A stretch of 64,000 nucleotides of DNA from Thermaerobacter sp. FW80 (GTDB lineage: Bacteria; Bacillota; Sulfobacillia; Thermaerobacterales; Thermaerobacteraceae), in contig NZ_CP037895.1 of assembly GCF_004634385.1 (NCBI RefSeq), positions 2,827,245-2,891,244 on the forward strand, read 5' to 3'. Below the pieces are notes generated by a model. The model was not told where the DNA came from, did not search any database, and saw only the letters and a program-made list of their open reading frames with translations. A program made the translations under genes and the position numbers. Within the stretch, counting starts at the first letter, position 1, and every line of letters starts with the position of its first letter. Positions 1 through 64,000 of the stretch are shown in pieces.

Positions 1-113
1 CGGCGGCGGGTCCGGGCCGGTTCCGCCTGGCCGTGGAGGCCGGCGGTCGGCGGCTGGTGCTGGACCTGGGTCCGACCGGCGCCACGGCGCGTAGCCTGGA
101 GCTGGCGATCTAG
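1..113 (+). CDS. C-terminal end of an unidentified protein (partial)
   Basis: A reading frame open from the window edge ends at a TAG at 111-113, 22 bases before the sulfurylase start. The visible part is about 36 residues and ends in a mixed Leu/Val/Gly segment with an acidic-hydrophobic tail. The frame has the third-position G/C bias seen in its neighbours, and the short spacing suggests it is cotranscribed with the next gene. Too little is present to name a family. Confidence 0.45.
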   Translation, partial: AAGPGRFRLAVEAGGRRLVLDLGPTGATARSLELAI

Positions 114-135
114 ACGGGAAAGGTGGTGCTCGACC

Positions 136-2172
136 TTGTCCCACCGCGGGGTGACGGTGTGGTTCACCGGCCTGCCCGGAGCCGGAAAGTCGACCCTGGC
201 CCGCCAGGTGGCGGGCCGGCTGCGGCAGCAGGGCCTGCCCGTCGAGGTCCTCGACGGCGACGTCCTGCGCCAGAGCCTGTGTCGGGACCTGGGCTTCTCC
301 GCCGACGACCGCCGGCGGCAGGCGGAGCGGGCGGCCTGGGTGGCGGCGACCCTGACCCGCCACGGGGTGATCGTCCTGGTGGCGGTCATCGCCCCCTACA
401 GGGACAGCCGGGAGCAGGCCCGACGCGAGATCGGCGACTTCCTGGAGGTGTACGTGCGGGCGCCGCTGGAGGTGCTGATCCAGCGGGACCCCAAGGGCCT
501 CTACCGCCGGGCGCTGGCCGGCGAGCTGCGCGGCCTGACCGGCCTGGACGACCCCTACGAGGAGCCCCTACAGCCGGATCTGGTCTGCGACACCGCCCGC
601 GAGACCGTGGCCGAGAGCACGGCCCGCGTCCTCGCCCTGCTGGAGGAACGCGGCTACGTGCCGGCGGATGCCGCGGCGGCCCGTGGGGCCGGTGCCGGCG
701 GATCGCCCGGCGGCTCCACCGGGGCGGAGCCCGCCGCCACCCCCGGCCGCGGGGGGCCGGTGCCGGGGGATGGCGCCGCGACCGGCGATGGCCGGCCCGG
801 GGTGGCGGTCGCGGGGCGCCGCCCCGCGACCGCCACCCCGGCGGGGCCGGGCACGGCCGCCGCGGCCGTGCCGGGCCCCATCGCCCCCCACGGCGGTCGG
901 CTGGTGTGGCGGGTGCTGGGCGGTGAGGCACGCCGGGCGGCCCTGGAGCGCGTCGCCGCCCTGCCCCGGCTGCCGCTGGACGAACTGGCCGCCGCCGACC
1001 TGGAGCTCCTGGCCACCGGCGCCTACAGCCCGCTGACCGGCTTCATGGACCGGGCGGACTACCAGGCCGTGGTGGAGGCCATGCGCCTGGCCAGCGGCGT
1101 GGTGTGGCCCCTGCCCGTCACCCTGGCCGTCTCTCGGGGGGAGGCGGCGGGGCTGCGGGAGGGGCAGGAGGTGGCGCTGGTCGACGCCGACCACGAGCCG
1201 GTGGCGATCCTCCAGGTGACGGACGTCTTCCCCTACGACAAGGAGCGGGAGGCGCGGGCGGTCTTCGGCACCGCGGACCCCGCCCATCCCGGGGTCGCCC
1301 GGCTCCTCCAGCGGGGCGAGGTGCTGGTTGCCGGCCCCATCTGGTACCTGGGCCGGCGGGATCGGCCGCTGCCCGTGGGACCCGACGGGGAGGCCACCGA
1401 GGGGCCGGCGCCCGAACCCGTGGAACGGGGGTCCGGCGCCGTGGCCCAGGCCGCAGACCCCTTCGCCCCCTACCGGCTGACGCCGTGGCAGACGCGGCGA
1501 CGCATGGACCGGTACGGCTGGCGGACCGTGGTGGGCTTCCAGACCCGCAATCCCGTCCACCGCGCCCACGAGTACCTGCAGAAGGTGGCCCTGGAGATGG
1601 TGGACGGCCTGCTGCTCCACCCGCTGGTGGGGCCGACCAAGGCCGACGACGTGCCCGCCCCGGTGCGGCTGCGCTGCTACCTCGAGCTCCTCCGCCACTA
1701 CTATCCCGCCCAGCGGGTGCTCTTCGCCGTCTTCCCCGCCGCCATGCGGTACGCCGGGCCACGGGAGGCGGTCTTCCACGCCCTGTGCCGGAAGAACTAC
1801 GGCTGCACCCACTTCATCGTCGGCCGCGATCACGCCGGCGTGGGCAACTACTACGGGACGTACGACGCCCAGCGCCTGTTCGACCGGTTCGACCCGGACG
1901 AACTCGGCATCACGCCCCTCAAGTTCGAGAACGCCTTCTTCTGCCGGCGCTGCGGCGGCATGGCCACCACGAAGACCTGCCCCCACGGCGACGACGACCG
2001 GCTCCTGCTCAGCGGCACGCGGGTGCGGGCGATGCTGGCCCGCGGCGAGCTGCCCCCGCCCGAGTACTCGCGGCCCGAGGTGGCGCGCATCCTGCTCGAG
2101 GCGGCGCGTGGCGCGGTGGCCAAACCTGGGGCCCATGCCAACGCAGAGGGCCAGGTTCGGGCCAGTCTATAA
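136..2172 (+). CDS. Bifunctional APS kinase / ATP sulfurylase
   Basis: Activates sulfate: ATP sulfurylase makes APS, and APS kinase phosphorylates it to PAPS. Residues 1-180 are a complete APS kinase with P-loop GLPGAGKS near residue 15, DGDVLR and RDPKGLY motifs. Residues 180-255 are an Ala/Gly/Pro linker. Residues 255-670 are an ATP sulfurylase with PLTGFM, the nucleotide-binding QTRNPVHRAHE segment, GRDHAGVGNYYG, and a CxxC...CPH group like the zinc site of thermophilic sulfurylases. The TTG start is chosen because AAAGGTGG lies 10 bases upstream and the APS kinase fold begins at once. The kinase-first order is that of animal PAPS synthases; the bacterial fusions I recall (such as Aquifex) are usually sulfurylase-first. 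Family assignment is certain; whether the cell assimilates or dissimilates sulfate is not shown. Confidence 0.95.
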   Translation: MSHRGVTVWFTGLPGAGKSTLARQVAGRLRQQGLPVEVLDGDVLRQSLCRDLGFSADDRRRQAERAAWVAATLTRHGVIVLVAVIAPYRDSREQARREIGDFLEVYVRAPLEVLIQRDPKGLYRRALAGELRGLTGLDDPYEEPLQPDLVCDTARETVAESTARVLALLEERGYVPADAAAARGAGAGGSPGGSTGAEPAATPGRGGPVPGDGAATGDGRPGVAVAGRRPATATPAGPGTAAAAVPGPIAPHGGRLVWRVLGGEARRAALERVAALPRLPLDELAAADLELLATGAYSPLTGFMDRADYQAVVEAMRLASGVVWPLPVTLAVSRGEAAGLREGQEVALVDADHEPVAILQVTDVFPYDKEREARAVFGTADPAHPGVARLLQRGEVLVAGPIWYLGRRDRPLPVGPDGEATEGPAPEPVERGSGAVAQAADPFAPYRLTPWQTRRRMDRYGWRTVVGFQTRNPVHRAHEYLQKVALEMVDGLLLHPLVGPTKADDVPAPVRLRCYLELLRHYYPAQRVLFAVFPAAMRYAGPREAVFHALCRKNYGCTHFIVGRDHAGVGNYYGTYDAQRLFDRFDPDELGITPLKFENAFFCRRCGGMATTKTCPHGDDDRLLLSGTRVRAMLARGELPPPEYSRPEVARILLEAARGAVAKPGAHANAEGQVRASL

Positions 2173-2208
2173 TGGAAGGGAACGAGCCCGAAGGGGGGCA
2201 GCACGACC

Positions 2209-2925
2209 ATGGACCAGCCTGACGGCCGCCCCGCCCATCCCCATCCGCAGGAGCCCGGTGGCGACCCCGGCGCCACCGTCGGCACCCCCACGGCCGCCGG
2301 CGCCACCGTCGACCCGGACGCCGCCGCCCGCGACCCGGAGGGCGCCCTGGTGGTGGTCGACGTCCAGAACGACTTCTGCCCGGGCGGTGCCCTGGCGGTT
2401 CCCCAGGGCGATCGGGTGGTCCCGGTCCTCAACCGCTGGATCGACGCGTTCCGCCGTGCCGGCCGCGTGGTGGTCTACACCCAGGACTGGCACCCGCAGG
2501 ACCACGTCAGCTTCCGGCAGCGCGGGGGCCCGTGGCCGCCCCACTGCATCCAGGGGACGCGGGGGGCTGCCTTCCACCCCGACCTCCTGGTCCAGGGGAC
2601 CGTGTTCCGCAAGGGCTTCGACGCCGACCGGGAGGCCTACAGCGGCTTCGACGGCGCCCTGGCCCGAGGCGAGACCGGCGTGGAGCCGGAGGTGGACCTG
2701 GCCGGCTGGCTGCGACAGCAGGGCGTGCGGCGCCTGTACGTGGGCGGGCTGGCCACGGACTACTGCGTGCGGGCCACGGTGCTGGACGGGCTGCGCGAGG
2801 GCTTCCAGGTGACCGTGCTGGTCCCGGCGGTCCGGGCGGTGGACGTCAGCCCCGGCGATGGCCGGCGCGCCCTGGAGGAGATGCAGGCCCGCGGCGCCGT
2901 CCTGGCGGGCGGGGAGGCCCCGTGA
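2209..2925 (+). CDS. pncA: Nicotinamidase (isochorismatase-like hydrolase)
   Basis: Hydrolyses nicotinamide to nicotinate and ammonia for NAD salvage; cytosolic. The catalytic triad is visible as Asp51 (VVDVQNDF), Lys135 (FRKGFD) and Cys186 (ATDYCV). Metal ligands are Asp93, His95 and His99 in DWHPQDH. The first 45 residues are Pro/Gly/Ala-rich and absent from typical PncA proteins of about 190 residues, so translation may begin later, although a GGGGGG ribosome site precedes this ATG. It starts 36 bases after the sulfurylase stop, and its TGA overlaps the GTG start of the response regulator, so the three genes are probably one transcript. Pyrazinamidase activity is common in the family. Confidence 0.9.
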   Translation: MDQPDGRPAHPHPQEPGGDPGATVGTPTAAGATVDPDAAARDPEGALVVVDVQNDFCPGGALAVPQGDRVVPVLNRWIDAFRRAGRVVVYTQDWHPQDHVSFRQRGGPWPPHCIQGTRGAAFHPDLLVQGTVFRKGFDADREAYSGFDGALARGETGVEPEVDLAGWLRQQGVRRLYVGGLATDYCVRATVLDGLREGFQVTVLVPAVRAVDVSPGDGRRALEEMQARGAVLAGGEAP

Positions 2926-3845
2926 CCGTGTCCCGGGACGAACGCGGCCCCCTCCCAGGGCCGGCGGCCGGGCAGGCGGCGGCCGGCAGGGACGCGGCGC
3001 TCGGCTCGGCCAGGCCCGCCGCTGGGGTCGGGGCGGCGGGCACCGCGGCCGGTGCGAAGGCTGCGGGCAGGACCGACGCGGCCCAACCCGGGGGCCTCGG
3101 CCGGTCGAGGGCCGCCGCTTCCCATCGTTCGACCGGCCCCACGGCTGGGGAGCCGGCGGCGACCGGACCCGCCGTGCTGGTCGTCGACGACGAGGAGTCC
3201 CTCCTGGAGCTGGTCGCCTACAACCTGCGGCGGAACGGCCTCGAGCCCGTGCTGGCGCGGGACGGCGCCGAGGCGCTGCGTCGCCTGGAGGAGCGGCGGC
3301 CGCAGGTGATCATCCTCGACATCATGCTGCCCGACACCGACGGCTTCACCCTGTGCCGCCACCTGCGGGAGCGGGGCGTCCAGACGCCGATCCTGATGCT
3401 CACCGCGCGGGACAGCGAGATCGACAAGGTGCTGGGGCTCGAGCTGGGCGCCGACGACTACGTGACCAAGCCCTTCAGCCCCCGCGAGCTGGTGGCGCGC
3501 ATCAAGGCGCTCCTGCGCCGGACCGAGGGCCGCCGCCAACAGATCGGCCCGATCCTGATCGACTACACCGGCCACGAGGTGTACCGCGACGGCCAGCGGG
3601 TCCAGCTGACCCCGACGGAGTTCAAGCTGCTGGCCACCCTGGCATCCGAGCCCGGCCGCGCCTTCTCCCGGCAGGAGCTGCTGGACCGGGTGTGGGGCGA
3701 GGAGTCCTTCGGCGACCCCCGCACCGTGGACGTCCACGTCCGCCACCTGCGGGAGAAGCTGGAGCGGAACCCCAGCCAGCCGGAGTGGATCCTGACGGTG
3801 CGCGGCCACGGCTACAAGTTGAACTCGCCCCTGCCCCGCCTGTGA
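2922..3845 (+). CDS. OmpR/PhoB-family response regulator
   Basis: DNA-binding two-component regulator. After an 80-residue Ala/Gly-rich leader it has a receiver domain (VLVVDDEE start, phospho-acceptor Asp in IILDIMLPD, conserved Lys in YVTKPF) and a C-terminal winged helix of the OmpR/PhoB type (LTPTEFKLL, VDVHVRHLREKLE, VRGHGYKL). The GTG at 2922 overlaps the pncA stop; GTG at 2928 and GTG at 3174, directly before the receiver domain, are alternatives, so the low-complexity leader may not be translated. No kinase gene is adjacent. The only histidine kinase in the window is the PhoR-like protein at 18.5-20.4 kb, so this may be its PhoB/PhoP partner. That pairing is inference. Confidence 0.88.
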   Translation: MTVSRDERGPLPGPAAGQAAAGRDAALGSARPAAGVGAAGTAAGAKAAGRTDAAQPGGLGRSRAAASHRSTGPTAGEPAATGPAVLVVDDEESLLELVAYNLRRNGLEPVLARDGAEALRRLEERRPQVIILDIMLPDTDGFTLCRHLRERGVQTPILMLTARDSEIDKVLGLELGADDYVTKPFSPRELVARIKALLRRTEGRRQQIGPILIDYTGHEVYRDGQRVQLTPTEFKLLATLASEPGRAFSRQELLDRVWGEESFGDPRTVDVHVRHLREKLERNPSQPEWILTVRGHGYKLNSPLPRL

Positions 3846-3892
3846 GCGGCCGCGGGACGTCCGCAGCTCCGGACGGACCACACCGCGGCCGC
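3846..3892 (+). terminator. GC-rich stem-loop just after the response regulator
   Basis: A perfect 10-bp inverted repeat (GCGGCCGCGG at 3846-3855 with CCGCGGCCGC at 3883-3892) starts at the base after the stop codon and encloses a second hairpin (GTCCG/CGGAC). No T-tract follows. Likely an intrinsic or RNA-stabilising 3' end of the sulfurylase-pncA-regulator transcript. Confidence 0.5.
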
Positions 3893-3907
3893 CGCCTCCG
3901 GCGCGCC

Positions 3908-4095
3908 GAGGGCGACCGGCTCGCATCGGCACCGGCCTTCCTGGCACCTCACCCGCTGGGTCGCCCGCACCCGGCGGTCCGACGCGCGGAGGGCGATGGG
4001 CTCCCATCGACGCCGACCTTCATGGCGTCTCTCACCTGGCAGGTCGCCCCATCTGGCGGTCCGAGGCGGAGGGCGACCGACCCGCATTGCGCCGT
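3908..4095. repeat. About 80-bp imperfect tandem repeat, 2.3 copies
   Basis: In the 340-base gap before the peroxiredoxin the word GAGGGCGA recurs at 3908, 3989 and 4069. The following sequence is similar each time (GGCTC-CATCG, CCTTC-TGGC, GGTCGCCC), giving a period of 80-81 bp. No reading frame on either strand resembles a protein family. It could be an array of binding sites in the peroxiredoxin upstream region or a decayed duplication. Confidence 0.55.
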
Positions 4096-4185
4096 GGGGT
4101 CTTGGTCCGCGCCGGGCCGGGGCCGGGGAAGGCCATGGGTCGCCGGGGCCTCGCACCCCGTCCACCGGGGTGAAAGGGTTGGGGG

Positions 4186-4776
4186 GTGAAGGGTGTGGAG
4201 CGCGGGAACGCCGACGTGTCCACCGCCGAACGCCACGTCCCGGCCTCGCCACCCCCGGAACCGGGCTTGGCCGATCGTCTGCGGGAGCGCTGGCTCCGCC
4301 GGCGCATGCCCCGACCCGGTCGGCCGGCGCCGGACTTCGACCTGCCCCTGGCGGGCGTCGGCGACCGCCGGCTCCGCCTGCGGGACCTGCGGGGACGGCC
4401 GGTGGTGCTGCTGTTCTTCCCCTTCGCCTTCAGCCCGGGGTGCTGCAACGAGGTGGAGGCGTTCACCGCCCACTACGATGCCTTCGCCGCCCGCGGCGCC
4501 GAGGTGGTGGGCATCAGCACCGACAGCCCCTTCGCCCTCCAGGCCTGGGCGGAGCGGTACCGCGTGCCCTTCCCCCTGGCGAGCGACTACAACCGCCGCG
4601 TGATCCGAACCTACGGCGTGGCCATCGTCCGCTGGGGGCTCGGCCCCTTCGCCGACCGGGCCGTGTTTGTCCTGGACGAACGCGGCCTGGTGCGGTGGAC
4701 CTGGCGTGCGCCGGACCTGGGCTACCTGCCCGATCCCCGCGAGGTCCTGGGCCACCTCGCCGCCTCCACGCCGTAG
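4186..4776 (+). CDS. Peroxiredoxin (AhpC/TSA, AhpE-like)
   Basis: Thiol peroxidase that reduces peroxides. Thioredoxin-fold sequence of about 155 residues after a 40-residue charged N-terminal extension. The active site reads PFAFSPGC with peroxidatic Cys86, preceded by Ser where Thr is usual and followed by a second Cys87, an unusual pair. The conserved Arg region (FVLDERGLVRW) is present. No obvious resolving cysteine lies in the C-terminal half, which suggests a 1-Cys or AhpE-like mechanism. Start taken at GTG 4186 behind a G-rich ribosome site; GTG 4195 and GTG 4216 are alternatives. It stands alone, convergent with glpD. Confidence 0.85.
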   Translation: MKGVERGNADVSTAERHVPASPPPEPGLADRLRERWLRRRMPRPGRPAPDFDLPLAGVGDRRLRLRDLRGRPVVLLFFPFAFSPGCCNEVEAFTAHYDAFAARGAEVVGISTDSPFALQAWAERYRVPFPLASDYNRRVIRTYGVAIVRWGLGPFADRAVFVLDERGLVRWTWRAPDLGYLPDPREVLGHLAASTP

Positions 4777-4876
4777 GTCTCCCGGTCGCCACGCCGCCCC
4801 ACCGCGACGGGTGCAGACGTTCCCGCGTGAGGGCATGACATGGCCCGCGACCCGGTCCCTGCCCGGCATGCCGGCC

Positions 4877-6517
4877 TCAGAGGGCCTCCCGCCAGGCGTG
4901 CATGGCCTGGACCTGGCCCAGGTAGGCGGCCACCTCCGCGTCGCGGCGGGCCTCGTCCCAGCCCAGCACCTCGCCCATCGCCGCCGCCGCGTCGGCCGCC
5001 ACGCCCCGGCCGTTGTCGGTGCTCCACAGTGCCTCGGGTACCCGTCGCCACAGGGCGTCGGCCAGGGTGCAGGCCATCTCCTCCGCCGCCGCGTACCGGA
5101 CCGCCGCCCGCACCCGCGCCGCCCGCGGGCCGGCCTGGAGGTCCTCCGGTCGCAGGTGGCCCAGGACGCGGTCCACCTCATCGCCGAAGTGGCGGGCCAG
5201 CCACCGCAGTTCTTCCACCGGCAGGCCGGTTCGCGCCGCCCTCTCGCGCAGCTCCGCCTCCCCCGGCGGCCGGTGGCCGCCCGGCAGGGGCTCCTCGTCC
5301 GCCGGCGCGCCCCGGGTCTCGGGGAAGACCCGGTCCACGATGTTGCGCGCCATGGCCTTGTAGGCGGTGAGCTTGCCGCCGGCCACGGTGATCAGGCCCG
5401 AGGGGCTCCAGTAGAGCTGGTAGTCCCGGGAGATCGCCCCCGGGTCGCGGGCATCGCCGGGGTCGATCAACGGCCGCAGCCCGGCCCAGGCGCTGATCAC
5501 GTCGTCGGGGCCCAGGCCGGCGTCGGGGAAGTTGCGGTGCAGCGCCGCCAGCACGTAGCGCACGTCGTCCGCCTCGGGCTGCGGCCGGGCCGGGTCGTCC
5601 CGGTAGACCGTATCCGTGGTCCCGGCGTAGGCGAACTCGGCCCGGGGTACGGCGAACATGATCCGGCCGTCCGGCCCGCGCATGGTCACCGCGTGGCGAA
5701 GGGGCAGCCGCTCGCGGGTGAAGGCGATGTGGATGCCCTTGGTCAGGCGCAGGAGCCGGGGCGACGCGGGGTCGTCCAGGCGGCGCACGTGGTCGGCCCA
5801 GGGGCCCGTGGCGTTGAGGACCTTTCGCGCGCGGACGACGAACGCCTCGCCTGGGGTGGCGCCCCCCTGGTCGGGGCCCCCGCCGGCCAGGCGGTCGCGA
5901 ACGCGCACGCCCACCACCTGGCCGCGTTCGTCCTTCACGAAGCCGACCACCTCGGCGTAGTTGACCACCACCGCCCCCGCCGCCGCGGCCTGGCGGGCGA
6001 CGGTAGCCGTCAGACGCGCGTCGTCGGTGACGGCGTCGACGTACATGCCGGCGCCCACCAGCCCCTCCCGCCGCAGCAGGGGCTCCTCCCGGAGCACCTC
6101 CTCGGGGCGCAGCATGCGGTGGCGGAGGGTGCCGAGGCTGCGGCCGGCGTACCGGTCGTAGAGCCACAGGCCGATGCGCAGCTGCCAGAGGGGGTCGGGG
6201 TCGCCCCGGTAGACGGGGAAGACGAACCACTCCGCCCGCACCAGGTGGGGCGCCAGCCGCAGCAGCCGCATGCGCTCCACCACCGCCTCGCGCACCAGGC
6301 GGAAGTCCCGTTCCTTGAGGTAGCGCAGGCCGCCATGGATGAGCTTGGTCGAGCGGCTGCTGGTGCCGGCGGCGAAGTCCCGTGCCTCCACCACCGCCAC
6401 CCGCAGCCCCCGATGGGCGGCCTCCCGCGCCACGCCGCTCCCCGTGATGCCCCCGCCGATGATCAAGAGGTCGAAGGTCTCCTGCTGGAGCTGGGCCAGT
6501 GCCCGCTGCCGATCCAC
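4877..6517 (-). CDS. glpD: Aerobic glycerol-3-phosphate dehydrogenase (FAD)
   Basis: Oxidises sn-glycerol-3-phosphate to dihydroxyacetone phosphate at the membrane, passing electrons to quinone. It starts with a dinucleotide-binding GGGITGSGVARE loop near residue 20, followed by SSRSTKLIHGGLRYL, and carries the C-terminal DAO_C helical domain; 546 residues is normal. The frame is open far upstream, but the GTG at 6517 is chosen because AGGAGG sits 8 bases before it and family homology begins there. It is the last gene of the leftward glycerol operon, separated from glpK by 295 bases that hold a long hairpin (6741-6777), as expected for control by the GlpP antiterminator encoded upstream. Confidence 0.93.
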   Translation of the reverse strand: MDRQRALAQLQQETFDLLIIGGGITGSGVAREAAHRGLRVAVVEARDFAAGTSSRSTKLIHGGLRYLKERDFRLVREAVVERMRLLRLAPHLVRAEWFVFPVYRGDPDPLWQLRIGLWLYDRYAGRSLGTLRHRMLRPEEVLREEPLLRREGLVGAGMYVDAVTDDARLTATVARQAAAAGAVVVNYAEVVGFVKDERGQVVGVRVRDRLAGGGPDQGGATPGEAFVVRARKVLNATGPWADHVRRLDDPASPRLLRLTKGIHIAFTRERLPLRHAVTMRGPDGRIMFAVPRAEFAYAGTTDTVYRDDPARPQPEADDVRYVLAALHRNFPDAGLGPDDVISAWAGLRPLIDPGDARDPGAISRDYQLYWSPSGLITVAGGKLTAYKAMARNIVDRVFPETRGAPADEEPLPGGHRPPGEAELRERAARTGLPVEELRWLARHFGDEVDRVLGHLRPEDLQAGPRAARVRAAVRYAAAEEMACTLADALWRRVPEALWSTDNGRGVAADAAAAMGEVLGWDEARRDAEVAAYLGQVQAMHAWREAL

Positions 6518-6740
6518 TGCCACCGCCTCCTGCCCGCGGATCGCCCTCGCATCGCCGGCCCGCCGCCGGCCGGCGCAGCCTCCCGCGATCCCCCCCGCCG
6601 CTGTACGCCCGTCGCTGCGCCGCCGCGGCCCGCGACATCGGGCGCGGGGTGGACCCCGGCCCCGGGCCCGCCAGCCCCTGCGGGCGCCCCGCCCGGGGCG
6701 CCCGGGCGGCCGAGAGCCCGAGGCGAGGAGGCCCGGGCGC

Positions 6741-6777
6741 GGGGCGGGGCGGCCGGTGCCACCGGCCGCCCCGCCCC
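6741..6777 (-). terminator. 17-bp perfect hairpin in the glpD leader
   Basis: Arms 6741-6757 and 6761-6777 are exact reverse complements around a 3-base loop, in the glpK-glpD gap. There is no T-tract on the leftward strand. In Bacillus subtilis GlpP with glycerol-3-phosphate acts at an inverted repeat in the glpD leader. This hairpin sits at the equivalent place and glpP is present, so it is a candidate GlpP-controlled terminator or mRNA-stability element. Confidence 0.5.
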
Positions 6778-6812
6778 AGGGCGTGCCCCCCGGCCGGCCG
6801 CGCCGGTCCGGC

Positions 6813-8312
6813 TCACTGGGCCGGTTCCTCCCAGCCCTTGGCCCGTTCCACCGCCCGGCGCCAACCGGCGTACAGCCTCTCCCGCACGTCCTCGGGCATG
6901 GCCGGCTCGAAGCGCCGGTCCCGCTGCCAGAACTGCTCGATCTCCTCGCGGCTCTTCCAGAAGCCCACCGCCAAGCCCGCCAGGTAGGCGGCCCCCAGGG
7001 CCGTGGTTTCATTGACCACCGGCCGGTCCACCGGCACGCCCAGGACGTCGGCCTGGAACTGCATGAGGAAGTCGTTGACCACCGCGCCGCCGTCGACCCG
7101 CAGGGCGCTCAGGGTCAGGCCGGAGTCGGCCTCCATGGCACCCAGCACGTCGCGGGTCTGGTAGGCGATGGACTACAGGGCGGCCCGGGCCAGGTGGGCC
7201 CGGCCGGTGCCCCGGGTGATGCCGACGATGGTGCCGCGGGCGTAGGGGTCCCAGTACGGCGCGCCCAGGCCGGCGAAGGCGGGCACCAGGTAGACGCCGC
7301 CGGTGTCCTCCACCGACCGGGCCAGCGGCTCGGTGTCGGCCGCCTTGTCGATGATCTTGAGCTCGTCGCGCAGCCACTGGACCACCGCGCCGGCGATGAA
7401 GATCGAGCCCTCCAGGGCGTACTCCACCTTGCCGTCGATGCCCCACGCCACCGTGGTGATCAGGCCGTGCTCCGAGCGGGCCGGCCGCTCGCCGGTGTGC
7501 ATCAGGACGAAGGCGCCGGTGCCGTAGGTATTCTTGGCCATGCCGGGCCGGAAGCACGCCTGCCCGAACAGCGCCGCCTGCTGGTCGCCGGCGATCCCGG
7601 CGATGGGGATGGGCCCGCCGAACAAGGCCGGGTCGGTCTCCCCGTAGACCTGGCTGGAGGGCCGGACCTCGGGCAGCATGGCCCGCGGGATGCCGAGCTC
7701 GTCGAGGAGCTCCTCGTCCCAATCCAGCGTGTGGATGTTGAAGATCAACGTACGGGAGGCGTTGGAGTAGTCGGTGAGGTGGACCCGCCCGCCCGTCAGC
7801 TTCCAGAGGAGCCACGCGTCCACGGTGCCGAAGAGCACCTCGCCCCGCTCCGCCCGCTGCCGCAATCCCGGCACGTGGTCCAGCAGCCAGGCGATCTTCG
7901 TGCCGGAGAAGTAGGGGTCGATCACCAGTCCCGTCTTCTCGCGGAAGAGCGCCTCGCGTCCCCGCCGCTTGAGGTCGCCGCACAGGTCGGCGGTGCGCCG
8001 GTCCTGCCAGACGATGGCGTTGTGCACCGGCTCGCCCGTCTCCCTGTCCCAGACCACGGTGGTCTCCCGCTGGTTCGTCACGCCGATGGCGGCCACGTCG
8101 GCCGGCGACGCGCCGGCCTCCTTGAGCACCGCCTTGGCCACGGCGATCTGCGAGTCCCAGATGTCCAGGGGGTCGTGTTCCACCCAGCCTGGCCGCGGAT
8201 AGATCTGCCGGAACTCCTGGTTGCGCACCGCCACGATGCTGCCCTGCCGGTCGAACAGGATCGCCCGCGAGCTCGTGGTGCCCTGGTCCAGGGCGAGGAC
8301 GTACCGCGCCAT
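6813..8312 (-). pseudogene. glpK: Glycerol kinase with one in-frame amber codon
   Basis: Would phosphorylate glycerol to glycerol-3-phosphate with ATP. The FGGY-kinase fold is intact from the N-terminus ([20 protein letters not shown]), through the DRRTADLCG and [11 protein letters not shown] segments, to the C-terminus ([20 protein letters not shown] and [11 protein letters not shown]). After codon 379 (ARAAL) a TAG at 7173-7175 replaces what is nearly always GAG in [16 protein letters not shown], and the same frame then continues to 6813. One C-to-A change (plus strand, 7175) would explain it. No shift or deletion is seen, so this is either a recent nonsense mutation or a sequencing error. 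Reinitiation at the ATG at 7148 would give only a 111-residue C-terminal piece. Confidence 0.9.
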
Positions 8313-8348
8313 GCCTCGTTCCCTCCTCGGGCTTCTCCGCCCCGCGTT

Positions 8349-8840
8349 CTATTCGGGGACCTTGCGCATCCCCCGGGCCTCCTCGGCCCGCTGCCGGACC
8401 GTCGCCGCCGCTTCGCCCACCGAGGCGGCCACCGCCGCCAGCACTGCACCCTCCACCAGGGGCGCGTCGGCCACGTGCACCCGGGCCCGTCGGTCCTCGG
8501 CCAGCAGCTCCAGGGCCGTGACCGCGTTGAGGTAGGCGCTGCCGAGGTCCACCAGCACCACGACCCCGGCCGCCCGACGCAAGGCCTCCTCCAGCACGGC
8601 CAGGATGCGGGTGGCATCGGTGCCCAGGGTGCCGTCGTCGAGGCCGCCGACGACCAGGATCGGCACCGCGGGCCCGGCCATCTGGGCCGCCAGCTCCCGC
8701 ACCCCCTCGGCCAGCCGGCGGCTGTGGGACACCAGCACCAGGGCGGTGGGGGTCGGCGACCCCGCACCCGCGCCGGATGCCGAGCCCCCCTGGCCCCCTG
8801 GGCCCGGCGATGGCCCCCTGGCCTCCCGGCCAGCGGTCAT
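8349..8840 (-). CDS. dhaM: Dihydroxyacetone kinase phosphoryl donor subunit (EIIA-like)
   Basis: Carries phosphate from the PTS (HPr) to the DhaL-bound nucleotide. EIIA-Man-like fold after a 30-residue Gly/Ser/Pro leader. The phospho-accepting His39 lies in LVLVSHS, and GTDATRI and VVLVDLGSAYLN are family motifs. At 163 residues it has only the EIIA domain, as in Gram-positive DhaM, without the HPr and EI modules of the E. coli protein, so it needs separate EI and HPr not seen here. The ATG overlaps the dhaL stop (ATGA), giving translational coupling. Confidence 0.9.
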   Translation of the reverse strand: MTAGREARGPSPGPGGQGGSASGAGAGSPTPTALVLVSHSRRLAEGVRELAAQMAGPAVPILVVGGLDDGTLGTDATRILAVLEEALRRAAGVVVLVDLGSAYLNAVTALELLAEDRRARVHVADAPLVEGAVLAAVAASVGEAAATVRQRAEEARGMRKVPE

Positions 8841-9505
8841 GGGGCCTTCCCGCCGGCCAGGGTCTCGGCCGCCGCCTGCATCATCAGGGCCGCGCTGAGG
8901 GAGCCGGGGTCCCGGTGCCCCCGGGACCGCTCGCCGAGGTAGCTGGCCCGCCCCTTGGTGGCCACCAGGGGGATGGTCCGGTCGGAGCCCTCCCGCGCGG
9001 CCTGGGCGGCCTCGGCCAGGGCCTCGGCGAGGTCCGCGCCGCGGCCGAGGGCCGCCTCGAGCGCCTCCACGGCCGGCGCCAGGGCGTCGATCATGGTCTT
9101 CTCGCCCACCGCCGCCTTGCCCCGTTCCTGGATGCCGGCCAGCGCCGCCCGGAAGAGGGCCGCCACGTCCGTCGGCTCCAGGACGGCCTTGCCGCCCGCC
9201 GCGGTCGCCGCCCGCAGGAAGGCGGTGCCGTACAGCGGTCCGGAGGCGCCGCCCACCTTGGCGATCAGGGCCATGGCCACGGCCTTGAGCAGGTCCGCCG
9301 GGCTCGCCCCCTCGCCGGGGAGCCGCTCCAGGGCGGCCTGGAGGCCTCGATCCAGGTTCGTCCCGTGGTCGGCATCGCCGATGGCGGCATCGAGGGCGGT
9401 CAGCTCATCCTTGTGCTCCGCCACGAGCTGGGCGAAGCGCCGGATGAAGGCCCGCACCCGCCCGGCGTCCACGCCCCGCCCGGCCACCTCGCCTGCCCCG
9501 CCCAC
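8837..9505 (-). CDS. dhaL: Dihydroxyacetone kinase, ADP-binding subunit
   Basis: All-helical nucleotide-binding subunit of the PTS-dependent dihydroxyacetone kinase; it keeps ADP/ATP bound and is rephosphorylated by DhaM. The Mg-ADP binding motif AAIGDADHGTNLDRG is present near residue 45, with GGASGPLYGTAF further on. Start placed at GTG 9505, one base after the dhaK stop; an in-frame GTG six codons on is an alternative. It lies between dhaK and dhaM in the order usual for this complex. Confidence 0.92.
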   Translation of the reverse strand: MGGAGEVAGRGVDAGRVRAFIRRFAQLVAEHKDELTALDAAIGDADHGTNLDRGLQAALERLPGEGASPADLLKAVAMALIAKVGGASGPLYGTAFLRAATAAGGKAVLEPTDVAALFRAALAGIQERGKAAVGEKTMIDALAPAVEALEAALGRGADLAEALAEAAQAAREGSDRTIPLVATKGRASYLGERSRGHRDPGSLSAALMMQAAAETLAGGKAP

Positions 9506-9506
9506 C

Positions 9507-10508
<1,002 letters not shown>

Positions 10509-10526
10509 GGGGCGGTCCTCCTTCGA

Positions 10527-11240
10527 TCAGCCGAACAGGGTCTGGAACAGCAGGGCGCCCAGGATGCCGCCGATCACCGGCCCCACCACGGGAATCCAGG
10601 CATAGCCCCAGTCGGAGCCGCCCTTGCCCGGGATCGGGAGGACGGCGTGGGCCATGCGCGGCCCGAGGTCGCGGGCCGGGTTGATGGCGTATCCCGTCGG
10701 CCCGCCCAGGGACAGGCCGATGGCCCAGACCAGGAAGCCGACCAGCAGCGGCGACAGGCCGCCCGCCAGCTGGTTCGCCGGGTGGCTGATGCCCAGCACG
10801 CCCAGGACCAGCATCGCCGTGCCGATGATCTCCGTCACCAGGTTCGCTCCCGGACTGCGCACCGCCGGCGCCGTGGAGAACACCGCCAGCTTGAGCTCGG
10901 CATCGTCGGTGACGGCCCAGTGCGGCAGGTACGCCAGGTAGACCAGCACGGCCCCGAGGAACGCGCCGAGGAACTGGGCGATGATGTACGATGGCACCTG
11001 GGACCACGGGAACTGCCCGATGGCCGCCAGGCCCAGGGTGACGGCGGGATTGATGTGGGCCCCGCTGACGTGCCCCGTGACGTACGCCGCGATCGCCACG
11101 GCCAGCGCCCATCCCGTGGTGATGACGATCCACCCGCCGTTCTGGCCCTTGGACCGGTTCAACAGCACGTTGGCGACGACCCCGTCGCCCAGCAGGATCA
11201 GGATGGCGGTGCCGAGCACCTCGCCGAGAAACGGACTCAC
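10527..11240 (-). CDS. glpF: Glycerol uptake facilitator (aquaglyceroporin)
   Basis: Integral membrane channel for glycerol. Six hydrophobic helices and the two half-helix signatures are visible: HINPAVT in the first half and AINPARDLGPR in the second, where the Asp after the second NPA-like motif marks glycerol-permeable members. Residues GGLSPLLVGFLVWAIGLS form a long membrane helix. 237 residues is typical. It starts the leftward structural part of the operon, 18 bases before dhaK, and is preceded by a 660-base leader with a hairpin and palindromes. Confidence 0.93.
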   Translation of the reverse strand: MSPFLGEVLGTAILILLGDGVVANVLLNRSKGQNGGWIVITTGWALAVAIAAYVTGHVSGAHINPAVTLGLAAIGQFPWSQVPSYIIAQFLGAFLGAVLVYLAYLPHWAVTDDAELKLAVFSTAPAVRSPGANLVTEIIGTAMLVLGVLGISHPANQLAGGLSPLLVGFLVWAIGLSLGGPTGYAINPARDLGPRMAHAVLPIPGKGGSDWGYAWIPVVGPVIGGILGALLFQTLFG

Positions 11241-11493
11241 CGGTCAACCCCCCTCGATTGGTGTGGGCGGCCGCTTCCCTTCTTATCCCCGCGGGCTCCA
11301 GGGTTTCCGACCCCTTCGCCGTGCGGTCACCGGCTCCACGCCGCCGGATCGCCGCGGCTCGGCCGCCGGGCGCCGACGCGCCCTCGCTCACCTCCTCCCC
11401 GCGCGGCCGCCGACGGGTTCCGGGCCGCCGCCCCAGCCCGGCCCGCCGCCCCGGCGAACCGCCCCGGTCATCCCAGGCATGCCCTGACGACGA

Positions 11494-11537
11494 AGGCCCT
11501 GCGCGAAGCGGGAAACGCCACGCCTCGCGCAGGGCCT
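11494..11537 (-). promoter_or_regulatory. Hairpin in the glpF leader, possible GlpP target
   Basis: Arms 11494-11506 and 11525-11537 are perfect 13-base reverse complements (AGGCCCTGCGCGA / TCGCGCAGGGCCT) with an 18-base loop. It lies about 250 bases upstream of the glpF start in the 660-base gap after glpP. In Bacillus GlpP binds an equivalent leader terminator of glpFK. No clear T-run follows on the leftward strand, so an RNA-stability role is also possible. Confidence 0.45.
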
Positions 11538-11589
11538 CTCTCCCAGGTCTCCGGCCCCTGCCTGCGGGTGCCGCACCGTCTTGCAATGG

Positions 11590-11672
11590 ATTCTGCAGAA
11601 TGAATCCTGGGCTTCAGGTTACGAGTTCTGCGCGGACGAACCAGGATCTCTCCACGGCGGAGACTTCTCCGC
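11590..11672. promoter_or_regulatory. Two palindromes between glpP and glpF
   Basis: ATTCTGCAGAAT (11590-11601) is a perfect 12-base palindrome inside a locally A+T-richer patch. GCGGAGA-CT-TCTCCGC (11657-11672) is a second inverted repeat. Both could be operator sites for transcription into glpF. No convincing -35/-10 pair could be fixed. The rest of 11241-11899 shows no coding signal. Confidence 0.35.
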
Positions 11673-11899
11673 GGAGGAACCCGTCTCCTGCCGCCGGGCC
11701 GTCTCGGCTTCGGAGAAGTCGCAAGCGCCGGGGGGAGCGCGCCGGCCGCCGGTCGCGCCACGACGGCGAGCGGCAAGGGGAGGCGGTCCGCAGGCGGCAG
11801 GGGGAGTGGCCTTCAGCCCCAGTCGGATGCAGGGTGGGGACGACGGCGCCAGGGCGCCATTCCGCCCCCGGGACGCCGGACGTCATCGGGGGCCCACGA

Positions 11900-12484
11900 C
11901 TAGCCTCGCGGGGCCGACGCCCAGAGGGTCGGGTCGCTGGTCGAGACCGCGGTGGCGCCGGCCGCCAGCGCCCGCTCGATGTCCGGCCGCGTCCGGATCA
12001 GGCCGCCGGCCACCAGCGGGCCGCCGTGGACCGCCCGGATCGCGGCGAACACCCAGGCGGGCAGGGAGGCGGGCAGCACCTCCACGGCGCCGGGCCGGGT
12101 CTTCCGGATCACCTGGACCGCCGTCGCCACGGCGGCGCTGTCCAGGGCGAAGACGCGCAGGACGGTCTCCAATCCCGCCTCGATGCTGTAGCGGGCCACG
12201 GTGCTGCGGGTCGTGATCACGCCGTCGGGTCGCGCCCACCGCGCCAGGAACTCCACCCCGCTGCGGTCCCCGGCCAGCCCCTCCACCAGGTCGTAGTGGA
12301 CGAACACGGCCTTGCGCGCGCGGCGGCACCGGTCGAGCACGCCGGGCAGATCCAGCAGGGTGGCGTGCAGCAGGAAGACCGCCGCCGCGGGACTGGCCAG
12401 GGCGGCCTCCAGGTGTTCCTGCCGTCGCACCGCGGGGATCACCGGGTGCCGGCCCAGGGCCTGACGCGGGCTGGCCCGCTCCAT
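11900..12484 (-). CDS. glpP: Glycerol-3-phosphate-responsive antiterminator
   Basis: RNA-binding regulator that lets transcription pass leader terminators of glycerol genes when glycerol-3-phosphate is present. The TIM-barrel-like sequence has the family landmarks: VFVHYDLVEGLAGDRSG, DGVITTRSTV, VLRVFALDSAA, VEVLPASLP and GGLIRTRPDIERALAAGATAVSTS. The ATG is preceded by GGGAGG. It is the promoter-proximal gene of the leftward glycerol cluster; the leader hairpins before glpF and glpD are its probable targets. 194 residues matches the family. Confidence 0.92.
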   Translation of the reverse strand: MERASPRQALGRHPVIPAVRRQEHLEAALASPAAAVFLLHATLLDLPGVLDRCRRARKAVFVHYDLVEGLAGDRSGVEFLARWARPDGVITTRSTVARYSIEAGLETVLRVFALDSAAVATAVQVIRKTRPGAVEVLPASLPAWVFAAIRAVHGGPLVAGGLIRTRPDIERALAAGATAVSTSDPTLWASAPRG

Positions 12485-12634
12485 GGTCGCCTCCCTCTCC
12501 GCGCCTCTCCACGGCCGGGACCGGCGGACCGCAAGGCCGGTGCAGGGCGCTCCGCGACCCTGCGCCGATGCGGCTCCCCCCGCCCCTCGGGGGCGAGGGT
12601 TCGCGCGGAGACCACCCTGGACCTGCCGCTCGAC

Positions 12635-13090
12635 CTACCCCTCGTCCTGGAGTTCCCGCGCCAGCTCCCGCAGGCGCCGGGCCAGTTCGTCCCGAACCCG
12701 GCGGAAGGCCTCCAGGCGCTGGGCCTCGCCGCCCTGGACCCGCGCCGGGTCCTCCAGATCCCAGTGCCGGTGGCGGGCTCCCGGCGGCGGTGTGGGGCAC
12801 CGATCGCGGGCATCCCCGCACAGGGTGATCACCCAATCGGCCCGGGCCAGCAGCGCCGGGTCGATGGCTTTGGAGGTCTGGCCGCGGATGTCGATGCCGA
12901 TCTCGTCCATGACCCGCACCGCCAGCGGGTGAACGCCCTTGGGCTCGATGCCGGCGCTGTGGACCTCCCAGCGGGGGCCCAGCAAGTGGCGGGCCAGCCC
13001 CTCGGCCATCTGGCTGCGGGCGGAGTTGCCCGTGCAGAGGAAGAGGATCGTCCCGGCGGGCAGTCGTCGCCGCGCGACCGCCTGTGCCAT
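12635..13090 (-). CDS. arsC: Arsenate reductase, thioredoxin-coupled (low-MW phosphatase fold)
   Basis: Reduces arsenate to arsenite. The P-loop CTGNSARS (CX5R) contains Cys19, and CGDARDRC supplies Cys91 and Cys98. These three cysteines make the disulfide relay of the ArsC family that ends with thioredoxin, as in S. aureus pI258 ArsC. The Asp in ADWVITL is the general acid. Start taken at ATG 13090 behind AAGGGG; an ATG 16 codons upstream would add a segment with CKGC. It is adjacent to the Pst phosphate importer, the usual entry route for arsenate. No arsenite exporter is in the window. Confidence 0.88.
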   Translation of the reverse strand: MAQAVARRRLPAGTILFLCTGNSARSQMAEGLARHLLGPRWEVHSAGIEPKGVHPLAVRVMDEIGIDIRGQTSKAIDPALLARADWVITLCGDARDRCPTPPPGARHRHWDLEDPARVQGGEAQRLEAFRRVRDELARRLRELARELQDEG

Positions 13091-13275
13091 CCCCTCACAC
13101 CCCTTGCAGGCCTGTTCGGCGACCGGTGCGTCGGGCACCCGCTGGCCATCATGGCGCCTTCGGGGCCGCCCGTCACCGTAGCGACTGGCACGAGCCGATG
13201 GCCGATGCCCGACGGCCTTCGCGCCCCGGGCGTCCCGCGCCCCTCACCCTGGACCGTGCCCGTCTCGGCGGCCCC

Positions 13276-13932
13276 TCAATCGTTGAGCTCCTCCCGCACG
13301 CCCGTCACCAGATAGATCACCCACTCCGCCAGGTTCGTGGCGTGGTCGCCGATGCGCTCCAGGTGGGAGCCCACCATCAGCAGGTGGGTGGCCTGGTCCA
13401 CCGTGCCCGGCCTCTCCCGCATGATCATCAAGAGCTCGCGGAAGATCTGGTTGAAGAGGTGGTCCAGCTCGTCGTCCCGGGCCACCATGGCCCGGGCCAG
13501 CTCCACGTCGCCCTCCACGAAGGCCTTGAGGCCGTCGCGCACCATCTTCTCGGCGATCTCCGCCATGCGCGGGATGTCCACCAGGGGCTTGATCAGCGGC
13601 TCATCGCCCAGGCGCAGCGTCACCTTGGCGATGTCGTGGGCGTGATCGGCCATGCGTTCCAGGTCGGTGATCACCTTCAGGGTCATGCCGATCTGGCGCA
13701 GGTCGCCGGCCATGGGCTGCTGCAGGGCGATCAGGTTCAGGCAGCGCCGCTCGATGTCGAGCTCCATGCGGTCGACCTCGTCCTCCAGCGCCAGGACCCT
13801 CTGGGCCTTCTCCGCATTCCGCTCCTTGAGGGATTCCACCGCCAGCCGGATCGCTTCCTCCACCTGGGTCCCCATGCGCAGCAAGTCCCGGCGCAGGGCA
13901 TCCAGCTCGGCGTGGTAGGAGACGCGGGTCAT
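13276..13932 (-). CDS. phoU: Phosphate-signalling protein
   Basis: Links the Pst transporter to the PhoR kinase and dampens Pho signalling when phosphate is plentiful. 218 residues, all-helical, two tandem PhoU repeats: the first has the metal-binding-type helix ALEDEVDRMELDIE, the second ARDDELDHLFNQIF. LQQPMAGDLRQIGMTLKVITDLERMADHA is the conserved core. It is the final gene of the leftward pstSCAB-phoU series, 28 bases after pstB. Confidence 0.95.
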   Translation of the reverse strand: MTRVSYHAELDALRRDLLRMGTQVEEAIRLAVESLKERNAEKAQRVLALEDEVDRMELDIERRCLNLIALQQPMAGDLRQIGMTLKVITDLERMADHAHDIAKVTLRLGDEPLIKPLVDIPRMAEIAEKMVRDGLKAFVEGDVELARAMVARDDELDHLFNQIFRELLMIMRERPGTVDQATHLLMVGSHLERIGDHATNLAEWVIYLVTGVREELND

Positions 13933-13960
13933 GCCGGTTCCTCCCCTCGCACCGGGCGGC

Positions 13961-14905
13961 TCACCCGAACCGGCCGGTGATGTAGTCCTCCGTGCGCCGG
14001 TCCCGCGGCCGCGTGAACATCTCCGAGGTGGGGCCGTACTCGATGAGCTCCCCGTTCAGGAAGAAGGCCGTCTGGTCCGCCACCCGCGCCGCCTGCTGCA
14101 TGTTGTGCGTCACGATGACGATGGTGTACCGCTTCTTCAGTTCCGTCACCAGGTCCTCGATGCGCGCCGTGGCCGCCGGATCCAGGGCCGAGGTGGGCTC
14201 GTCCATCAGGAGCACCTCAGGTTGGACGGCCAGCGCGCGGGCGATGCAGAGCCGCTGCTGCTGCCCCCCCGAGAGGCTGTAGGCGGAACGGCGCAGATCG
14301 TCCTTGACCTCGTCCCAGAGCGCGGCCTGGCGCAGGCTCTGCTCGACGATCTCGTCCAGCCGCCGCCGGTCGCGGATGCCGTGGATGCGCGGGCCGTAGG
14401 CCACGTTGTCGTAGATGCTCTTGGGGAACGGGTTCGGCTGCTGGAACACCATGCCGATCCGCGCCCGCAGCTCCTCCACCTCGATGGCGCCGCTGTAGAT
14501 GTCCACGTCGTGGAGCCAGACCTTGCCCTCGATCCGCACCCCCTTGATCATGTCGTTCATGCGGTTCAGGGTGCGGAGAAAGGTGGACTTGCCGCAGCCC
14601 GACGGCCCGATGAGCGCCGTGATGGACCGGGCGGGGATCGCCATGGTGATGCCCTTGAGGGCATGGAAGTCGCCGTAGTAGAGGTGCAGGTCCTCCACCC
14701 GCAGCACGATCTCCTCCGGCGTCCCCGCCCCGGACGAACCGGCGCCCGCCCGCGGCCCCACGCCGCGCGCCGTCCCCGGCGCCGCCCCGGCGCCGCGGGC
14801 GCCCGCGGCCTCCGCGCCTGCGAGCCGCTGCGGCGCCTCCACCGGCGCGCCCCTCGCCTTCTCCTGCAACGTCCGTGCCAGGGCCCCCGCGATCCATCCC
14901 GCCAT
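13961..14905 (-). CDS. pstB: Phosphate ABC transporter ATPase
   Basis: Energises phosphate import. After a 65-residue Ala/Gly-rich N-terminal extension the ATPase has Walker [11 protein letters not shown]-loop [20 protein letters not shown], signature [16 protein letters not shown], Walker [14 protein letters not shown] and the switch His in IVTHNM. The extension contains a copy of the dispersed GGACGAACCGGC word. The ATG has GGGAGG upstream; a start nearer the ATPase domain cannot be excluded. It follows pstA by 25 bases. Confidence 0.96.
14732..14743. repeat. Dispersed 12-bp word GGACGAACCGGC (one of nine copies)
   Basis: Exact copies: 14732 (pstB leader peptide), 22396 (terC riboswitch), 30722 (DUF2203 tail), 33959 (Gln-rich protein), 40326 (lpd insert), 42523 (pdhC linker), 57492 (permease N-terminus), and reverse complement at 47004 (DUF499 gene) and 61387 (MFS loop). 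Near copies lie at 11634, 42665, 44511, 46262, 58673 and 61429. Nearly all exact copies fall in linkers, tails, inserts or leaders rather than conserved domains. Confidence 0.6.
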
Positions 14906-14930
14906 CGTCGTCGCCTCCCTCGCCGGCGGC

Positions 14931-15908
14931 CTACCAGCGCTGCTGGTAGCGGTTGCGCAGGTAGATGGCCGCCCCGTTCATGCAGAGCAGCACGCCGAGC
15001 AGCACCACGATGCCCGCCGCCGCCAGCTCCTTGAACTCCTCGCGCGGCATGGTGATCCAGCTGTAGATCTGGATCGGCAGCACCGTGTAGGGGTCGAACA
15101 GGCTCGAGGGGACGAAGCGCACGTAGGTCACCGCGCCGACCACGATCAGCGGCGCGGTCTCGCCGATGGCCCGGGACAGGGCCAGGATGATGCCGGTCAG
15201 GATCCCCGGCAGCGCCGCCGGCAGCACCACGCGCCAGGTGGTCTGCCAGCGGGTGGCGCCCAGGGCGTAGGAGGCGTGGCGCAGGGAGGCCGGCACCGCC
15301 CGCAGCGCCTCCTGGGTGGCGACGATCACCACCGGCAGGACCAGCAGCGCCATGGTCAACGCGCCGGCCAGCACCACCGGCCCCAGCCCGAGCCCCCGGA
15401 CGAACAGGGCCAAGCCCAGGATGCCGTAGATGATCGACGGCACCCCGGCCAGGTTGTCGATGTTGATCTTGATCAGCCGCGCCAGCGGGCCGTCGCCGCC
15501 GTACTCCTCCAGGTACACGGCCGTGCCCACGCCAACGATCACCAGCAGCGGCGCCGCGACGCCGATGACCCACAGGCTGCCCATCAGCGCCGCGTAGATC
15601 CCCGCCCGTTCCGGGAGCCGCGACGCGAAGCTGGTCAGGAAGTGCCAGTCCAGGTGCCGCCAGCCGTCGGCCAGCACGTCCGCCAGCAGCACCACCAGCA
15701 CCGCGAGACCCGTCAGGGTCGCCGCCAGGCACAGCCCGTGGAAGAACCGGTCCACCCGGCGGCGCCGTCGCAGGAGGTGGCTGCGACCGGCGTCGACACC
15801 AAAGGCCGCTCGTCCGCCCGCCGGCGCAGCCGCTTCCCCCGTCCCCACCGGGCCGACGCCGACGCCCGACGTCCCGGCCCGCTCGGCAGGGATCGCGCGC
15901 CGTGCCAT
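14931..15908 (-). CDS. pstA: Phosphate ABC transporter permease PstA
   Basis: Second permease of the high-affinity phosphate importer. About six membrane helices. The EAA-type cytoplasmic loop is at [31 protein letters not shown], and the cluster [16 protein letters not shown] is typical. The ATG overlaps the pstC stop (ATGA). The first 45 residues are Gly/Ala/Arg-rich and precede the first helix. The frame stays open far upstream, but that is overlap with pstC. Confidence 0.95.
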
Positions 15909-17014
15909 CACTGGTACTCCTCCCGGAAGCGACCCCGGATGTAGAGGGCCAGCAGGTTCATCGCCAAGGTGAACACGAACAGGGTCATGCCGACGGCGAA
16001 GAGGCTCGTGTACTCCAGGCCCCCATGGGCCACGTCGCCCAGCGCCGCCTGGACGATGTAGCCGGTCATGGTCTGGACGCTCTCCAGCGGATTCCACGTC
16101 AGCCGCGGCGTGGAGCCCGCGGCCACGGCGACGATCATCGTCTCGCCGATGGCGCGGGCGAAGGCGAGGACCACCGACGAGACGATGCCCGAGAGGGCCG
16201 CCGGGACCACCACCTGGCGCGCCACCTCCCAGCGGGTGGCCCCCAGGGCGTAGGCGCCGTCCCGCAGGCGCCGCGGCACGGCGGCCATGGCGTCTTCGCT
16301 CAAGGACGCGATCAGCGGCGTCACCATGATGCCCACGGCGATCCCGGCGCTCAGGGCGTTGAACACGCTGATGTCTGGGAACAGCCGCTTGAGGACCACC
16401 TGGGTGATGAAGGTGAGGGCGAAGTAGCCGTAGACGATGGTCGGGATCCCCGCCAGCAGCTCCAGGGCGGGCTTCAGGACCCGCCGCGTCCCGTCGCCCG
16501 CGTACTCGCTGAGGTAGATGGCGCTGCCGAGGCCCAGCGGGATCGCGATCACCAGGGCGATCACGGTGATCATCAGCGTCCCGGCCAGCAAGGGCAGGAT
16601 GCCGAAGTGCTTCTCGGCGAACAGCGGGGTCCACTCGCGGCCCGTGAAGAACTCCACCGGGCTCACCGAGCGGAAGAACACGGCCGTCTCGCCGGCCAGG
16701 GCGACCACGATGCCCACGGTGGTCACCACGGACACCAGGCTCAGGAGGAGCAGCAACCGGGGTGCCCACCGGTCGGCACCCCGCCACGGACGTCGCGGGC
16801 GCGTCCCCGGTCCCGCCGCGGACCCCGTGCCGGCGACGCCGGCGGCGTCCCACGGCTGTTGCCCTGCCGCGGCGACCCGCGGTCCGGCCCCGGACCCGGC
16901 GCCGGGGACGCCGGCAGCCGTCCCGGCCCCGGGCCGCCCTGGCCGCCCGCCGGCCACGCCACCGCCCGCGGGTGCGTCATCCCTCGCTGCGGGTGTGTCA
17001 TCCCTCGCCGTCAC
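15908..17014 (-). CDS. pstC: Phosphate ABC transporter permease PstC
   Basis: First permease of the phosphate importer. The first 70 residues are low-complexity Asp/Ala/Gly/Pro; then six helices follow, beginning LLLLLSLVSVVTTVGIVVAL. The coupling loop [25 protein letters not shown] and the helix AFARAIGETMIVAVAAG match the family. It overlaps pstA by four bases at the stop, so the two subunits are translationally coupled. Confidence 0.95.
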   Translation of the reverse strand: MTARDDTPAARDDAPAGGGVAGGRPGRPGAGTAAGVPGAGSGAGPRVAAAGQQPWDAAGVAGTGSAAGPGTRPRRPWRGADRWAPRLLLLLSLVSVVTTVGIVVALAGETAVFFRSVSPVEFFTGREWTPLFAEKHFGILPLLAGTLMITVIALVIAIPLGLGSAIYLSEYAGDGTRRVLKPALELLAGIPTIVYGYFALTFITQVVLKRLFPDISVFNALSAGIAVGIMVTPLIASLSEDAMAAVPRRLRDGAYALGATRWEVARQVVVPAALSGIVSSVVLAFARAIGETMIVAVAAGSTPRLTWNPLESVQTMTGYIVQAALGDVAHGGLEYTSLFAVGMTLFVFTLAMNLLALYIRGRFREEYQ

Positions 17015-17172
17015 CGGTCATCCTCCTCCGCCCCGTCCACGTCAAAGGAGCAAGGGCTGGTCGACACGCCAGCCCCCATCGCGCCTCGCGCACCGCCGCC
17101 CCATCGACGCGCGGCGACGTCGACGCGTTCCGCATGGGCCTTTGCCTGGGCATCCGCGCGCGTGCATCGGCC

Positions 17173-18213
17173 TCAGCGCAAGGCCTCGAGCTTCGCCACC
17201 TGCTCGGCCAGGACCTCGTCCGGCAACGGGATGTAGCCCACCTCCGGCGCCAGCTCCCCGACCACCTCCAGGTAGTAGTCCACGAAGGCTCGTACCTCGG
17301 GCCGGGTGCGGTACGCCTCGTTGTTCACGTAGATGAAGAGCGGTCGCGACAGCGGGGTGTAGCTCCCGCTGGCGATGGTCTCCTCGGTGGGCTCCACCGG
17401 CCCGCGGCCGCCGTCGATGGGCACCGCCCGCAGCTTGTCCCGGTTCTCCACGTAGTAGGCGAAGCCGAAGTACCCCAGGGCATACTTGTCGTTGGCCACG
17501 CCGGTCACCAGCTGGTTGTCGTCCTCGCTGGCGGTGTAGTCGGTGCGGCTGGCGCCCTCCTTGCCGACCACGGCCTCGGTGAAGTAGTCGAAGGTGCCCG
17601 AATCGGTGCCCGGCCCGTACAGGCGGATGGGCTCGTCCGGCCACTCCGGTCGCACGTCCCGCCAGGTGCGGACCGTGCTGTTGGGCTCCCAGATCCTCTT
17701 CAGCTCCTCCACGGTGAGGTGATCCACCCAGTCGTTCTGGGGGTTGACCACCACCGCGATGCCATCCAGCGCCACCTGGAGCTCCGTGTACTCGATGCCG
17801 GCCTCCTCGGCGGCCGCCTGCTCGTCGGCCTCGATGGGGCGGGACGCGTTGCTGATCTCGATCTCGCCGCGGGTGAACTTCTGGAATCCGCCGCCGGTAC
17901 CGGAGACCCCGACGGTCACGTTCACCCCGGGGTGCTCGGCCATGAACTCCTCGGCGACCGCCTGGGTGATGGGGTACACGGTACTGGAGCCGTCGATGGT
18001 GATGGTCCCAGAGAGCTGGCCGCCTTCACCTCCGCCGGCACCGCCGCCCCCGCAGGCGCCGAGCACCAGCGCGGCCGCCAGCGTCGCCGCCACGGCGCCC
18101 CGGGTCCAGCGGCGCCCGGGGACGCGCCGGTTGCGGCGCACGCCCGCCAGCCCGAACGCCCCGGCGACCGACGTCCCGTCCAGTCTCCGCCCGACGCAGC
18201 CGTTTCGATCCAA
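17173..18213 (-). CDS. pstS: Phosphate-binding lipoprotein of the Pst system
   Basis: Extracellular phosphate receptor. The TTG start at 18213 is chosen because AGGAGGG lies 6 bases upstream. An Arg-rich n-region and hydrophobic stretch end at lipobox LVLGAC. The mature protein has the phosphate-binding motifs [30 protein letters not shown] and [16 protein letters not shown]. 346 residues fits. About 160 bases separate it from pstC, so PstS can be made in excess, as is common. Confidence 0.95.
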
Positions 18214-18543
18214 GCCCGGAACCCTCCTGCGCTCCCGATTTCCGCGGGTTTCCGCTGCCGACGCGGCGGTCCGACCTCCGCGCCGGACCGCCCCTCCGCC
18301 TCCAGGGTAGTCCACCCGCCGCAAGCGTGGGTTAGGACCGTGTGGGGCTTCGCGGAAGGTTTCGTGAAGGGAGCTTAACACGCAGGCTCCGGAGCATGCG
18401 GCGCATTCGCCCACCCCTTCGCGCGAGCGCGTCCCGCCGGACTGCCGCTCGCTGCCCCGCACCTCGGCAGCCCACGGCCCGCCGGACCGCCGCTGGCCGC
18501 ATCGCGCCCCGCCAGCCCCGGCCTCGCCGGGCCGCGGAGCCGT
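18214..18543 (-). promoter_or_regulatory. pstS upstream region with possible Pho box
   Basis: The 330 bases between phoR and pstS hold no credible gene. At 18348-18369 two adjacent 11-base units (leftward CTTCACGAAAC and CTTCCGCGAAG) form a direct repeat, like the 11-bp spaced units bound by PhoB/PhoP regulators. From about 18433 into the phoR 3' end, GC-rich 45-70-base segments beginning CGCCGG recur imperfectly. A PhoP-type regulator at 2.9 kb and PhoR next door make phosphate control likely; the site itself is inferred. Confidence 0.4.
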
Positions 18544-20385
18544 TCAGGGCCCGCCGGGCTGCTGCTCGCCGTATCGCACCTCACCGGCCCCCGGCTCGCC
18601 AGAGCGCTCGCCGCCCCGCGCCCCGCCGGCGGCCGGCCTGCCGGCCCGCTCCCCACCGGGTCGCTGCGCGTCGTCCGGTCCCTCGCCGGGCCCTCGCAGC
18701 GGCAGGCGGAAGCGCACCGTGGTCCCCCGGCCGAGCTCGCTCTCCGCCTCGACCGTCCCGCCGTGGGCCTCCACCACGTGCTTGACGATGGCCAGCCCCA
18801 GCCCCGTCCCGCCCGCCGCCCGGCTGCGACCGCGGTCGACCCGGTAGAATCGCTCGAAGATGCGCGGCAGCGCCTCCGGCGGGATGCCGTGCCCGGTGTC
18901 GCGGACCTCGCCCACGGCCCATGCAGCCCGGGGGCCCCCGGCCGGCGGGGCGGTCCCGGCCTGATCGGGGCCGGCCTCTTCGGCCTGCAGCAGCGATCCG
19001 GCGGCCGTGCGGGGAGCCGCACCGTCCCCGGCCCCTCCGGCAGCCCGCGCACCCCGCGTCCCTGGTCCCGCGGCCGGGCCCGGACGCGCCGCCTCCTCGC
19101 GGCGCACCACCACGGTCACCGTGCCGCCCGATGGGGTGTGCTGCCGCGCGTTGTCCAGCAGGTTCGTCCAGACCTGGTCCAGCCGGTGGGGATCGGCGAA
19201 GACCGGGACCGGCTCGGGGGGCAGCTCCAGCACGAGGTCGAGGCCGGCCGCCTCCAGCCGGGGTCGCCACTGCTGCGCGGCGGCGCGGGCGCTCTCCCGC
19301 AGATCCAGCGGCTCGCGCCGCAACCCCGGTTCGGGGGATTCCAGGCGCGCGAGGTCCAGCAGATCCTGGACCAGCCGCGCCATGCGTTCCGCCTCGCGGT
19401 GGATCACGCGCGCGAAGTGCTCGGCCGTCGCCGGGTCGTCGTGGATCGCGCCCTCCAGCAGCGTCTCGGCGAAGCCCTGGATGGCCGCCACCGGCGTGCG
19501 CAGCTCGTGGGAGACGTTGGCGACGAAATCGCGCCGGATCTGCTCGAGGCGGCGGATGTCGGTGACGTCGTGGAGAACGACCACGACCCCCTGGGTGCCG
19601 GCCAAGGCCGCGGGGGTGGCGTCGGTGCGGCTCTCGGCGTTGGCCCCTGCACGCCCACCGGCGACGTCGACGGGGTCGAGGGCCCCGGGGGGACGGCGAC
19701 GCGGGGAGGCGGGCGGCGCCGTGCCCCGGGTCGGCACCGTCACCACGGCCACCCGCAGATGCCGGGGGGTCTCCCCTGGGTCGGCGGGCAGGGTGACGTC
19801 CTCGGCCACGGGGCGCCCCGTGCGCAGGCCGGTCTCGATGGCCTGGACCAGGGGGTAGGACCGGGTCACGCTGACGTAGTCCAGCCCCTCGGCGTGGGGT
19901 GGCAGGTCCAGCATGCGGCGTGCGGCCGGGTTGGCCAGGCGCAGTCGACCGTCGCGCTCGATGAACAGCACCCCGCTGGTCATGGTCCCCAGCACCGTGG
20001 CCAATCGCTCGCGCTCGGCATCCAGCTCGTCCACGGTGGCGCGAAGGCGCGCGGCCATCTCGTTGAAGGCCCGCGCCAGGGTGACCAGCTCGTCCGGTCC
20101 CTCGACGTGCACCCGCCGGTCGAACTCGCCGGCGGCCAGTCGCCGGGCGCCGTCCACCAGCTCCTGCACCGGCCGCGTGACCCGCCCGGCGATGGCCCAC
20201 CCCAGCCCCGCCCCCGTCCCGGCGGCCACCACCAGCCCCAGCACCAGGGTGGGCAGGAAGGCGCGGCTGAAGAGCTGCTCCACCTCGCCCAGGAGCAGGG
20301 CGGTGACGGTCCCCACCACCGCCACCCCCAAGGGGAAGAACACGGCCAGCCGCCAGGCCAGATACCGCCGCAACCCGCCCGTCAT
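18544..20385 (-). CDS. phoR: PhoR-type sensor histidine kinase
   Basis: Membrane kinase expected to respond to phosphate through Pst-PhoU. Start ATG 20385 (GGGGAGG upstream). Two membrane helices near residues 12-30 and 45-68, then HAMP (ITRPVQELVDGARRLA-like), a PAS segment, HisKA with SHELRTPVAAIQGF, and a HATPase with NLLDNARQHT, DTGHGIP and GTGLGLAIVKH. An Ala/Gly/Pro-rich insert of about 65 residues splits the ATPase between its N and G1 boxes, and another about 45-residue insert lies in the PAS region. Both look like species-specific loops. It is upstream of pstS on the same strand. Its regulator is not adjacent; the response regulator at 2922-3845 is a candidate. Confidence 0.9.
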   Translation of the reverse strand: MTGGLRRYLAWRLAVFFPLGVAVVGTVTALLLGEVEQLFSRAFLPTLVLGLVVAAGTGAGLGWAIAGRVTRPVQELVDGARRLAAGEFDRRVHVEGPDELVTLARAFNEMAARLRATVDELDAERERLATVLGTMTSGVLFIERDGRLRLANPAARRMLDLPPHAEGLDYVSVTRSYPLVQAIETGLRTGRPVAEDVTLPADPGETPRHLRVAVVTVPTRGTAPPASPRRRPPGALDPVDVAGGRAGANAESRTDATPAALAGTQGVVVVLHDVTDIRRLEQIRRDFVANVSHELRTPVAAIQGFAETLLEGAIHDDPATAEHFARVIHREAERMARLVQDLLDLARLESPEPGLRREPLDLRESARAAAQQWRPRLEAAGLDLVLELPPEPVPVFADPHRLDQVWTNLLDNARQHTPSGGTVTVVVRREEAARPGPAAGPGTRGARAAGGAGDGAAPRTAAGSLLQAEEAGPDQAGTAPPAGGPRAAWAVGEVRDTGHGIPPEALPRIFERFYRVDRGRSRAAGGTGLGLAIVKHVVEAHGGTVEAESELGRGTTVRFRLPLRGPGEGPDDAQRPGGERAGRPAAGGARGGERSGEPGAGEVRYGEQQPGGP

Positions 20386-20568
20386 CGTGCCGCCTCCCCT
20401 CGGCCGCCTCGTGCCGCCCACCCCGCCAGGGACGCCCAACGGGTGCCGGTCTGCCGCCCGCGCCGCCGGCGTAGACCTGACATAGCCCCGCGGGCCGCCG
20501 TCGCCGGTCCCGCCGGAACGCCTCCGAGCGGGTCCGGCGCGACGGGCGCGCCGCGAGGAGGGAGGACC

Positions 20569-21156
20569 ATGAGGACCCTGCCCCCCGCCGGTCCCTGCCG
20601 ACGCCCCCTAGCGGCCGGGAAGACCCGGGCCCGCCGCCGCCCGAGGGCCCGCACCCCGGTCGCACCCGCCCGCCGCGGCTCGCCCGCCGGCGGCACCCCG
20701 TGGAACCCCAGCCCCGGGGACGGCGCCGCGGGGCCCGAGGCCGCCGTCGTCCGGCGGGATCCCTCGCGCCTCGGGCCCCGCATCCCGGCCTGCCGGGCCC
20801 TCGCCGCCCTGGCCGCCATCCTGGTGCTCCTCGCCGCAGGATGCGGAGGGCGTCCCTGGGGTCCGCGCAGCCTGACCCTGACCCTCACCCCGGAGTTCCG
20901 CATCGAACCCGCCGAGATCGTGGTGCGCCCCGGGGAGACGGTCCGCCTCGAAGTGGTCAACGCCGACCCCCGCCTCCCCCACCGCCTCGAGTCGGCAGGC
21001 AAGCTGGGGCCGGACCTCGAGCTGCCGCCGGGTCAGCGGCGGGTGGTGGAGTGGACCGCCCCCGCGGAAGCGGGCGCGTTCCCCATCTGGTGTGGCATGC
21101 CGGGCCACCGCAAGAACGGGATGGTGGCCCGGGTGGTGATTCGCGCCGAACCCTAG
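20569..21156 (+). CDS. Cupredoxin-like lipoprotein
   Basis: Probable membrane-anchored type-1 copper protein. An unusual 65-residue Arg/Pro-rich stretch precedes the hydrophobic signal and lipobox LVLLAAGC, so the true start may lie later, though GAGGAGGGAGG precedes this ATG. The mature part of about 110 residues is a beta-sandwich with the ligand set of plastocyanin-like proteins: an upstream His (LPHRLES) and a C-terminal CGMPGHRKNGM providing Cys, His and Met. It could carry electrons to or from the respiratory chain, or assist cytochrome oxidase copper loading; the sequence does not decide. Confidence 0.78.
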   Translation: MRTLPPAGPCRRPLAAGKTRARRRPRARTPVAPARRGSPAGGTPWNPSPGDGAAGPEAAVVRRDPSRLGPRIPACRALAALAAILVLLAAGCGGRPWGPRSLTLTLTPEFRIEPAEIVVRPGETVRLEVVNADPRLPHRLESAGKLGPDLELPPGQRRVVEWTAPAEAGAFPIWCGMPGHRKNGMVARVVIRAEP

Positions 21157-21548
21157 CCCGCCCCGTCCCCCCGGTGGTCGCCGCCCGCGGGCCGTCGCCC
21201 CCGCGACCGGTTCCTCCGGTAGGCCACGACCTCCACGTCTTCGAGGACCACGAGCCCCTCCTGCACCGCCTCGTCGAGGAAGGGCAGGATCTGCCGCAAC
21301 CGGTCCGCGTGGTCGATGATCTCCACGATGACGGGGAGGTCCCCGGAGAGCTCCAGCACCCGTGCCGTGTGGACGCGGCTGTTGGCGCCGAAGCCCTCGA
21401 TGCCCCGGTAGACCGTGGCCCCGGCGAGCCCGAGCTCCCGCGCCTTCAACACGATGGCGTGATACAGCGGTTGCCCCTGCCAGCGGTCCGTCTCGCCGAC
21501 ATAGACTGTCAAGCGCTGCGCGGGCGCCTGGATCCCCATGGCCTCCAC
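21153..21548 (-). CDS. DUF190 family protein
   Basis: Small cytosolic protein of the DUF190 family (PII-like fold): LTVYVGETDRWQGQPLYHAIVLKARELGLAGATVYRGIEGFG and the VIVEIIDHADRLRQILPFLDE segment are diagnostic. The last 25 residues are Arg/Gly-rich. It is next to crcB on the same strand; DUF190 and CrcB genes are frequent neighbours, which suggests a part in fluoride export or its regulation. It overlaps the cupredoxin gene tail-to-tail by four bases. An ATG three codons later is an equally good start. Confidence 0.88.
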   Translation of the reverse strand: MEAMGIQAPAQRLTVYVGETDRWQGQPLYHAIVLKARELGLAGATVYRGIEGFGANSRVHTARVLELSGDLPVIVEIIDHADRLRQILPFLDEAVQEGLVVLEDVEVVAYRRNRSRGRRPAGGDHRGDGAG

Positions 21549-21736
21549 CCCTCTCCGGCCGGCGGTCCTGGCCCCGATCCCCAGGTTCCCCCGCCGTCGA
21601 CGGGCCGGGGGTCCGCCCCGTGTCGGCGGGCTGCGCGCCTGCCCGGTGCGGCCGGCCCTGCGGGCTCACCACCGCGTTGCCCTTCCTCGGCGGGTCTGCC
21701 CGTCACGCCCTCGCCGGCATGGCCTCCCGCCCTGCC

Positions 21737-22129
21737 TCACGAGCGCGCCCCCAGGGCCAGCGCCGCGGCCCAGCCCATCCACGCCGCCAGCATGCCCAGG
21801 GCCAGGCTGGCCCCGAGGTAGACGGCCGCGACCGCGGGCTGCCCCTCGCGCACCAGCACCAGCGCCTCCCACGTCATCGTCGAGAACGTCGTGTACGCCC
21901 CGACGAAGCCGCTGGTGATCGCCACCCGCAGGGCCGGCGCGGCCACCGTGCTCAACAGCCACGGGTGCAAGAAGGCCAGGATGAACGACCCCGTCACGTT
22001 GATCGCCAGCGTGGCCCACGGGAAGGCTCCCATCCGTTGGGCGAGCAGCTGGCTGAGTCCATAGCGGACGACCGCCCCCGCCGCGCCGCCCAGGGCGACA
22101 CCGATCCACGCCAAGGAGCTCCACTCCAC
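21737..22129 (-). CDS. crcB: Fluoride channel Fluc/CrcB
   Basis: Small four-helix membrane protein that expels fluoride. Landmarks: GGAAGAVVRYGLSQL at the N-terminus, the pore Asn in NVTGSFILAFL, and the FVGAYTTFSTMTWE segment whose Phe and Thr residues line the fluoride path. The frame runs upstream, but the GTG at 22129 begins 11 residues before the family motif. Fluc proteins act as dimers; only one copy is seen here, so it is probably a homodimer. I looked for a fluoride riboswitch in the leader and found no convincing match. Confidence 0.9.
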   Translation of the reverse strand: MEWSSLAWIGVALGGAAGAVVRYGLSQLLAQRMGAFPWATLAINVTGSFILAFLHPWLLSTVAAPALRVAITSGFVGAYTTFSTMTWEALVLVREGQPAVAAVYLGASLALGMLAAWMGWAAALALGARS

Positions 22130-22184
22130 TTCCCCGCGATGTCTCCCGGTGATCCCGGTTCCATTCCCAGCGCCGTCTCCACCC

Positions 22185-22218
22185 AGTATAATGAAAAGCC
22201 AGAGTCGGCAGAGTCGGC
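22185..22218. promoter_or_regulatory. Back-to-back promoter elements before crcB and terC
   Basis: A -10-like TATAAT (22187-22192) reads toward terC, and the overlapping TATACT reads toward crcB from the same bases. Directly beside them is a perfect 9-base tandem repeat AGAGTCGGC at 22201-22209 and 22210-22218, placed where a regulator could sit. -35 elements are weak on both strands. The terC transcript would start about 180 bases before its riboswitch. Confidence 0.4.
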
Positions 22219-22371
22219 GATCGCCGTGGGCCTGCGGACGTCGCCACGTTCGCGAAGGCCCGCCGCCCGTCGCCATGCCGGGCCCGGCATCCGCCGGGCG
22301 GCGACCGAACCGCCGGGCCGGGTGTCGAGGCCGTTGGCGCAGGCGGCCCATCGCCGCACCAGGGTCCAAGA

Positions 22372-22529
22372 GCCGGAAGGGGAGTAGCCGCCGCGGGACG
22401 AACCGGCTCGACCCCGCCCGCCGCGGCGTGGCGGCGAGCCGGCCGCCCGCGGTCCCGCGGGCCGTCAGTACGGGGCAACCCTACGCCACCCGGCCCGCGG
22501 CGCGCGGTGCACGCGGGCAAGACCTTCGG
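22372..22529 (+). ncRNA. yybP-ykoY (manganese) riboswitch of terC
   Basis: The two conserved ends of this aptamer class are visible: 5' GGAAGGGGAGTAGCCG (22375-22390) and 3' GGGCAAGACCTTCGG (22515-22529). P1 pairs CCGGAAGG with CCTTCGGG, one mismatch. GC-rich helices fill the 125 bases between. It is followed by a terminator whose left arm reuses the P1 3' strand, and then by terC, the gene class most often controlled by this riboswitch. Ligand Mn2+ is known for the family. The dispersed 12-bp word occurs inside it at 22396. Confidence 0.82.
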
Positions 22530-22570
22530 GCGCTGCCGCACCTCGCAGCGACCCGGAGGTCTTTCTTGTT
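22519..22570 (+). terminator. Riboswitch-controlled terminator before terC
   Basis: AAGACCTTCGGGCGCTGC pairs with GCAGCGACCCGGAGGTCTT (one bulge, one G-T pair), followed by TTCTTGTT. The left arm contains the 3' strand of riboswitch P1, so aptamer folding and this terminator exclude each other. This predicts an ON switch: Mn2+ binding lets terC be transcribed. Confidence 0.75.
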
Positions 22571-22585
22571 GGAGGGGGATGAACG

Positions 22586-23521
22586 GTGGGCTTCCTGCTG
22601 TTCAACCTGCTGGTGGTGGCGCTCATCCTGTTCGACCTGGGCTTGGGTCGGCGACAGCAGACCCCCACCGCCCGGCAGGCGATCACGCGCACCCTGTTCT
22701 ACGTCGCCCTGGCGGTGGGGTTCGGTCTCTGGCTCGGATCCGCTCGGGGCAGCACCGCGATGGCGGAGTACTTCGCCGGCTACCTGGTGGAGTACGCCTT
22801 GAGCATGGACAACATCTTCGTGTTCATCGCCATCTTCTCGTTCTTCGCCGTGCCCGACGCGATGCGGCCGCGGGTGCTGCTGTGGGGCGTGCTGGGCGCC
22901 CTGATCATGCGCGGCCTGATGATCTGGGGCGGGGCCGCGCTGCTCGAGCGATTCCACTGGCTGCTGTACGTGTTCGGCGTGGTGCTCATCTTCACCGGCA
23001 TCCGGTTCCTCCGCCAGAAGGAGGAGGAAGGCGCGTCGCTGGAGCGCAACCCGGTGCTGCGGCTGGTCCGCCGCCTGCTGCCGGTCACGGAGGAGTACCA
23101 CGGAAGCCGGTTCTTCGTCCGGCGCGACGGTCGGCTGTGGGCGACGCCGCTGTTCGTCGTGCTGGTGCTGATCGAGACCACGGACCTGATGTTCGCGCTG
23201 GATTCGATCCCCGCCATCTTCGGCATCACCCGCGACCCGTTCATCGTCTACACCGCCAACGTGTTCGCCATCATCGGGCTGCGGTCGCTGTTCTTCGTCT
23301 TCAACGCGATCCTGCCCCTGATCCGCTATCTGAAGTACGGCCTGGCGGTGACCCTGGTGTTCATCGGCACGAAGATGCTGCTGATCGACGTGGTCCATCT
23401 GGCGCCGACCACCTCCCTGGGCATCCTTGCCCTGATCCTGGGCACCTCGGTGATCGCGTCGGTGCTGTTCCCCGGGCGCGAGCCCGCCGAGGCGGCCGGA
23501 GAGCCCAAGGACAAGGCGTGA
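22586..23521 (+). CDS. TerC/Alx-family metal exporter
   Basis: Polytopic membrane protein, nine hydrophobic segments, with the acidic TerC signature EYALSMDNIFVF and a second conserved ETTDLMFALDSIPAIFGITRDPFIVYTAN. These Asp/Glu residues form the metal site. Members export Mn2+ and protect secreted metalloproteins from mismetallation. GTG start, GGAGGGGG upstream. The manganese riboswitch and terminator directly before it support the Mn role. 311 residues is normal. Confidence 0.9.
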   Translation: MGFLLFNLLVVALILFDLGLGRRQQTPTARQAITRTLFYVALAVGFGLWLGSARGSTAMAEYFAGYLVEYALSMDNIFVFIAIFSFFAVPDAMRPRVLLWGVLGALIMRGLMIWGGAALLERFHWLLYVFGVVLIFTGIRFLRQKEEEGASLERNPVLRLVRRLLPVTEEYHGSRFFVRRDGRLWATPLFVVLVLIETTDLMFALDSIPAIFGITRDPFIVYTANVFAIIGLRSLFFVFNAILPLIRYLKYGLAVTLVFIGTKMLLIDVVHLAPTTSLGILALILGTSVIASVLFPGREPAEAAGEPKDKA

Positions 23522-23578
23522 GGGCGGCCCGTGGTATGATCGGGATGGCACAGCCCGTCCTGGTGGAGGTGGCTCCAG

Positions 23579-24982
<1,404 letters not shown>

Positions 24983-25127
24983 GGGCGGGCCCTCGGTCCG
25001 GCGCGGGCTGCGGACCGCCTCCGCCCTTGGGCCGCGTGGCACAGCGGCGTGCGCGGCGCGCACCGTGGCCTAGACGCGACCCCCCCGTCAGCCCCTGGTG
25101 GCATGGACTGGAGTAGATCGACTGGGC

Positions 25128-25182
25128 TGGATTGGCATCTTGGATTGGCATCCATTGACCGGATCGCCGCCGGCTGTAAAAT
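25128..25182 (+). promoter_or_regulatory. Promoter of the coiled-coil gene with 12-bp direct repeats
   Basis: TTGACC (25155-25160) and TAAAAT (25177-25182), 16 bases apart, are a good vegetative promoter 60 bases before the ATG. Immediately upstream the 12-mer TGGATTGGCATC occurs twice (25128-25139 and 25141-25152), abutting the -35 box like an activator or repressor site. The rest of the 24983-25241 gap shows nothing else. Confidence 0.7.
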
Positions 25183-25241
25183 ATTGGTTGACCCGGTCGG
25201 CGGGGACGCTTCGTAGGTCGGGGAGCGGGAGGGGGCGCGGC

Positions 25242-26237
25242 ATGGCATCGGGCGAGATGGCCGCCAGCCAGGAGCCTGGGGCACCGCCGGAGCGCATCGA
25301 CGCCCTCTGGCTCGTGATGCAGCGCTTGGACGACATCAGGCGCGACCAAGAGAGGCTTTACGGCCACGTGGACTTCCTCCACCGGGGGCTTGCCGACGTA
25401 CGCCGGGAGCTCGGCGACGTGCGGCACGAGATCGCGGCCGTCCGCCAGGCGATCGGCGACGCGCAGCAGGCGATGCACCAGGAGATCGCCGGCGTGCGGC
25501 AAGCGATGCACCAGGAGGTCGCCGGCGTGCGGCAAGCGATGCACCAGGAAGTCGCCGGCGTGCGGCAGGAGATGCGGCAGGAGTTCGCCGCCGTCCGCCA
25601 GGACATCGCCGCCGTGCGCCAGGAGACCGCTGACGTGCGGCAGACGATGCACCAGGAGGTCGCCGCCGTCCGCCAGGAAATCGCCGCCGTGCGCCAGGAG
25701 ACCGCTGACGTGCGGCAGACGATGCACCAGGAGGTCGCCGCCGTCCGCCAGGAGATCGCCGACCTGCAGCAGGCGGTGCACCAAGAGATCGCCGGCGTGC
25801 AGCAGGCGATGCACCAGGAAGTCGCCGGCGTGCGGCAGGAGATGCGGCAGGAGTTCGCCGCCGTCCGCCAGGACATCGCCGCCGTGCACCAGGAGACCGC
25901 TGATGTGCGGCAGACGATGCACCAGGAGATCGCGGCCGTCCGCCAAGCGATCGGCGACGCGCAGCAGGCGATGCACCAGGAGATCGCGGGCGTGCAGCAG
26001 GCGATGCACCAGGCGATTGCCGGTGCCCGCCAGGAGATGCGCCAGGAGATGGCGGCCCTGCGCCAGGAGATGCGCCAGGAGATCACGGCCGTACGCCGGG
26101 AGGTCGGCGATGTCCAGCATGCCATCGCGGATCTGCGCCGCGACGTCGATCAGAGGATCACACGCCTGACCGGATGGCTGATCGGGGGCCTCGTCACCAT
26201 TCTGGGGACGGTCGTGGGCCTCCGGTTCCTCGGCTGA
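25242..26237 (+). CDS. Tail-anchored heptad-repeat coiled-coil protein
   Basis: 331 residues. About residues 30-300 are a continuous coiled coil built of 7-residue units such as IAAVRQE, VAGVRQE and TMHQEVA; the DNA shows matching 21-, 42- and 84-base near-repeats. The C-terminus, LTGWLIGGLVTILGTVVGLRFLG-like, is one membrane helix with almost nothing after it, giving a tail anchor. No enzymatic motif. The ATG at 25242 is preferred over the open frame upstream because the promoter lies inside that upstream stretch. It resembles DUF1640-type and apolipoprotein-like repeat proteins only in composition. Possible roles are membrane scaffold or spacer; function unknown. It ends 3 bases before the convergent hydrolase gene. 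Confidence 0.85.
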   Translation: MASGEMAASQEPGAPPERIDALWLVMQRLDDIRRDQERLYGHVDFLHRGLADVRRELGDVRHEIAAVRQAIGDAQQAMHQEIAGVRQAMHQEVAGVRQAMHQEVAGVRQEMRQEFAAVRQDIAAVRQETADVRQTMHQEVAAVRQEIAAVRQETADVRQTMHQEVAAVRQEIADLQQAVHQEIAGVQQAMHQEVAGVRQEMRQEFAAVRQDIAAVHQETADVRQTMHQEIAAVRQAIGDAQQAMHQEIAGVQQAMHQAIAGARQEMRQEMAALRQEMRQEITAVRREVGDVQHAIADLRRDVDQRITRLTGWLIGGLVTILGTVVGLRFLG

Positions 26238-26240
26238 GCC

Positions 26241-27314
26241 TCAGTGCGCCGGGCCGAGTCCTTCCTGGTAGTCGTAGACGATCTTGCTGATCCGGGCGAT
26301 GTCGGCGAAGCCGCGGTCGATGTCCTCGACGCCCTTGGAGAGGATGGCCAGGACGAACGGACGCCGGCCGAAGACGATGCCCACGTCGTCGGCCACGCCC
26401 TCGACGTCGCCTTCCTTGTGGGCGACGAACACGTCGGGGGGCAACAGCCCGGGCAGCCCCACGTGGAAGATGGAGTGCCCCATGTCGTCGAGCATGCGCC
26501 CGCCCAGCAGGGGATGCTGGCGCGCGAAGTCCAGCACGGCCTCCATGTAGAGGCCCATGTCCCGGGCCGTGCTGATGCGCCGGCCCTCGGGGAAGATCAC
26601 CTCGCCGCCGAGGCTGCGCATGAACTCGCCGACCCGCTCCTTGCCGAAGTGGCGGAAGAGCATGTTGGTCGTCACGTTGTCGCTGATGGTGATGGACAGG
26701 TTCGTGAGCACCCGGAGCGAGTAGCTCTTGCCGGGGAAGCCGTCCCGCTGCAGGATCCCGGCGCCGCCCGTCAGATCGCGGTCGGGCTCGTAGACCACCC
26801 GGTCGTCCATGCGGGCCCGCCCTGCGGCCACCTGGTGGTTCACGTAGAGGACCAGCGGGACCTTGATGGTGCTCGCCGCGTGGATCGGCTCCCGCTCGTT
26901 GATGCCCCACGTGGCCCCCGTCTGCAGGTCCTTGAAGTAGATGCCGAAGGTCTGGGGCCGCGTCGCGATGAAGGACCGGACCTTCTCCACCAGCGGGCGG
27001 TAGTCGGGCTGCCGCGCCCCCGGCCGCAGCGCGGCCCGATCCAGCAGCTCGTCGAGGCGGGCCAGGGTGTCCCCGGAGTCGGGGTCGACCACCGGGAGGG
27101 TGGTGGCCGAGAGCCCCGGCGCGCGATCGGGCTTCGCCGCCCCCTCCGGTGCGCGGCGCTCACCCTGCAGCCCGCCCCCTGGTGCCAGGCCGCACCCGGC
27201 CAGGGCGATGGCCGCTGCCAGCGCCAGGGCGCCGACCCCGAAGGGTTTGCGCGCGGCCGCCCCTGAAGGGTGTGCGCACCCCACCCAGCCCGAAGGGCAT
27301 GCGCCCCCCGCCAC
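26241..27314 (-). CDS. Beta-lactamase-like serine hydrolase lipoprotein
   Basis: Secreted lipoprotein: hydrophobic stretch ending at lipobox IALAGC around residue 41. The catalytic domain has the penicillin-interacting motifs in order: SxxK in AASTIKVP, SDN in ISDNVT, and a KxG variant (HKEGD) in place of KTG. The fold matches class A beta-lactamase-related proteins (COG2367). With Glu in the KTG position and no clear Glu166 loop, true beta-lactamase activity is uncertain; a peptidoglycan-related hydrolase is possible. The first 30 residues are encoded by 27-bp repeats, so translation may begin closer to the signal peptide. Confidence 0.82.
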   Translation of the reverse strand: MAGGACPSGWVGCAHPSGAAARKPFGVGALALAAAIALAGCGLAPGGGLQGERRAPEGAAKPDRAPGLSATTLPVVDPDSGDTLARLDELLDRAALRPGARQPDYRPLVEKVRSFIATRPQTFGIYFKDLQTGATWGINEREPIHAASTIKVPLVLYVNHQVAAGRARMDDRVVYEPDRDLTGGAGILQRDGFPGKSYSLRVLTNLSITISDNVTTNMLFRHFGKERVGEFMRSLGGEVIFPEGRRISTARDMGLYMEAVLDFARQHPLLGGRMLDDMGHSIFHVGLPGLLPPDVFVAHKEGDVEGVADDVGIVFGRRPFVLAILSKGVEDIDRGFADIARISKIVYDYQEGLGPAH

Positions 27315-27390
27315 CCCTGAAGGGCATGTGCACCCCGCCGAACCCGAGGGGTGTGCGCACCCCGCGACCCCCCAAGGGCATGCGCGCTGC
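27240..27390. repeat. 27-bp imperfect tandem repeat, six units
   Basis: The anchor AAGGG (or GAGGGG) followed by T/CATGCGC or TGTGCGC recurs at 27241, 27266, 27293, 27320, 27347 and 27374, spacing 25-28 bases. Units share CCCGAAGGGCATGCGCACCCC. The array covers the 5' end of the beta-lactamase-like gene and its upstream region. As 27 is nine codons, the frame survives copy-number change. It may be a leader repeat or a variable N-terminus. Confidence 0.7.
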
Positions 27391-27454
27391 CCGCCACCGG
27401 TTGCGCGAGGTCCCTCGTGTCCGGACGAAGCCGGCCTTCACGCGCCGCGCCCCC

Positions 27455-27820
27455 TCAGTAGGTGCCCAGATCCTCCACCAGGGTCGTCATCAGCGCCAGC
27501 GCCGTCACCGCCGCCGCCCGATCCCGCAGCTCGATGGCCGCCCGCAGGGTGGCCAGCTGCGCTTCGAACTCCCGGATCGCGGTGGCGTCGCTGTTGATGG
27601 CGATGGGCACCTTGACCCGCTTCCATTCGGACTCCAGGCGCGCAGCCAGGGCGCTGGCGCGATCCCAGTCGCCCGCCCGAACCGCCGCCAGGGTCTCTGC
27701 GATGCCGCGTCCCACCGGACCGCTGGGGGTCAGCGGCTTGCGGAAGTAGGTCGGTGCCACCAGGATCGCCAAGCCGAGCGCCACCAGCACGGCAAAGATC
27801 ACGTATCGCCGTGTCTTCAT
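27455..27820 (-). CDS. DUF4363-like small membrane-anchored protein
   Basis: 121 residues: an N-terminal membrane helix after MKTRRYVIFAVLVALGLAILV, then a helical domain with WDRASALAARLESEWKRVK and a run of Ala/Leu helices ending near LMTTLVEDLGTY. The layout (helix anchor, about 90-residue helical body, WxxA and SEWKRVKVPI motif) is that of DUF4363, usually encoded beside DUF421 genes in endospore formers, as here. It follows the DUF1657 gene by 6 bases. Function unknown. Confidence 0.72.
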   Translation of the reverse strand: MKTRRYVIFAVLVALGLAILVAPTYFRKPLTPSGPVGRGIAETLAAVRAGDWDRASALAARLESEWKRVKVPIAINSDATAIREFEAQLATLRAAIELRDRAAAVTALALMTTLVEDLGTY

Positions 27821-27826
27821 GGCGTC

Positions 27827-28246
27827 CTACTCCCGGCCGCCCGCCGCGCCGCGTCCTCCCGCGGTCCCGCGCCCGACCACCGTGGCCTCGCCGGCCGCAG
27901 CCTCGCCGGTGCCCCGGGGGCGTCGCGCACCCTCCCGCGAACCGCTCGGGGGGGTCCCTCCTTCGTCGCCGGCACGGTCGTCCCCCGATCGCTGCCCGTC
28001 GGCGACGGCCCCCTGCTCCCCCATCAGCGCGCCACCCGGCGACTGGCGCGCGTATTCCGGTTCTTCCGCCGCCACCTGGCGGATCCGGCGCTCCAGCCCT
28101 TGTTCCATCACCCGTGCCTGGGCCGCAGCACGGCGCAGCCGTTCCCGCTCCTCCTCCGTCTGCGCCCGGGCGGCCAGCGAGTCGAGGCCGGCGCGCACGC
28201 GCTTCAGGGTCGCCGCCGCCCGCAGCAGCTTGGCATAGGTGGTCAT
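27827..28246 (-). CDS. DUF1657-like protein with low-complexity tail
   Basis: 139 residues. The first 65 form two helices matching DUF1657: YAKLLRAAATLKRVRAGLDSLAARAQTEEE, then RVMEQGLERRIRQVAAEEPEYA, where the EEPEY ending is a family mark. The remaining 70 residues are Gly/Glu/Arg-rich and disordered. DUF1657 proteins are small soluble proteins found with SpoVA and DUF421 genes in spore formers. It is divergent from the DUF421 gene and coupled to DUF4363. Confidence 0.72.
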   Translation of the reverse strand: MTTYAKLLRAAATLKRVRAGLDSLAARAQTEEERERLRRAAAQARVMEQGLERRIRQVAAEEPEYARQSPGGALMGEQGAVADGQRSGDDRAGDEGGTPPSGSREGARRPRGTGEAAAGEATVVGRGTAGGRGAAGGRE

Positions 28247-28458
28247 GATCGGCCCTCCTCGCGGGCAAGGTCCCGCCGGCCCGTGGCGGGCGGGACCCCG
28301 CCCCCAACCGCTGCCGTCGACAGCGAGTATCCCCCGCCCCGGGGGCGCGTATTTCGCGACGCGGCAGCAGAGACTGCCCAGAAGGAATCCGGTTCCGCCG
28401 CGCCCGGTGGCCGGCGGGCGACGGGACCAAGGCCCGGGGACGGCGGCATGGAGGGGAC
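28247..28458. promoter_or_regulatory. Divergent intergenic region, DUF1657 / DUF421
   Basis: About 210 bases between head-to-head genes. It contains a GC-rich inverted repeat near 28270-28296 (GGTCCCGCC / GGCGGG-C-GGGACC with one bulge). No clear -35/-10 pair on either strand. It is presumably the shared control region of the two operons. Confidence 0.35.
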
Positions 28459-29325
28459 GTGCGGGTGCCTGAGACGCTGCTGGTCGTCATCCGCTCCATC
28501 CTGGCCTTCGTCTGGCTCTTCTTCCTGACCCGCTTCGTCGGGCGCAAGCAGGTCTCCCAGCTGACCTTCACCGAGTACGTGGTCGGCATCACCATCGGCT
28601 CCATCGCCGCCCAGGCGTCCACCGACCCGCAGAACCGCTTCCTGGACGGCGTGGTGGGCGCCGCGATCTGGGCGGCGGCGGCGGTGGCGCTGGCCTACCT
28701 GCAGCAGTCCAGCAACGTCGCGCGCAAGTTCATCGAGGGCGAGCCGGTGGTGCTAGTGGCCCGCGGGCAGGTCCAGGAGAAGGGGCTGCGGCAGGCCCGG
28801 CTCTCGGTGGCCGAGCTGATGGAGCTGCTCCGCGAGAAGGAGGTCTTCGACCTGAAGCAGGTGGACTGGGCGCTGATGGAGACCAACGGCGAGATCACCG
28901 TGCTCAGGAAGCCGGAGTACGAGCCGCTAACGCCGAAGACCGCGGGCGTCACGACCCCGTCGCGGCCCACCTTCCCCTACGTGGTCATCGCCGACGGGCA
29001 GGTTCTTCCCAACTCGTTGCGGGCGGCGGGGAAGGACCGGGCGTGGCTCGAGCAGGAGCTCCTGCGCCACGGGGTGGACGACCCCCGCCAGGTGATGCTG
29101 GCCCAGGTGATCGGGGACCAGCTGTACGTGGACTTGCGCCAGGACACGCAGCAGGTCGTCCAGCCCTCGAGCCGCGAGGCGTTGGGCGCGGACCTGGAGG
29201 CCCTGCAGGCCGATTTCACCAGCTGGGCCCTGGAGACCGACGACCCCGACGCCCGTCGACTGTACGAGGAGTACGCCCGCAAGACCGCCGCGCTCCGGAA
29301 GGAACTGGACGCCCTGGTGCGCTGA
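28459..29325 (+). CDS. DUF421 (YetF-like) membrane protein with DUF1657-like tail
   Basis: 288 residues. Three N-terminal membrane helices (residues 5-75), with the family landmarks TRFVGRKQVSQLTFTEYVVGITIGSIAA and FIEGEPVVLVARGQV. A cytosolic alpha/beta domain follows, with LRQARLSVAELMELLREK and LPNSL. The last 50 residues (ADLEALQADFTSWALETDDPDARRLYEEYA region) look like DUF1657. That order, DUF421 then DUF1657, is that of the '2Duf' proteins linked to heat resistance of Bacillus spores. The similarity of the tail is by eye only. GTG start just after GGAGGGGAC. Confidence 0.8.
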   Translation: MRVPETLLVVIRSILAFVWLFFLTRFVGRKQVSQLTFTEYVVGITIGSIAAQASTDPQNRFLDGVVGAAIWAAAAVALAYLQQSSNVARKFIEGEPVVLVARGQVQEKGLRQARLSVAELMELLREKEVFDLKQVDWALMETNGEITVLRKPEYEPLTPKTAGVTTPSRPTFPYVVIADGQVLPNSLRAAGKDRAWLEQELLRHGVDDPRQVMLAQVIGDQLYVDLRQDTQQVVQPSSREALGADLEALQADFTSWALETDDPDARRLYEEYARKTAALRKELDALVR

Positions 29326-29553
29326 CGGACGTCCGCCCATCCGCGGTCCAAAAGTCGATTCGCGTCCCGAAACGAGCAGGGTTCCACCGGACCGTGTCGC
29401 AGCGAGAAGCAGCGGGGTGCACGTCCTGCCCCTTCGACCCCGCAGGGTGACCGGTCGGGTTCCGAGACCAGTCCACCGCAAGCTTCCGGCCCCGCCCGGA
29501 CGGTCGCCTGCCCCGCCCGTCCGGTGGCGGGCCGGAGGGTACCCATGCCCCCG

Positions 29554-29596
29554 GCAGAGGCGATTGCGCCACGGCGCAGCGCCTCTGCTCTTTTTA
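29554..29596 (+). terminator. Rho-independent terminator after the DUF421 gene
   Basis: GCAGAGGCG (29554-29562) pairs with CGCCTCTGC (29580-29588), with further inner pairing TGCGC/GCGCA, and is followed by TCTTTTT. One of the few classical T-tract terminators in the window. It also separates the convergent deaminase gene. The remaining 29326-29553 shows nothing recognisable. Confidence 0.85.
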
Positions 29597-29604
29597 CCGA
29601 ACGT

Positions 29605-30144
29605 TCAGGAGGGTGCGCCCGCGCGGCATCGCTCGAGCGGGATCCCCGCCGTCTGCAGGAACTCCACCGCCCGCGGGTCGGGATACCAGTCGCGGTACAC
29701 CACGCGCACCACCCCGGCGCCGATCAACAGCTTGGCGCAGTGCAGGCACGGCGTCGCGGTGGTGTACAGGGTGCTGCCCCGCACCGTGACGCCGTGGAGC
29801 GCGGCCTGGAGGATGGCGTTGGCCTCGGCGTGGATGGTCCGCACGCAATGCCCGTCCTGCATCAAGCAGCCCACGTCGGTGCAGTGCGGGAACCCCGGCG
29901 GCGCCCCGTTGTACCCCGTCGCCAGGATCCGGCGATCCCGCACCAGCACGGCCCCCACGTGGCGCCGCGGACAGGTGGAGCGCTTGGCCACCACCGCGGC
30001 CAACTCCATGAAGTAGGCGTCCCAGGTGGGGCGCTCCCCCTCGACGCCGGCTCCCTGCCCCGCACAGGACGACGACGTCGTCGACGTCGTCGACGGCGAC
30101 GAGGATCCGCCTGCGGGTTGCCCCTTCGGCTCGCCGTGGACCAC
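29605..30144 (-). CDS. Deoxycytidylate (dCMP) deaminase / ComEB-like
   Basis: Deaminates dCMP to dUMP for thymidylate supply. The zinc site is HAEANAI plus PCLHC; YNGAPPGFPHC and the extra CLMQDGHC cysteines are those of the dCMP deaminase/ComEB branch. About 135 family residues follow a 40-residue Ser/Thr/Gly leader encoded partly by a GAC/GTC trinucleotide tract (30068-30102) able to form a hairpin. GTG 30144 follows GGAGGG. The frame continues open far upstream but is not coding there. Confidence 0.88.
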   Translation of the reverse strand: MVHGEPKGQPAGGSSSPSTTSTTSSSCAGQGAGVEGERPTWDAYFMELAAVVAKRSTCPRRHVGAVLVRDRRILATGYNGAPPGFPHCTDVGCLMQDGHCVRTIHAEANAILQAALHGVTVRGSTLYTTATPCLHCAKLLIGAGVVRVVYRDWYPDPRAVEFLQTAGIPLERCRAGAPS

Positions 30145-30210
30145 CGCCGTCCCTCCTCGTGGGTTCCGGGCGATGTTACAATAACACCAGTTTGAGTCGA
30201 GGTGACCGTC

Positions 30211-30813
30211 ATGCCTGCAGGGGGCCGCAAGTTCTTCACGCCGGAGGAGGCCACCGCCCTGCTGCCCGTCATCCGGCAGCGCCTGTTGCGCCTGCGCCGG
30301 CTCTACCAGAAGGCCCGCCAGTCCTATCGGGAGATGGAACAGATCAAGGCCGTCGGCTACAAGCCCGACGGCACCCTGATCATGGCCTACGACTATAAGC
30401 TGGCGCGCCAGGCGCTGCGGTCCGCGATCGAGGAGGCGAACCGGCTGCTGGCCGAGATCCACGGCTTCGGCTGCCTGGTCAAGGACGTGGACCTTGGGCT
30501 GGTCGATTTCCCCGCCCAGCTCGACGGCAAGCCGGTGCTGCTCTGCTGGCGGCTGGGCGAGCCCCGGGTGGCCTACTACCACGGCGAGCACGAGGGGTTC
30601 CGCGGCCGCAAGCCCTTGCCACCCCGTGCGAGCTTCCAGCACCGCCCCGCCTCCCGGCCCCGCCCTGCCGCGTCGGCCGCCGAGGGTGCCGGCCGCGGTG
30701 GGGTCCAGGCTCCCGACATGCGGACGAACCGGCCGGCGCCCGCCGGCGGGTGCCCGGACGCAGACGACCAGGGACGCGACGACGGGTGCGGCCCTGACGC
30801 TTCCCGCCGTTAG
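30211..30813 (+). CDS. DUF2203 family protein
   Basis: Cytosolic protein of unknown function. Residues 5-130 carry the family pattern: FTPEEATALLPVIRQRL, coiled helices with YQKARQSYREMEQ, GCLVKDVDLGLVDFPAQLDG, and LCWRLGEPRVAYYHGEHEGFRGRKPL. The last 65 residues are disordered and include a copy of the dispersed 12-bp word (30722). ATG 30211 is preferred to the GTG 3 codons earlier because GAGGTGA precedes it at good spacing. It overlaps the hydrolase tail-to-tail by 4 bases. Confidence 0.87.
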   Translation: MPAGGRKFFTPEEATALLPVIRQRLLRLRRLYQKARQSYREMEQIKAVGYKPDGTLIMAYDYKLARQALRSAIEEANRLLAEIHGFGCLVKDVDLGLVDFPAQLDGKPVLLCWRLGEPRVAYYHGEHEGFRGRKPLPPRASFQHRPASRPRPAASAAEGAGRGGVQAPDMRTNRPAPAGGCPDADDQGRDDGCGPDASRR

Positions 30814-31481
30814 GGTTCCGCCGGCAAGGCGCCTTCCCGGAGGAAGGGGTTTGAGGCCCGCTCCGTCGCGATGCGGGTCTCCGGTCCGTGGCCGGGGAGG
30901 ACCCGGGTCTCGCCGGGCAGCGTCAGGAGCTCCCGGCGGATGCTCTCCAGCAGCGTGGGCAGGTCGCCGCCGGGGAGGTCCGTGCGGCCGATGCTGCCGG
31001 CGAACAGGGTGTCGCCCGCCAGGACCACGCCCGGACCGACGTAGACCACGTGGCCCGGACTGTGGCCGGGAGCGAAGCGGACCTCGAGCTCGATCCCGCC
31101 AAAGACCAGCCGCTCGCCGCCGTCCAGCAGGTGGTCGGCCGGCGGCGCCACCACCGGCTCCAGCCACACCGAGAGATTCCGCTCCGGGTCGCCCAGCCAG
31201 TCGGCTTCGTTGCGGTGGATCCACACCGGCGCCCCAGTCGCCTGCTTGATCGTCCGCAGGCCGCCGATGTGGTCGAAGTGGGCGTGGGTCAGCAGTACGG
31301 CCGCCACCCGGTAGCCCTCGGCCGCCCGCAACATGGGCTCGGGATCGTGGGGGGCGTCGACGAACACCGCGACGCGGTGGACGTCGTCCAGCAACACGTA
31401 GCCGTTGGCCTGCACCGGGCCGAGCGGATACGCCTGGATGCGAAAGGGCTCCTTCCGTGATCGCTGCATCGCTTCCTGCAT
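30810..31481 (-). CDS. Metallo-beta-lactamase-fold hydrolase (glyoxalase II-like)
   Basis: Two-metal hydrolase: the signature THAHFDHIGGL gives HxHxDH, with later ligands His in FAPGHSPGHVVYV, Asp in VLAGDTLF and His in VLPGHGPETRI. Size (223 residues) and motif spacing fit the hydroxyacylglutathione hydrolase-like group common in Bacillota, which may act on other thioesters since these bacteria often lack glutathione. ATG 31481 (AGGGGG upstream) or ATG 31469. It lies downstream of lipB on the same strand. Confidence 0.88.
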   Translation of the reverse strand: MQEAMQRSRKEPFRIQAYPLGPVQANGYVLLDDVHRVAVFVDAPHDPEPMLRAAEGYRVAAVLLTHAHFDHIGGLRTIKQATGAPVWIHRNEADWLGDPERNLSVWLEPVVAPPADHLLDGGERLVFGGIELEVRFAPGHSPGHVVYVGPGVVLAGDTLFAGSIGRTDLPGGDLPTLLESIRRELLTLPGETRVLPGHGPETRIATERASNPFLREGALPAEP

Positions 31482-31523
31482 CGGCCTTCGCCCCCTCGGC
31501 CTTCGACGCCGCACGCCTCGGCA

Positions 31524-32240
31524 TCAGCCCGCGGTTGGGGCCGAGACGAGCGGGAACCCCCAGGGTCGGAGCCAGTCCAGCGAGGGCGTCCACTCCAGCC
31601 GGCGCTCCAGGACGCGCGCCAGCTCTTCGGCCGCCACCCGCGCCACCTGGTCCAGGGGCGGCGCCTTGCCCAGCAGACGCCCCATGGACGTCACGCCCCG
31701 GTCGGTGATGCCGCAGGGGATGATCCCGCCGAAGTAGGAGAGGTCCGGGTCGACGTTCAAGGCGAAGCCGTGCCAGGTGACGCCGCGACGGACGCGGATC
31801 CCGATGGCCGCGATCTTCTCCCGGCCCACCCAGACCCCGACGAGCCCGTCCTCCCGGTGGGCCGCGATGCCGAACCGCCCGAGGGTGGCGACCAGCGCCT
31901 CTTCGAGGCCGCGGACGTAGCGGCGGAGGCCGCCCGGCAGGTTCTTCAGATCGACGATGCCGTAGCCCACCAACTGACCCGGCCCGTGATAGGTCACCTT
32001 GCCGCCCCGGTCGATGTGGAACACCTGGACCCCCCGGCGCCGCCGCGCGACGGGATCCAGCAGGATCTCCTCGTCCCGGCCGCTGCGGCCCACGGTGTAG
32101 ACCGGCGGGTGCTGCAGCAAGAGGAACAGGTCCGGCAGGAGGCCTTCCGCGCGGGCCTGCGCCAGGCGCTCCTGCAGCCGCCAGGCGGGCTCGTAGGGGG
32201 TCAGCCCCGGCAGCCACGTGACGCGCAGGTCGCCGCTCAT
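31524..32240 (-). CDS. lipB: Octanoyltransferase
   Basis: Moves octanoyl groups from acyl carrier protein to lipoyl domains. Landmarks: [54 protein letters not shown], and the catalytic Cys in [13 protein letters not shown] with its Lys in the EKIAAIG loop. 238 residues. The ATG overlaps the lipA stop (ATGA). With lipA it forms the endogenous lipoylation pathway that would modify the E2 protein encoded 9 kb away. Confidence 0.95.
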
Positions 32241-33397
32241 GTTCTGCCCGCGCCTCCCGCGGCCCCCGGCAGGGCGGCGGCCGCTCCCGCGGCCGGCACC
32301 CCCGCGCCGGCGGACTCCGCATCCGCCGCTCGCGCCCTGGCGCGGTCGGCTTGCTCGTGGGCGTGGTAGGAGCTGCGCACCAGCGGGCCGGACTCCACGT
32401 GGGAGAAGCCCATGGCCAGCCCGATGCGCTTGAGCTCCGCGAACTCGTCCGGGTGATAGTAGCGCTCCACCGGCAGGTGGATGGGATCCCGCGTGGGACG
32501 CAGATACTGGCCGATGGTCACGATGTCGACCCGGTGCGCCCGCAGGTCGCGCAGCGTCTCCAGGATCTCCTCCCAGGTCTCCCCCAGGCCCAGCATCAGC
32601 CCCGACTTGGTCTTGATGTGGGGCGCTCGCCGCTTGGATTCCGCCAACAGGGCCAGGGAGCGGTCGTACTTGGCCCGGGACCGGACCTTGTCGGACAGGC
32701 GCCGCACCGTCTCGACGTTGTGGTTGAGGATGTCCGGCTCCGCGTCCAGCACCACCTGGAGCGCGTCCCAGTCGCCGTTGAAGTCGGGGATCAACACCTC
32801 GACGGCCGTATCCGGGCACCGCCTCCGGATGGCGCGGATCGTCTCGGCGAAGATGATCGCGCCCCCGTCGCGCAGATCGTCCCGGGCCACCGAGGTGACC
32901 ACCACGTGCCGCAGGCCGAGGCGTTCGACGGCGGCGGCGACCCGCTCCGGCTCCGCCCAGTCCAGCTCCGTCGGCCGGCCGGTGGTGACCGCGCAGAAGC
33001 GGCACGCCCGCGTGCAGATGTTCCCCAGGATCATGAAGGTGGCCGTCAGGTTCTCGAAGCACTCGTAGATGTTGGGACAGCGGGCCTCTTCGCAGACGGT
33101 GTGGAGGTCCATGCCGCGGAGCAGGCGCTTGAGCCGGTTGTAGTTGGGGCCCTGGGCGAGGCGGACCTTGAGCCAGTCGGGACGTCGTCCCGCCGGGGGG
33201 GCGCTGGGGGGCCGGTCCCCGCCCGCGGCGCGCGCCGTGGCGGCGTCACGGAGCGCGGGATCGTCCCGGTGCTCCGCGGCGACGCCGGGCTGCACCACGG
33301 CCGGACGGAGACCGTCGACAGGCCGGCCGTCGATGGGCGGCCTCGCTCCCTCATGGCCGTGAAGACCTGCTTCCGCGTGGCGGTTCATCGCGTCCAT
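32237..33397 (-). CDS. lipA: Lipoyl synthase
   Basis: Radical-SAM enzyme inserting two sulfurs into octanoylated lipoyl domains. The auxiliary cluster cysteines are Cys102, Cys107 and Cys113 ([12 protein letters not shown]); the radical-SAM cluster is Cys128, Cys132 and Cys135 (CTRACRFC); the C-terminal RSSYHA supplies the serine ligand. The first 70 residues are an extra Ala/Pro/Arg-rich segment, and the last 35 are Ala/Gly-rich. ATG 33397 follows AAGGTGGG. It is translationally coupled to lipB. Confidence 0.95.
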
Positions 33398-33757
33398 CGG
33401 ATCGATCCCACCTTCGCAGGGCCCCCGCAGCGACAGGGCCCGACGTGGCGGCTCCCGTCGACGACGGCAGCCGATCCACCACCACACGGGCCCTTCGCCT
33501 TCGGCGGCCGGGTTCCTCCCCGGGGACGACCCGTGCCGTGCTGGGCGGCCGGAGCCCTCTCCGCCGTCCGACCGCCCCCCTCCGGTCCCGCGCCGGCCCC
33601 GCCGCAACGCGAGGCGCGGCTGCGGCCGGGGTGCGGCAAAGCAACGGGCCGGGGGAACGCCGCCGCTCTGCCCCCTTGCGACTGGCTCGTGGCAGAATGG
33701 CGCATGGCAAAGGGTCCGCCGCCGGCTCGCCGGCCCGCCTCGCCGCGCTCGGCGCAC

Positions 33758-33794
33758 GGCAAAGGGCCGGGGGCCTCGCCCCCGGCCCTTTGCC
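33758..33794 (-). terminator. 16-bp perfect hairpin after the Gln-rich gene
   Basis: Arms 33758-33773 and 33779-33794 are exact complements around a 5-base loop, 30 bases past the stop of the leftward Gln-rich gene and before lipA. No T-tract beyond the internal CCTTTGCC. Probably the 3' end of that transcript. The rest of 33398-33757 is low-complexity with no gene seen. Confidence 0.55.
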
Positions 33795-33823
33795 GCCGTT
33801 CGTCGGCGCCACCGCGCCGCCAC

Positions 33824-35038
33824 TCAGCCGCGGTAGGCGCCGCCCGTCTGCTCGTTGGCCGTCGCCGACTGCCACCGGGCGGAATAGTTCTCCTGGGGGT
33901 CGTAGCTCTGGGCCGTGGCACCGTACTGGGCGTGGCTCGCCGACCCCCCCTGGCCCTGGGACGAACCGGCCGGGCCCGCCTGGCTCGTGGCCTGCCCGTA
34001 CGCGCCCAGCTGAGCCTGGGACGCGTACTGGCCATAGGGCCCCGCCTGCCCGTAGCCCTGGGCCTGCTGGGCCATCCCGCCGGCGCTGGCCTGGACCCCG
34101 GACTGCCAGCGGGCGCTGTAGTTCTCCGCCGGGTCGTAGCTCTGGGCGGTGGCCCCGTACTGGGCGTGGCCGCTCGGACCGCCTCCCCCGTACGCCCCCG
34201 CCTGGCCCGGGCCCTGGGCCTGGCTCTGGAACGACCCGTACGGAGCCCCTCCGGCCTGCCCGTACGCCCCGCCGTACGGTGCGTACTGGCCAGCCTGGCT
34301 CTGGAACGAGCCGTACGCTCCCGCTTGACCCGCCTGCTGCCCCGCCTGGCCGGCGTACTGACCGGCCTGGCTCGTGGCCTGCCCGTACGCGCCCAGCTGG
34401 CCCTGGGACGCGTACTGGCCGTATGGCCCCGCCTGCCCGTAGCCCTGGGCCTGCTGGGCCATCCCGCCGGCGCTGGCCTGGGCCCCGGACTGCCAGCGGG
34501 CGCTGTAGTTCTCCGCCGGGTCGTAGCTCTGGGCGGTGGCCCCGTACTGGGCGTGGCTGCTCGGACCGCCTGCCCCGTACGCTCCCGCCTGGCCCGGGCC
34601 CTGGGCCTGGCTCTGGAACGACCCGTACGGAGCCCCTCCGGCCTGCCCGTACGCCCCGCCGTACGGTGCGTACTGGCCAGCCTGGCTCTGGAACGAGCCG
34701 TACGCTCCCGCCTGACCCGCTTGCTGCCCCGCCTGGCCGGCATACGGGACGGCCTGACCGGCCTGGGCCTGGTATTGGCCGGCGGCTCCATACGGTGCCG
34801 CCTGTCCGTACGACCCCGCCGTGCCGTACTGCGCGGCCCCGTACTGCCCGGCCTGGCTCTGGAGGGCACCGGGCTGCCCCGCCTGGGACTGCACCTGGCC
34901 ATACGCCTGGTTGCCCAAGCCGTGGCCGCCGGCGGGCGACTGCCACTGCGACGTGTACTGCTGCCGCGGGTTGTACGACTCGGGTGTCGCGCCATACTGG
35001 GCGTGGCTCGGGCCACCCGCCGCGTTGGCCTCGTCCAT
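33824..35038 (-). CDS. Gln/Gly/Ala/Tyr-rich low-complexity repeat protein
   Basis: 404 residues made almost wholly of Gln, Gly, Ala, Ser, Tyr and Pro. Short units such as YGQAG, SQAGQY and GAYGQ dominate, much like the SYGQ-rich prion-like domains of FUS-type proteins. A 24-residue module starting HAQYGATAQSYDP and ending YSARWQS occurs four times: once near each end and twice in the middle. It is the only part with charged residues and Trp. No signal peptide, membrane segment or Cys. ATG 35038 follows AGGGGGGGAT. Could be a spore coat or surface-layer component or a phase-separating protein; family not recognised. Two near-identical 387-base units make up the middle. Confidence 0.8.
   Translation of the reverse strand: MDEANAAGGPSHAQYGATPESYNPRQQYTSQWQSPAGGHGLGNQAYGQVQSQAGQPGALQSQAGQYGAAQYGTAGSYGQAAPYGAAGQYQAQAGQAVPYAGQAGQQAGQAGAYGSFQSQAGQYAPYGGAYGQAGGAPYGSFQSQAQGPGQAGAYGAGGPSSHAQYGATAQSYDPAENYSARWQSGAQASAGGMAQQAQGYGQAGPYGQYASQGQLGAYGQATSQAGQYAGQAGQQAGQAGAYGSFQSQAGQYAPYGGAYGQAGGAPYGSFQSQAQGPGQAGAYGGGGPSGHAQYGATAQSYDPAENYSARWQSGVQASAGGMAQQAQGYGQAGPYGQYASQAQLGAYGQATSQAGPAGSSQGQGGSASHAQYGATAQSYDPQENYSARWQSATANEQTGGAYRG
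33978..34742. repeat. 387-bp tandem duplication inside the Gln-rich gene
   Basis: Segments starting at 33978 and 34365 are nearly identical for about 378 bases; for example TGGCTCGTGG at 33981 and 34368, and CTGCTGGGCCATCCCGCC at 34064 and 34451, both 387 apart. 387 is 129 codons, so the frame is kept. The few differences suggest a recent or homogenised duplication. Confidence 0.85.
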
Positions 35039-35581
35039 GATCGATCCCCCCTGACCGCGTCTTCCAGGGGATAGATTGCGGAGCCGTCTCGCTGCTATAC
35101 CTTCCAGTTCACGGCAGGGCCCGGCCCCGCCTGCACGGCAAGCACGCGGTCCTGCCTGCAGAGTCCTGTACACGGCAAGGGTCCGGCCCCGTCTGCACGG
35201 CAAGCACCCGGCGCCAGCTCCTGCGGCCCAGTCCTGGTGCTCCGGCAGCGCGACCCCAGCGCGTTCCGCCACCCGCCCGCTCCCTGCCCACCCGCCAGGC
35301 CTGCCCGCCGGTCCCCACCCTGGGCGTGCGGCGCGTGGCACCCGCGCGGGATGGTCATCGGGTCTCCGGGACGACGGTCCCGGCCGCACCATACGATGTC
35401 CCAGGCCCGGTCGCACCATCTCCGCGCCATCGCTCCGGGCCGGCCCGGACCCGTCGCTGGGCCCGACGCCGCCGGTCCGCAGGACGGGTCACGGTCCGCG
35501 CTAGCAATCCACAGGGCAGGCGGCTGCGAGGCAGGCAGCCCAGGAGCGGAAGGCGCCAGAGGTTCGAGGGAGGGACGCGAC
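35039..35581. other. Intergenic region with a two-copy 40-bp repeat
   Basis: 540 bases between the leftward Gln-rich gene and DUF1805. The segment CACGGCA-GGG-CCGGCCCCG-CTGCACGGCAAGCAC occurs at 35110-35148 and again at 35171-35210. It lies 70-170 bases upstream of the Gln-rich gene start, so it may be a control region. No coding frame on either strand looks real. GAGGGAGGG at the right end is the DUF1805 ribosome site. Confidence 0.45.
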
Positions 35582-35944
35582 GTGGTGGAGGTTCGGCCCA
35601 TTCCCCTCGCCGGAGGGACGGCCATCGGGGTGAAGGTGGAGCTGCCCAAGACGCGGCTCGTGGCCATCGCCACGCCCGCGGGGTACATCATGTGCGGAGC
35701 CCTGGACGTGCGCCTGCTCGACGACCTGCTGGGCGAGCGCCGGGTCGTGGCGGGGCGCGCCCTCGGCGTCCGCGACTTCGACGACCTCCTGAGCCGCCCG
35801 CTGCAGGCCGTCACCCGCGCCGCGGAGCGCCTCGGCATCCGCCCGGGCATGACGGGCCGCCAGGCCCTGGAGCGGCTGCTAGCCGTCGCGGGCGATCCCC
35901 AGGCCCCGGTCGGCCCGCGCGACGCGGACGACGCCTCGGCGTGA
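35582..35944 (+). CDS. DUF1805 (YunC-like) protein
   Basis: 120-residue cytosolic protein. Family landmarks: AIGVKVELPKTRLVAIATPAGYIMCGALDVRLLDDLLGERRVVAGRALGVRDFDDLL, then AERLGIRPGMTGRQALERLL. The GTG at 35582 is preceded at 9 bases by GAGGGAGGG. Structures of the family exist but no firm function is known to me. The stop codon lies inside an 18-bp tandem repeat. Confidence 0.85.
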   Translation: MVEVRPIPLAGGTAIGVKVELPKTRLVAIATPAGYIMCGALDVRLLDDLLGERRVVAGRALGVRDFDDLLSRPLQAVTRAAERLGIRPGMTGRQALERLLAVAGDPQAPVGPRDADDASA

Positions 35945-35965
35945 GGCGACGCCTCGGCGTGAGGC
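35930..35965. repeat. Perfect 18-bp tandem repeat across the DUF1805 stop
   Basis: GACGCCTCGGCGTGAGGC occurs at 35930-35947 and 35948-35965 without mismatch. Each copy contains GCCTC-GGCGT-GAGGC, a small hairpin, and a TGA; the first TGA is the gene's stop. Confidence 0.75.
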
Positions 35966-36031
35966 ACGCCGCGGCCCTCGACGCGAAGCGCGCCGGCGCC
36001 GGGGACCCACGATACGACATCCCGAGCCGGC

Positions 36032-36063
36032 CGGCGGCGCGTCGCCAAGGCGACGCGCCGCCG
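36032..36063. terminator. 15-bp perfect hairpin between convergent genes
   Basis: Arms 36032-36046 and 36049-36063 are exact complements separated by two bases, between DUF1805 (rightward) and ribU (leftward). No T-tract on either side. Its position fits a bidirectional terminator. Confidence 0.55.
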
Positions 36064-36194
36064 ATCGGCCGCGTTCATGAGGTCCAGGGCCTCCAGAACG
36101 CCGCCCCACCCCGCGACCACCAGCGGCGCTGGCGCGGGGCGAGGTGCGGTCCCGCCGTCCGATCGGTCCCGCGGCCCGCACGGCCGGCCGCGGA

Positions 36195-36803
36195 CTAGGG
36201 GCGACGTCCCTCCTCGGCGGCCTCCTTGGCCAACGGCGCCTCCGCCGGGGCGGCGAAGACCGGGTCGTCCAGCACCCGCGCCAGCCGCGGGTAGGCCACC
36301 AGCGCCAGGATCCCGGTGAGCAGGCCCTTGATCAGGTTGAACGGGGTGATCGCCGTGACCACGGTGGTCCCCACCTGGCCGGCCGGCACCCCCCACAGGG
36401 GCAGGAAGACGAAGTAGTTGGCCACGGCCATCACCGCGCTGGTGCTCACCGTGCCCACCAGCATCGCGAGCCCCAACGCCCAGCGGGTCCCCAGCCGCCG
36501 GTAGACCCACGCCGCGGGCACGACGTAGGCGATGCTGGCCAGCAGGTTGGCGGAGACGCCGATCCAGCCGGCAGTCGACTTGCCGGAGAAGAGGAAGAGC
36601 AGGTCCTTCACCAGGGCCACGCTGGCCCCCGCCGCGGGACCGAAGGCGAAGCCCCCCATCAGTACGGGCAGATCCCCGGGGTCGTACTTGAGGTAGGTGG
36701 GGATGAAGGGCAGCAGCGGCGTCAGCTGGACCTCCCACAGCATGAGGAGGAACGCCATGGAGGAAAGCAGCGCGAGGCGCACCATGCGCCGAACCACCGG
36801 CAT
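36195..36803 (-). CDS. ribU: Riboflavin ECF transporter S component
   Basis: Membrane substrate-binding subunit of an energy-coupling-factor importer for riboflavin. Six hydrophobic segments; family landmarks FIPTYLKYDPGDLPVLMGGFAFGP, VKDLLFLF, and FVFLPLWG with NLIKGLLTG. ATG 36803 with AGGGGGTG upstream. The FMN riboswitch in its leader supports the substrate. The shared ECF ATPases and T subunit are not in this window. The last 20 residues are charged. Confidence 0.9.
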   Translation of the reverse strand: MPVVRRMVRLALLSSMAFLLMLWEVQLTPLLPFIPTYLKYDPGDLPVLMGGFAFGPAAGASVALVKDLLFLFSGKSTAGWIGVSANLLASIAYVVPAAWVYRRLGTRWALGLAMLVGTVSTSAVMAVANYFVFLPLWGVPAGQVGTTVVTAITPFNLIKGLLTGILALVAYPRLARVLDDPVFAAPAEAPLAKEAAEEGRRP

Positions 36804-36836
36804 GCACCCCCTGGAGAGAGCGTGCGGGCGGGCATG

Positions 36837-36874
36837 AAAAAGCCCGTCCCGCCCAGCCCTTCGGGGGAACGGAC
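36837..36874 (-). terminator. Leader terminator before ribU
   Basis: On the leftward strand GTCCGTTCC pairs with GGGACGGGC (two G-T pairs) around a loop with its own small hairpin, followed by TTTTT (36841-36837) and then the ribU ribosome site 25-30 bases on. A competing pairing, GGGCGGG with CCCGCCC, spans the T-tract and could act as antiterminator. Probable expression platform of the FMN riboswitch. Confidence 0.6.
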
Positions 36875-37351
36875 GCAGGTGGACCCGTATGACCATGGTT
36901 GTCCGGGTCGTCGACCCCCCGGTGCGATGCCGCTGCGCGCAGCCCGCCGACGGTGCATCCCGCCCACCGGGCCGGTGGGCTGCGGCCTCGCGCCGCGTGC
37001 GCCCCATCGCCGGCGTGGATCGCACCGCCGCCAGCGGCACTGGCACCGCCGATCGGTGCGCCACCGCCGGTGCGCTCCACTACGGGAAACGGGAGCGCCA
37101 TCCCGTACGGGAGCCCCATCCCGCGCGCGAGGGTCTCCGGCGCACCCTGGCCCTTCGCCGCAGCCTCAGCGGAACCGGGGGATCGCGGGAGGCCACCACC
37201 CGTCCGCGGTGCAAAGGGAGCGGTGCGCCGCCTCGCCGCGTTCGTCCGACCTGCGGCCGTCGCCGGCGTGCCGCGAACCACCCGCGGCTGAGCCCGCGCA
37301 CGACCGCCGGCGGGACCGCATCGCACGTGCCGGCAACCGGGAGGTCCCGCG

Positions 37352-37576
37352 TCCCTTCCTTCTCCCATCCGGACTGTCACCGTCGGCTCCGGCTTCTCAC
37401 CGGAATCGGCCGCGCCCTTCACCGTGCCCTCGCGCCCAGCGGCGTCGACGACGATCGCGGCCGTCGACCCGCGGCTCGGCACTCCGGTACGCGGTTCGCG
37501 GGCTGGTGCGGTCGCACCAGGATTGGCGCGCCGCCATCACCGCCGGTCGGGACTTCCACCCTGCCCCGAAGGAAGG
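37352..37576 (-). ncRNA. FMN riboswitch (RFN element)
   Basis: Leftward strand shows the conserved core in order: CCTTCCTTCGGGGCAGGGTG, GAAGTCCCGACCGGCGGTGA, then after a variable GC-rich arm, ATTCCGGTGAGAAGCCGG, AGCCGACGGTGACAGTCCGG and ATGGGAGAAGG. P1 is CCTTCC with GGAAGG. It precedes ribU, the classic riboflavin-uptake target; FMN binding should switch expression off. The distance from aptamer to the ribU terminator, about 480 bases, is unusually long, and 36875-37351 contains no gene I can support. Confidence 0.93.
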
Positions 37577-37628
37577 TCATGGATTTTGGAGGTGAGGACC
37601 GTCCGGACGAAAACCCACCTCTAGATTC

Positions 37629-37634
37629 ACTATA
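37629..37634 (-). promoter_or_regulatory. Extended -10 promoter of the riboswitch-ribU transcript
   Basis: Leftward TGGTATAGT is an extended -10 box (TG-N-TATAGT) about 50 bases before the aptamer begins. No good -35 is seen, as is common with extended -10 promoters. The region 37577-37782 is otherwise empty. Confidence 0.5.
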
Positions 37635-37782
37635 CCAGAGATTCGGCAAGAGGCCGCGCCGATGGATTGGCCGGCCGCGTGCCGGTCGCCATGGATCAAC
37701 GCCCGTCGTCGTGAAGGGAGGGGGTGTCGGGCGAGCATCATTGTGACGGGCGGCGCAGCGCAGTTGTTCGCTGCGCAGGTCG

Positions 37783-38988
37783 TCACGGACGGCGTCGCGC
37801 GGGTTCCGTCGCGCGGGTTTTGAACACGACGTAGAGGACAAGCCCGGCCAGCACCTGCGTGAGCAGGGAAAAGCCGACCACATACCCCGTGCCGTGTTCA
37901 TACAGCCAGCCCATGACGACGCTCCCCGCCAGCCAGGCACCGCCGAAGAGAAGGGAAAAGACGCCGAAAGCCGTAGCCCGGCCACCGGGTGGCGTCAAAT
38001 CCGCCAGGGCCGCGCGCAGGATGCTCTCTTGCAAACCGAGGGCAGCTCCCCACGCCAGGATGCCGATCCAGACGACCCGCGCTGAGGGGCCCAGGGCCAG
38101 GGCACCCTCGGCGGTGAACAGCGGGAGGGCCATCAGGGTCCTCAAGCCATGACGATCGTAGAGCCGATCCAGGGCCAGGGCGGACACGGCGTCGACGGCC
38201 ATGGCCAGGGCGAAGGCCATGGGGATGGAAGGCTCATCCAGCACGCCCCGGTGCTCGAAGTGATAGGCCAACAGCTGGAAGTGGGCAAATCCGGCCACCG
38301 ACAGCACGATGAAGCCGAAAAAGGGCAGAAGCGGCCCCAGTCCAGCGGGAGGGTCCGCCGTACCGGCCCTTGGGCGGCCCGCCGCGGGCGCCGAGGCCTG
38401 GTCGCCTGGGCGCCCTTCGCAGCCTGGCGGCCCTTCGAACTCCTGCGGAGCCGGATAGCGCCAGCGGGTCACGACCAGCAAGGCCAGCGTGAGGGCGGCA
38501 GGGATCGCCAGCCAGGCGAAGGCGCGACGAACGCCGCCACCCTGCGCCAGGACAAAGGCCACCACAAGAGGCCCGACCACCGCCCCCACCTGGTCCAGGG
38601 CCTCGTGCAAACCGAACCCGTACCCGCGGCCCGTCTGTTGCACGGCGAAGGACAGCATGGCGTCCCGCGCCGGGGTCCGGATGGCCTTGCCGAACCGTTC
38701 CAGCAGGATCAGTCCCGATGCCACCGGCCAGTTTCCGGCGAGGGCAAGCAGCGGAACGGCCACCAGGTTGAGGACGTAACCAAGGCCGGCGAGGAACCAG
38801 TAGCGGCCGGTCCGGTCTGCGACGCGGCCAAAAGGGAGCCGCAGCGCGTAGCCGACAAACTCCCCGAGCCCGGCGGTCCAGCCGACGACCGCCGCACCCG
38901 CACCCAGCTGCAGCAGAAAGGGCCCCGTCACGCTGCGGGCCCCTTCGTACGTGACGTCCGTGAACAAGCTGATCAAACCGGCCAGCAC
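37783..38988 (-). CDS. MFS transporter
   Basis: About 12 membrane helices with a central Gly/Ala/Pro-rich cytosolic loop near residues 185-220. MFS landmarks: FTDVTYEGARSVTGPFLLQLG, GRVADRTGRYWFLAG, ERFGKAIRTPARDAMLS and LDRLYDRHGLRT. The group resembles the YbfB/BCR-like MFS proteins whose N-terminus reads LISLFADVTYEGARS. GTG 38988 is the only start in frame before a TAG 17 codons upstream (QFIVLAGL precedes it), so the first helix may have lost a few residues. Codon use is slightly less GC-extreme than its neighbours, which might reflect transfer. Substrate unknown. Confidence 0.82.
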   Translation of the reverse strand: MLAGLISLFTDVTYEGARSVTGPFLLQLGAGAAVVGWTAGLGEFVGYALRLPFGRVADRTGRYWFLAGLGYVLNLVAVPLLALAGNWPVASGLILLERFGKAIRTPARDAMLSFAVQQTGRGYGFGLHEALDQVGAVVGPLVVAFVLAQGGGVRRAFAWLAIPAALTLALLVVTRWRYPAPQEFEGPPGCEGRPGDQASAPAAGRPRAGTADPPAGLGPLLPFFGFIVLSVAGFAHFQLLAYHFEHRGVLDEPSIPMAFALAMAVDAVSALALDRLYDRHGLRTLMALPLFTAEGALALGPSARVVWIGILAWGAALGLQESILRAALADLTPPGGRATAFGVFSLLFGGAWLAGSVVMGWLYEHGTGYVVGFSLLTQVLAGLVLYVVFKTRATEPARRRP

Positions 38989-39156
38989 GATGAACTGGAG
39001 CGCCCGGTCGCACCCCCAGGCACGGCCCTTCGTATCCTAGCAGTCGTTGCCATCGCGCCTAGGCCCTACGCCCGCTGTTACAAGGCGCCGGTCTCGGCCC
39101 CGGCCCTTCCGGGCAGGTTATGCCTGACGAACCGGATGACCGGTGGGGTGGTCGTC

Positions 39157-39348
39157 ATGGGCTGGGCGCTGACGCTGGTCGTGGTCGGACTTGCTCTGCT
39201 GCTGGTGGCACGGCTCGGCATTTTCGCCTTTACCCTGGGCCTCGGCCTGCTTCCTTTCCTGCTGATCGCCGGCGGAGTCATCTGGGCCGTGTCGACCGTT
39301 CTCGCCCGCCGCCGCAACGATGCTGGTGGCACCGGCGAACTTCGTTGA
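39157..39348 (+). CDS. Small two-helix membrane protein (hypothetical)
   Basis: 63 residues: two hydrophobic helices (VVGLALLLVARLGIFAF and LLPFLLIAGGVIWAVSTVL regions) and a short charged tail RRRNDAGGTGELR. GGTGGGGTGG precedes the ATG; an ATG 7 codons upstream is an alternative. Hydrophobic pattern and third-position bias support coding, but no family is recognised. It is divergent from the MFS gene. Confidence 0.5.
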   Translation: MGWALTLVVVGLALLLVARLGIFAFTLGLGLLPFLLIAGGVIWAVSTVLARRRNDAGGTGELR

Positions 39349-39677
39349 GCGCCAGGCAACCACCAACAAGGTTGAGTGCTGGGGGATCACCGTCAAGCCA
39401 GGGCCGGCAGGGGCGCGCCATGGCTTGGTGGCGGGGGCAGGAACCGCGCCGGCTTGCGACAGCACGCCGGCTCTCAGCGGCGCGGGGCGGCGCGGGGGGT
39501 TTTCACCGGTGCTCGGCGGCGTGCCGGCCTTGGAGACCGTTCAGGCTCTCCGAGACGCGCCCTGCTTTCGGGGCCGCGCCGGCTCGCGAAGCCATGCGGC
39601 GTTCGCGGCCGCCGGCTCTCAAAGCCGCGCCGGCGAGGGCCACGCCCCAGGCCCGCAGGTACGACCAGCTCCTGCAC
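39349..39677. other. Intergenic region with short GC-rich repeats
   Basis: 330 bases between the small membrane gene and lpd, which converge. Segments containing GCGCCGGCT-CGA/GCGCGCCGGCTCTCA recur loosely (near 39445, 39465, 39575, 39610). No T-tract terminator and no credible reading frame seen. Confidence 0.4.
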
Positions 39678-41162
39678 CTAACGCTTCCCCAGCACGTGGA
39701 TGGCGTGGCCCAGCCCCGCCTCCGCCGCCTCCATCACCGCCTCGCTTAGGGTCGGGTGGGCGTGGATGGTGAGGGCCAGGTCCTCCAGGGTGGCGCCCAT
39801 CTCGATGGCCAGGGCCAGTTCGGCCACTAGATCGGACGCCTCCGGCCCCACGATCCCCGCGCCCAAGACCACGCCCGTCTCCCGGTCGGCCACCAGCTTG
39901 ACGAACCCGTCCCGCTCGCCCAGCGTCAGGGCGCGCCCGTTGGCGGCATACGGGAAGCGGCCCACCACGGGGTCGTAGCCCTGCTGGCGCGCCTGCTCCT
40001 CCGTGAGCCCCACCGTGGCGATCTCCGGGTCGGTGAAGATCGGCGCCGGCACGGCGACGTAATCGGCCGCCGCCGGCAGCCCGGCGATGACCTCCGCCGC
40101 CACGATCCCCTCCCGGCTCGCCTTGTGGGCCAGCATGGGCCCGGGCACGATGTCGCCGATGGCAAAGATGTGCCGCTGGCGCGTCCGCCGCTGGGCGTCG
40201 ACCTGCACCCGGCCGCGCTCGTCCAGCTCCACGCCCACCCGCTCCAGGCCCAGCCCGTCGGTGTTGGGCCGCCGGCCCACGCTGACCAGCACCGCATCGG
40301 CCACCACGGCCTGTTCTTCCGATCCGGACGAACCGGCCGATCCCCGTGCACCGGCTCCCGCCGCCCCCTCCCCGCGGGGCTCGGGCCGGAACACCACCCG
40401 GACCCCCTCGCCGCCGGGCTCCTCTTCCCACCCCAGGACGCGGACGCCGGTGTGGACCTTGACCCCCAGCTGGCGGAGGCGCCGGGCCACCACCTGCACC
40501 AGCTCGGGATCGGTGCCGGGGAGCAGCTGGTCCGCCAGCTCCAGCACCGTCACCGCCGAGCCCAGCTTGGCAAAGGCGGTGCCCAGCTCCAGGCCGATGT
40601 ACCCGCCCCCGATCACCACCAGCCGCAGGGGCAGGTGGTCCAGGGCCAGGGCGTCCGAGGAATCCAGGATCCGCACGCCGTCGAAGCCAAAGCCCGGCAG
40701 CTCCACGGGCCGCGAGCCCGTGGCCACGATGCAGTGCTTGAAGCGGTAGACCTCGTTGCCGCCGCCGGGGTTCTCGACCCGCACCTGGTTCGGGCCGGTG
40801 AAGGTCGCCCGCCCCTTCACCACCGTCACGCCGTGGCCCTTCAGCAGCTGCGCGACGCCGCTCGTCAGCCGCTGGACCACCGCCTGCTTCCACCCCTGCA
40901 GCCGGCCGAAGTCCAGGCGCGCCCCCTCGACCACGATGCCGCGCTCGGCCTCGCGCGCCAGGCGGTGGTAGGCCTTGGCGGCGTCGATCAGCGCCTTGGA
41001 GGGGATGCACCCCACGTTGAGGCACACGCCGCCGAGGCGATCCTTCTCCACCAGGGTGACGTCCTTGCCGAGCTGCGCCGCGCGGATGGCGGCCACGTAG
41101 CCGCCCGGCCCGCCGCCGATGACCAGGACCTCCGTCTCCGTCGCGACTTCGCCGACGACCAT
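39678..41162 (-). CDS. lpd: Dihydrolipoamide dehydrogenase (E3)
   Basis: Reoxidises dihydrolipoamide on E2 with NAD+. FAD site VIGGGPGGYVAAIRAAQLG, redox disulfide GGVCLNVGCIPSK, NAD site IGGGYIGLELGTAFAKLG, and the C-terminal HAHPTLSEAVMEA with the active-site His-Glu. A 28-residue Gly/Ser/Ala insert sits between strands near residue 265 and contains a copy of the dispersed 12-bp word (40326). ATG 41162 follows GGGAGTGG. Last gene of the pyruvate dehydrogenase operon. Confidence 0.95.
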   Translation of the reverse strand: MVVGEVATETEVLVIGGGPGGYVAAIRAAQLGKDVTLVEKDRLGGVCLNVGCIPSKALIDAAKAYHRLAREAERGIVVEGARLDFGRLQGWKQAVVQRLTSGVAQLLKGHGVTVVKGRATFTGPNQVRVENPGGGNEVYRFKHCIVATGSRPVELPGFGFDGVRILDSSDALALDHLPLRLVVIGGGYIGLELGTAFAKLGSAVTVLELADQLLPGTDPELVQVVARRLRQLGVKVHTGVRVLGWEEEPGGEGVRVVFRPEPRGEGAAGAGARGSAGSSGSEEQAVVADAVLVSVGRRPNTDGLGLERVGVELDERGRVQVDAQRRTRQRHIFAIGDIVPGPMLAHKASREGIVAAEVIAGLPAAADYVAVPAPIFTDPEIATVGLTEEQARQQGYDPVVGRFPYAANGRALTLGERDGFVKLVADRETGVVLGAGIVGPEASDLVAELALAIEMGATLEDLALTIHAHPTLSEAVMEAAEAGLGHAIHVLGKR

Positions 41163-41298
41163 CGCATCCACTCCCGTCTCCACAGAACCCAGGTCCCGCA
41201 CCGCCGCAGCGAGGCGTTGCGTCCATTCGGTCCGGGCACCGCACGACCCGGGGCCGGAGCCGCGGTTCCCTTCGGGCCGCGGTGGATCCCCCAGGACC

Positions 41299-42918
41299 TC
41301 AGGCCATCTCCAAGAACAGCAGGCTCGGCTGCTCCAGGTACGCCTTGATCCGGTTGACGAACCGCACCGCGTCGGCGCCGTCGGCCACCCGGTGGTCGAA
41401 GCTCAGGGCGAGGTAGGTGATGGTCCGCACCACGATCTGCCCGTCCCGCACCACCGGCGTCTCCCGGAACTTGTGCACCCCCAGGATCGCCACCTCGGGG
41501 TAGTTGATGATGGGCGTCGACCACACGCCGCCGCCCAGGGCGCCCACGTTGGTGATGGTGAAGGTGGAGCCCCGCACGTCGTCCAGGGCGATGCGCCGTG
41601 CCCGCGCCGCCTCGGTCAGGGCGGCGATCTCCCGGGCGATCTGGAAGATGCTCTTGCGATCCACGTCGCGCACCACCGGGACGATCAGGCCCTCGTCGGT
41701 GGCCGTCGCCACGCCGATGTGGTAGTAGCCCTTGAGCACGATCTCCTGCCGCTCGTCGTCGAGGCTGGCGTTGAAGATCGGGAACTGCTGCAGGGCCGCC
41801 ACCACCGCCTTGGCGATGAAGGGCAGGTAGGTGAGCTTGATCCCCCGCTCCTCGGCCAGGGGCAGCGCCGTGCGCCGCAGCTCGACGAGTTCGGTGACGT
41901 CGACCTCCTCCACGTGGGTGACGTGGGGTGCGGTGTACATCGACTGGACCATCTTCTCGGCGATGCGCTTGCGCAGGCCGCGCAAGGGCACGCGCTGCTC
42001 GCCGCCGGGGGGCACGGCCGGAACCCCGGGAGCGGCCGGGGCCTCGGGTGCGGCCTGGGCTGCCGGTGCAGCGGGACCTGGCGGCGCCACCGGGGTCGCA
42101 GGCCCCGCCGGCCCACCGGGTCGCGTTGCCGCCGGCACGCCCGTTGGGGAGGGCGCCGTGAGGGTCGAACCGGCTCCCGCCGCGGGAAGCGCCGCGCCCG
42201 GCGCCCCACCCCCCGGAGCCGCCGCCACCGGCTGCGCCCCCGCCGCCCGGGCGGCGGCAAAGGCTCGCACGTCCTCGGCCGTCACCCGGCCCGCCGGGCC
42301 CGTGCCCGGCACCAGCCGGATGTCGACCCCCAGTTCCCGGGCCAGGCGGCGGGTTGCCGGCGTAGCCAGCACCCGCCGCCCGTCGGGGGCCGGGGCACCG
42401 GGCGCGGCCGCCGGCGCAACCCCCGCCGGCGCAACCCCGGGCGGGCCTGCAGGCCCTTCCGGGCGTGCCGCCACCGCCCCCCGCGCGGCACGAGCAGCCG
42501 CCGCTCCCGGGGCCCCCGCCGCGGACGAACCGGCTTCAGCAGGCCCGGCCGCTGCAGCTGCCGTCCCGGCGCCCGGCGCCGGGTTCGCCCCCGCCCCGGC
42601 GGGACCGGCGGCAGGTGCCCCCGCCCCCGTCGGGCCGGCTGTCGCCGGGGCCGCCGCCCTGGCTGGTTCGTCCGCGCGGGCCTCGGTGTCGATCACCACG
42701 ATGACGCTGCCGACCGGGACCACGTCGCCCTCCTTCGCCCGCAGCTCTCGCACCACCCCCGCCACCGGCGAGGGGATCTCCACGGTGGCCTTGTCGGTCT
42801 GGACCTCCACCAGCGGCTGGTCCTCCTGGATCCGGTCGCCGGGCTTGACCAGCCAGCGGACGATCTCCCCCTCGTGGATGCCCTCGCCCACGTCGGGGAG
42901 CCGGAACTCGTAGGCCAT
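41299..42918 (-). CDS. pdhC: 2-oxo acid dehydrogenase E2 (dihydrolipoyl acyltransferase)
   Basis: Core acetyltransferase. Residues 1-78 are one lipoyl domain with Lys43 (QTDKATVEI); 80-165 an Ala/Pro/Gly linker; 165-205 a peripheral subunit-binding domain ([15 protein letters not shown]...[11 protein letters not shown]); 205-305 a second linker; 305-539 the catalytic domain ending with [14 protein letters not shown] (HxxxDG). ATG 42918. The linkers hold the dispersed 12-bp word (42523). The acyl-CoA used is most likely acetyl-CoA, but a branched-chain role cannot be excluded from E2 alone. Confidence 0.95.
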
Positions 42919-43365
42919 GCCCCGCACCTCGCCTTTCCCCGTTGCCGGCCCTCGCCGAACCCTCGCGTCGACCAAGAGACCCGAACTCGCCCTAGCCCTG
43001 CTCCCGGACCGCGGCCCGCAGCGGGCCCCGACCCCCTGCGGCACCGGGCCGGGCGGGGTCCCGCCCGGCATCCGCCCGCGTCGCCGCGGCCATCGTACCG
43101 CCGGCAGCGTCCCGCGCTCCTCCCCGGTCGCGTCGCGGCCGCGGTTCCCTCACCGGACCCCGCCACACGCTCCGGCGGACCCTCTCGGGAGGGGGCGGCC
43201 CCGCCCACCGGCACCGGTCGCCGCACCGCGCGGCATCCCACGCCCTGGCGGACTCTAGTCCCTTTCCCGGGCTCCCGAGGCGAAGCCGAGCCGCCGGGAC
43301 TCGCCCCCCGCCCTCGCCGCGACGCGACACGGCGCGCCAGGACGCGGCCGGCACCGTGGACGGGC
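42919..43365 (-). other. Gap inside the pdh operon with a perfect hairpin
   Basis: 450 bases between E1beta and E2 with no credible gene. CCGGGCGGG-GT-CCCGCCCGG (43049-43068) is a perfect 9-bp hairpin about 130 bases before the E2 start. It may mark partial termination, processing or a separate E2-E3 promoter. Such a gap is long for genes of one complex. Confidence 0.45.
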
Positions 43366-44343
43366 TCAGAAGCTCAGGACCCGCTCCACACCCCGGATCA
43401 CCCGGTCCTTGTTGGGGAGGTAGTAGTCCTCCAGGTGGAAGAGGGGCATCGGCGTGTCGAACCCCGCCACCCGGTACACCGGCGCCTCCAGGTACAAGAG
43501 CGCCCGTTCGTTGATCAGCGCCACGATCTCCGCCCCGAAGCCGGCCGTCTTGGGCGCCTCGTGGACCACCAGGGCGCGGCCCGTCTTCTGCACCGCCGCC
43601 ACGATGGCCTCCACGTCCACCGGGCTCAGGGTCCTGAGGTCGACGATCTCGCACTCGATGCCGCGGCCGGCCAGCTCCTCCGCCGCCTCCTCCACGATCC
43701 GCACCATGGCGCCCCAGGTGAAGATGGCGACGTCGCGCCCCTCCCGCACCGTACGCGCGCGGCCGATGGGGACGGTGTACGCCTCCTCCGGCACCTCCTG
43801 CCGGAAGGCGCGGTAGATCCGCTTGGGTTCGAAGAAGATCACCGGGTCCGGGTCGCGGATGGCGGCGATCAAGAGGCCCTTGGTGTCGTAGGGGGTGCTG
43901 GGGATCACCACCTTGAGCCCCGGCTGGTGGATGAACCAGGCCTCCGGGCTGTCGGAGTGGTGCTCGGGGGCGCGGATGCCGCCGCCCCACGGCGCCCGGA
44001 TCACCAGCGGGCAGCTGAAGCGGCCGCGGGAGCGGGTGCGGATCCGGGCCGCGTGGTTGACAATCTGGTCGAAGGCCGGCGCCATGAACCCCTCGAACTG
44101 GATCTCGGCCACCGGCCGCAGGCCGTAGATGGCCATGCCGATGGCCGTGCCGACGATACCCGACTCGGCCAGGGGGGTGTCGATCACCCGCTTCTCCCCG
44201 AACCGCTCGTACAGGCCCTCGGTGGCGCGGAAGACCCCGCCGTTGACGCCGACGTCCTCGCCCAGGACGACCACCCGCTCGTCCCGCTCCATCTCGGTGC
44301 GCAGGGCGTCGGCCACCGCCTGGACGATGGTCAGCTTGGCCAT
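43366..44343 (-). CDS. pdhB: Pyruvate dehydrogenase E1 beta subunit
   Basis: Forms the alpha2beta2 thiamine-diphosphate decarboxylase with PdhA. Landmarks: VVVLGEDVGVNGGVFRAT, TPLAESGIVGTAIGMA, the loop EIQFEGFMAPAFDQIVNHAAR, and PRIYRA-type FEPKRIYRAFRQEVPEE. 325 residues is normal. The ATG overlaps the pdhA stop (ATGA), enforcing equal translation. Confidence 0.95.
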   Translation of the reverse strand: MAKLTIVQAVADALRTEMERDERVVVLGEDVGVNGGVFRATEGLYERFGEKRVIDTPLAESGIVGTAIGMAIYGLRPVAEIQFEGFMAPAFDQIVNHAARIRTRSRGRFSCPLVIRAPWGGGIRAPEHHSDSPEAWFIHQPGLKVVIPSTPYDTKGLLIAAIRDPDPVIFFEPKRIYRAFRQEVPEEAYTVPIGRARTVREGRDVAIFTWGAMVRIVEEAAEELAGRGIECEIVDLRTLSPVDVEAIVAAVQKTGRALVVHEAPKTAGFGAEIVALINERALLYLEAPVYRVAGFDTPMPLFHLEDYYLPNKDRVIRGVERVLSF

Positions 44344-45695
44344 CACCACCCACCCCCCCGGGCATCCCCCGAGGCCCCGGCGCCGCCCGCGCCGCCGCCG
44401 GCCCGCGGAGGGCTCGGGTCGCCGCCGGCGGCCGCGCCCGCCGCACCGGCTGGGCCCCCCGCCCGACCGCCGCGGGTGGAACCGGCCCCGCCCTCGGGCG
44501 CGCCGGCCGCGTTCGTCCCGGAAGAACCGGCCCGGCCGGTCGGGGCAGCCCCCGCGCCGCCGCCCCCCGTGCCGTCCCCGCTGCCGCCGGCCCCGGTGCC
44601 GCCGCCCGGGGTGCCGCTGGTCCGCCCGAGCTCCTCCAGCAGCTCCCGCCGCTGCTCCTCGAGATGCCACGGCAGCTGGGCGTAGACGTAGTCGAAGATG
44701 CTCTCCGGCGCCGCCTTGGGCATCTGCTCGACGGCCCGGACGGCGGCGGCGATGCGATCCCGGGCCTCCTCGGCGATGGCCCGGTCCTGGGCCTCGTCCA
44801 GGAGCCCCTTGGCCATGAGGAACCGGCGCATGCGGGTGATGGGGTCGCGGCGCTCCCGCCACTCCTCCACTTCCTCGGGGGTGCGGTAGCGGGTGGGGTC
44901 GTCGGCGGTGGTGTGGGGACCGAAGCGGTAGGTCACGGCCTCGATCAGCGTCGGGCCCTCCCCCGCTCGGGCGCGGTCCAGGGCCTCCCTGGTCACCTTG
45001 TAGACCGCCAGCACGTCGTTGCCGTCGACCCGGACGCCGGGGAAGCCGTAGGCCACCGCCTTCTGGGCGATGGTCTCGCTGGCCGTCTGGCGGTGCAGGG
45101 GAACGCTGATGGCGAACTGGTTGTTCTGGCAGAAGAAGACCACCGGCGCCTTGAAGACCCCGGCGAAGTTGCACCCCTCGTGGAAGTCGCCCTCGGAGGT
45201 GGCGCCGTCGCCGAAGTAGACGATGAAGGCCCGCCGGTCGCCGCGGATCTTCGCCGCCCAGGCGGCGCCGACGGCGTGGGGGATCTGGGTGGCGATGGGC
45301 ACCGCCACGGTGAACACGTTGACGTGCTCCGGGATCCGGTTGCCCTCTTCGCGGCCCATCCAGTACAGCAGCACGTTCTCCATCGGCAGGCCGTGGATCA
45401 TGGTCACCGCGTGCTCGCGGTACGACGGGAAGACCCAGTCGTCCGGCTCGAGGGCGAAGGCGCTGCCCACCTGGGCCGCCTCCTGGCCGGCCAGGGGTGC
45501 GTAGGTGCCCATGCGCCCCTGGCGCTGCAGGTTCAGGCACCGCTCGTCGAAGATCCGGGCGAAGACCATCCACCGGTAGAACTCGAGGAGCCTCGCGTCG
45601 TCCAGGTCAGGGGGCTCCCCGACCAGGTTGCCGTCGGGGTCCAGCACCCGGACCATCGCGAAGGTCTCCTCCCGGAGGTGGTGTAAGCTGCCCAC
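44343..45695 (-). CDS. pdhA: Pyruvate dehydrogenase E1 alpha subunit
   Basis: Thiamine-diphosphate subunit: GDGATSEGDFHEGCNFAGVF carries the GDG...N cofactor motif, and RFGPHTTADDPTRYR is the phosphorylation-loop equivalent. The family part is about 365 residues. A Gly/Ala/Thr-rich tail of about 85 residues follows, not expected in the family, and includes a near copy of the dispersed word. GTG start behind GGGGGAG. First gene of the leftward pdhA-pdhB-pdhC-lpd operon. A branched-chain 2-oxo acid role is the alternative. Confidence 0.93.
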   Translation of the reverse strand: MGSLHHLREETFAMVRVLDPDGNLVGEPPDLDDARLLEFYRWMVFARIFDERCLNLQRQGRMGTYAPLAGQEAAQVGSAFALEPDDWVFPSYREHAVTMIHGLPMENVLLYWMGREEGNRIPEHVNVFTVAVPIATQIPHAVGAAWAAKIRGDRRAFIVYFGDGATSEGDFHEGCNFAGVFKAPVVFFCQNNQFAISVPLHRQTASETIAQKAVAYGFPGVRVDGNDVLAVYKVTREALDRARAGEGPTLIEAVTYRFGPHTTADDPTRYRTPEEVEEWRERRDPITRMRRFLMAKGLLDEAQDRAIAEEARDRIAAAVRAVEQMPKAAPESIFDYVYAQLPWHLEEQRRELLEELGRTSGTPGGGTGAGGSGDGTGGGGAGAAPTGRAGSSGTNAAGAPEGGAGSTRGGRAGGPAGAAGAAAGGDPSPPRAGGGAGGAGASGDARGGGW

Positions 45696-45832
45696 GCCGC
45701 TCCCCCCTGTCGCACCGAACCCCGTCGGCGCGAGCCGGCCCTCGCCCCGCGAGGCTTACAAACGGTCGTTAGACACCGCCCATCCGGTTCAGTTCGGTTG
45801 CGCGGTGGCATTCCCTGCCTCGCCCCGGGCGG
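45696..45832 (-). promoter_or_regulatory. pdhA upstream region with small palindrome
   Basis: AACG-GT-CGTT at 45761-45770, within a slightly A+T-richer patch, has the size and symmetry of a TetR-type operator half pair. It is 65 bases upstream of pdhA and 70 bases upstream of the DUF499 stop side. No firm -35/-10 pair. Confidence 0.3.
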
Positions 45833-48800
45833 CTACTCCTCCTCGAAGTGGTGCTCCTCGAACTTCAACGTGTTGCAGTTTTCCCGGACCGTGCGGATCA
45901 CGGGCTCGGAGAACCCCGCGGGCAGCGACGCCTCGATCTCCAGCGTGACCCGGACCTGGGCCCCCGGCGGCGCCGCCAGGTGAGCGATGACCTCCTCGGC
46001 GATCCGGCCCGCGTCTGCACCCACCCGCATGGGGTTCAAGGCGGCGCGCCCGTGGAAGCGGCGGAAGACGGGCTGGGCCGGCGCCCCAGACGGAGAGCCC
46101 GACCCCGGCCCGTAGCTCCCCGGCGATACCACGACACCGGCCACCGTCGCGCCAGCGTTGCCGGTCACCGCGGGCTGGGCGGCTTGGTCACCGCCGAGCA
46201 CCGCCCCGGTCGCCGATGGCGCAGCCAACTCGGCCTTGAGCTGTCGTTCCGCCACCTCGGGACGAACCAGCAGGCCCGCCGGCACATCGGGATCCAGGGA
46301 GATCCCCTCCCCCGCCCGCAGCCCGCGGTAACGGTCGGCCGCCTCGTCATAGCTCTCGGCATACGCCAAGCCGTCTTGCACCCATGTCAGCATCCGCACG
46401 CCGCTCTCGATCGCGCCCACCAGCACCGACGGATCCCGCAGCCGGGGCAGATAGAGGTAGCGGAAGAAGTCCTCCACAAGCTGGCGGACCTCCACGTGGT
46501 CACCCCGCCAGAGGGGCACCCGGTCGAGCTGGATGCGCAGCACGTTGCCGCCGAGCTGGGTGTACAGGTGACCGTCCGCCACCAGCTTCTTGCTGGCCCG
46601 TTCCACCAGGTTCCCGGACCCTTGCAGGCGCACGGCCAACCAGCCCACGTCACCCTGCGGGTCCCCCTGCTCGGGCACCAAGAGCCACTGGAAGGCCTCC
46701 AGCAAGCGCAGGGAGACGGTGGTGTCGGCGGCGGTCTTCTGCTGCTCGGCCGTGCGGGCCTGGTGCGGGTCCAGGTTGAGGGCCTCTCGCTCCTGCAGGA
46801 TGGAATCCCAGGCGAGGTAGCGTCGCACCGCCTCGTCCAGGCCGTCCAACTGGGTGCGGTCCACCGCCAGGAACACCAGGGCGTTCCGGTAGGTCCGGGG
46901 CTGGTTGCCCCGCCACTCCAGGATCTGCGCGGCGGCAGACAGGGCGGGGCTCTCGCCGTTGCGCTGGTACGGAGCATCCAGGCCGAGGATCACCAGCCGG
47001 GCGGCCGGTTCGTCCGGCACCTCCTGGCTGGACCTGGGAATTGCGTGCACGCCGGCGAAATGACCGGAGGAGCGGCGTACCTCCTCCCGCACCCGGCGCT
47101 CGATCTCCTCCGCCACCCGGTCCGGCTGGTACTTGAGCTGTTCCGCCCGTTCCTCCGCCAGGCTGTTGACGTTGGGCTGGGGGGCGTACCAGTACCGGGT
47201 CCCGTCGGTGTACAGGTAGGTGGCCCGGCCGGCCAGGCGCCGCAGGGCATCCCCGAACACCGCCGGCGACTCGCCGGGCATGACGCAGCCGAGCTTGATG
47301 CGCCGGTCGTCCAGGCCCCGGTTGGCGGCGGTGTAGGTGGGGGCGGAGCCCAGGTAGATGGTGCGCGCCACCCGCCGGGCGGCGGAGTAGCGCCCGAAGG
47401 TGGACGACTCTCCATCGATCTGCAGCGGCAGCGAGCCGGGGCCGTCCACGTCCCGCTGGATCACGGGAACCCAGTTGTCCGTCAGGTAGCGGGTGAGCTC
47501 CGACTCCACCCGCCGGTCGTCCATGGGCAGGGTGCAGGGCAGGATCAGGGGGCTGCGGTCCCCCTGCTCCCAGAGGCTGTGGATCACGGCGGCCATGAGC
47601 CGCAGCACGCCCCGGGTCCGCTGGAACCGCACCAGGGTGGCCCAGTCCCCGTACAAGCGGTCGAAGACCTCGGGGTGGATGGGGTAGGCCGCCTTGATGC
47701 GGCGCTCGTACTGCGGTTCCCGGCACTCGGCGGGGAACTCCCCGGGATGGGCCTTGTAAAGTTCCATGAAGGCCCGGGCCACCACGTCCCGCGCCTCGAA
47801 CTGCTCGGGCTCGGTCATGGGCTGGAAGAGCCGGCGCCGGACGATCTCGAAGCTCTCCTCGGGGGTGGCCGGCCGCCAGGGCACCTCCACGCGCCCGATG
47901 ACGTTGCGCAGCCGCTCCAGGGCTTCCCGGCCGCGGGAGCCGCCCACCTCGACGTCCTCGGCACCGGTGCGGGTGGCGGTGGGGCTCTCCGACGCGGGCA
48001 GGCTCACCACCAGCAGGGCGTTGGGGACGGCCTTGACCGCCTCGGTCAGGGCCTGGGCGAAGGTGAACTGGGTGTCGAAGCTGCCGGCGGGGAGGTCGCC
48101 GGCGTCGTGGAGCTGGCGGGCGTAGGCCACCCACTCGTCGATGAGGATCAGGCAGGGCCCGTAGTCCGCCAGCAACTGGCGCAGGGTGTCACCGGGGTTG
48201 GTGGCCCGCTCGTCGTCGGCCCGCACCCGCTCGTAGGCGTCCCTACGGCCCAGCTGCCAGGCCAGCTCGCCCCAGAGGGTGCGCACCACCGTGCCGTCGT
48301 CCTTGACGCTGGGGTTGCCGGGGGAGATGCGGTTGCCCACCAGCACCACCCGCCGCGCTCGGGGGATGGAGGTGAAGCCGGCCTCCTTCAGCACCTCCTC
48401 CGCGCCGGGCAGGTTCCCCGGCCGCAGGCCGGAGAAGAGGTGGTACAGGGCCAGCATGGAGTGGGTCTTGCCGCCGCCGAAATTGGTCTGGAGCTGGACC
48501 ACGGGGTCGCCGCCCTGGCCCGACAGCCGGCGCACGGCGTTGACCAGCAGCCACTTCAGGCTCTCGGTGAGGTAGGTGCGCCGGAAGAACTCCACCGGGT
48601 CTTTGTACTCGTCGCTGCCCTCGCCCAGGTACACCTGCCAGAGGTCGGCGGCGAACTCGGCGTGCTGGTAGCGGCCGCTGGCCACGTCCTCGTGGGGGCT
48701 CACCACCTCGCGCCAGGGCTCGAGCATGCCGCTGGCCGCCGCCTCGATCAGGGAGCCGCCCGCCTTGCGCCGCTGCTGCCGCACCTTTTCGTCGTACTGG

Positions 48801-49222
48801 ACCCGCAGGAGCTCGGCGGTCATGCGGTCCAGTTCCTCCGCCTCGGGGGCGGAGATGGCGGCCAGCAGGCGCCGGGCGGAGTCCAGCACCCGGTAGGTGT
48901 CGTCGCTGCTGAAGGGCTCCTGGTGCGCCCAGCGGTTGCGCCACTCCCGGAGCTCGGAGACGAAGCTGCGCTCAGCATGGCCCAGGGTATGCCTGAACAC
49001 GTCGTTCCACGTGTTCCACATCAGTTTGAGCAGGAGGGCGACGTCCCACTGTTCCACCGGCTTCTCGGCCACCAGGGGATCGTCGACGAAGCGCAAGAGG
49101 ACGCGGTCATCCACCCGCCCCTCCTTGCGGGCCAGGCGGATCTCCCGGGCGACGAAGGGCGCCAGCCCGTTGCGCAGCAGTTCGAGAGCCCTGCGGACTC
49201 GTTCGTAGTTGCTTACGGCCAC
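45833..49222 (-). CDS. DUF499 ATPase with N-terminal HEPN-like domain
   Basis: About 1130 residues. Residues 1-120 resemble the Swt1-type HEPN domain: WNTWNDVFRHTLGHAERSFVSELREWRNRWAHQ, where Arg95-His100 is an RX4H motif as in HEPN ribonucleases. Then a large P-loop ATPase: Walker A NFGGGKTHSMLALYHLF, Walker B CLILIDEWVAY, and an Arg-finger-like TRTGAEDVEVGG stretch. The C-terminal 90 residues (VRVTLEIEASLPAGFSEPVIRTV) match the DUF499 end. The GTG at 49222 (GGGGGGTGGG upstream) or ATG 49237 may start it. It is the third gene after helicase and methyltransferase. The trio corresponds to helicase-methylase-ATPase defence loci (PADLOC 'Hma' as I recall). Confidence 0.85.
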   Translation of the reverse strand: MAVSNYERVRRALELLRNGLAPFVAREIRLARKEGRVDDRVLLRFVDDPLVAEKPVEQWDVALLLKLMWNTWNDVFRHTLGHAERSFVSELREWRNRWAHQEPFSSDDTYRVLDSARRLLAAISAPEAEELDRMTAELLRVQYDEKVRQQRRKAGGSLIEAAASGMLEPWREVVSPHEDVASGRYQHAEFAADLWQVYLGEGSDEYKDPVEFFRRTYLTESLKWLLVNAVRRLSGQGGDPVVQLQTNFGGGKTHSMLALYHLFSGLRPGNLPGAEEVLKEAGFTSIPRARRVVLVGNRISPGNPSVKDDGTVVRTLWGELAWQLGRRDAYERVRADDERATNPGDTLRQLLADYGPCLILIDEWVAYARQLHDAGDLPAGSFDTQFTFAQALTEAVKAVPNALLVVSLPASESPTATRTGAEDVEVGGSRGREALERLRNVIGRVEVPWRPATPEESFEIVRRRLFQPMTEPEQFEARDVVARAFMELYKAHPGEFPAECREPQYERRIKAAYPIHPEVFDRLYGDWATLVRFQRTRGVLRLMAAVIHSLWEQGDRSPLILPCTLPMDDRRVESELTRYLTDNWVPVIQRDVDGPGSLPLQIDGESSTFGRYSAARRVARTIYLGSAPTYTAANRGLDDRRIKLGCVMPGESPAVFGDALRRLAGRATYLYTDGTRYWYAPQPNVNSLAEERAEQLKYQPDRVAEEIERRVREEVRRSSGHFAGVHAIPRSSQEVPDEPAARLVILGLDAPYQRNGESPALSAAAQILEWRGNQPRTYRNALVFLAVDRTQLDGLDEAVRRYLAWDSILQEREALNLDPHQARTAEQQKTAADTTVSLRLLEAFQWLLVPEQGDPQGDVGWLAVRLQGSGNLVERASKKLVADGHLYTQLGGNVLRIQLDRVPLWRGDHVEVRQLVEDFFRYLYLPRLRDPSVLVGAIESGVRMLTWVQDGLAYAESYDEAADRYRGLRAGEGISLDPDVPAGLLVRPEVAERQLKAELAAPSATGAVLGGDQAAQPAVTGNAGATVAGVVVSPGSYGPGSGSPSGAPAQPVFRRFHGRAALNPMRVGADAGRIAEEVIAHLAAPPGAQVRVTLEIEASLPAGFSEPVIRTVRENCNTLKFEEHHFEEE

Positions 49223-49259
49223 GGTCCCACCCCCCATAAAAACGCGCCGTACCGGCCGA

Positions 49260-52094
49260 TCAGAGGACGGTCATCTGCTCGCCCTGGCGGCGGTCTTGCG
49301 CCAGCCGGACCAGCTCGGACCAGGCCAAGACCAGGGCGTTGTAGGCCAGGGCCTCCTGGGTGCGGCCCTTGCGCTCGCTGATGCGGAAGAGCCGGTAGGC
49401 CAGGTCCCGGGCCATCTCCGCCCGGCCGCCCAGCTTGGCCACCAGCCGGGCGGTGGCTTCCTCGCCGGCGTTCTCGTGATAGTAGACCCGGAGGAGCTGG
49501 TGGGTGGTGCCCCAGACGGTGGGCGCCTTGTCGCGCTCGGGGTCCCAGCCGTGGTCCAGCTCCTCCGGCCGCAGCAGGCGGACTCGGCCCCGCTGGGCCC
49601 GCACGATCCCCGCCTGCTCCAGGCCGGACAGGGTGGTCACCTTCGCCTTAGACAGCAGCTCGGCCTCGCCGAACTCCCCCTCGTCGAACCCGTGCTGCTC
49701 GTACCAGGCGATGGCCCAGCGGGTCTCGTTGTCGAACTCGTCCTCCTGTTCGGCGAGAACCTCGGTGAGCACCTGGTTGATCAGGGCCAGGGCGGTGCGG
49801 ACCGTCATAGGCCGGCCGTCGGGCTCCAGCACCCGGCTGTAGCGGGAGAACACCGCCATGCCGGGGCCGATGGCGGCCTGGGCGAAGTCCACCGGAGCGA
49901 TGTTACCCTGCTGCAAACGCTTGATGGCTTCGGGAAGTTCGCGCTTGAGCTCGACCATGAAGCCACGGCGGTCAATCTGGGGTGCGTCCTCGGGCCGGGG
50001 ACGGCAAGCCAAAACGATGTACGAAGCCAGGGCGTTGGTGCCCATGGAGACCATCCGCCACTTCTGCGAGGCGCGCACCGGCCAGGTAGCGGTGATCTGA
50101 AAACCCGTGCCGATCAGGGCCTCCAGCATCGTCTCCCACCCGGTGGTACGGTCCACCCGGTTACCGTTCACCTGTCCGGCCTCGTCGTCCGTGCCGCTCT
50201 CCTCGTCGTCCTGTTTGAAGGCGTAGTAGACGGTGAGGGGAAAGCGGCAGTCCATCTTCTTGCGCAGTTGCCCGAAGGCCCGGCGGAAGCCCTCCTCGAA
50301 GTGTTCCTTGGCCGCATACTTGTCTCCACCGAACCGCTCGGGTGCCGCCACCAGCTCAGGCTCCTTGGGCACCAGGATGGTGTAGAACAACTCCGGATAA
50401 AGGTCACCAATGGTACGCCGCAGCCACACGTAGAAGAAGTCCGAGAGGGCCGCGTAGCCGATGTTGTCGTAGTAGGGCGGATCGGTGCTGACCAGAACGT
50501 TCTTCAGTCTATCCCACGGCCGCGAGGCATCGATGGAACGGGCTTGGCCTTGCAGCAGTCTTGCCATGGTTTCGATGCACTGGGCAACGTACTCGCTACA
50601 GGTCGACCAGGCACCAACCGACTCCCCTAGCAGATTAGCCTCTGTAAAGTCCCACACCATCGGAATCGCTTGTCGACCGAACAGATTCATTACCTTCTGG
50701 TTACTTGGGCTCCACCTGCACAGGGAATTATTAAAATCCGCGCACCGATCCACTGCCAGTGCAAGGAAGGTCGTGACGGCGCGGCTGTAGTCCTCGGCTT
50801 CGGCGTCCCACAACCCGGCCGCAGCCGCATCCCGCCGCACGTCCGCCCGCACTTCCCGCACCAGGTCCGACAGCATCAGCAGCGCAGTTAGCTGGCGCGG
50901 GGTGTAGTAGTCGCTGAACTGTTTAAATCCGTAGGGGAGTCCGACGGCGTTCCCTGCAAAGGTGCCGGCCGCAGGCTCAGTCAACACACCTGCCGGCTTG
51001 GTGACTGCGGCCGTTGCCTCATGCAAAGGGTCGGCTGGCACGTACACCCGGCCACGACCCCCGGCGGCAACGATGGCGACGAGGCGGAACGCCAGGTTGC
51101 CCTTGTCTGCCTCTGCATTTACGTAGTTGTTTGTGATTGTGTCCCCGGTCAGCAAGCAACGGAAAGTTGCCCGGCCGGTCTTCGTGCCAGCTTTCACCGC
51201 CGCCCGGTCCTTGGGTGCCCCGGTGCGCACGACGAAGCGCCACGTGCCGGCCACCCGGTCCACCACCGGCTCCAGGTACGCCTCGCTGCCCTTCTTGCTC
51301 GACAACCAGAACGTGCTCATGAGGGGCACGTGGGCACCCCGGGCCGCCGGGTTGGGACTCGGGACGGTCCGCGCCCAGATCCAGGCGATCACCGGCAGTT
51401 CCTTGCCCACGTACGGCTGGAGATCCGGCCGGTCCTCGGCCATCTCCGCCGTGACCTTGACCGGGGGGTAGAGGTGGCCGATCTTCTCGCGGGCGCGCTT
51501 GAGGATCACCCGCCCGTAGTACCGCACGTCCGCCGCCAGCCCGGCCGTACCACGCCACCGGGCGTTTCCACCGGTCCTGCCGCGGTCCTCCGGGTTGACG
51601 GGCGGGTGGTCCGTCCACCGGGGCGCGATTTCCAGGTTGCACTTGTTGAGGAGAACGGCCACCGGGTTGATGTCCCCCGCGTAGGTTTCGAACCCCAGTC
51701 GCGCCGCCTCCAGCGGGATGGAGCCCCCGCCCGCGAAGGGGTCGAGCACCGGGGGCAGTTTCCCGTCGCAGTGCTTGAGCATCTCTGCCCGGGCCTCGGC
51801 GTAGACCTCGGGGTGCTTGTGGAGCTGCTTCTGCATCATCTTGCGGATGATCCCGAAGAGGCGCTCCCGCTCCCGCGCCTGGTCCTCCTCGGTGGGGAAC
51901 CGGTCGGGGTGGCTCGACGGGTCGTCGACCACCGAGGCGAACAGCACCGCGCGGGCGACCGGCAGCGGCAGGCGCGCCCACCAGTGGTGGATCCCCTTGG
52001 GGTGCGGCCCGATCCCCGGCATCTTGTCATAGGCCGAAGCGTCGTTGATCTCGGGCAAAGGCAGGGCGACTTCGATGAGTTTCTTCCGGGTCAC
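49260..52094 (-). CDS. DUF1156 DNA methyltransferase
   Basis: 944 residues. The N-terminus is the DUF1156 segment (IEVALPLPEINDASAYDK...GIHHWWARLPLPVARAVLFA). AdoMet motif I DPFAGGGSIPLEA is at residue 118. The catalytic motif STDPPYYDNIGYAALSDFFYVWLRR lies in the second half. DPPY marks an amino-methyltransferase (N6-adenine or N4-cytosine). The order (motif I before DPPY, with a large insert between) is that of the DUF1156 family, found almost only in defence loci. It ends 38 bases before the DUF499 start and follows the helicase by 97 bases. Composition in its middle (50.5-51.1 kb) is visibly less GC-rich than the core genes, a hint of transfer. Confidence 0.9.
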   Translation of the reverse strand: MTRKKLIEVALPLPEINDASAYDKMPGIGPHPKGIHHWWARLPLPVARAVLFASVVDDPSSHPDRFPTEEDQARERERLFGIIRKMMQKQLHKHPEVYAEARAEMLKHCDGKLPPVLDPFAGGGSIPLEAARLGFETYAGDINPVAVLLNKCNLEIAPRWTDHPPVNPEDRGRTGGNARWRGTAGLAADVRYYGRVILKRAREKIGHLYPPVKVTAEMAEDRPDLQPYVGKELPVIAWIWARTVPSPNPAARGAHVPLMSTFWLSSKKGSEAYLEPVVDRVAGTWRFVVRTGAPKDRAAVKAGTKTGRATFRCLLTGDTITNNYVNAEADKGNLAFRLVAIVAAGGRGRVYVPADPLHEATAAVTKPAGVLTEPAAGTFAGNAVGLPYGFKQFSDYYTPRQLTALLMLSDLVREVRADVRRDAAAAGLWDAEAEDYSRAVTTFLALAVDRCADFNNSLCRWSPSNQKVMNLFGRQAIPMVWDFTEANLLGESVGAWSTCSEYVAQCIETMARLLQGQARSIDASRPWDRLKNVLVSTDPPYYDNIGYAALSDFFYVWLRRTIGDLYPELFYTILVPKEPELVAAPERFGGDKYAAKEHFEEGFRRAFGQLRKKMDCRFPLTVYYAFKQDDEESGTDDEAGQVNGNRVDRTTGWETMLEALIGTGFQITATWPVRASQKWRMVSMGTNALASYIVLACRPRPEDAPQIDRRGFMVELKRELPEAIKRLQQGNIAPVDFAQAAIGPGMAVFSRYSRVLEPDGRPMTVRTALALINQVLTEVLAEQEDEFDNETRWAIAWYEQHGFDEGEFGEAELLSKAKVTTLSGLEQAGIVRAQRGRVRLLRPEELDHGWDPERDKAPTVWGTTHQLLRVYYHENAGEEATARLVAKLGGRAEMARDLAYRLFRISERKGRTQEALAYNALVLAWSELVRLAQDRRQGEQMTVL

Positions 52095-52191
52095 GATGGG
52101 TGCACCTCACGAATTTTGATGACGCGTCCCTATACGGCGATGACTCGGTGACAGGGTGCTGAGTGGGGCCCTGTGGCTCGAGGCGGAGATC

Positions 52192-55764
<3,573 letters not shown>

Positions 55765-56075
55765 GGCTTGGTCCCCGCTTCGTCCCTGGATTCGGTGCTG
55801 TGGGACTCCGATCGTGACAAGGCGCAGGGTATTTACTTCGCCGTCCGCGATGGATCCCTGCCAGGGACCTTGGCCGCCTGCCTCGACCCCGGGCCCGCCT
55901 CGACCCTTGACTACGGGAAATGATTTGGAACACTAAATGTTAGCTCTGCTAATCGAATTGCGGGGAGCTCGTTGCCCACGGCGTATATCTGTGCTTTGCC
56001 CGCGGTGGGCTGGTAGCGGGGAGCTGGCGGCGGGCTGGCGCCGCGGGAGCCGGCACGGGGACGAGGCGATGCACC
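55765..56075. promoter_or_regulatory. Divergent control region with overlapping inverted repeats
   Basis: Between the leftward defence operon and the rightward marR gene. CTAA-ATG-TTAG (55933-55943) and TTAGC-TCT-GCTAA (55940-55952) are perfect inverted repeats sharing TTAG, the size and style of MarR-family operators. The surrounding 55920-55965 is the most A+T-rich stretch nearby, fitting promoters. MarR probably represses its own operon here; the defence operon could also be affected. Confidence 0.6.
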
Positions 56076-56633
56076 ATGACGTCGGGCACGGCGGCAAGGG
56101 AATGGGCCGCGGACTCCGCGACATCCCCATCGACGCCTGAAGGCTGCACCCGCCTCATCACCGAGGTGGTCCCCCGGCTCATGCGCCTGATCCGGAGGCA
56201 GATGCGCCGCCATCAACCGGGGCGGCTGTCCGTGCCCCAGTTCCGCACCCTGTTGTACCTGCACCATCACCCGGGGGCGTCGCTCTCCGCGGTGGCCGAG
56301 CACCTCGGCGTCGCCCGCCCCACCGCCTCCACACTGGTGAACCGGCTGGTCCAGCGGGGGCTCGTGACCCGCAACATCGATCCGGCTGAGCGCCGACGCG
56401 TCGTGCTCCACCTGACCGATGCCGGCCGCGAAGACCTGGAGGTCGCCCGCCGGAGGACCGAGGCCGAGCTCGCCGAGCGGCTGGCCGGCTTCCGGCCGGA
56501 GGAACTGGCTGCCCTGGCCGCCGGACTGCGGCTGCTGGAGCGCGTCGCAGCGGAGGTCGCGGAGCCGGCCTCGGCCGAGGGGCGCGAGAACCCGGCCGGC
56601 CCCCGCCTGCCCGAGGAGGTCGAGGAGGGTTGA
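56076..56633 (+). CDS. MarR-family transcriptional regulator
   Basis: 185 residues: winged helix with LSVPQFRTLLYLHHHPGASLSAVAEHLGVARPTASTLVNRLVQRGLVTR and the wing DPAERRRVVLHLTDAGRE. An about 25-residue N-terminal extension and a 30-residue acidic/proline tail. First gene of an operon with an ABC exporter and an MFS exporter, so a drug- or toxin-responsive repressor is likely. The stop overlaps the TTG start of the ATPase gene. Candidate operator at 55933-55952. Confidence 0.9.
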   Translation: MTSGTAAREWAADSATSPSTPEGCTRLITEVVPRLMRLIRRQMRRHQPGRLSVPQFRTLLYLHHHPGASLSAVAEHLGVARPTASTLVNRLVQRGLVTRNIDPAERRRVVLHLTDAGREDLEVARRRTEAELAERLAGFRPEELAALAAGLRLLERVAAEVAEPASAEGRENPAGPRLPEEVEEG

Positions 56634-57466
56634 CCACGGCAGCGCCTGCCGCGCCGCATCCCGCCGGCTCCGGTCTGGCGGTGGAGACCGTCCAGCTGAC
56701 CCGGTCCTTCGGGGACTTCGTCGCCGTCGATCACCTCGACCTGGCGATCCCTGCGGGGACCATCTTCGGCCTCCTCGGTCCCAACGGCGCCGGCAAGAGC
56801 ACCACCATCAAGATGCTGACCACCCTGCTTCCGCCCAGCGGCGGCACCGCGCGGGTGGCCGGGTTCGACGTGGTGCGCCAGCCCGCCGCCGTGCGCCGGC
56901 GGGTGGGCTACGTGCCCCAGTTCCTCTCCGCCGACGGCGCCCTGACGGGGTACGAGAACCTGCTGATCTTCGCCAAGCTCTACGGCATCCCGGCCCGGGA
57001 GCGGTACGGGCGCATCATGGAGCTCCTCGAGCTGGTCGGCCTGGGCGACGCCGCCCACACCCTGGTTCGCCGCTACTCCGGGGGGATGATCCGACGCCTC
57101 GAGATCGCCCAGTCCCTGCTGCACCGCCCCGCCGTGCTCTTCCTCGACGAGCCCACGGTGGGTCTCGATCCCACCGCCCACCGCGGGGTCTGGGAGCAGG
57201 TGCGCCTGTTGCGCGACCGGTTCGGCACCACCGTGGTCCTGACCACCCACTACATGGAGGAGGCCGACGAGCTCTGCGACCAGGTGGCCATCCTCCACCG
57301 GGGCCAGGTGGCCGCCGTGGGGTCGCCGGCCGCGCTCAAGGCCCAGGTGGGCGCCGCCGCCACGCTGGAAGACGTGTTCGTCCACTTCACCGGCAGCTCG
57401 CTGGAATCGGGAGGGACCTACCGCGATGTCGCCCGCACCCGCCGCACCGCCCGGCGGCTCTCGTGA
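56630..57466 (+). CDS. ABC exporter ATPase (DrrA-like)
   Basis: 278 residues. Walker A GPNGAGKSTTIKML, Q-loop YVPQF, signature YSGGMIRRLEIAQSLL, Walker B AVLFLDEPTVGLDP, switch TTHYMEEADELCD. This is the daunorubicin-resistance DrrA/CcmA group that pairs with ABC-2 permeases. The C-terminal LEDVFVHFTGSSLESGG is typical. TTG start coupled to marR (TTGA). The last 41 bases overlap the permease gene in another frame. Confidence 0.92.
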   Translation: MTTAAPAAPHPAGSGLAVETVQLTRSFGDFVAVDHLDLAIPAGTIFGLLGPNGAGKSTTIKMLTTLLPPSGGTARVAGFDVVRQPAAVRRRVGYVPQFLSADGALTGYENLLIFAKLYGIPARERYGRIMELLELVGLGDAAHTLVRRYSGGMIRRLEIAQSLLHRPAVLFLDEPTVGLDPTAHRGVWEQVRLLRDRFGTTVVLTTHYMEEADELCDQVAILHRGQVAAVGSPAALKAQVGAAATLEDVFVHFTGSSLESGGTYRDVARTRRTARRLS

Positions 57467-58556
57467 GCAGCCGGACCCGCACCTCGACCCGGGACGAACC
57501 GGCCCCGGGGAGGCCGGGCCGGGCGCCGCCCGCGCCCCCGTGGCCGGAGCCGCGGTCCAGCCTGCGCCCTGGACCGCCGTCGAGCCCGGGGTCCGCAGCC
57601 CGGGCGCGACCGGATGGATCCAGGCTCCCGCGTCCCCCGGGACGCCCGCCGCGAGCGGCGGAGCGGTGCCCGGGGCGGCGCCCGCCGCGCCCCTGCCAGA
57701 CGACGGGGAATCCGGACCGACGGCGACGGGCGACCCCGGGTCGCGGGGCGGGCCGGGCGCGACCGCGCCCGGCCCGCTCGCCGCGGCAGCCGCCTTCGTC
57801 CGGCAGACCCTGACCATCGTGGAAGCCGAGGTGCGCAAGCTGCGGCACGACCCCTTCGAGCTGGTGACCCGGGCGGTCCAGCCCGCCCTGTGGATGCTGG
57901 TCTTCGGACAGGTGATGGGGCGCCTGCGGGGCATGCCGACGGGTGGGCTGCCCTACCTCGACTTCATGGCGCCGGGGATCCTGGCGCAGAGCACGCTGTT
58001 CGTGGCCATCTTCTACGGCATCGCCTTGATCTGGGAGCGGGACCTGGGCATCCTGCACAAGTACATGGCGAGCCCCGCCCCGCGAACCGCTCTGGTGCTG
58101 GGCAAGGCCCTGTCGGCGGGGGTGCGGGCGCTGACCCAGGCGGTGGTGATCTACCTGCTGGCGGCGGCCACGGGGGTGGCGGTTCGGTCCGACCCGGCGG
58201 CGCTGGTGGGCGTGCTGGCGCTGGCGGTGCTGGGGGCGGCGGTGTTCTCCACCCTCTCCCTGGTGGTGGCGTGCCTGGTGCGGACCCGGGAGCGGTTCAT
58301 GGGGATCGGGCAGGTGCTGACCATGCCGCTCTTCTTCGCCAGCAACGCCATCTACCCGCTCCACCTGATGCCGGGGTGGGTCCACGGCATCGCAAGGGTG
58401 AATCCGCTCACGTACCAGGTCGACGCCTTGCGGGGCCTGATGATCCGCGGCGGCGCCAGCCAGTTCGGCCTGGGTCACGACGTGGCGGTGCTGGCGCTGG
58501 CCCTGGCCTTCCTGGTGGCGGTGGCGTCGCGCCTCTACCCGCGGGCGGTGACCTGA
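57426..58556 (+). CDS. ABC-2 type permease (DrrB-like)
   Basis: 376 residues: 115 residues of disordered Pro/Ala/Gly sequence, then six membrane helices of the ABC-2 fold, with RAVQPALWMLVFGQVMGRL, PYLDFMAPGILAQ, ERDLGILHKYMASPAPR and FFASNAIYPLHLMPGW as landmarks. The N-terminal region holds the dispersed 12-bp word (57492). It overlaps the ATPase gene, so the pair is an exporter. The ATG has GGGAGGG 9 bases upstream. The long N-terminal extension may be dispensable; an internal start before residue 115 is possible. Confidence 0.88.
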   Translation: MSPAPAAPPGGSREQPDPHLDPGRTGPGEAGPGAARAPVAGAAVQPAPWTAVEPGVRSPGATGWIQAPASPGTPAASGGAVPGAAPAAPLPDDGESGPTATGDPGSRGGPGATAPGPLAAAAAFVRQTLTIVEAEVRKLRHDPFELVTRAVQPALWMLVFGQVMGRLRGMPTGGLPYLDFMAPGILAQSTLFVAIFYGIALIWERDLGILHKYMASPAPRTALVLGKALSAGVRALTQAVVIYLLAAATGVAVRSDPAALVGVLALAVLGAAVFSTLSLVVACLVRTRERFMGIGQVLTMPLFFASNAIYPLHLMPGWVHGIARVNPLTYQVDALRGLMIRGGASQFGLGHDVAVLALALAFLVAVASRLYPRAVT

Positions 58557-58557
58557 G

Positions 58558-59358
58558 GTGGGGCGGGACGCCGAGCCGCGGGCGATCCAACCGGATGGGG
58601 TGGAGCGACTCGGAGACGCGGATGGGCGCCGGGCAACCGGCCGACCCGGGCCAGCGGGGCGGTGCCAGGGGACGAACCCGGCCCCTCCCCCGCCGGCAGA
58701 ACCGGAGTCGCATCCGACCGGACGACGAGCCCCGCACCCGGCCGCCGGCGTCACCGCGGACCTAGCCGGCGGCTCCGGCGCGGGACCGGCCGGGGACTGC
58801 GGCGCGGACCCACCCGCGGGCTCCGGCGCGGGACCGGCCGGGGGCCGTGGCACGGGTCCGGTCGCGGGTTCCACCGCGGGTCCGGTCACGGGCCCCGACA
58901 CGGATTCGGCCGTGGGCCCCCACGCGGGCCCGGCCGCAGCCTCCGGCGCGGACCCGGTGGCGGGTTCCCGCGCGGCCGCGGCTCCAGACGCCGCTATGAC
59001 GGTTCGCCGGGCGGCCGAGGCTGGAACCGGCGGCAGCCCCGGGCTCCTCCTCGCCGCCGTGGCCTTCGGCGCCCTCCTCAATCCCCTGAACTCCTCCATG
59101 ATCGCCGTGGCCCTCCCCGCCATCGCCCGGGACTTCCAGGTCCCCCTCGGCCGGCTGACGTGGGTGATCGCCGCCTTCTATCTGGCCAGCGCCGTCGGCC
59201 AGCCGGTGATGGGCAAGGTGGCCGACTTGGCCGGCCGCCGGCGGGTCTTCTTCGCCGGGCTCGCGCTGGTGGCCCTCGCCTCGGCCGCAGCGCCCCTGGC
59301 GCCGACCCTGGGCGCGCTGGTGGCGGCGCGGGTGCTGCAGGCGCTGGGAAGCTCGACC
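58558..59358 (+). pseudogene. MFS exporter, N-terminal fragment (interrupted)
   Basis: N-terminal part of a DHA2/EmrB-like drug exporter: about 145 residues of Gly/Pro/Ala-rich sequence (start GTG 58558, or ATG 58996), then three membrane helices with LNPLNSSMIAVALPAIARDF, WVIAAFYLASAVGQPVMGKVADLAGRRRVF and AARVLQALGSST. At Thr (ACC, 59356-59358) the match to MFS proteins ends and transposon sequence begins; the frame runs on 13 residues to 59397. The rest of the gene resumes at 61159 in the same phase. Confidence 0.9.
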
Positions 59359-59400
59359 GTTCCTCAAAACATAGGCATTGATTGCATCCGCCTATGACGC
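59359..59400 (-). ncRNA. Right end of the element with hairpin; predicted 3' part of omega RNA
   Basis: CATAGGC (59370-59376) and GCCTATG (59390-59396) form a 7-bp hairpin over the tnpB stop, followed leftward by TTTTGAGGAAC and the border. In TnpB systems the guide RNA scaffold overlaps the 3' end of tnpB and runs through the right end into flanking DNA. Here the guide would read GGTCGAGCTTCCCAGCGCC of the MFS gene. The RNA itself is predicted, not shown. Confidence 0.5.
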
Positions 59401-61002
59401 CGGGCGAACGGTGCTCCCGACGATTCGCGCCGGGGGATCGCACCCCGGACCCCAAGCCAGACCATCGCACCCGGGGCCGTGGGGCCTTGAGGCCGCCGGT
59501 GCCCGGGTGGATCGGGGTTCCCCCCGACCTGGGGCGTCCTCGGAGGACCGCTGATAGAGCCGGTGCGCCCGCTGGCCGCGCACCGACGGGGCGATGCGCC
59601 GCCAATCGCTCCAGACGTGCCGCCCTCGATTCCTCGCGGGTAGAGGGCGGGCGGTTCCGGAGCGCAAGCGCTCGCCCAAACCCAGGCCCCGGCGGGCGAT
59701 CGCCACCGCCGCGGCCGCGTAGGGCGACAGCCCGTACCGGGCCATGAACTTGACCTTGCCGATCACGCTGGTGAAGGCCGGGTTGACGCGGAGCACCTCC
59801 ACGCCTTCCCGGGCGGCCCGGGCCATGAGCAGGGCGGAAAATTTGCCGTAAGCAAACGCGGACAACTTCCGGGCGTATCGCTTGTCCTTTTCTCGAAGAC
59901 GGGTCTTCTTCTCCCGGAAGTCCAGGTGCTCCACCACGATGGGCTTGCCGGCGCCCTTGGCCCATGCCACCAGGTCCGCCACCGCATCGCCCAGGATGGC
60001 CTTCACCTGCTCCCGGCGCTTGCCTTGGAGCGGAAGTCGGATGTCGCGCGCCGCCACCGGGTTGCCGAAGCGGTCGACCTCCGCCACGGCCAGCCGGTCG
60101 GGGTTCAGATCGGCGCCAAGGGCGCCCGCCCTCCGCGATGTCGTGATCGGGGCCGCGGGCCGTTCGGTGGTGGCGAAGACGTACCAGGCGCCGTTCTTCC
60201 GGACAAAGCGGTAGGAAATCGCTTGCCCGGACGCGAGGGCCGCCAGGATGACATCCTGCCCATAGGGGAAACGGACGCCCTGCAGCCAAACATGCCGCCC
60301 GAAGCGGCCGGCCAGGGCGTTGGGCAACCGAAGGCGTAAGCGGTCGCCCAAGAGCGAACACGTCTGGTTGCCGCTCCTCTCGTCTTTGGAGCCGAGGCAG
60401 AAGAAGCTTTGGCTGCGGGCATCGCGCCATGCCTTGCGCCATGCGTCGTGGGAAGCGAACCCATTCGCCTCCAGGTGGAACTGCCGGTGGAACAAACGCC
60501 GCGAGCCAAAGCAAATCGGCGGCGATCCCGTCCGCGCTTCCGCCGCTTCCAGGCGGGCGCGCAGCATCGCCAGCCGCCGCTTCTTCTGGTGCAGCCGAAA
60601 CCGGACCCGGCGCCGGCGCGCCGCCCGCTCTTGGGGGGCAAGGGTCGCCCAGCGCCCCTTGCCCGAGGCCAAGGCTTTCGCCTGCTTGTGGAGCTTGGCG
60701 ATCGCTCGTTCGGTGGATTGGATCTGCCCGCGCAGATGCGCCAGATGGTGCCGATGGGCTTCTTCCGCCGCCTTCACCTTGGCCTTCAGTTCGGTGGCCA
60801 GCGCGTTGAAGTAGCGGGCTGTGATGCCGTCGCGGGCAATGGACTCCCGCTTGCACTCGACAAGGGGACGCTTCCGCACGTAGAGATCGACGAACAACCG
60901 GCGCAGCAGGCGACCGTACAGGGCGGCGAGGGCGTCCAGGGCCGGGTAAACCGACCGGTCATGGATCTTCGTCTGGAAGGTCGCCTGCATCGGCCCGATC
61001 AT
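59392..61002 (-). CDS. tnpB: TnpB-like RNA-guided nuclease, zinc-ribbon-less variant
   Basis: 536 residues. Residues 1-280 hold the RNA-binding/REC and wedge parts with long basic helices (QKKRRLAMLRARLEAAE). RuvC-I is GADLNPDRLAVAEVD with Asp298; RuvC-II is VVEHLDF with Glu358. Where TnpB normally has a four-Cys zinc ribbon and then DRDVNAA, this protein reads VNPAFTSVIGKVKFMARYGLSPYAAAAVAIARRGLG: no cysteines, and Tyr428 stands where the third acid should be. The last 80 residues are Arg/Pro-rich, probably because the gene overlaps its guide RNA. Start ATG 61002 or 60990. It may be inactive, or use a shifted catalytic residue. Confidence 0.85.
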   Translation of the reverse strand: MIGPMQATFQTKIHDRSVYPALDALAALYGRLLRRLFVDLYVRKRPLVECKRESIARDGITARYFNALATELKAKVKAAEEAHRHHLAHLRGQIQSTERAIAKLHKQAKALASGKGRWATLAPQERAARRRRVRFRLHQKKRRLAMLRARLEAAEARTGSPPICFGSRRLFHRQFHLEANGFASHDAWRKAWRDARSQSFFCLGSKDERSGNQTCSLLGDRLRLRLPNALAGRFGRHVWLQGVRFPYGQDVILAALASGQAISYRFVRKNGAWYVFATTERPAAPITTSRRAGALGADLNPDRLAVAEVDRFGNPVAARDIRLPLQGKRREQVKAILGDAVADLVAWAKGAGKPIVVEHLDFREKKTRLREKDKRYARKLSAFAYGKFSALLMARAAREGVEVLRVNPAFTSVIGKVKFMARYGLSPYAAAAVAIARRGLGLGERLRSGTARPLPARNRGRHVWSDWRRIAPSVRGQRAHRLYQRSSEDAPGRGEPRSTRAPAASRPHGPGCDGLAWGPGCDPPARIVGSTVRPAS

Positions 61003-61116
61003 CCTCCTCTTTCCAGGATAGCAAACGTATGTTCCGTCTGCAAGCCAAATAGGGGGGACGGGTCGGAAGTGGGGGGAACCGTTATGCGAAAGGTTCGCCT
61101 CCGGCTGATAACAGAT

Positions 61117-61142
61117 GATGATGGAATGGGATGATGGAATGG
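61117..61142. repeat. Two perfect 13-bp tandem repeats at the element's left end
   Basis: GATGATGGAATGG at 61117-61129 and 61130-61142, 13 bases inside the border. Also GGTTCG near the border and CGAACC at 61091-61096 on the leftward strand form a wider inverted repeat. Likely transposase-binding or end-recognition sequence. Confidence 0.65.
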
Positions 61143-61158
61143 TAAGCAGCTACGAACC

Positions 61159-62562
61159 CTCTACCCGGCGGGGATGGCCGCCGTCCGCGACGCCTTCACC
61201 GGCCGGACGGGGCAGGCCCTGGGCATCCTGGCGGTGTTCGCCTCCACCTCGGCCGCCCTGGGGCCCTCCCTGGGCGGGTTCCTGGTGCAGGCGGGCGGTT
61301 GGCAGGCGCTGTTCTACGTGAACTTCGTCCCCGTGGCGCTGAGCGCGGGACTGGCGCTGCGGGCCTTCCCGGCCGATGCCGGGGCGGCCGGTTCGTCCGG
61401 CGCGGCATCGCCTCGACCAGCACGGGTGGGTTCGTCCGGGGCCGGGGCGGCGTCGCCTCGGCCGGCGCGGGTGGGTTCGCCCGGGGCCGGGGCGGCGTCG
61501 CCTCGGCCGGCGCGGGCCCGTTCGTCCGGGGCAGTGCCGTCTGGGCCGGCGCGGGTGGGCCCGTCCGCCGCGTCCGCGAGCCCCGGGCGGTCGGCACTGG
61601 TCGACGGTCCCAGCGGGTCCTCGCCATCCGCGGGCCCGGGGCGGGGCCAGCGATCTGCGGCTCCGATGGAGCGGGCCGGAGGCCTGGGGGAGCTCGGCCG
61701 GCGGCTCGACGGGCTCGGCGTGGTCCTCTTCGCCGGAACCGTCACCTTCGGGCTGGCGGCCCTCCTCTCCCTGTCGGAACCGCAGCCGGCCTGGTGGGCG
61801 ATGGCGGTGGCCGTCGGCCTGGGCGTGGCCCTGGCCCGGTGGGAGGGCCGGGTCCGCGCCGCCGGCCGGGAGCCGTTCCTGGATCTGGGGCTGCTACGGC
61901 GGGACCGCGCCCGCACCGCCGTCTACGGCGCCTGGATCCTCTCGAACCTGGCCTTCTACACGGTGTTCTTCGGGATGCCGGCCTACTTTGAAGAGGTGCG
62001 CCACCTGGATCCCCGCACCAGCGGGCTCATGATGCTCTCGGTCGCCGGCTTCAGCAGCGTGGCGTCGCCGCTGGTGGGGCGGTGGGTCGACCGGGTGGGA
62101 CACCGGCCGGCCCTCTGGGCTGCCGGGCTCTCGTTGTCGACCGGCGCCTTGGCCCTGCTGGCCGTCGGTCCCCAGGCGCCCCTCGCCCTGCTCTTCGTCG
62201 TGCTGGCGTTCCTCGGCGCCAGCAACGGGGTGAACAATCTGGCGCTGCAGACCGCGCTGTACCGGTTCGTCCCGCGGGAGGAGACGGGGGCCGCCTCCGG
62301 CCTGTACATGACCTGTCGGTACATCGGCAGCATCCTCTCCAGCAGCCTGCTGGGGCTCATCCTGGCGGGGCCCCTGGACGGCCGCATGTTGCGCGAGCTG
62401 GCGCTCGGGCTACTGGTTCCGGCGGTGGGCCTGCTGGCGCTCATCCGGTGGATCCCGGCCTCCGGGGCCGGTCGCATAACTGGATCGCCGATCCCCGGTC
62501 CATCGGCATCCAGCGGGGTCCCGGCCTCCCGGGCCGGTCGCATACCCGCTCGCCGCCGGTGA
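61159..62562 (+). pseudogene. MFS exporter, C-terminal fragment (interrupted)
   Basis: Continuation of the exporter: LYPAGMAAVRDAF and TGRTGQALGILAVFASTSAALGPSLGGFL (motif C-like Gly/Pro helix), then about nine more helices, ending with a Gly/Ala/Ser tail. A low-complexity cytosolic loop of about 100 residues contains a 15-residue repeat (GSSGAGAASPRPARV). An ATG at 61174 could start a fragment, but it lacks the first helices. If the element is lost the full protein would be 588 to 734 residues depending on start. Confidence 0.9.
61391..61557. repeat. 45-bp minisatellite in the MFS loop
   Basis: Units start with GGTTCGTCCGG and end GGCGCGGGTG at 61391, 61429, 61474 and 61519; the middle two are 45 bases and almost identical, the outer two 38-39. 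All lengths keep the frame or nearly so. Each unit begins with the rc of the dispersed GGACGAACC word. Confidence 0.8.
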
Positions 62563-62595
62563 CACCTTAGACACCGGTGAAGGGAGGAATCGCCG

Positions 62596-62868
62596 GTGCC
62601 GGAATTCAGCGAGGTCTTCCGCCAGCAACTGACCGTGTTGGCCGACAAGGTCCGGACCATGGAGAACCTGGGCATGTCCAACGAGGGCATCACGGGCGTG
62701 GTCACCGAGGTCGGCGACTGGCTGGCGAAGGAGGCCGAGCCGCGCAGCGCCGAGCAGCGGCTGCTCAAGGAGATGTGGAAGCACGCCTCCAACCAGGAGC
62801 AGGCGCAGATCGCCTCGGCCCTGATCAAGCTGGCCGACCGCACCGTGGGACGCGGCGTGGTCAAGTGA
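62596..62868 (+). CDS. DUF3243 family protein
   Basis: 90-residue all-helical protein: FRQQLTVLADKVRTMENLGMSNEGITGVVTEVGDWLAKEAEPRSAEQRLLKEMWKHAS and QAQIASALIKLADR match the family's G-M-xxE...GDYLAK...EQRLLKELW pattern. GTG start with AAGGGAGGAA upstream. Widely conserved in Bacillota; function unknown. It stands alone, 33 bases after the MFS fragment and before a strong hairpin. Confidence 0.85.
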   Translation: MPEFSEVFRQQLTVLADKVRTMENLGMSNEGITGVVTEVGDWLAKEAEPRSAEQRLLKEMWKHASNQEQAQIASALIKLADRTVGRGVVK

Positions 62869-62890
62869 TCCGAGGCGGGGAGCCGCTTCG

Positions 62891-62927
62891 CGCCGGGCCG
62901 GCGGTCGGAGCGATCGCCGGCCCGGCG
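62891..62927 (+). terminator. 13-bp perfect hairpin after the DUF3243 gene
   Basis: Arms 62891-62903 and 62915-62927 are exact complements with an 11-base loop, 22 bases past the stop. No T-tract. The remainder of 62928-63161 shows nothing recognisable. Confidence 0.55.
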
Positions 62928-63161
62928 CTCGTTCGGCCCGAGCGACCGGCCGCTGGCAGATCCCGACCGGCGGGCGCCCCCGTCGCCCGGGGGCCCCGTC
63001 GCGCCTTCCGCCCGGCGGTGCCGTGGCCGGCGCCACCCCACCGGCGCGAAACCGGCCCGACGCCCGTGTCCCCGACCGCCCGCCGACCGCCGGCCGCGGG
63101 CCTGTGGACAGGACCGGCACCCGCAGGTCCGCACCGGTCTTGCGCCCGTTCCTCCCGAAAG

Positions 63162-63192
63162 TTGACGCCGCTGGCAAGCGCAGTGCTATACT
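63162..63192 (+). promoter_or_regulatory. Promoter of isocitrate dehydrogenase
   Basis: TTGACG (63162-63167) and TATACT (63187-63192) with a 19-base spacer; TGC before TATACT makes an extended -10 that can offset the long spacing. 37 bases before the ATG; GAGGAAG is the ribosome site. Confidence 0.7.
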
Positions 63193-63229
63193 CGCGTCGA
63201 GGGGCGCGCGAGCCCCTGGGGAGGAAGAT

Positions 63230-64000
63230 ATGCCACTCGTAACCACCGAGAGCGGGAAGAAGCTCTTCGTCACGGAAGACGGCCGCAAGCTCGTCACCGT
63301 CATTCCCGGCGACGGCATCGGCCCGGAGTGTATCGACGCGACATTAAAGATTCTGGAGGCAGCCAAGGCCCCCCTGGTCTTCGAGATCCGTGAAGCGGGG
63401 GCCAGTGTATTTAAGAAGGGCCTCGCCTCCGGCGTGCCGCCGGAGACCATCGAGTCCATCCGCAAGTCGCGGATCGTCCTCAAGGGGCCGCTGGAGACGC
63501 CTGTCGGCTACGGTGAGAAGAGCGCCAACGTCACCCTGCGCAAGCTCTTCGAGACGTACGCCAACGTGCGGCCGGTGCGGGAGCTGCCCAACGTGCCCAC
63601 CCCCTATTCGGGCCGGGGCATCGACCTGGTGGTCGTCCGCGAGAACGTGGAGGACCTCTACGCCGGCATCGAGCACCAGCAGACGCCGGGCGTCGCCCAG
63701 ACCCTGAAGCTGATCTCCGACAAGGGATCGGAGAAGATCGTCCGCTTCGCCTTCGAGCTGGCCCGGGCCGAGGGGCGCAAGCGGGTCCACTGCGCCACCA
63801 AGTCCAACATCATGAAGCTCAGCGAGGGGACCCTGAAGCGGGTCTTCGAGCGTGTGGCGCAGGAGTACCCCGACATCGAGGCCCAGCACATCATCGTCGA
63901 CAACGCCGCCCACCAGCTGGTGAAGCGCCCCGAGCAGTTCGACGTCCTCGTCACCACGAACATGAACGGGGACATCCTCTCCGACCTCGCCTCGGGCCTG
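63230..64000 (+). CDS. icd: Isocitrate dehydrogenase, Thermus-like (partial)
   Basis: Cut by the window end after 257 codons; full enzymes of this type run to about 340-500 residues. Oxidatively decarboxylates isocitrate. Landmarks: TVIPGDGIGPECIDATLKILEAAKAPL, the substrate loop GYGEKSANVTLRKLFETYANVRPV, VVRENVEDLYAGIEHQQTPGVAQTLKLIS and HIIVDNAAHQLVKRPEQFDVLVTTNMNGDILSDLASGL. From memory this is strikingly close along its length to the Thermus thermophilus enzyme, which uses NADP+. Coenzyme choice is set further downstream and is not visible. Confidence 0.93.
   Translation, partial: MPLVTTESGKKLFVTEDGRKLVTVIPGDGIGPECIDATLKILEAAKAPLVFEIREAGASVFKKGLASGVPPETIESIRKSRIVLKGPLETPVGYGEKSANVTLRKLFETYANVRPVRELPNVPTPYSGRGIDLVVVRENVEDLYAGIEHQQTPGVAQTLKLISDKGSEKIVRFAFELARAEGRKRVHCATKSNIMKLSEGTLKRVFERVAQEYPDIEAQHIIVDNAAHQLVKRPEQFDVLVTTNMNGDILSDLASGL

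Follow-up and report, generated by a model that had tools for sequence, protein, structure and literature searches.

The 404-residue low-complexity protein encoded on the minus strand at 33824-35038 of the window (the whole 64,000-nucleotide stretch analysed, positions 2,827,245-2,891,244 on the main contig of a genome of 3.04 Mb) probably belongs to the spore interior and is of a kind without earlier description, because the promoter of its gene resembles those activated inside the developing spore. The host forms spores and is probably heat-loving. A spore-core location is suggested by the forespore-type promoter, the lack of an obvious export signal, the predicted disorder and the bulk composition, and we give a rough probability of 0.48 to the overall reading of a forespore-made, disordered spore-core protein with a storage or protectant role. 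At the sequence level the conserved promoter, which was absent from the initial annotation, is the strongest clue to function.

A low-complexity protein with a repeated aromatic module

The frame runs from an ATG at 35038 to a stop codon ending at 33824, as initially annotated in both frame and length. Glycine (21.5%), alanine (21.3%), glutamine (19.1%), tyrosine (10.1%) and serine (9.2%) make up 81% of the protein, with 10 YGQ and 6 QYG units, bearing out the early description of a YGQ-rich, low-complexity sequence; lysine, isoleucine and cysteine are absent. Long overlapping ORFs in other frames of the locus were set aside as by-products of its 73% G+C content.

The protein carries four copies of a module, HAQYGAT...YSARWQS, starting at residues 12, 162, 291 and 369 (34937..35005, 34487..34555, 34100..34168 and 33866..33934, respectively, all on the minus strand). 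The number of copies had been recognised correctly, but the unit is 23 rather than 24 residues long, and near-identity is limited to the three copies at residues 162-184, 291-313 and 369-391. The N-terminal copy (residues 12-34, HAQYGATPESYNPRQQYTSQWQS) has diverged and retains 14/23 identical positions, and the last copy is followed by a conserved C-terminus, ATANEQTGGAYRG. Two of the four modules belong to a 387-bp tandem duplication within the gene (33978..34756, minus strand; two copies, 96% identity). The module had been thought to be the sole carrier of tryptophan and charge: this holds for all four tryptophans and for 11 of the 15 charged residues, but the other four (D2, E3, E396 and R403) lie at the termini.

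Neither a signal peptide at the N-terminus, inspected by eye, nor a membrane or surface anchor in the sequence was obvious. The disorder prediction proposed in the initial annotation was run with AlphaFold, giving a mean pLDDT of 39.9 and no secondary structure; the five input rows being of low complexity, this is weak evidence for disorder.

Conservation and distribution

Orthologues were recovered in four other genomes, three from the same genus and one from a different genus of the same family (MAG ZC4RG37). They are 257-360 residues long with three or four modules, and preserve the open frame, their modules and the C-terminal end, while the spacers between modules drift in sequence and length. 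Across 15 modules Y-G-A-T, S-Y and W-Q are invariant, within a consensus of H-x-x-YGATA-x-SY-x-P-x3-YS-x2-WQS. For between-genome pairs of modules, the mean dN of 0.21 against a mean dS of 1.50 corresponds to a dN/dS of about 0.14, and the C-terminal 36 codons show the same pattern. Since the orthologues in four genomes keep the frame and the modules have a dN/dS of this order, the frame is almost certainly a translated gene rather than a chance one; the purifying selection acting on it answers the earlier reservation that it might not be translated.

In 398 genomes drawn from across the phylum, a module profile found no credible relatives outside the genus; a scan of genome contigs matched MAG ZC4RG37 alone. 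One match to the profile, in genome G075, was rejected as spurious because it lies antisense to a murB-like gene. A search for positional homologues gave no similar protein beside DUF1805 genes elsewhere in the class. Within the reach of these searches, the protein is confined to one bacterial family.

A forespore-type promoter

Alignment of the upstream regions of the five genomes revealed a single conserved block, AACTGGAAGGTATAGCAGC...CCGCAATCTA...CTGGAAA, followed by the ribosome-binding site AGGGGGG (35046..35052, minus strand), likewise conserved in all five; the flanks diverge. The block contains the sigma-G-like promoter GTATA-N17-CAATCTA (35072..35100, minus strand), which ends 33 bp from the start codon. 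The sigma-G consensus of B. subtilis is said to have been given by Wang et al. in 2006 as GHATR-N17/18-CATNHTA; the site fits it at 10 of 11 defined positions, the sole departure being one position of the -10 element (CAATCTA against CATNHTA). Within 300 bp upstream, the best sigma-G match has 1/11 mismatches, compared with 3/11 for sigma-F, 4/10 for sigma-K, 4/13 for sigma-H, 6/12 for sigma-A and 7/15 for sigma-E, so that readings of the promoter as sigma-A, -E, -F, -H or -K were rejected as poorer fits than sigma-G.

Each of the five genomes has a single occurrence of the pattern GTATA-N17/18-CAWNYTA, invariably before this gene, and the reversed control occurs 0 or 1 times per genome. With training restricted to three site families of the same genus, a matrix ranked the promoter 11th of 255,840 window positions; a second matrix, which ranked it first, was discarded because it contained a variant identical to the -35 GTATA and was thus not independent. 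Total counts of the looser pattern GYRTR-N17/18-CAWNYTA were not enriched over the reversed control, and for this pattern only conserved groups of sites carry weight. There are six such groups, located at two alpha/beta-type ssp genes (ssp A and ssp B), the present gene, a membrane-protein gene, a GerA-family gene (PF03323, 3e-46; site conserved in two close genomes only) and a csfG-like locus.

Comparison promoters were found at known spore genes. The spoVA operon is preceded by GCATA-N18-AAGGCTA, and the -10 element therefore appears to vary in the genus. A sigma-E-like promoter, ACATATC...CATATACAT, precedes spoIVA, so the forespore and mother-cell classes of promoter are distinguishable in these genomes. 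Each genome has four alpha/beta-type ssp genes, and the GPR protease is present in the four same-genus genomes. Judged from the promoter, use of sigma-G and a forespore location of the product are likely, which bears out the link to sporulation suggested initially.

Gene neighbourhood

A strong terminator-like hairpin, with no clear U run, follows the stop codon (33756..33796, minus strand) and recurs at this position in each of the five genomes, its stems differing partly in sequence between lineages; the gene is thus probably a monocistronic unit. Downstream on the same strand lies lipA, identified by profile in the window and by motif in the four other genomes; lipB follows it in the window (profile search), and lpd is nearby. 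Within the genus, a divergently oriented DUF1805 gene lies upstream. In B. subtilis, lipA presumably adjoins the sporulation genes lytH and yunB, followed by the DUF1805 gene yunC.

Other repeats were noted in the window. A long array of diverged repeats (25445-26092; periods of 21, 33, 54, 75 and 195 bp) possibly encodes a repetitive coiled-coil-like protein, and further G+C-rich tandem arrays lie at 58755-58975 and 61397-61567 (24/48-bp and 45-bp units).

Comparison with known families

Scans of the whole protein and of single modules against Pfam and NCBIfam gave no match over cut-off, in keeping with the initial failure to recognise a family, and none to a coat or exosporium family, the kind of match that would have spoken against the initial view of the protein. 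A PDB search with the module found no match, and the literature searched contained no report on glutamine-rich proteins of Thermaerobacter. The module scores 21.2 bits against PF21930, a beta-helical trimerization domain with a cut-off of 27, in three of the five orthologues; the match spans only about 24 of 75 positions (E 0.13 for a single module), and membership was rejected as a chance match below the curated cut-off.

The protein shares its genomes and the class of its promoter with the alpha/beta-type SASPs, but these are short DNA-binding proteins, whereas the present one is long, predicted to be disordered and unrelated in sequence. It has no match to PF00269, the genome's PF00269 matches lying elsewhere, and no likeness by eye was seen between the module and the GPR site of the local alpha/beta SASPs. 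A different resemblance is to the SYGQ domains of the eukaryotic FET proteins: the protein is rich in Tyr, Gln, Gly and Ser with YGQ units, nearly uncharged and disordered by prediction. This likeness is one of composition only, and the bacterial protein adds a conserved, Trp-bearing 23-residue module.

Proposed role in the spore core

We propose that, once the forespore is engulfed, the gene is transcribed there from GTATA-N17-CAATCTA by sigma-G RNA polymerase, and that the product, intrinsically disordered, nearly uncharged, free of Lys, Cys and Ile and without an obvious export signal, would accumulate in the spore core. It would most likely serve there as a mass protein, as SspE is presumed to do in Bacilli, holding a reserve of Gln, Gly, Ala, Tyr and Ser that would be released at germination; alternatively or additionally, it could protect the dry core or act as its hydrophilic filler. 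Given forespore expression, a storage or protective role has a slightly better than even chance. The conserved aromatic module would be the selected element, whether as a protease site, a self-association sticker or a ligand site, with spacers free to vary. Because the module is under selection, something beyond storage, for example protease targeting or self-association, may also have been selected; against a plain reserve, the conserved Trp/Tyr modules exceed what mere storage needs.

The nearest functional analogue would be the gamma-type SASP SspE (PF04259), a hypothesised amino-acid reservoir (PMC8452069), although the two are not homologous. Both are Gln-rich, repeated, low-complexity proteins of spore formers with a sigma-G-type promoter and a presumed spore-core location. 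Unlike SspE, the present protein has no TEFASE-type GPR site, is several times longer, is rich in Tyr, Gly and Ala, contains Trp and lacks Lys; it is found in a single deep Bacillota family and not in Bacilli, whereas SspE is reported in Bacilli but not in clostridial genomes (PMC3533761, PMC8452069). If the proposal is true, it would suggest that spores repeatedly invent bulk disordered core proteins, here one unrelated in sequence from a deep Bacillota family, and the protein would offer a clean test case for distinguishing feeding at germination, protection of the dry core and condensate formation.

Alternative readings

A sigma-G-made forespore protein might instead form a condensate or matrix, its Tyr/Gln-rich spacers and aromatic modules, the latter as stickers, phase-separating or gelling the core, so as to shield DNA or proteins from heat and desiccation, not to feed germination. 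An SYGQ-like spore-core matrix protein would then have arisen independently in a deep Bacillota lineage. Phase separation would be compatible with the composition (SYGQ-like, 10% Tyr, only 15 charged residues in 404) and with the predicted disorder, and selection keeps the aromatic module while the spacers drift. Composition by itself is, however, no demonstration of condensation, and sticker strength alters at high temperature; we regard this reading as doubtful but not negligible.

Low-complexity proteins rich in Tyr, Gly and Gln are common in spore coats, and the initial annotation had considered a spore or cell-surface component. Such a coat, crust or exosporium protein would be a mother-cell product or an exported one, with tyrosines or glutamines as its cross-linking residues. 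In C. difficile the spore surface contains some sigma-G products (PMC3789822). In the present case the evidence speaks against a location in the coat or at the surface: the promoter is forespore-like, no mother-cell-type promoter was found within 300 bp upstream (best sigma-E and sigma-K matches mismatched at 7/15 and 4/10, against the clear sigma-E-like promoter at spoIVA) and no signal peptide is obvious. The protein also matches no coat family and has neither Cys nor Lys, and we consider this reading unlikely.

The adjoining lipA and lipB and the nearby lpd are housekeeping genes, a setting that would suit a vegetative low-complexity protein of the cytoplasm or surface, such as a stress protein or an adhesive, with no part in sporulation. 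The gene nevertheless has its own conserved promoter-like block and hairpin and lacks a sigma-A-like promoter (best 6/12 mismatched), and neither a signal peptide nor an anchor is obvious in its product, which makes this reading quite unlikely.

A divergent, true gamma-type SASP homologous to SspE shares the broad plan of repeats, Gln richness and a forespore-like promoter, and SspE itself has little homology among bacteria (PMC3003637), but this reading is disfavoured and highly improbable, as hmmscan at E up to 10 found no PF04259 match in the protein and a search of its genome at the same E found none either, the four modules and the whole protein aligned with the SspE repeat printed in PMC3003637 at shuffle-level local scores, the SspE-type repeat QFGTEFASETNAQQVR with its GPR cleavage site was not found in the protein, the lengths of 404 residues here and 257-360 in the orthologues compare with under 100 for SASPs (PMC8452069), and SspE is reported absent from clostridial genomes (PMC3533761).

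Further forespore-type loci

Several other loci emerged from the promoter comparison. The spoVA operon is headed in all four same-genus genomes by a dodecin-like gene, which immediately precedes spoVAC (L110-L113). The csfG-like locus carries a sigma-G-like site, GCATA-N18-CATATTA (G000:C1:2022567-2022596, minus strand; L067, L059), that is conserved in three genomes and adjoins a strongly conserved stretch about 3-4 kb from gpr. This stretch matches the ylbH leader RF00516 on the opposite strand at 26 bits, below cut-off. csfG is transcribed from the strand opposite the ylbH leader (PMC3574147) under sigma-F/sigma-G control (PMC9147052), and by sequence the locus is probably the csfG forespore RNA of this lineage. 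A further sigma-G-like site, GCATA-N17-CATACTA (G000:C1:2087042, plus strand; L072, with orthologues L063, L069, L075 and L071), is conserved in all five genomes; the gene behind it encodes a membrane protein beginning MRGFWLGFxCGLLVA..., which has no Pfam or NCBIfam match and is a candidate new forespore gene.
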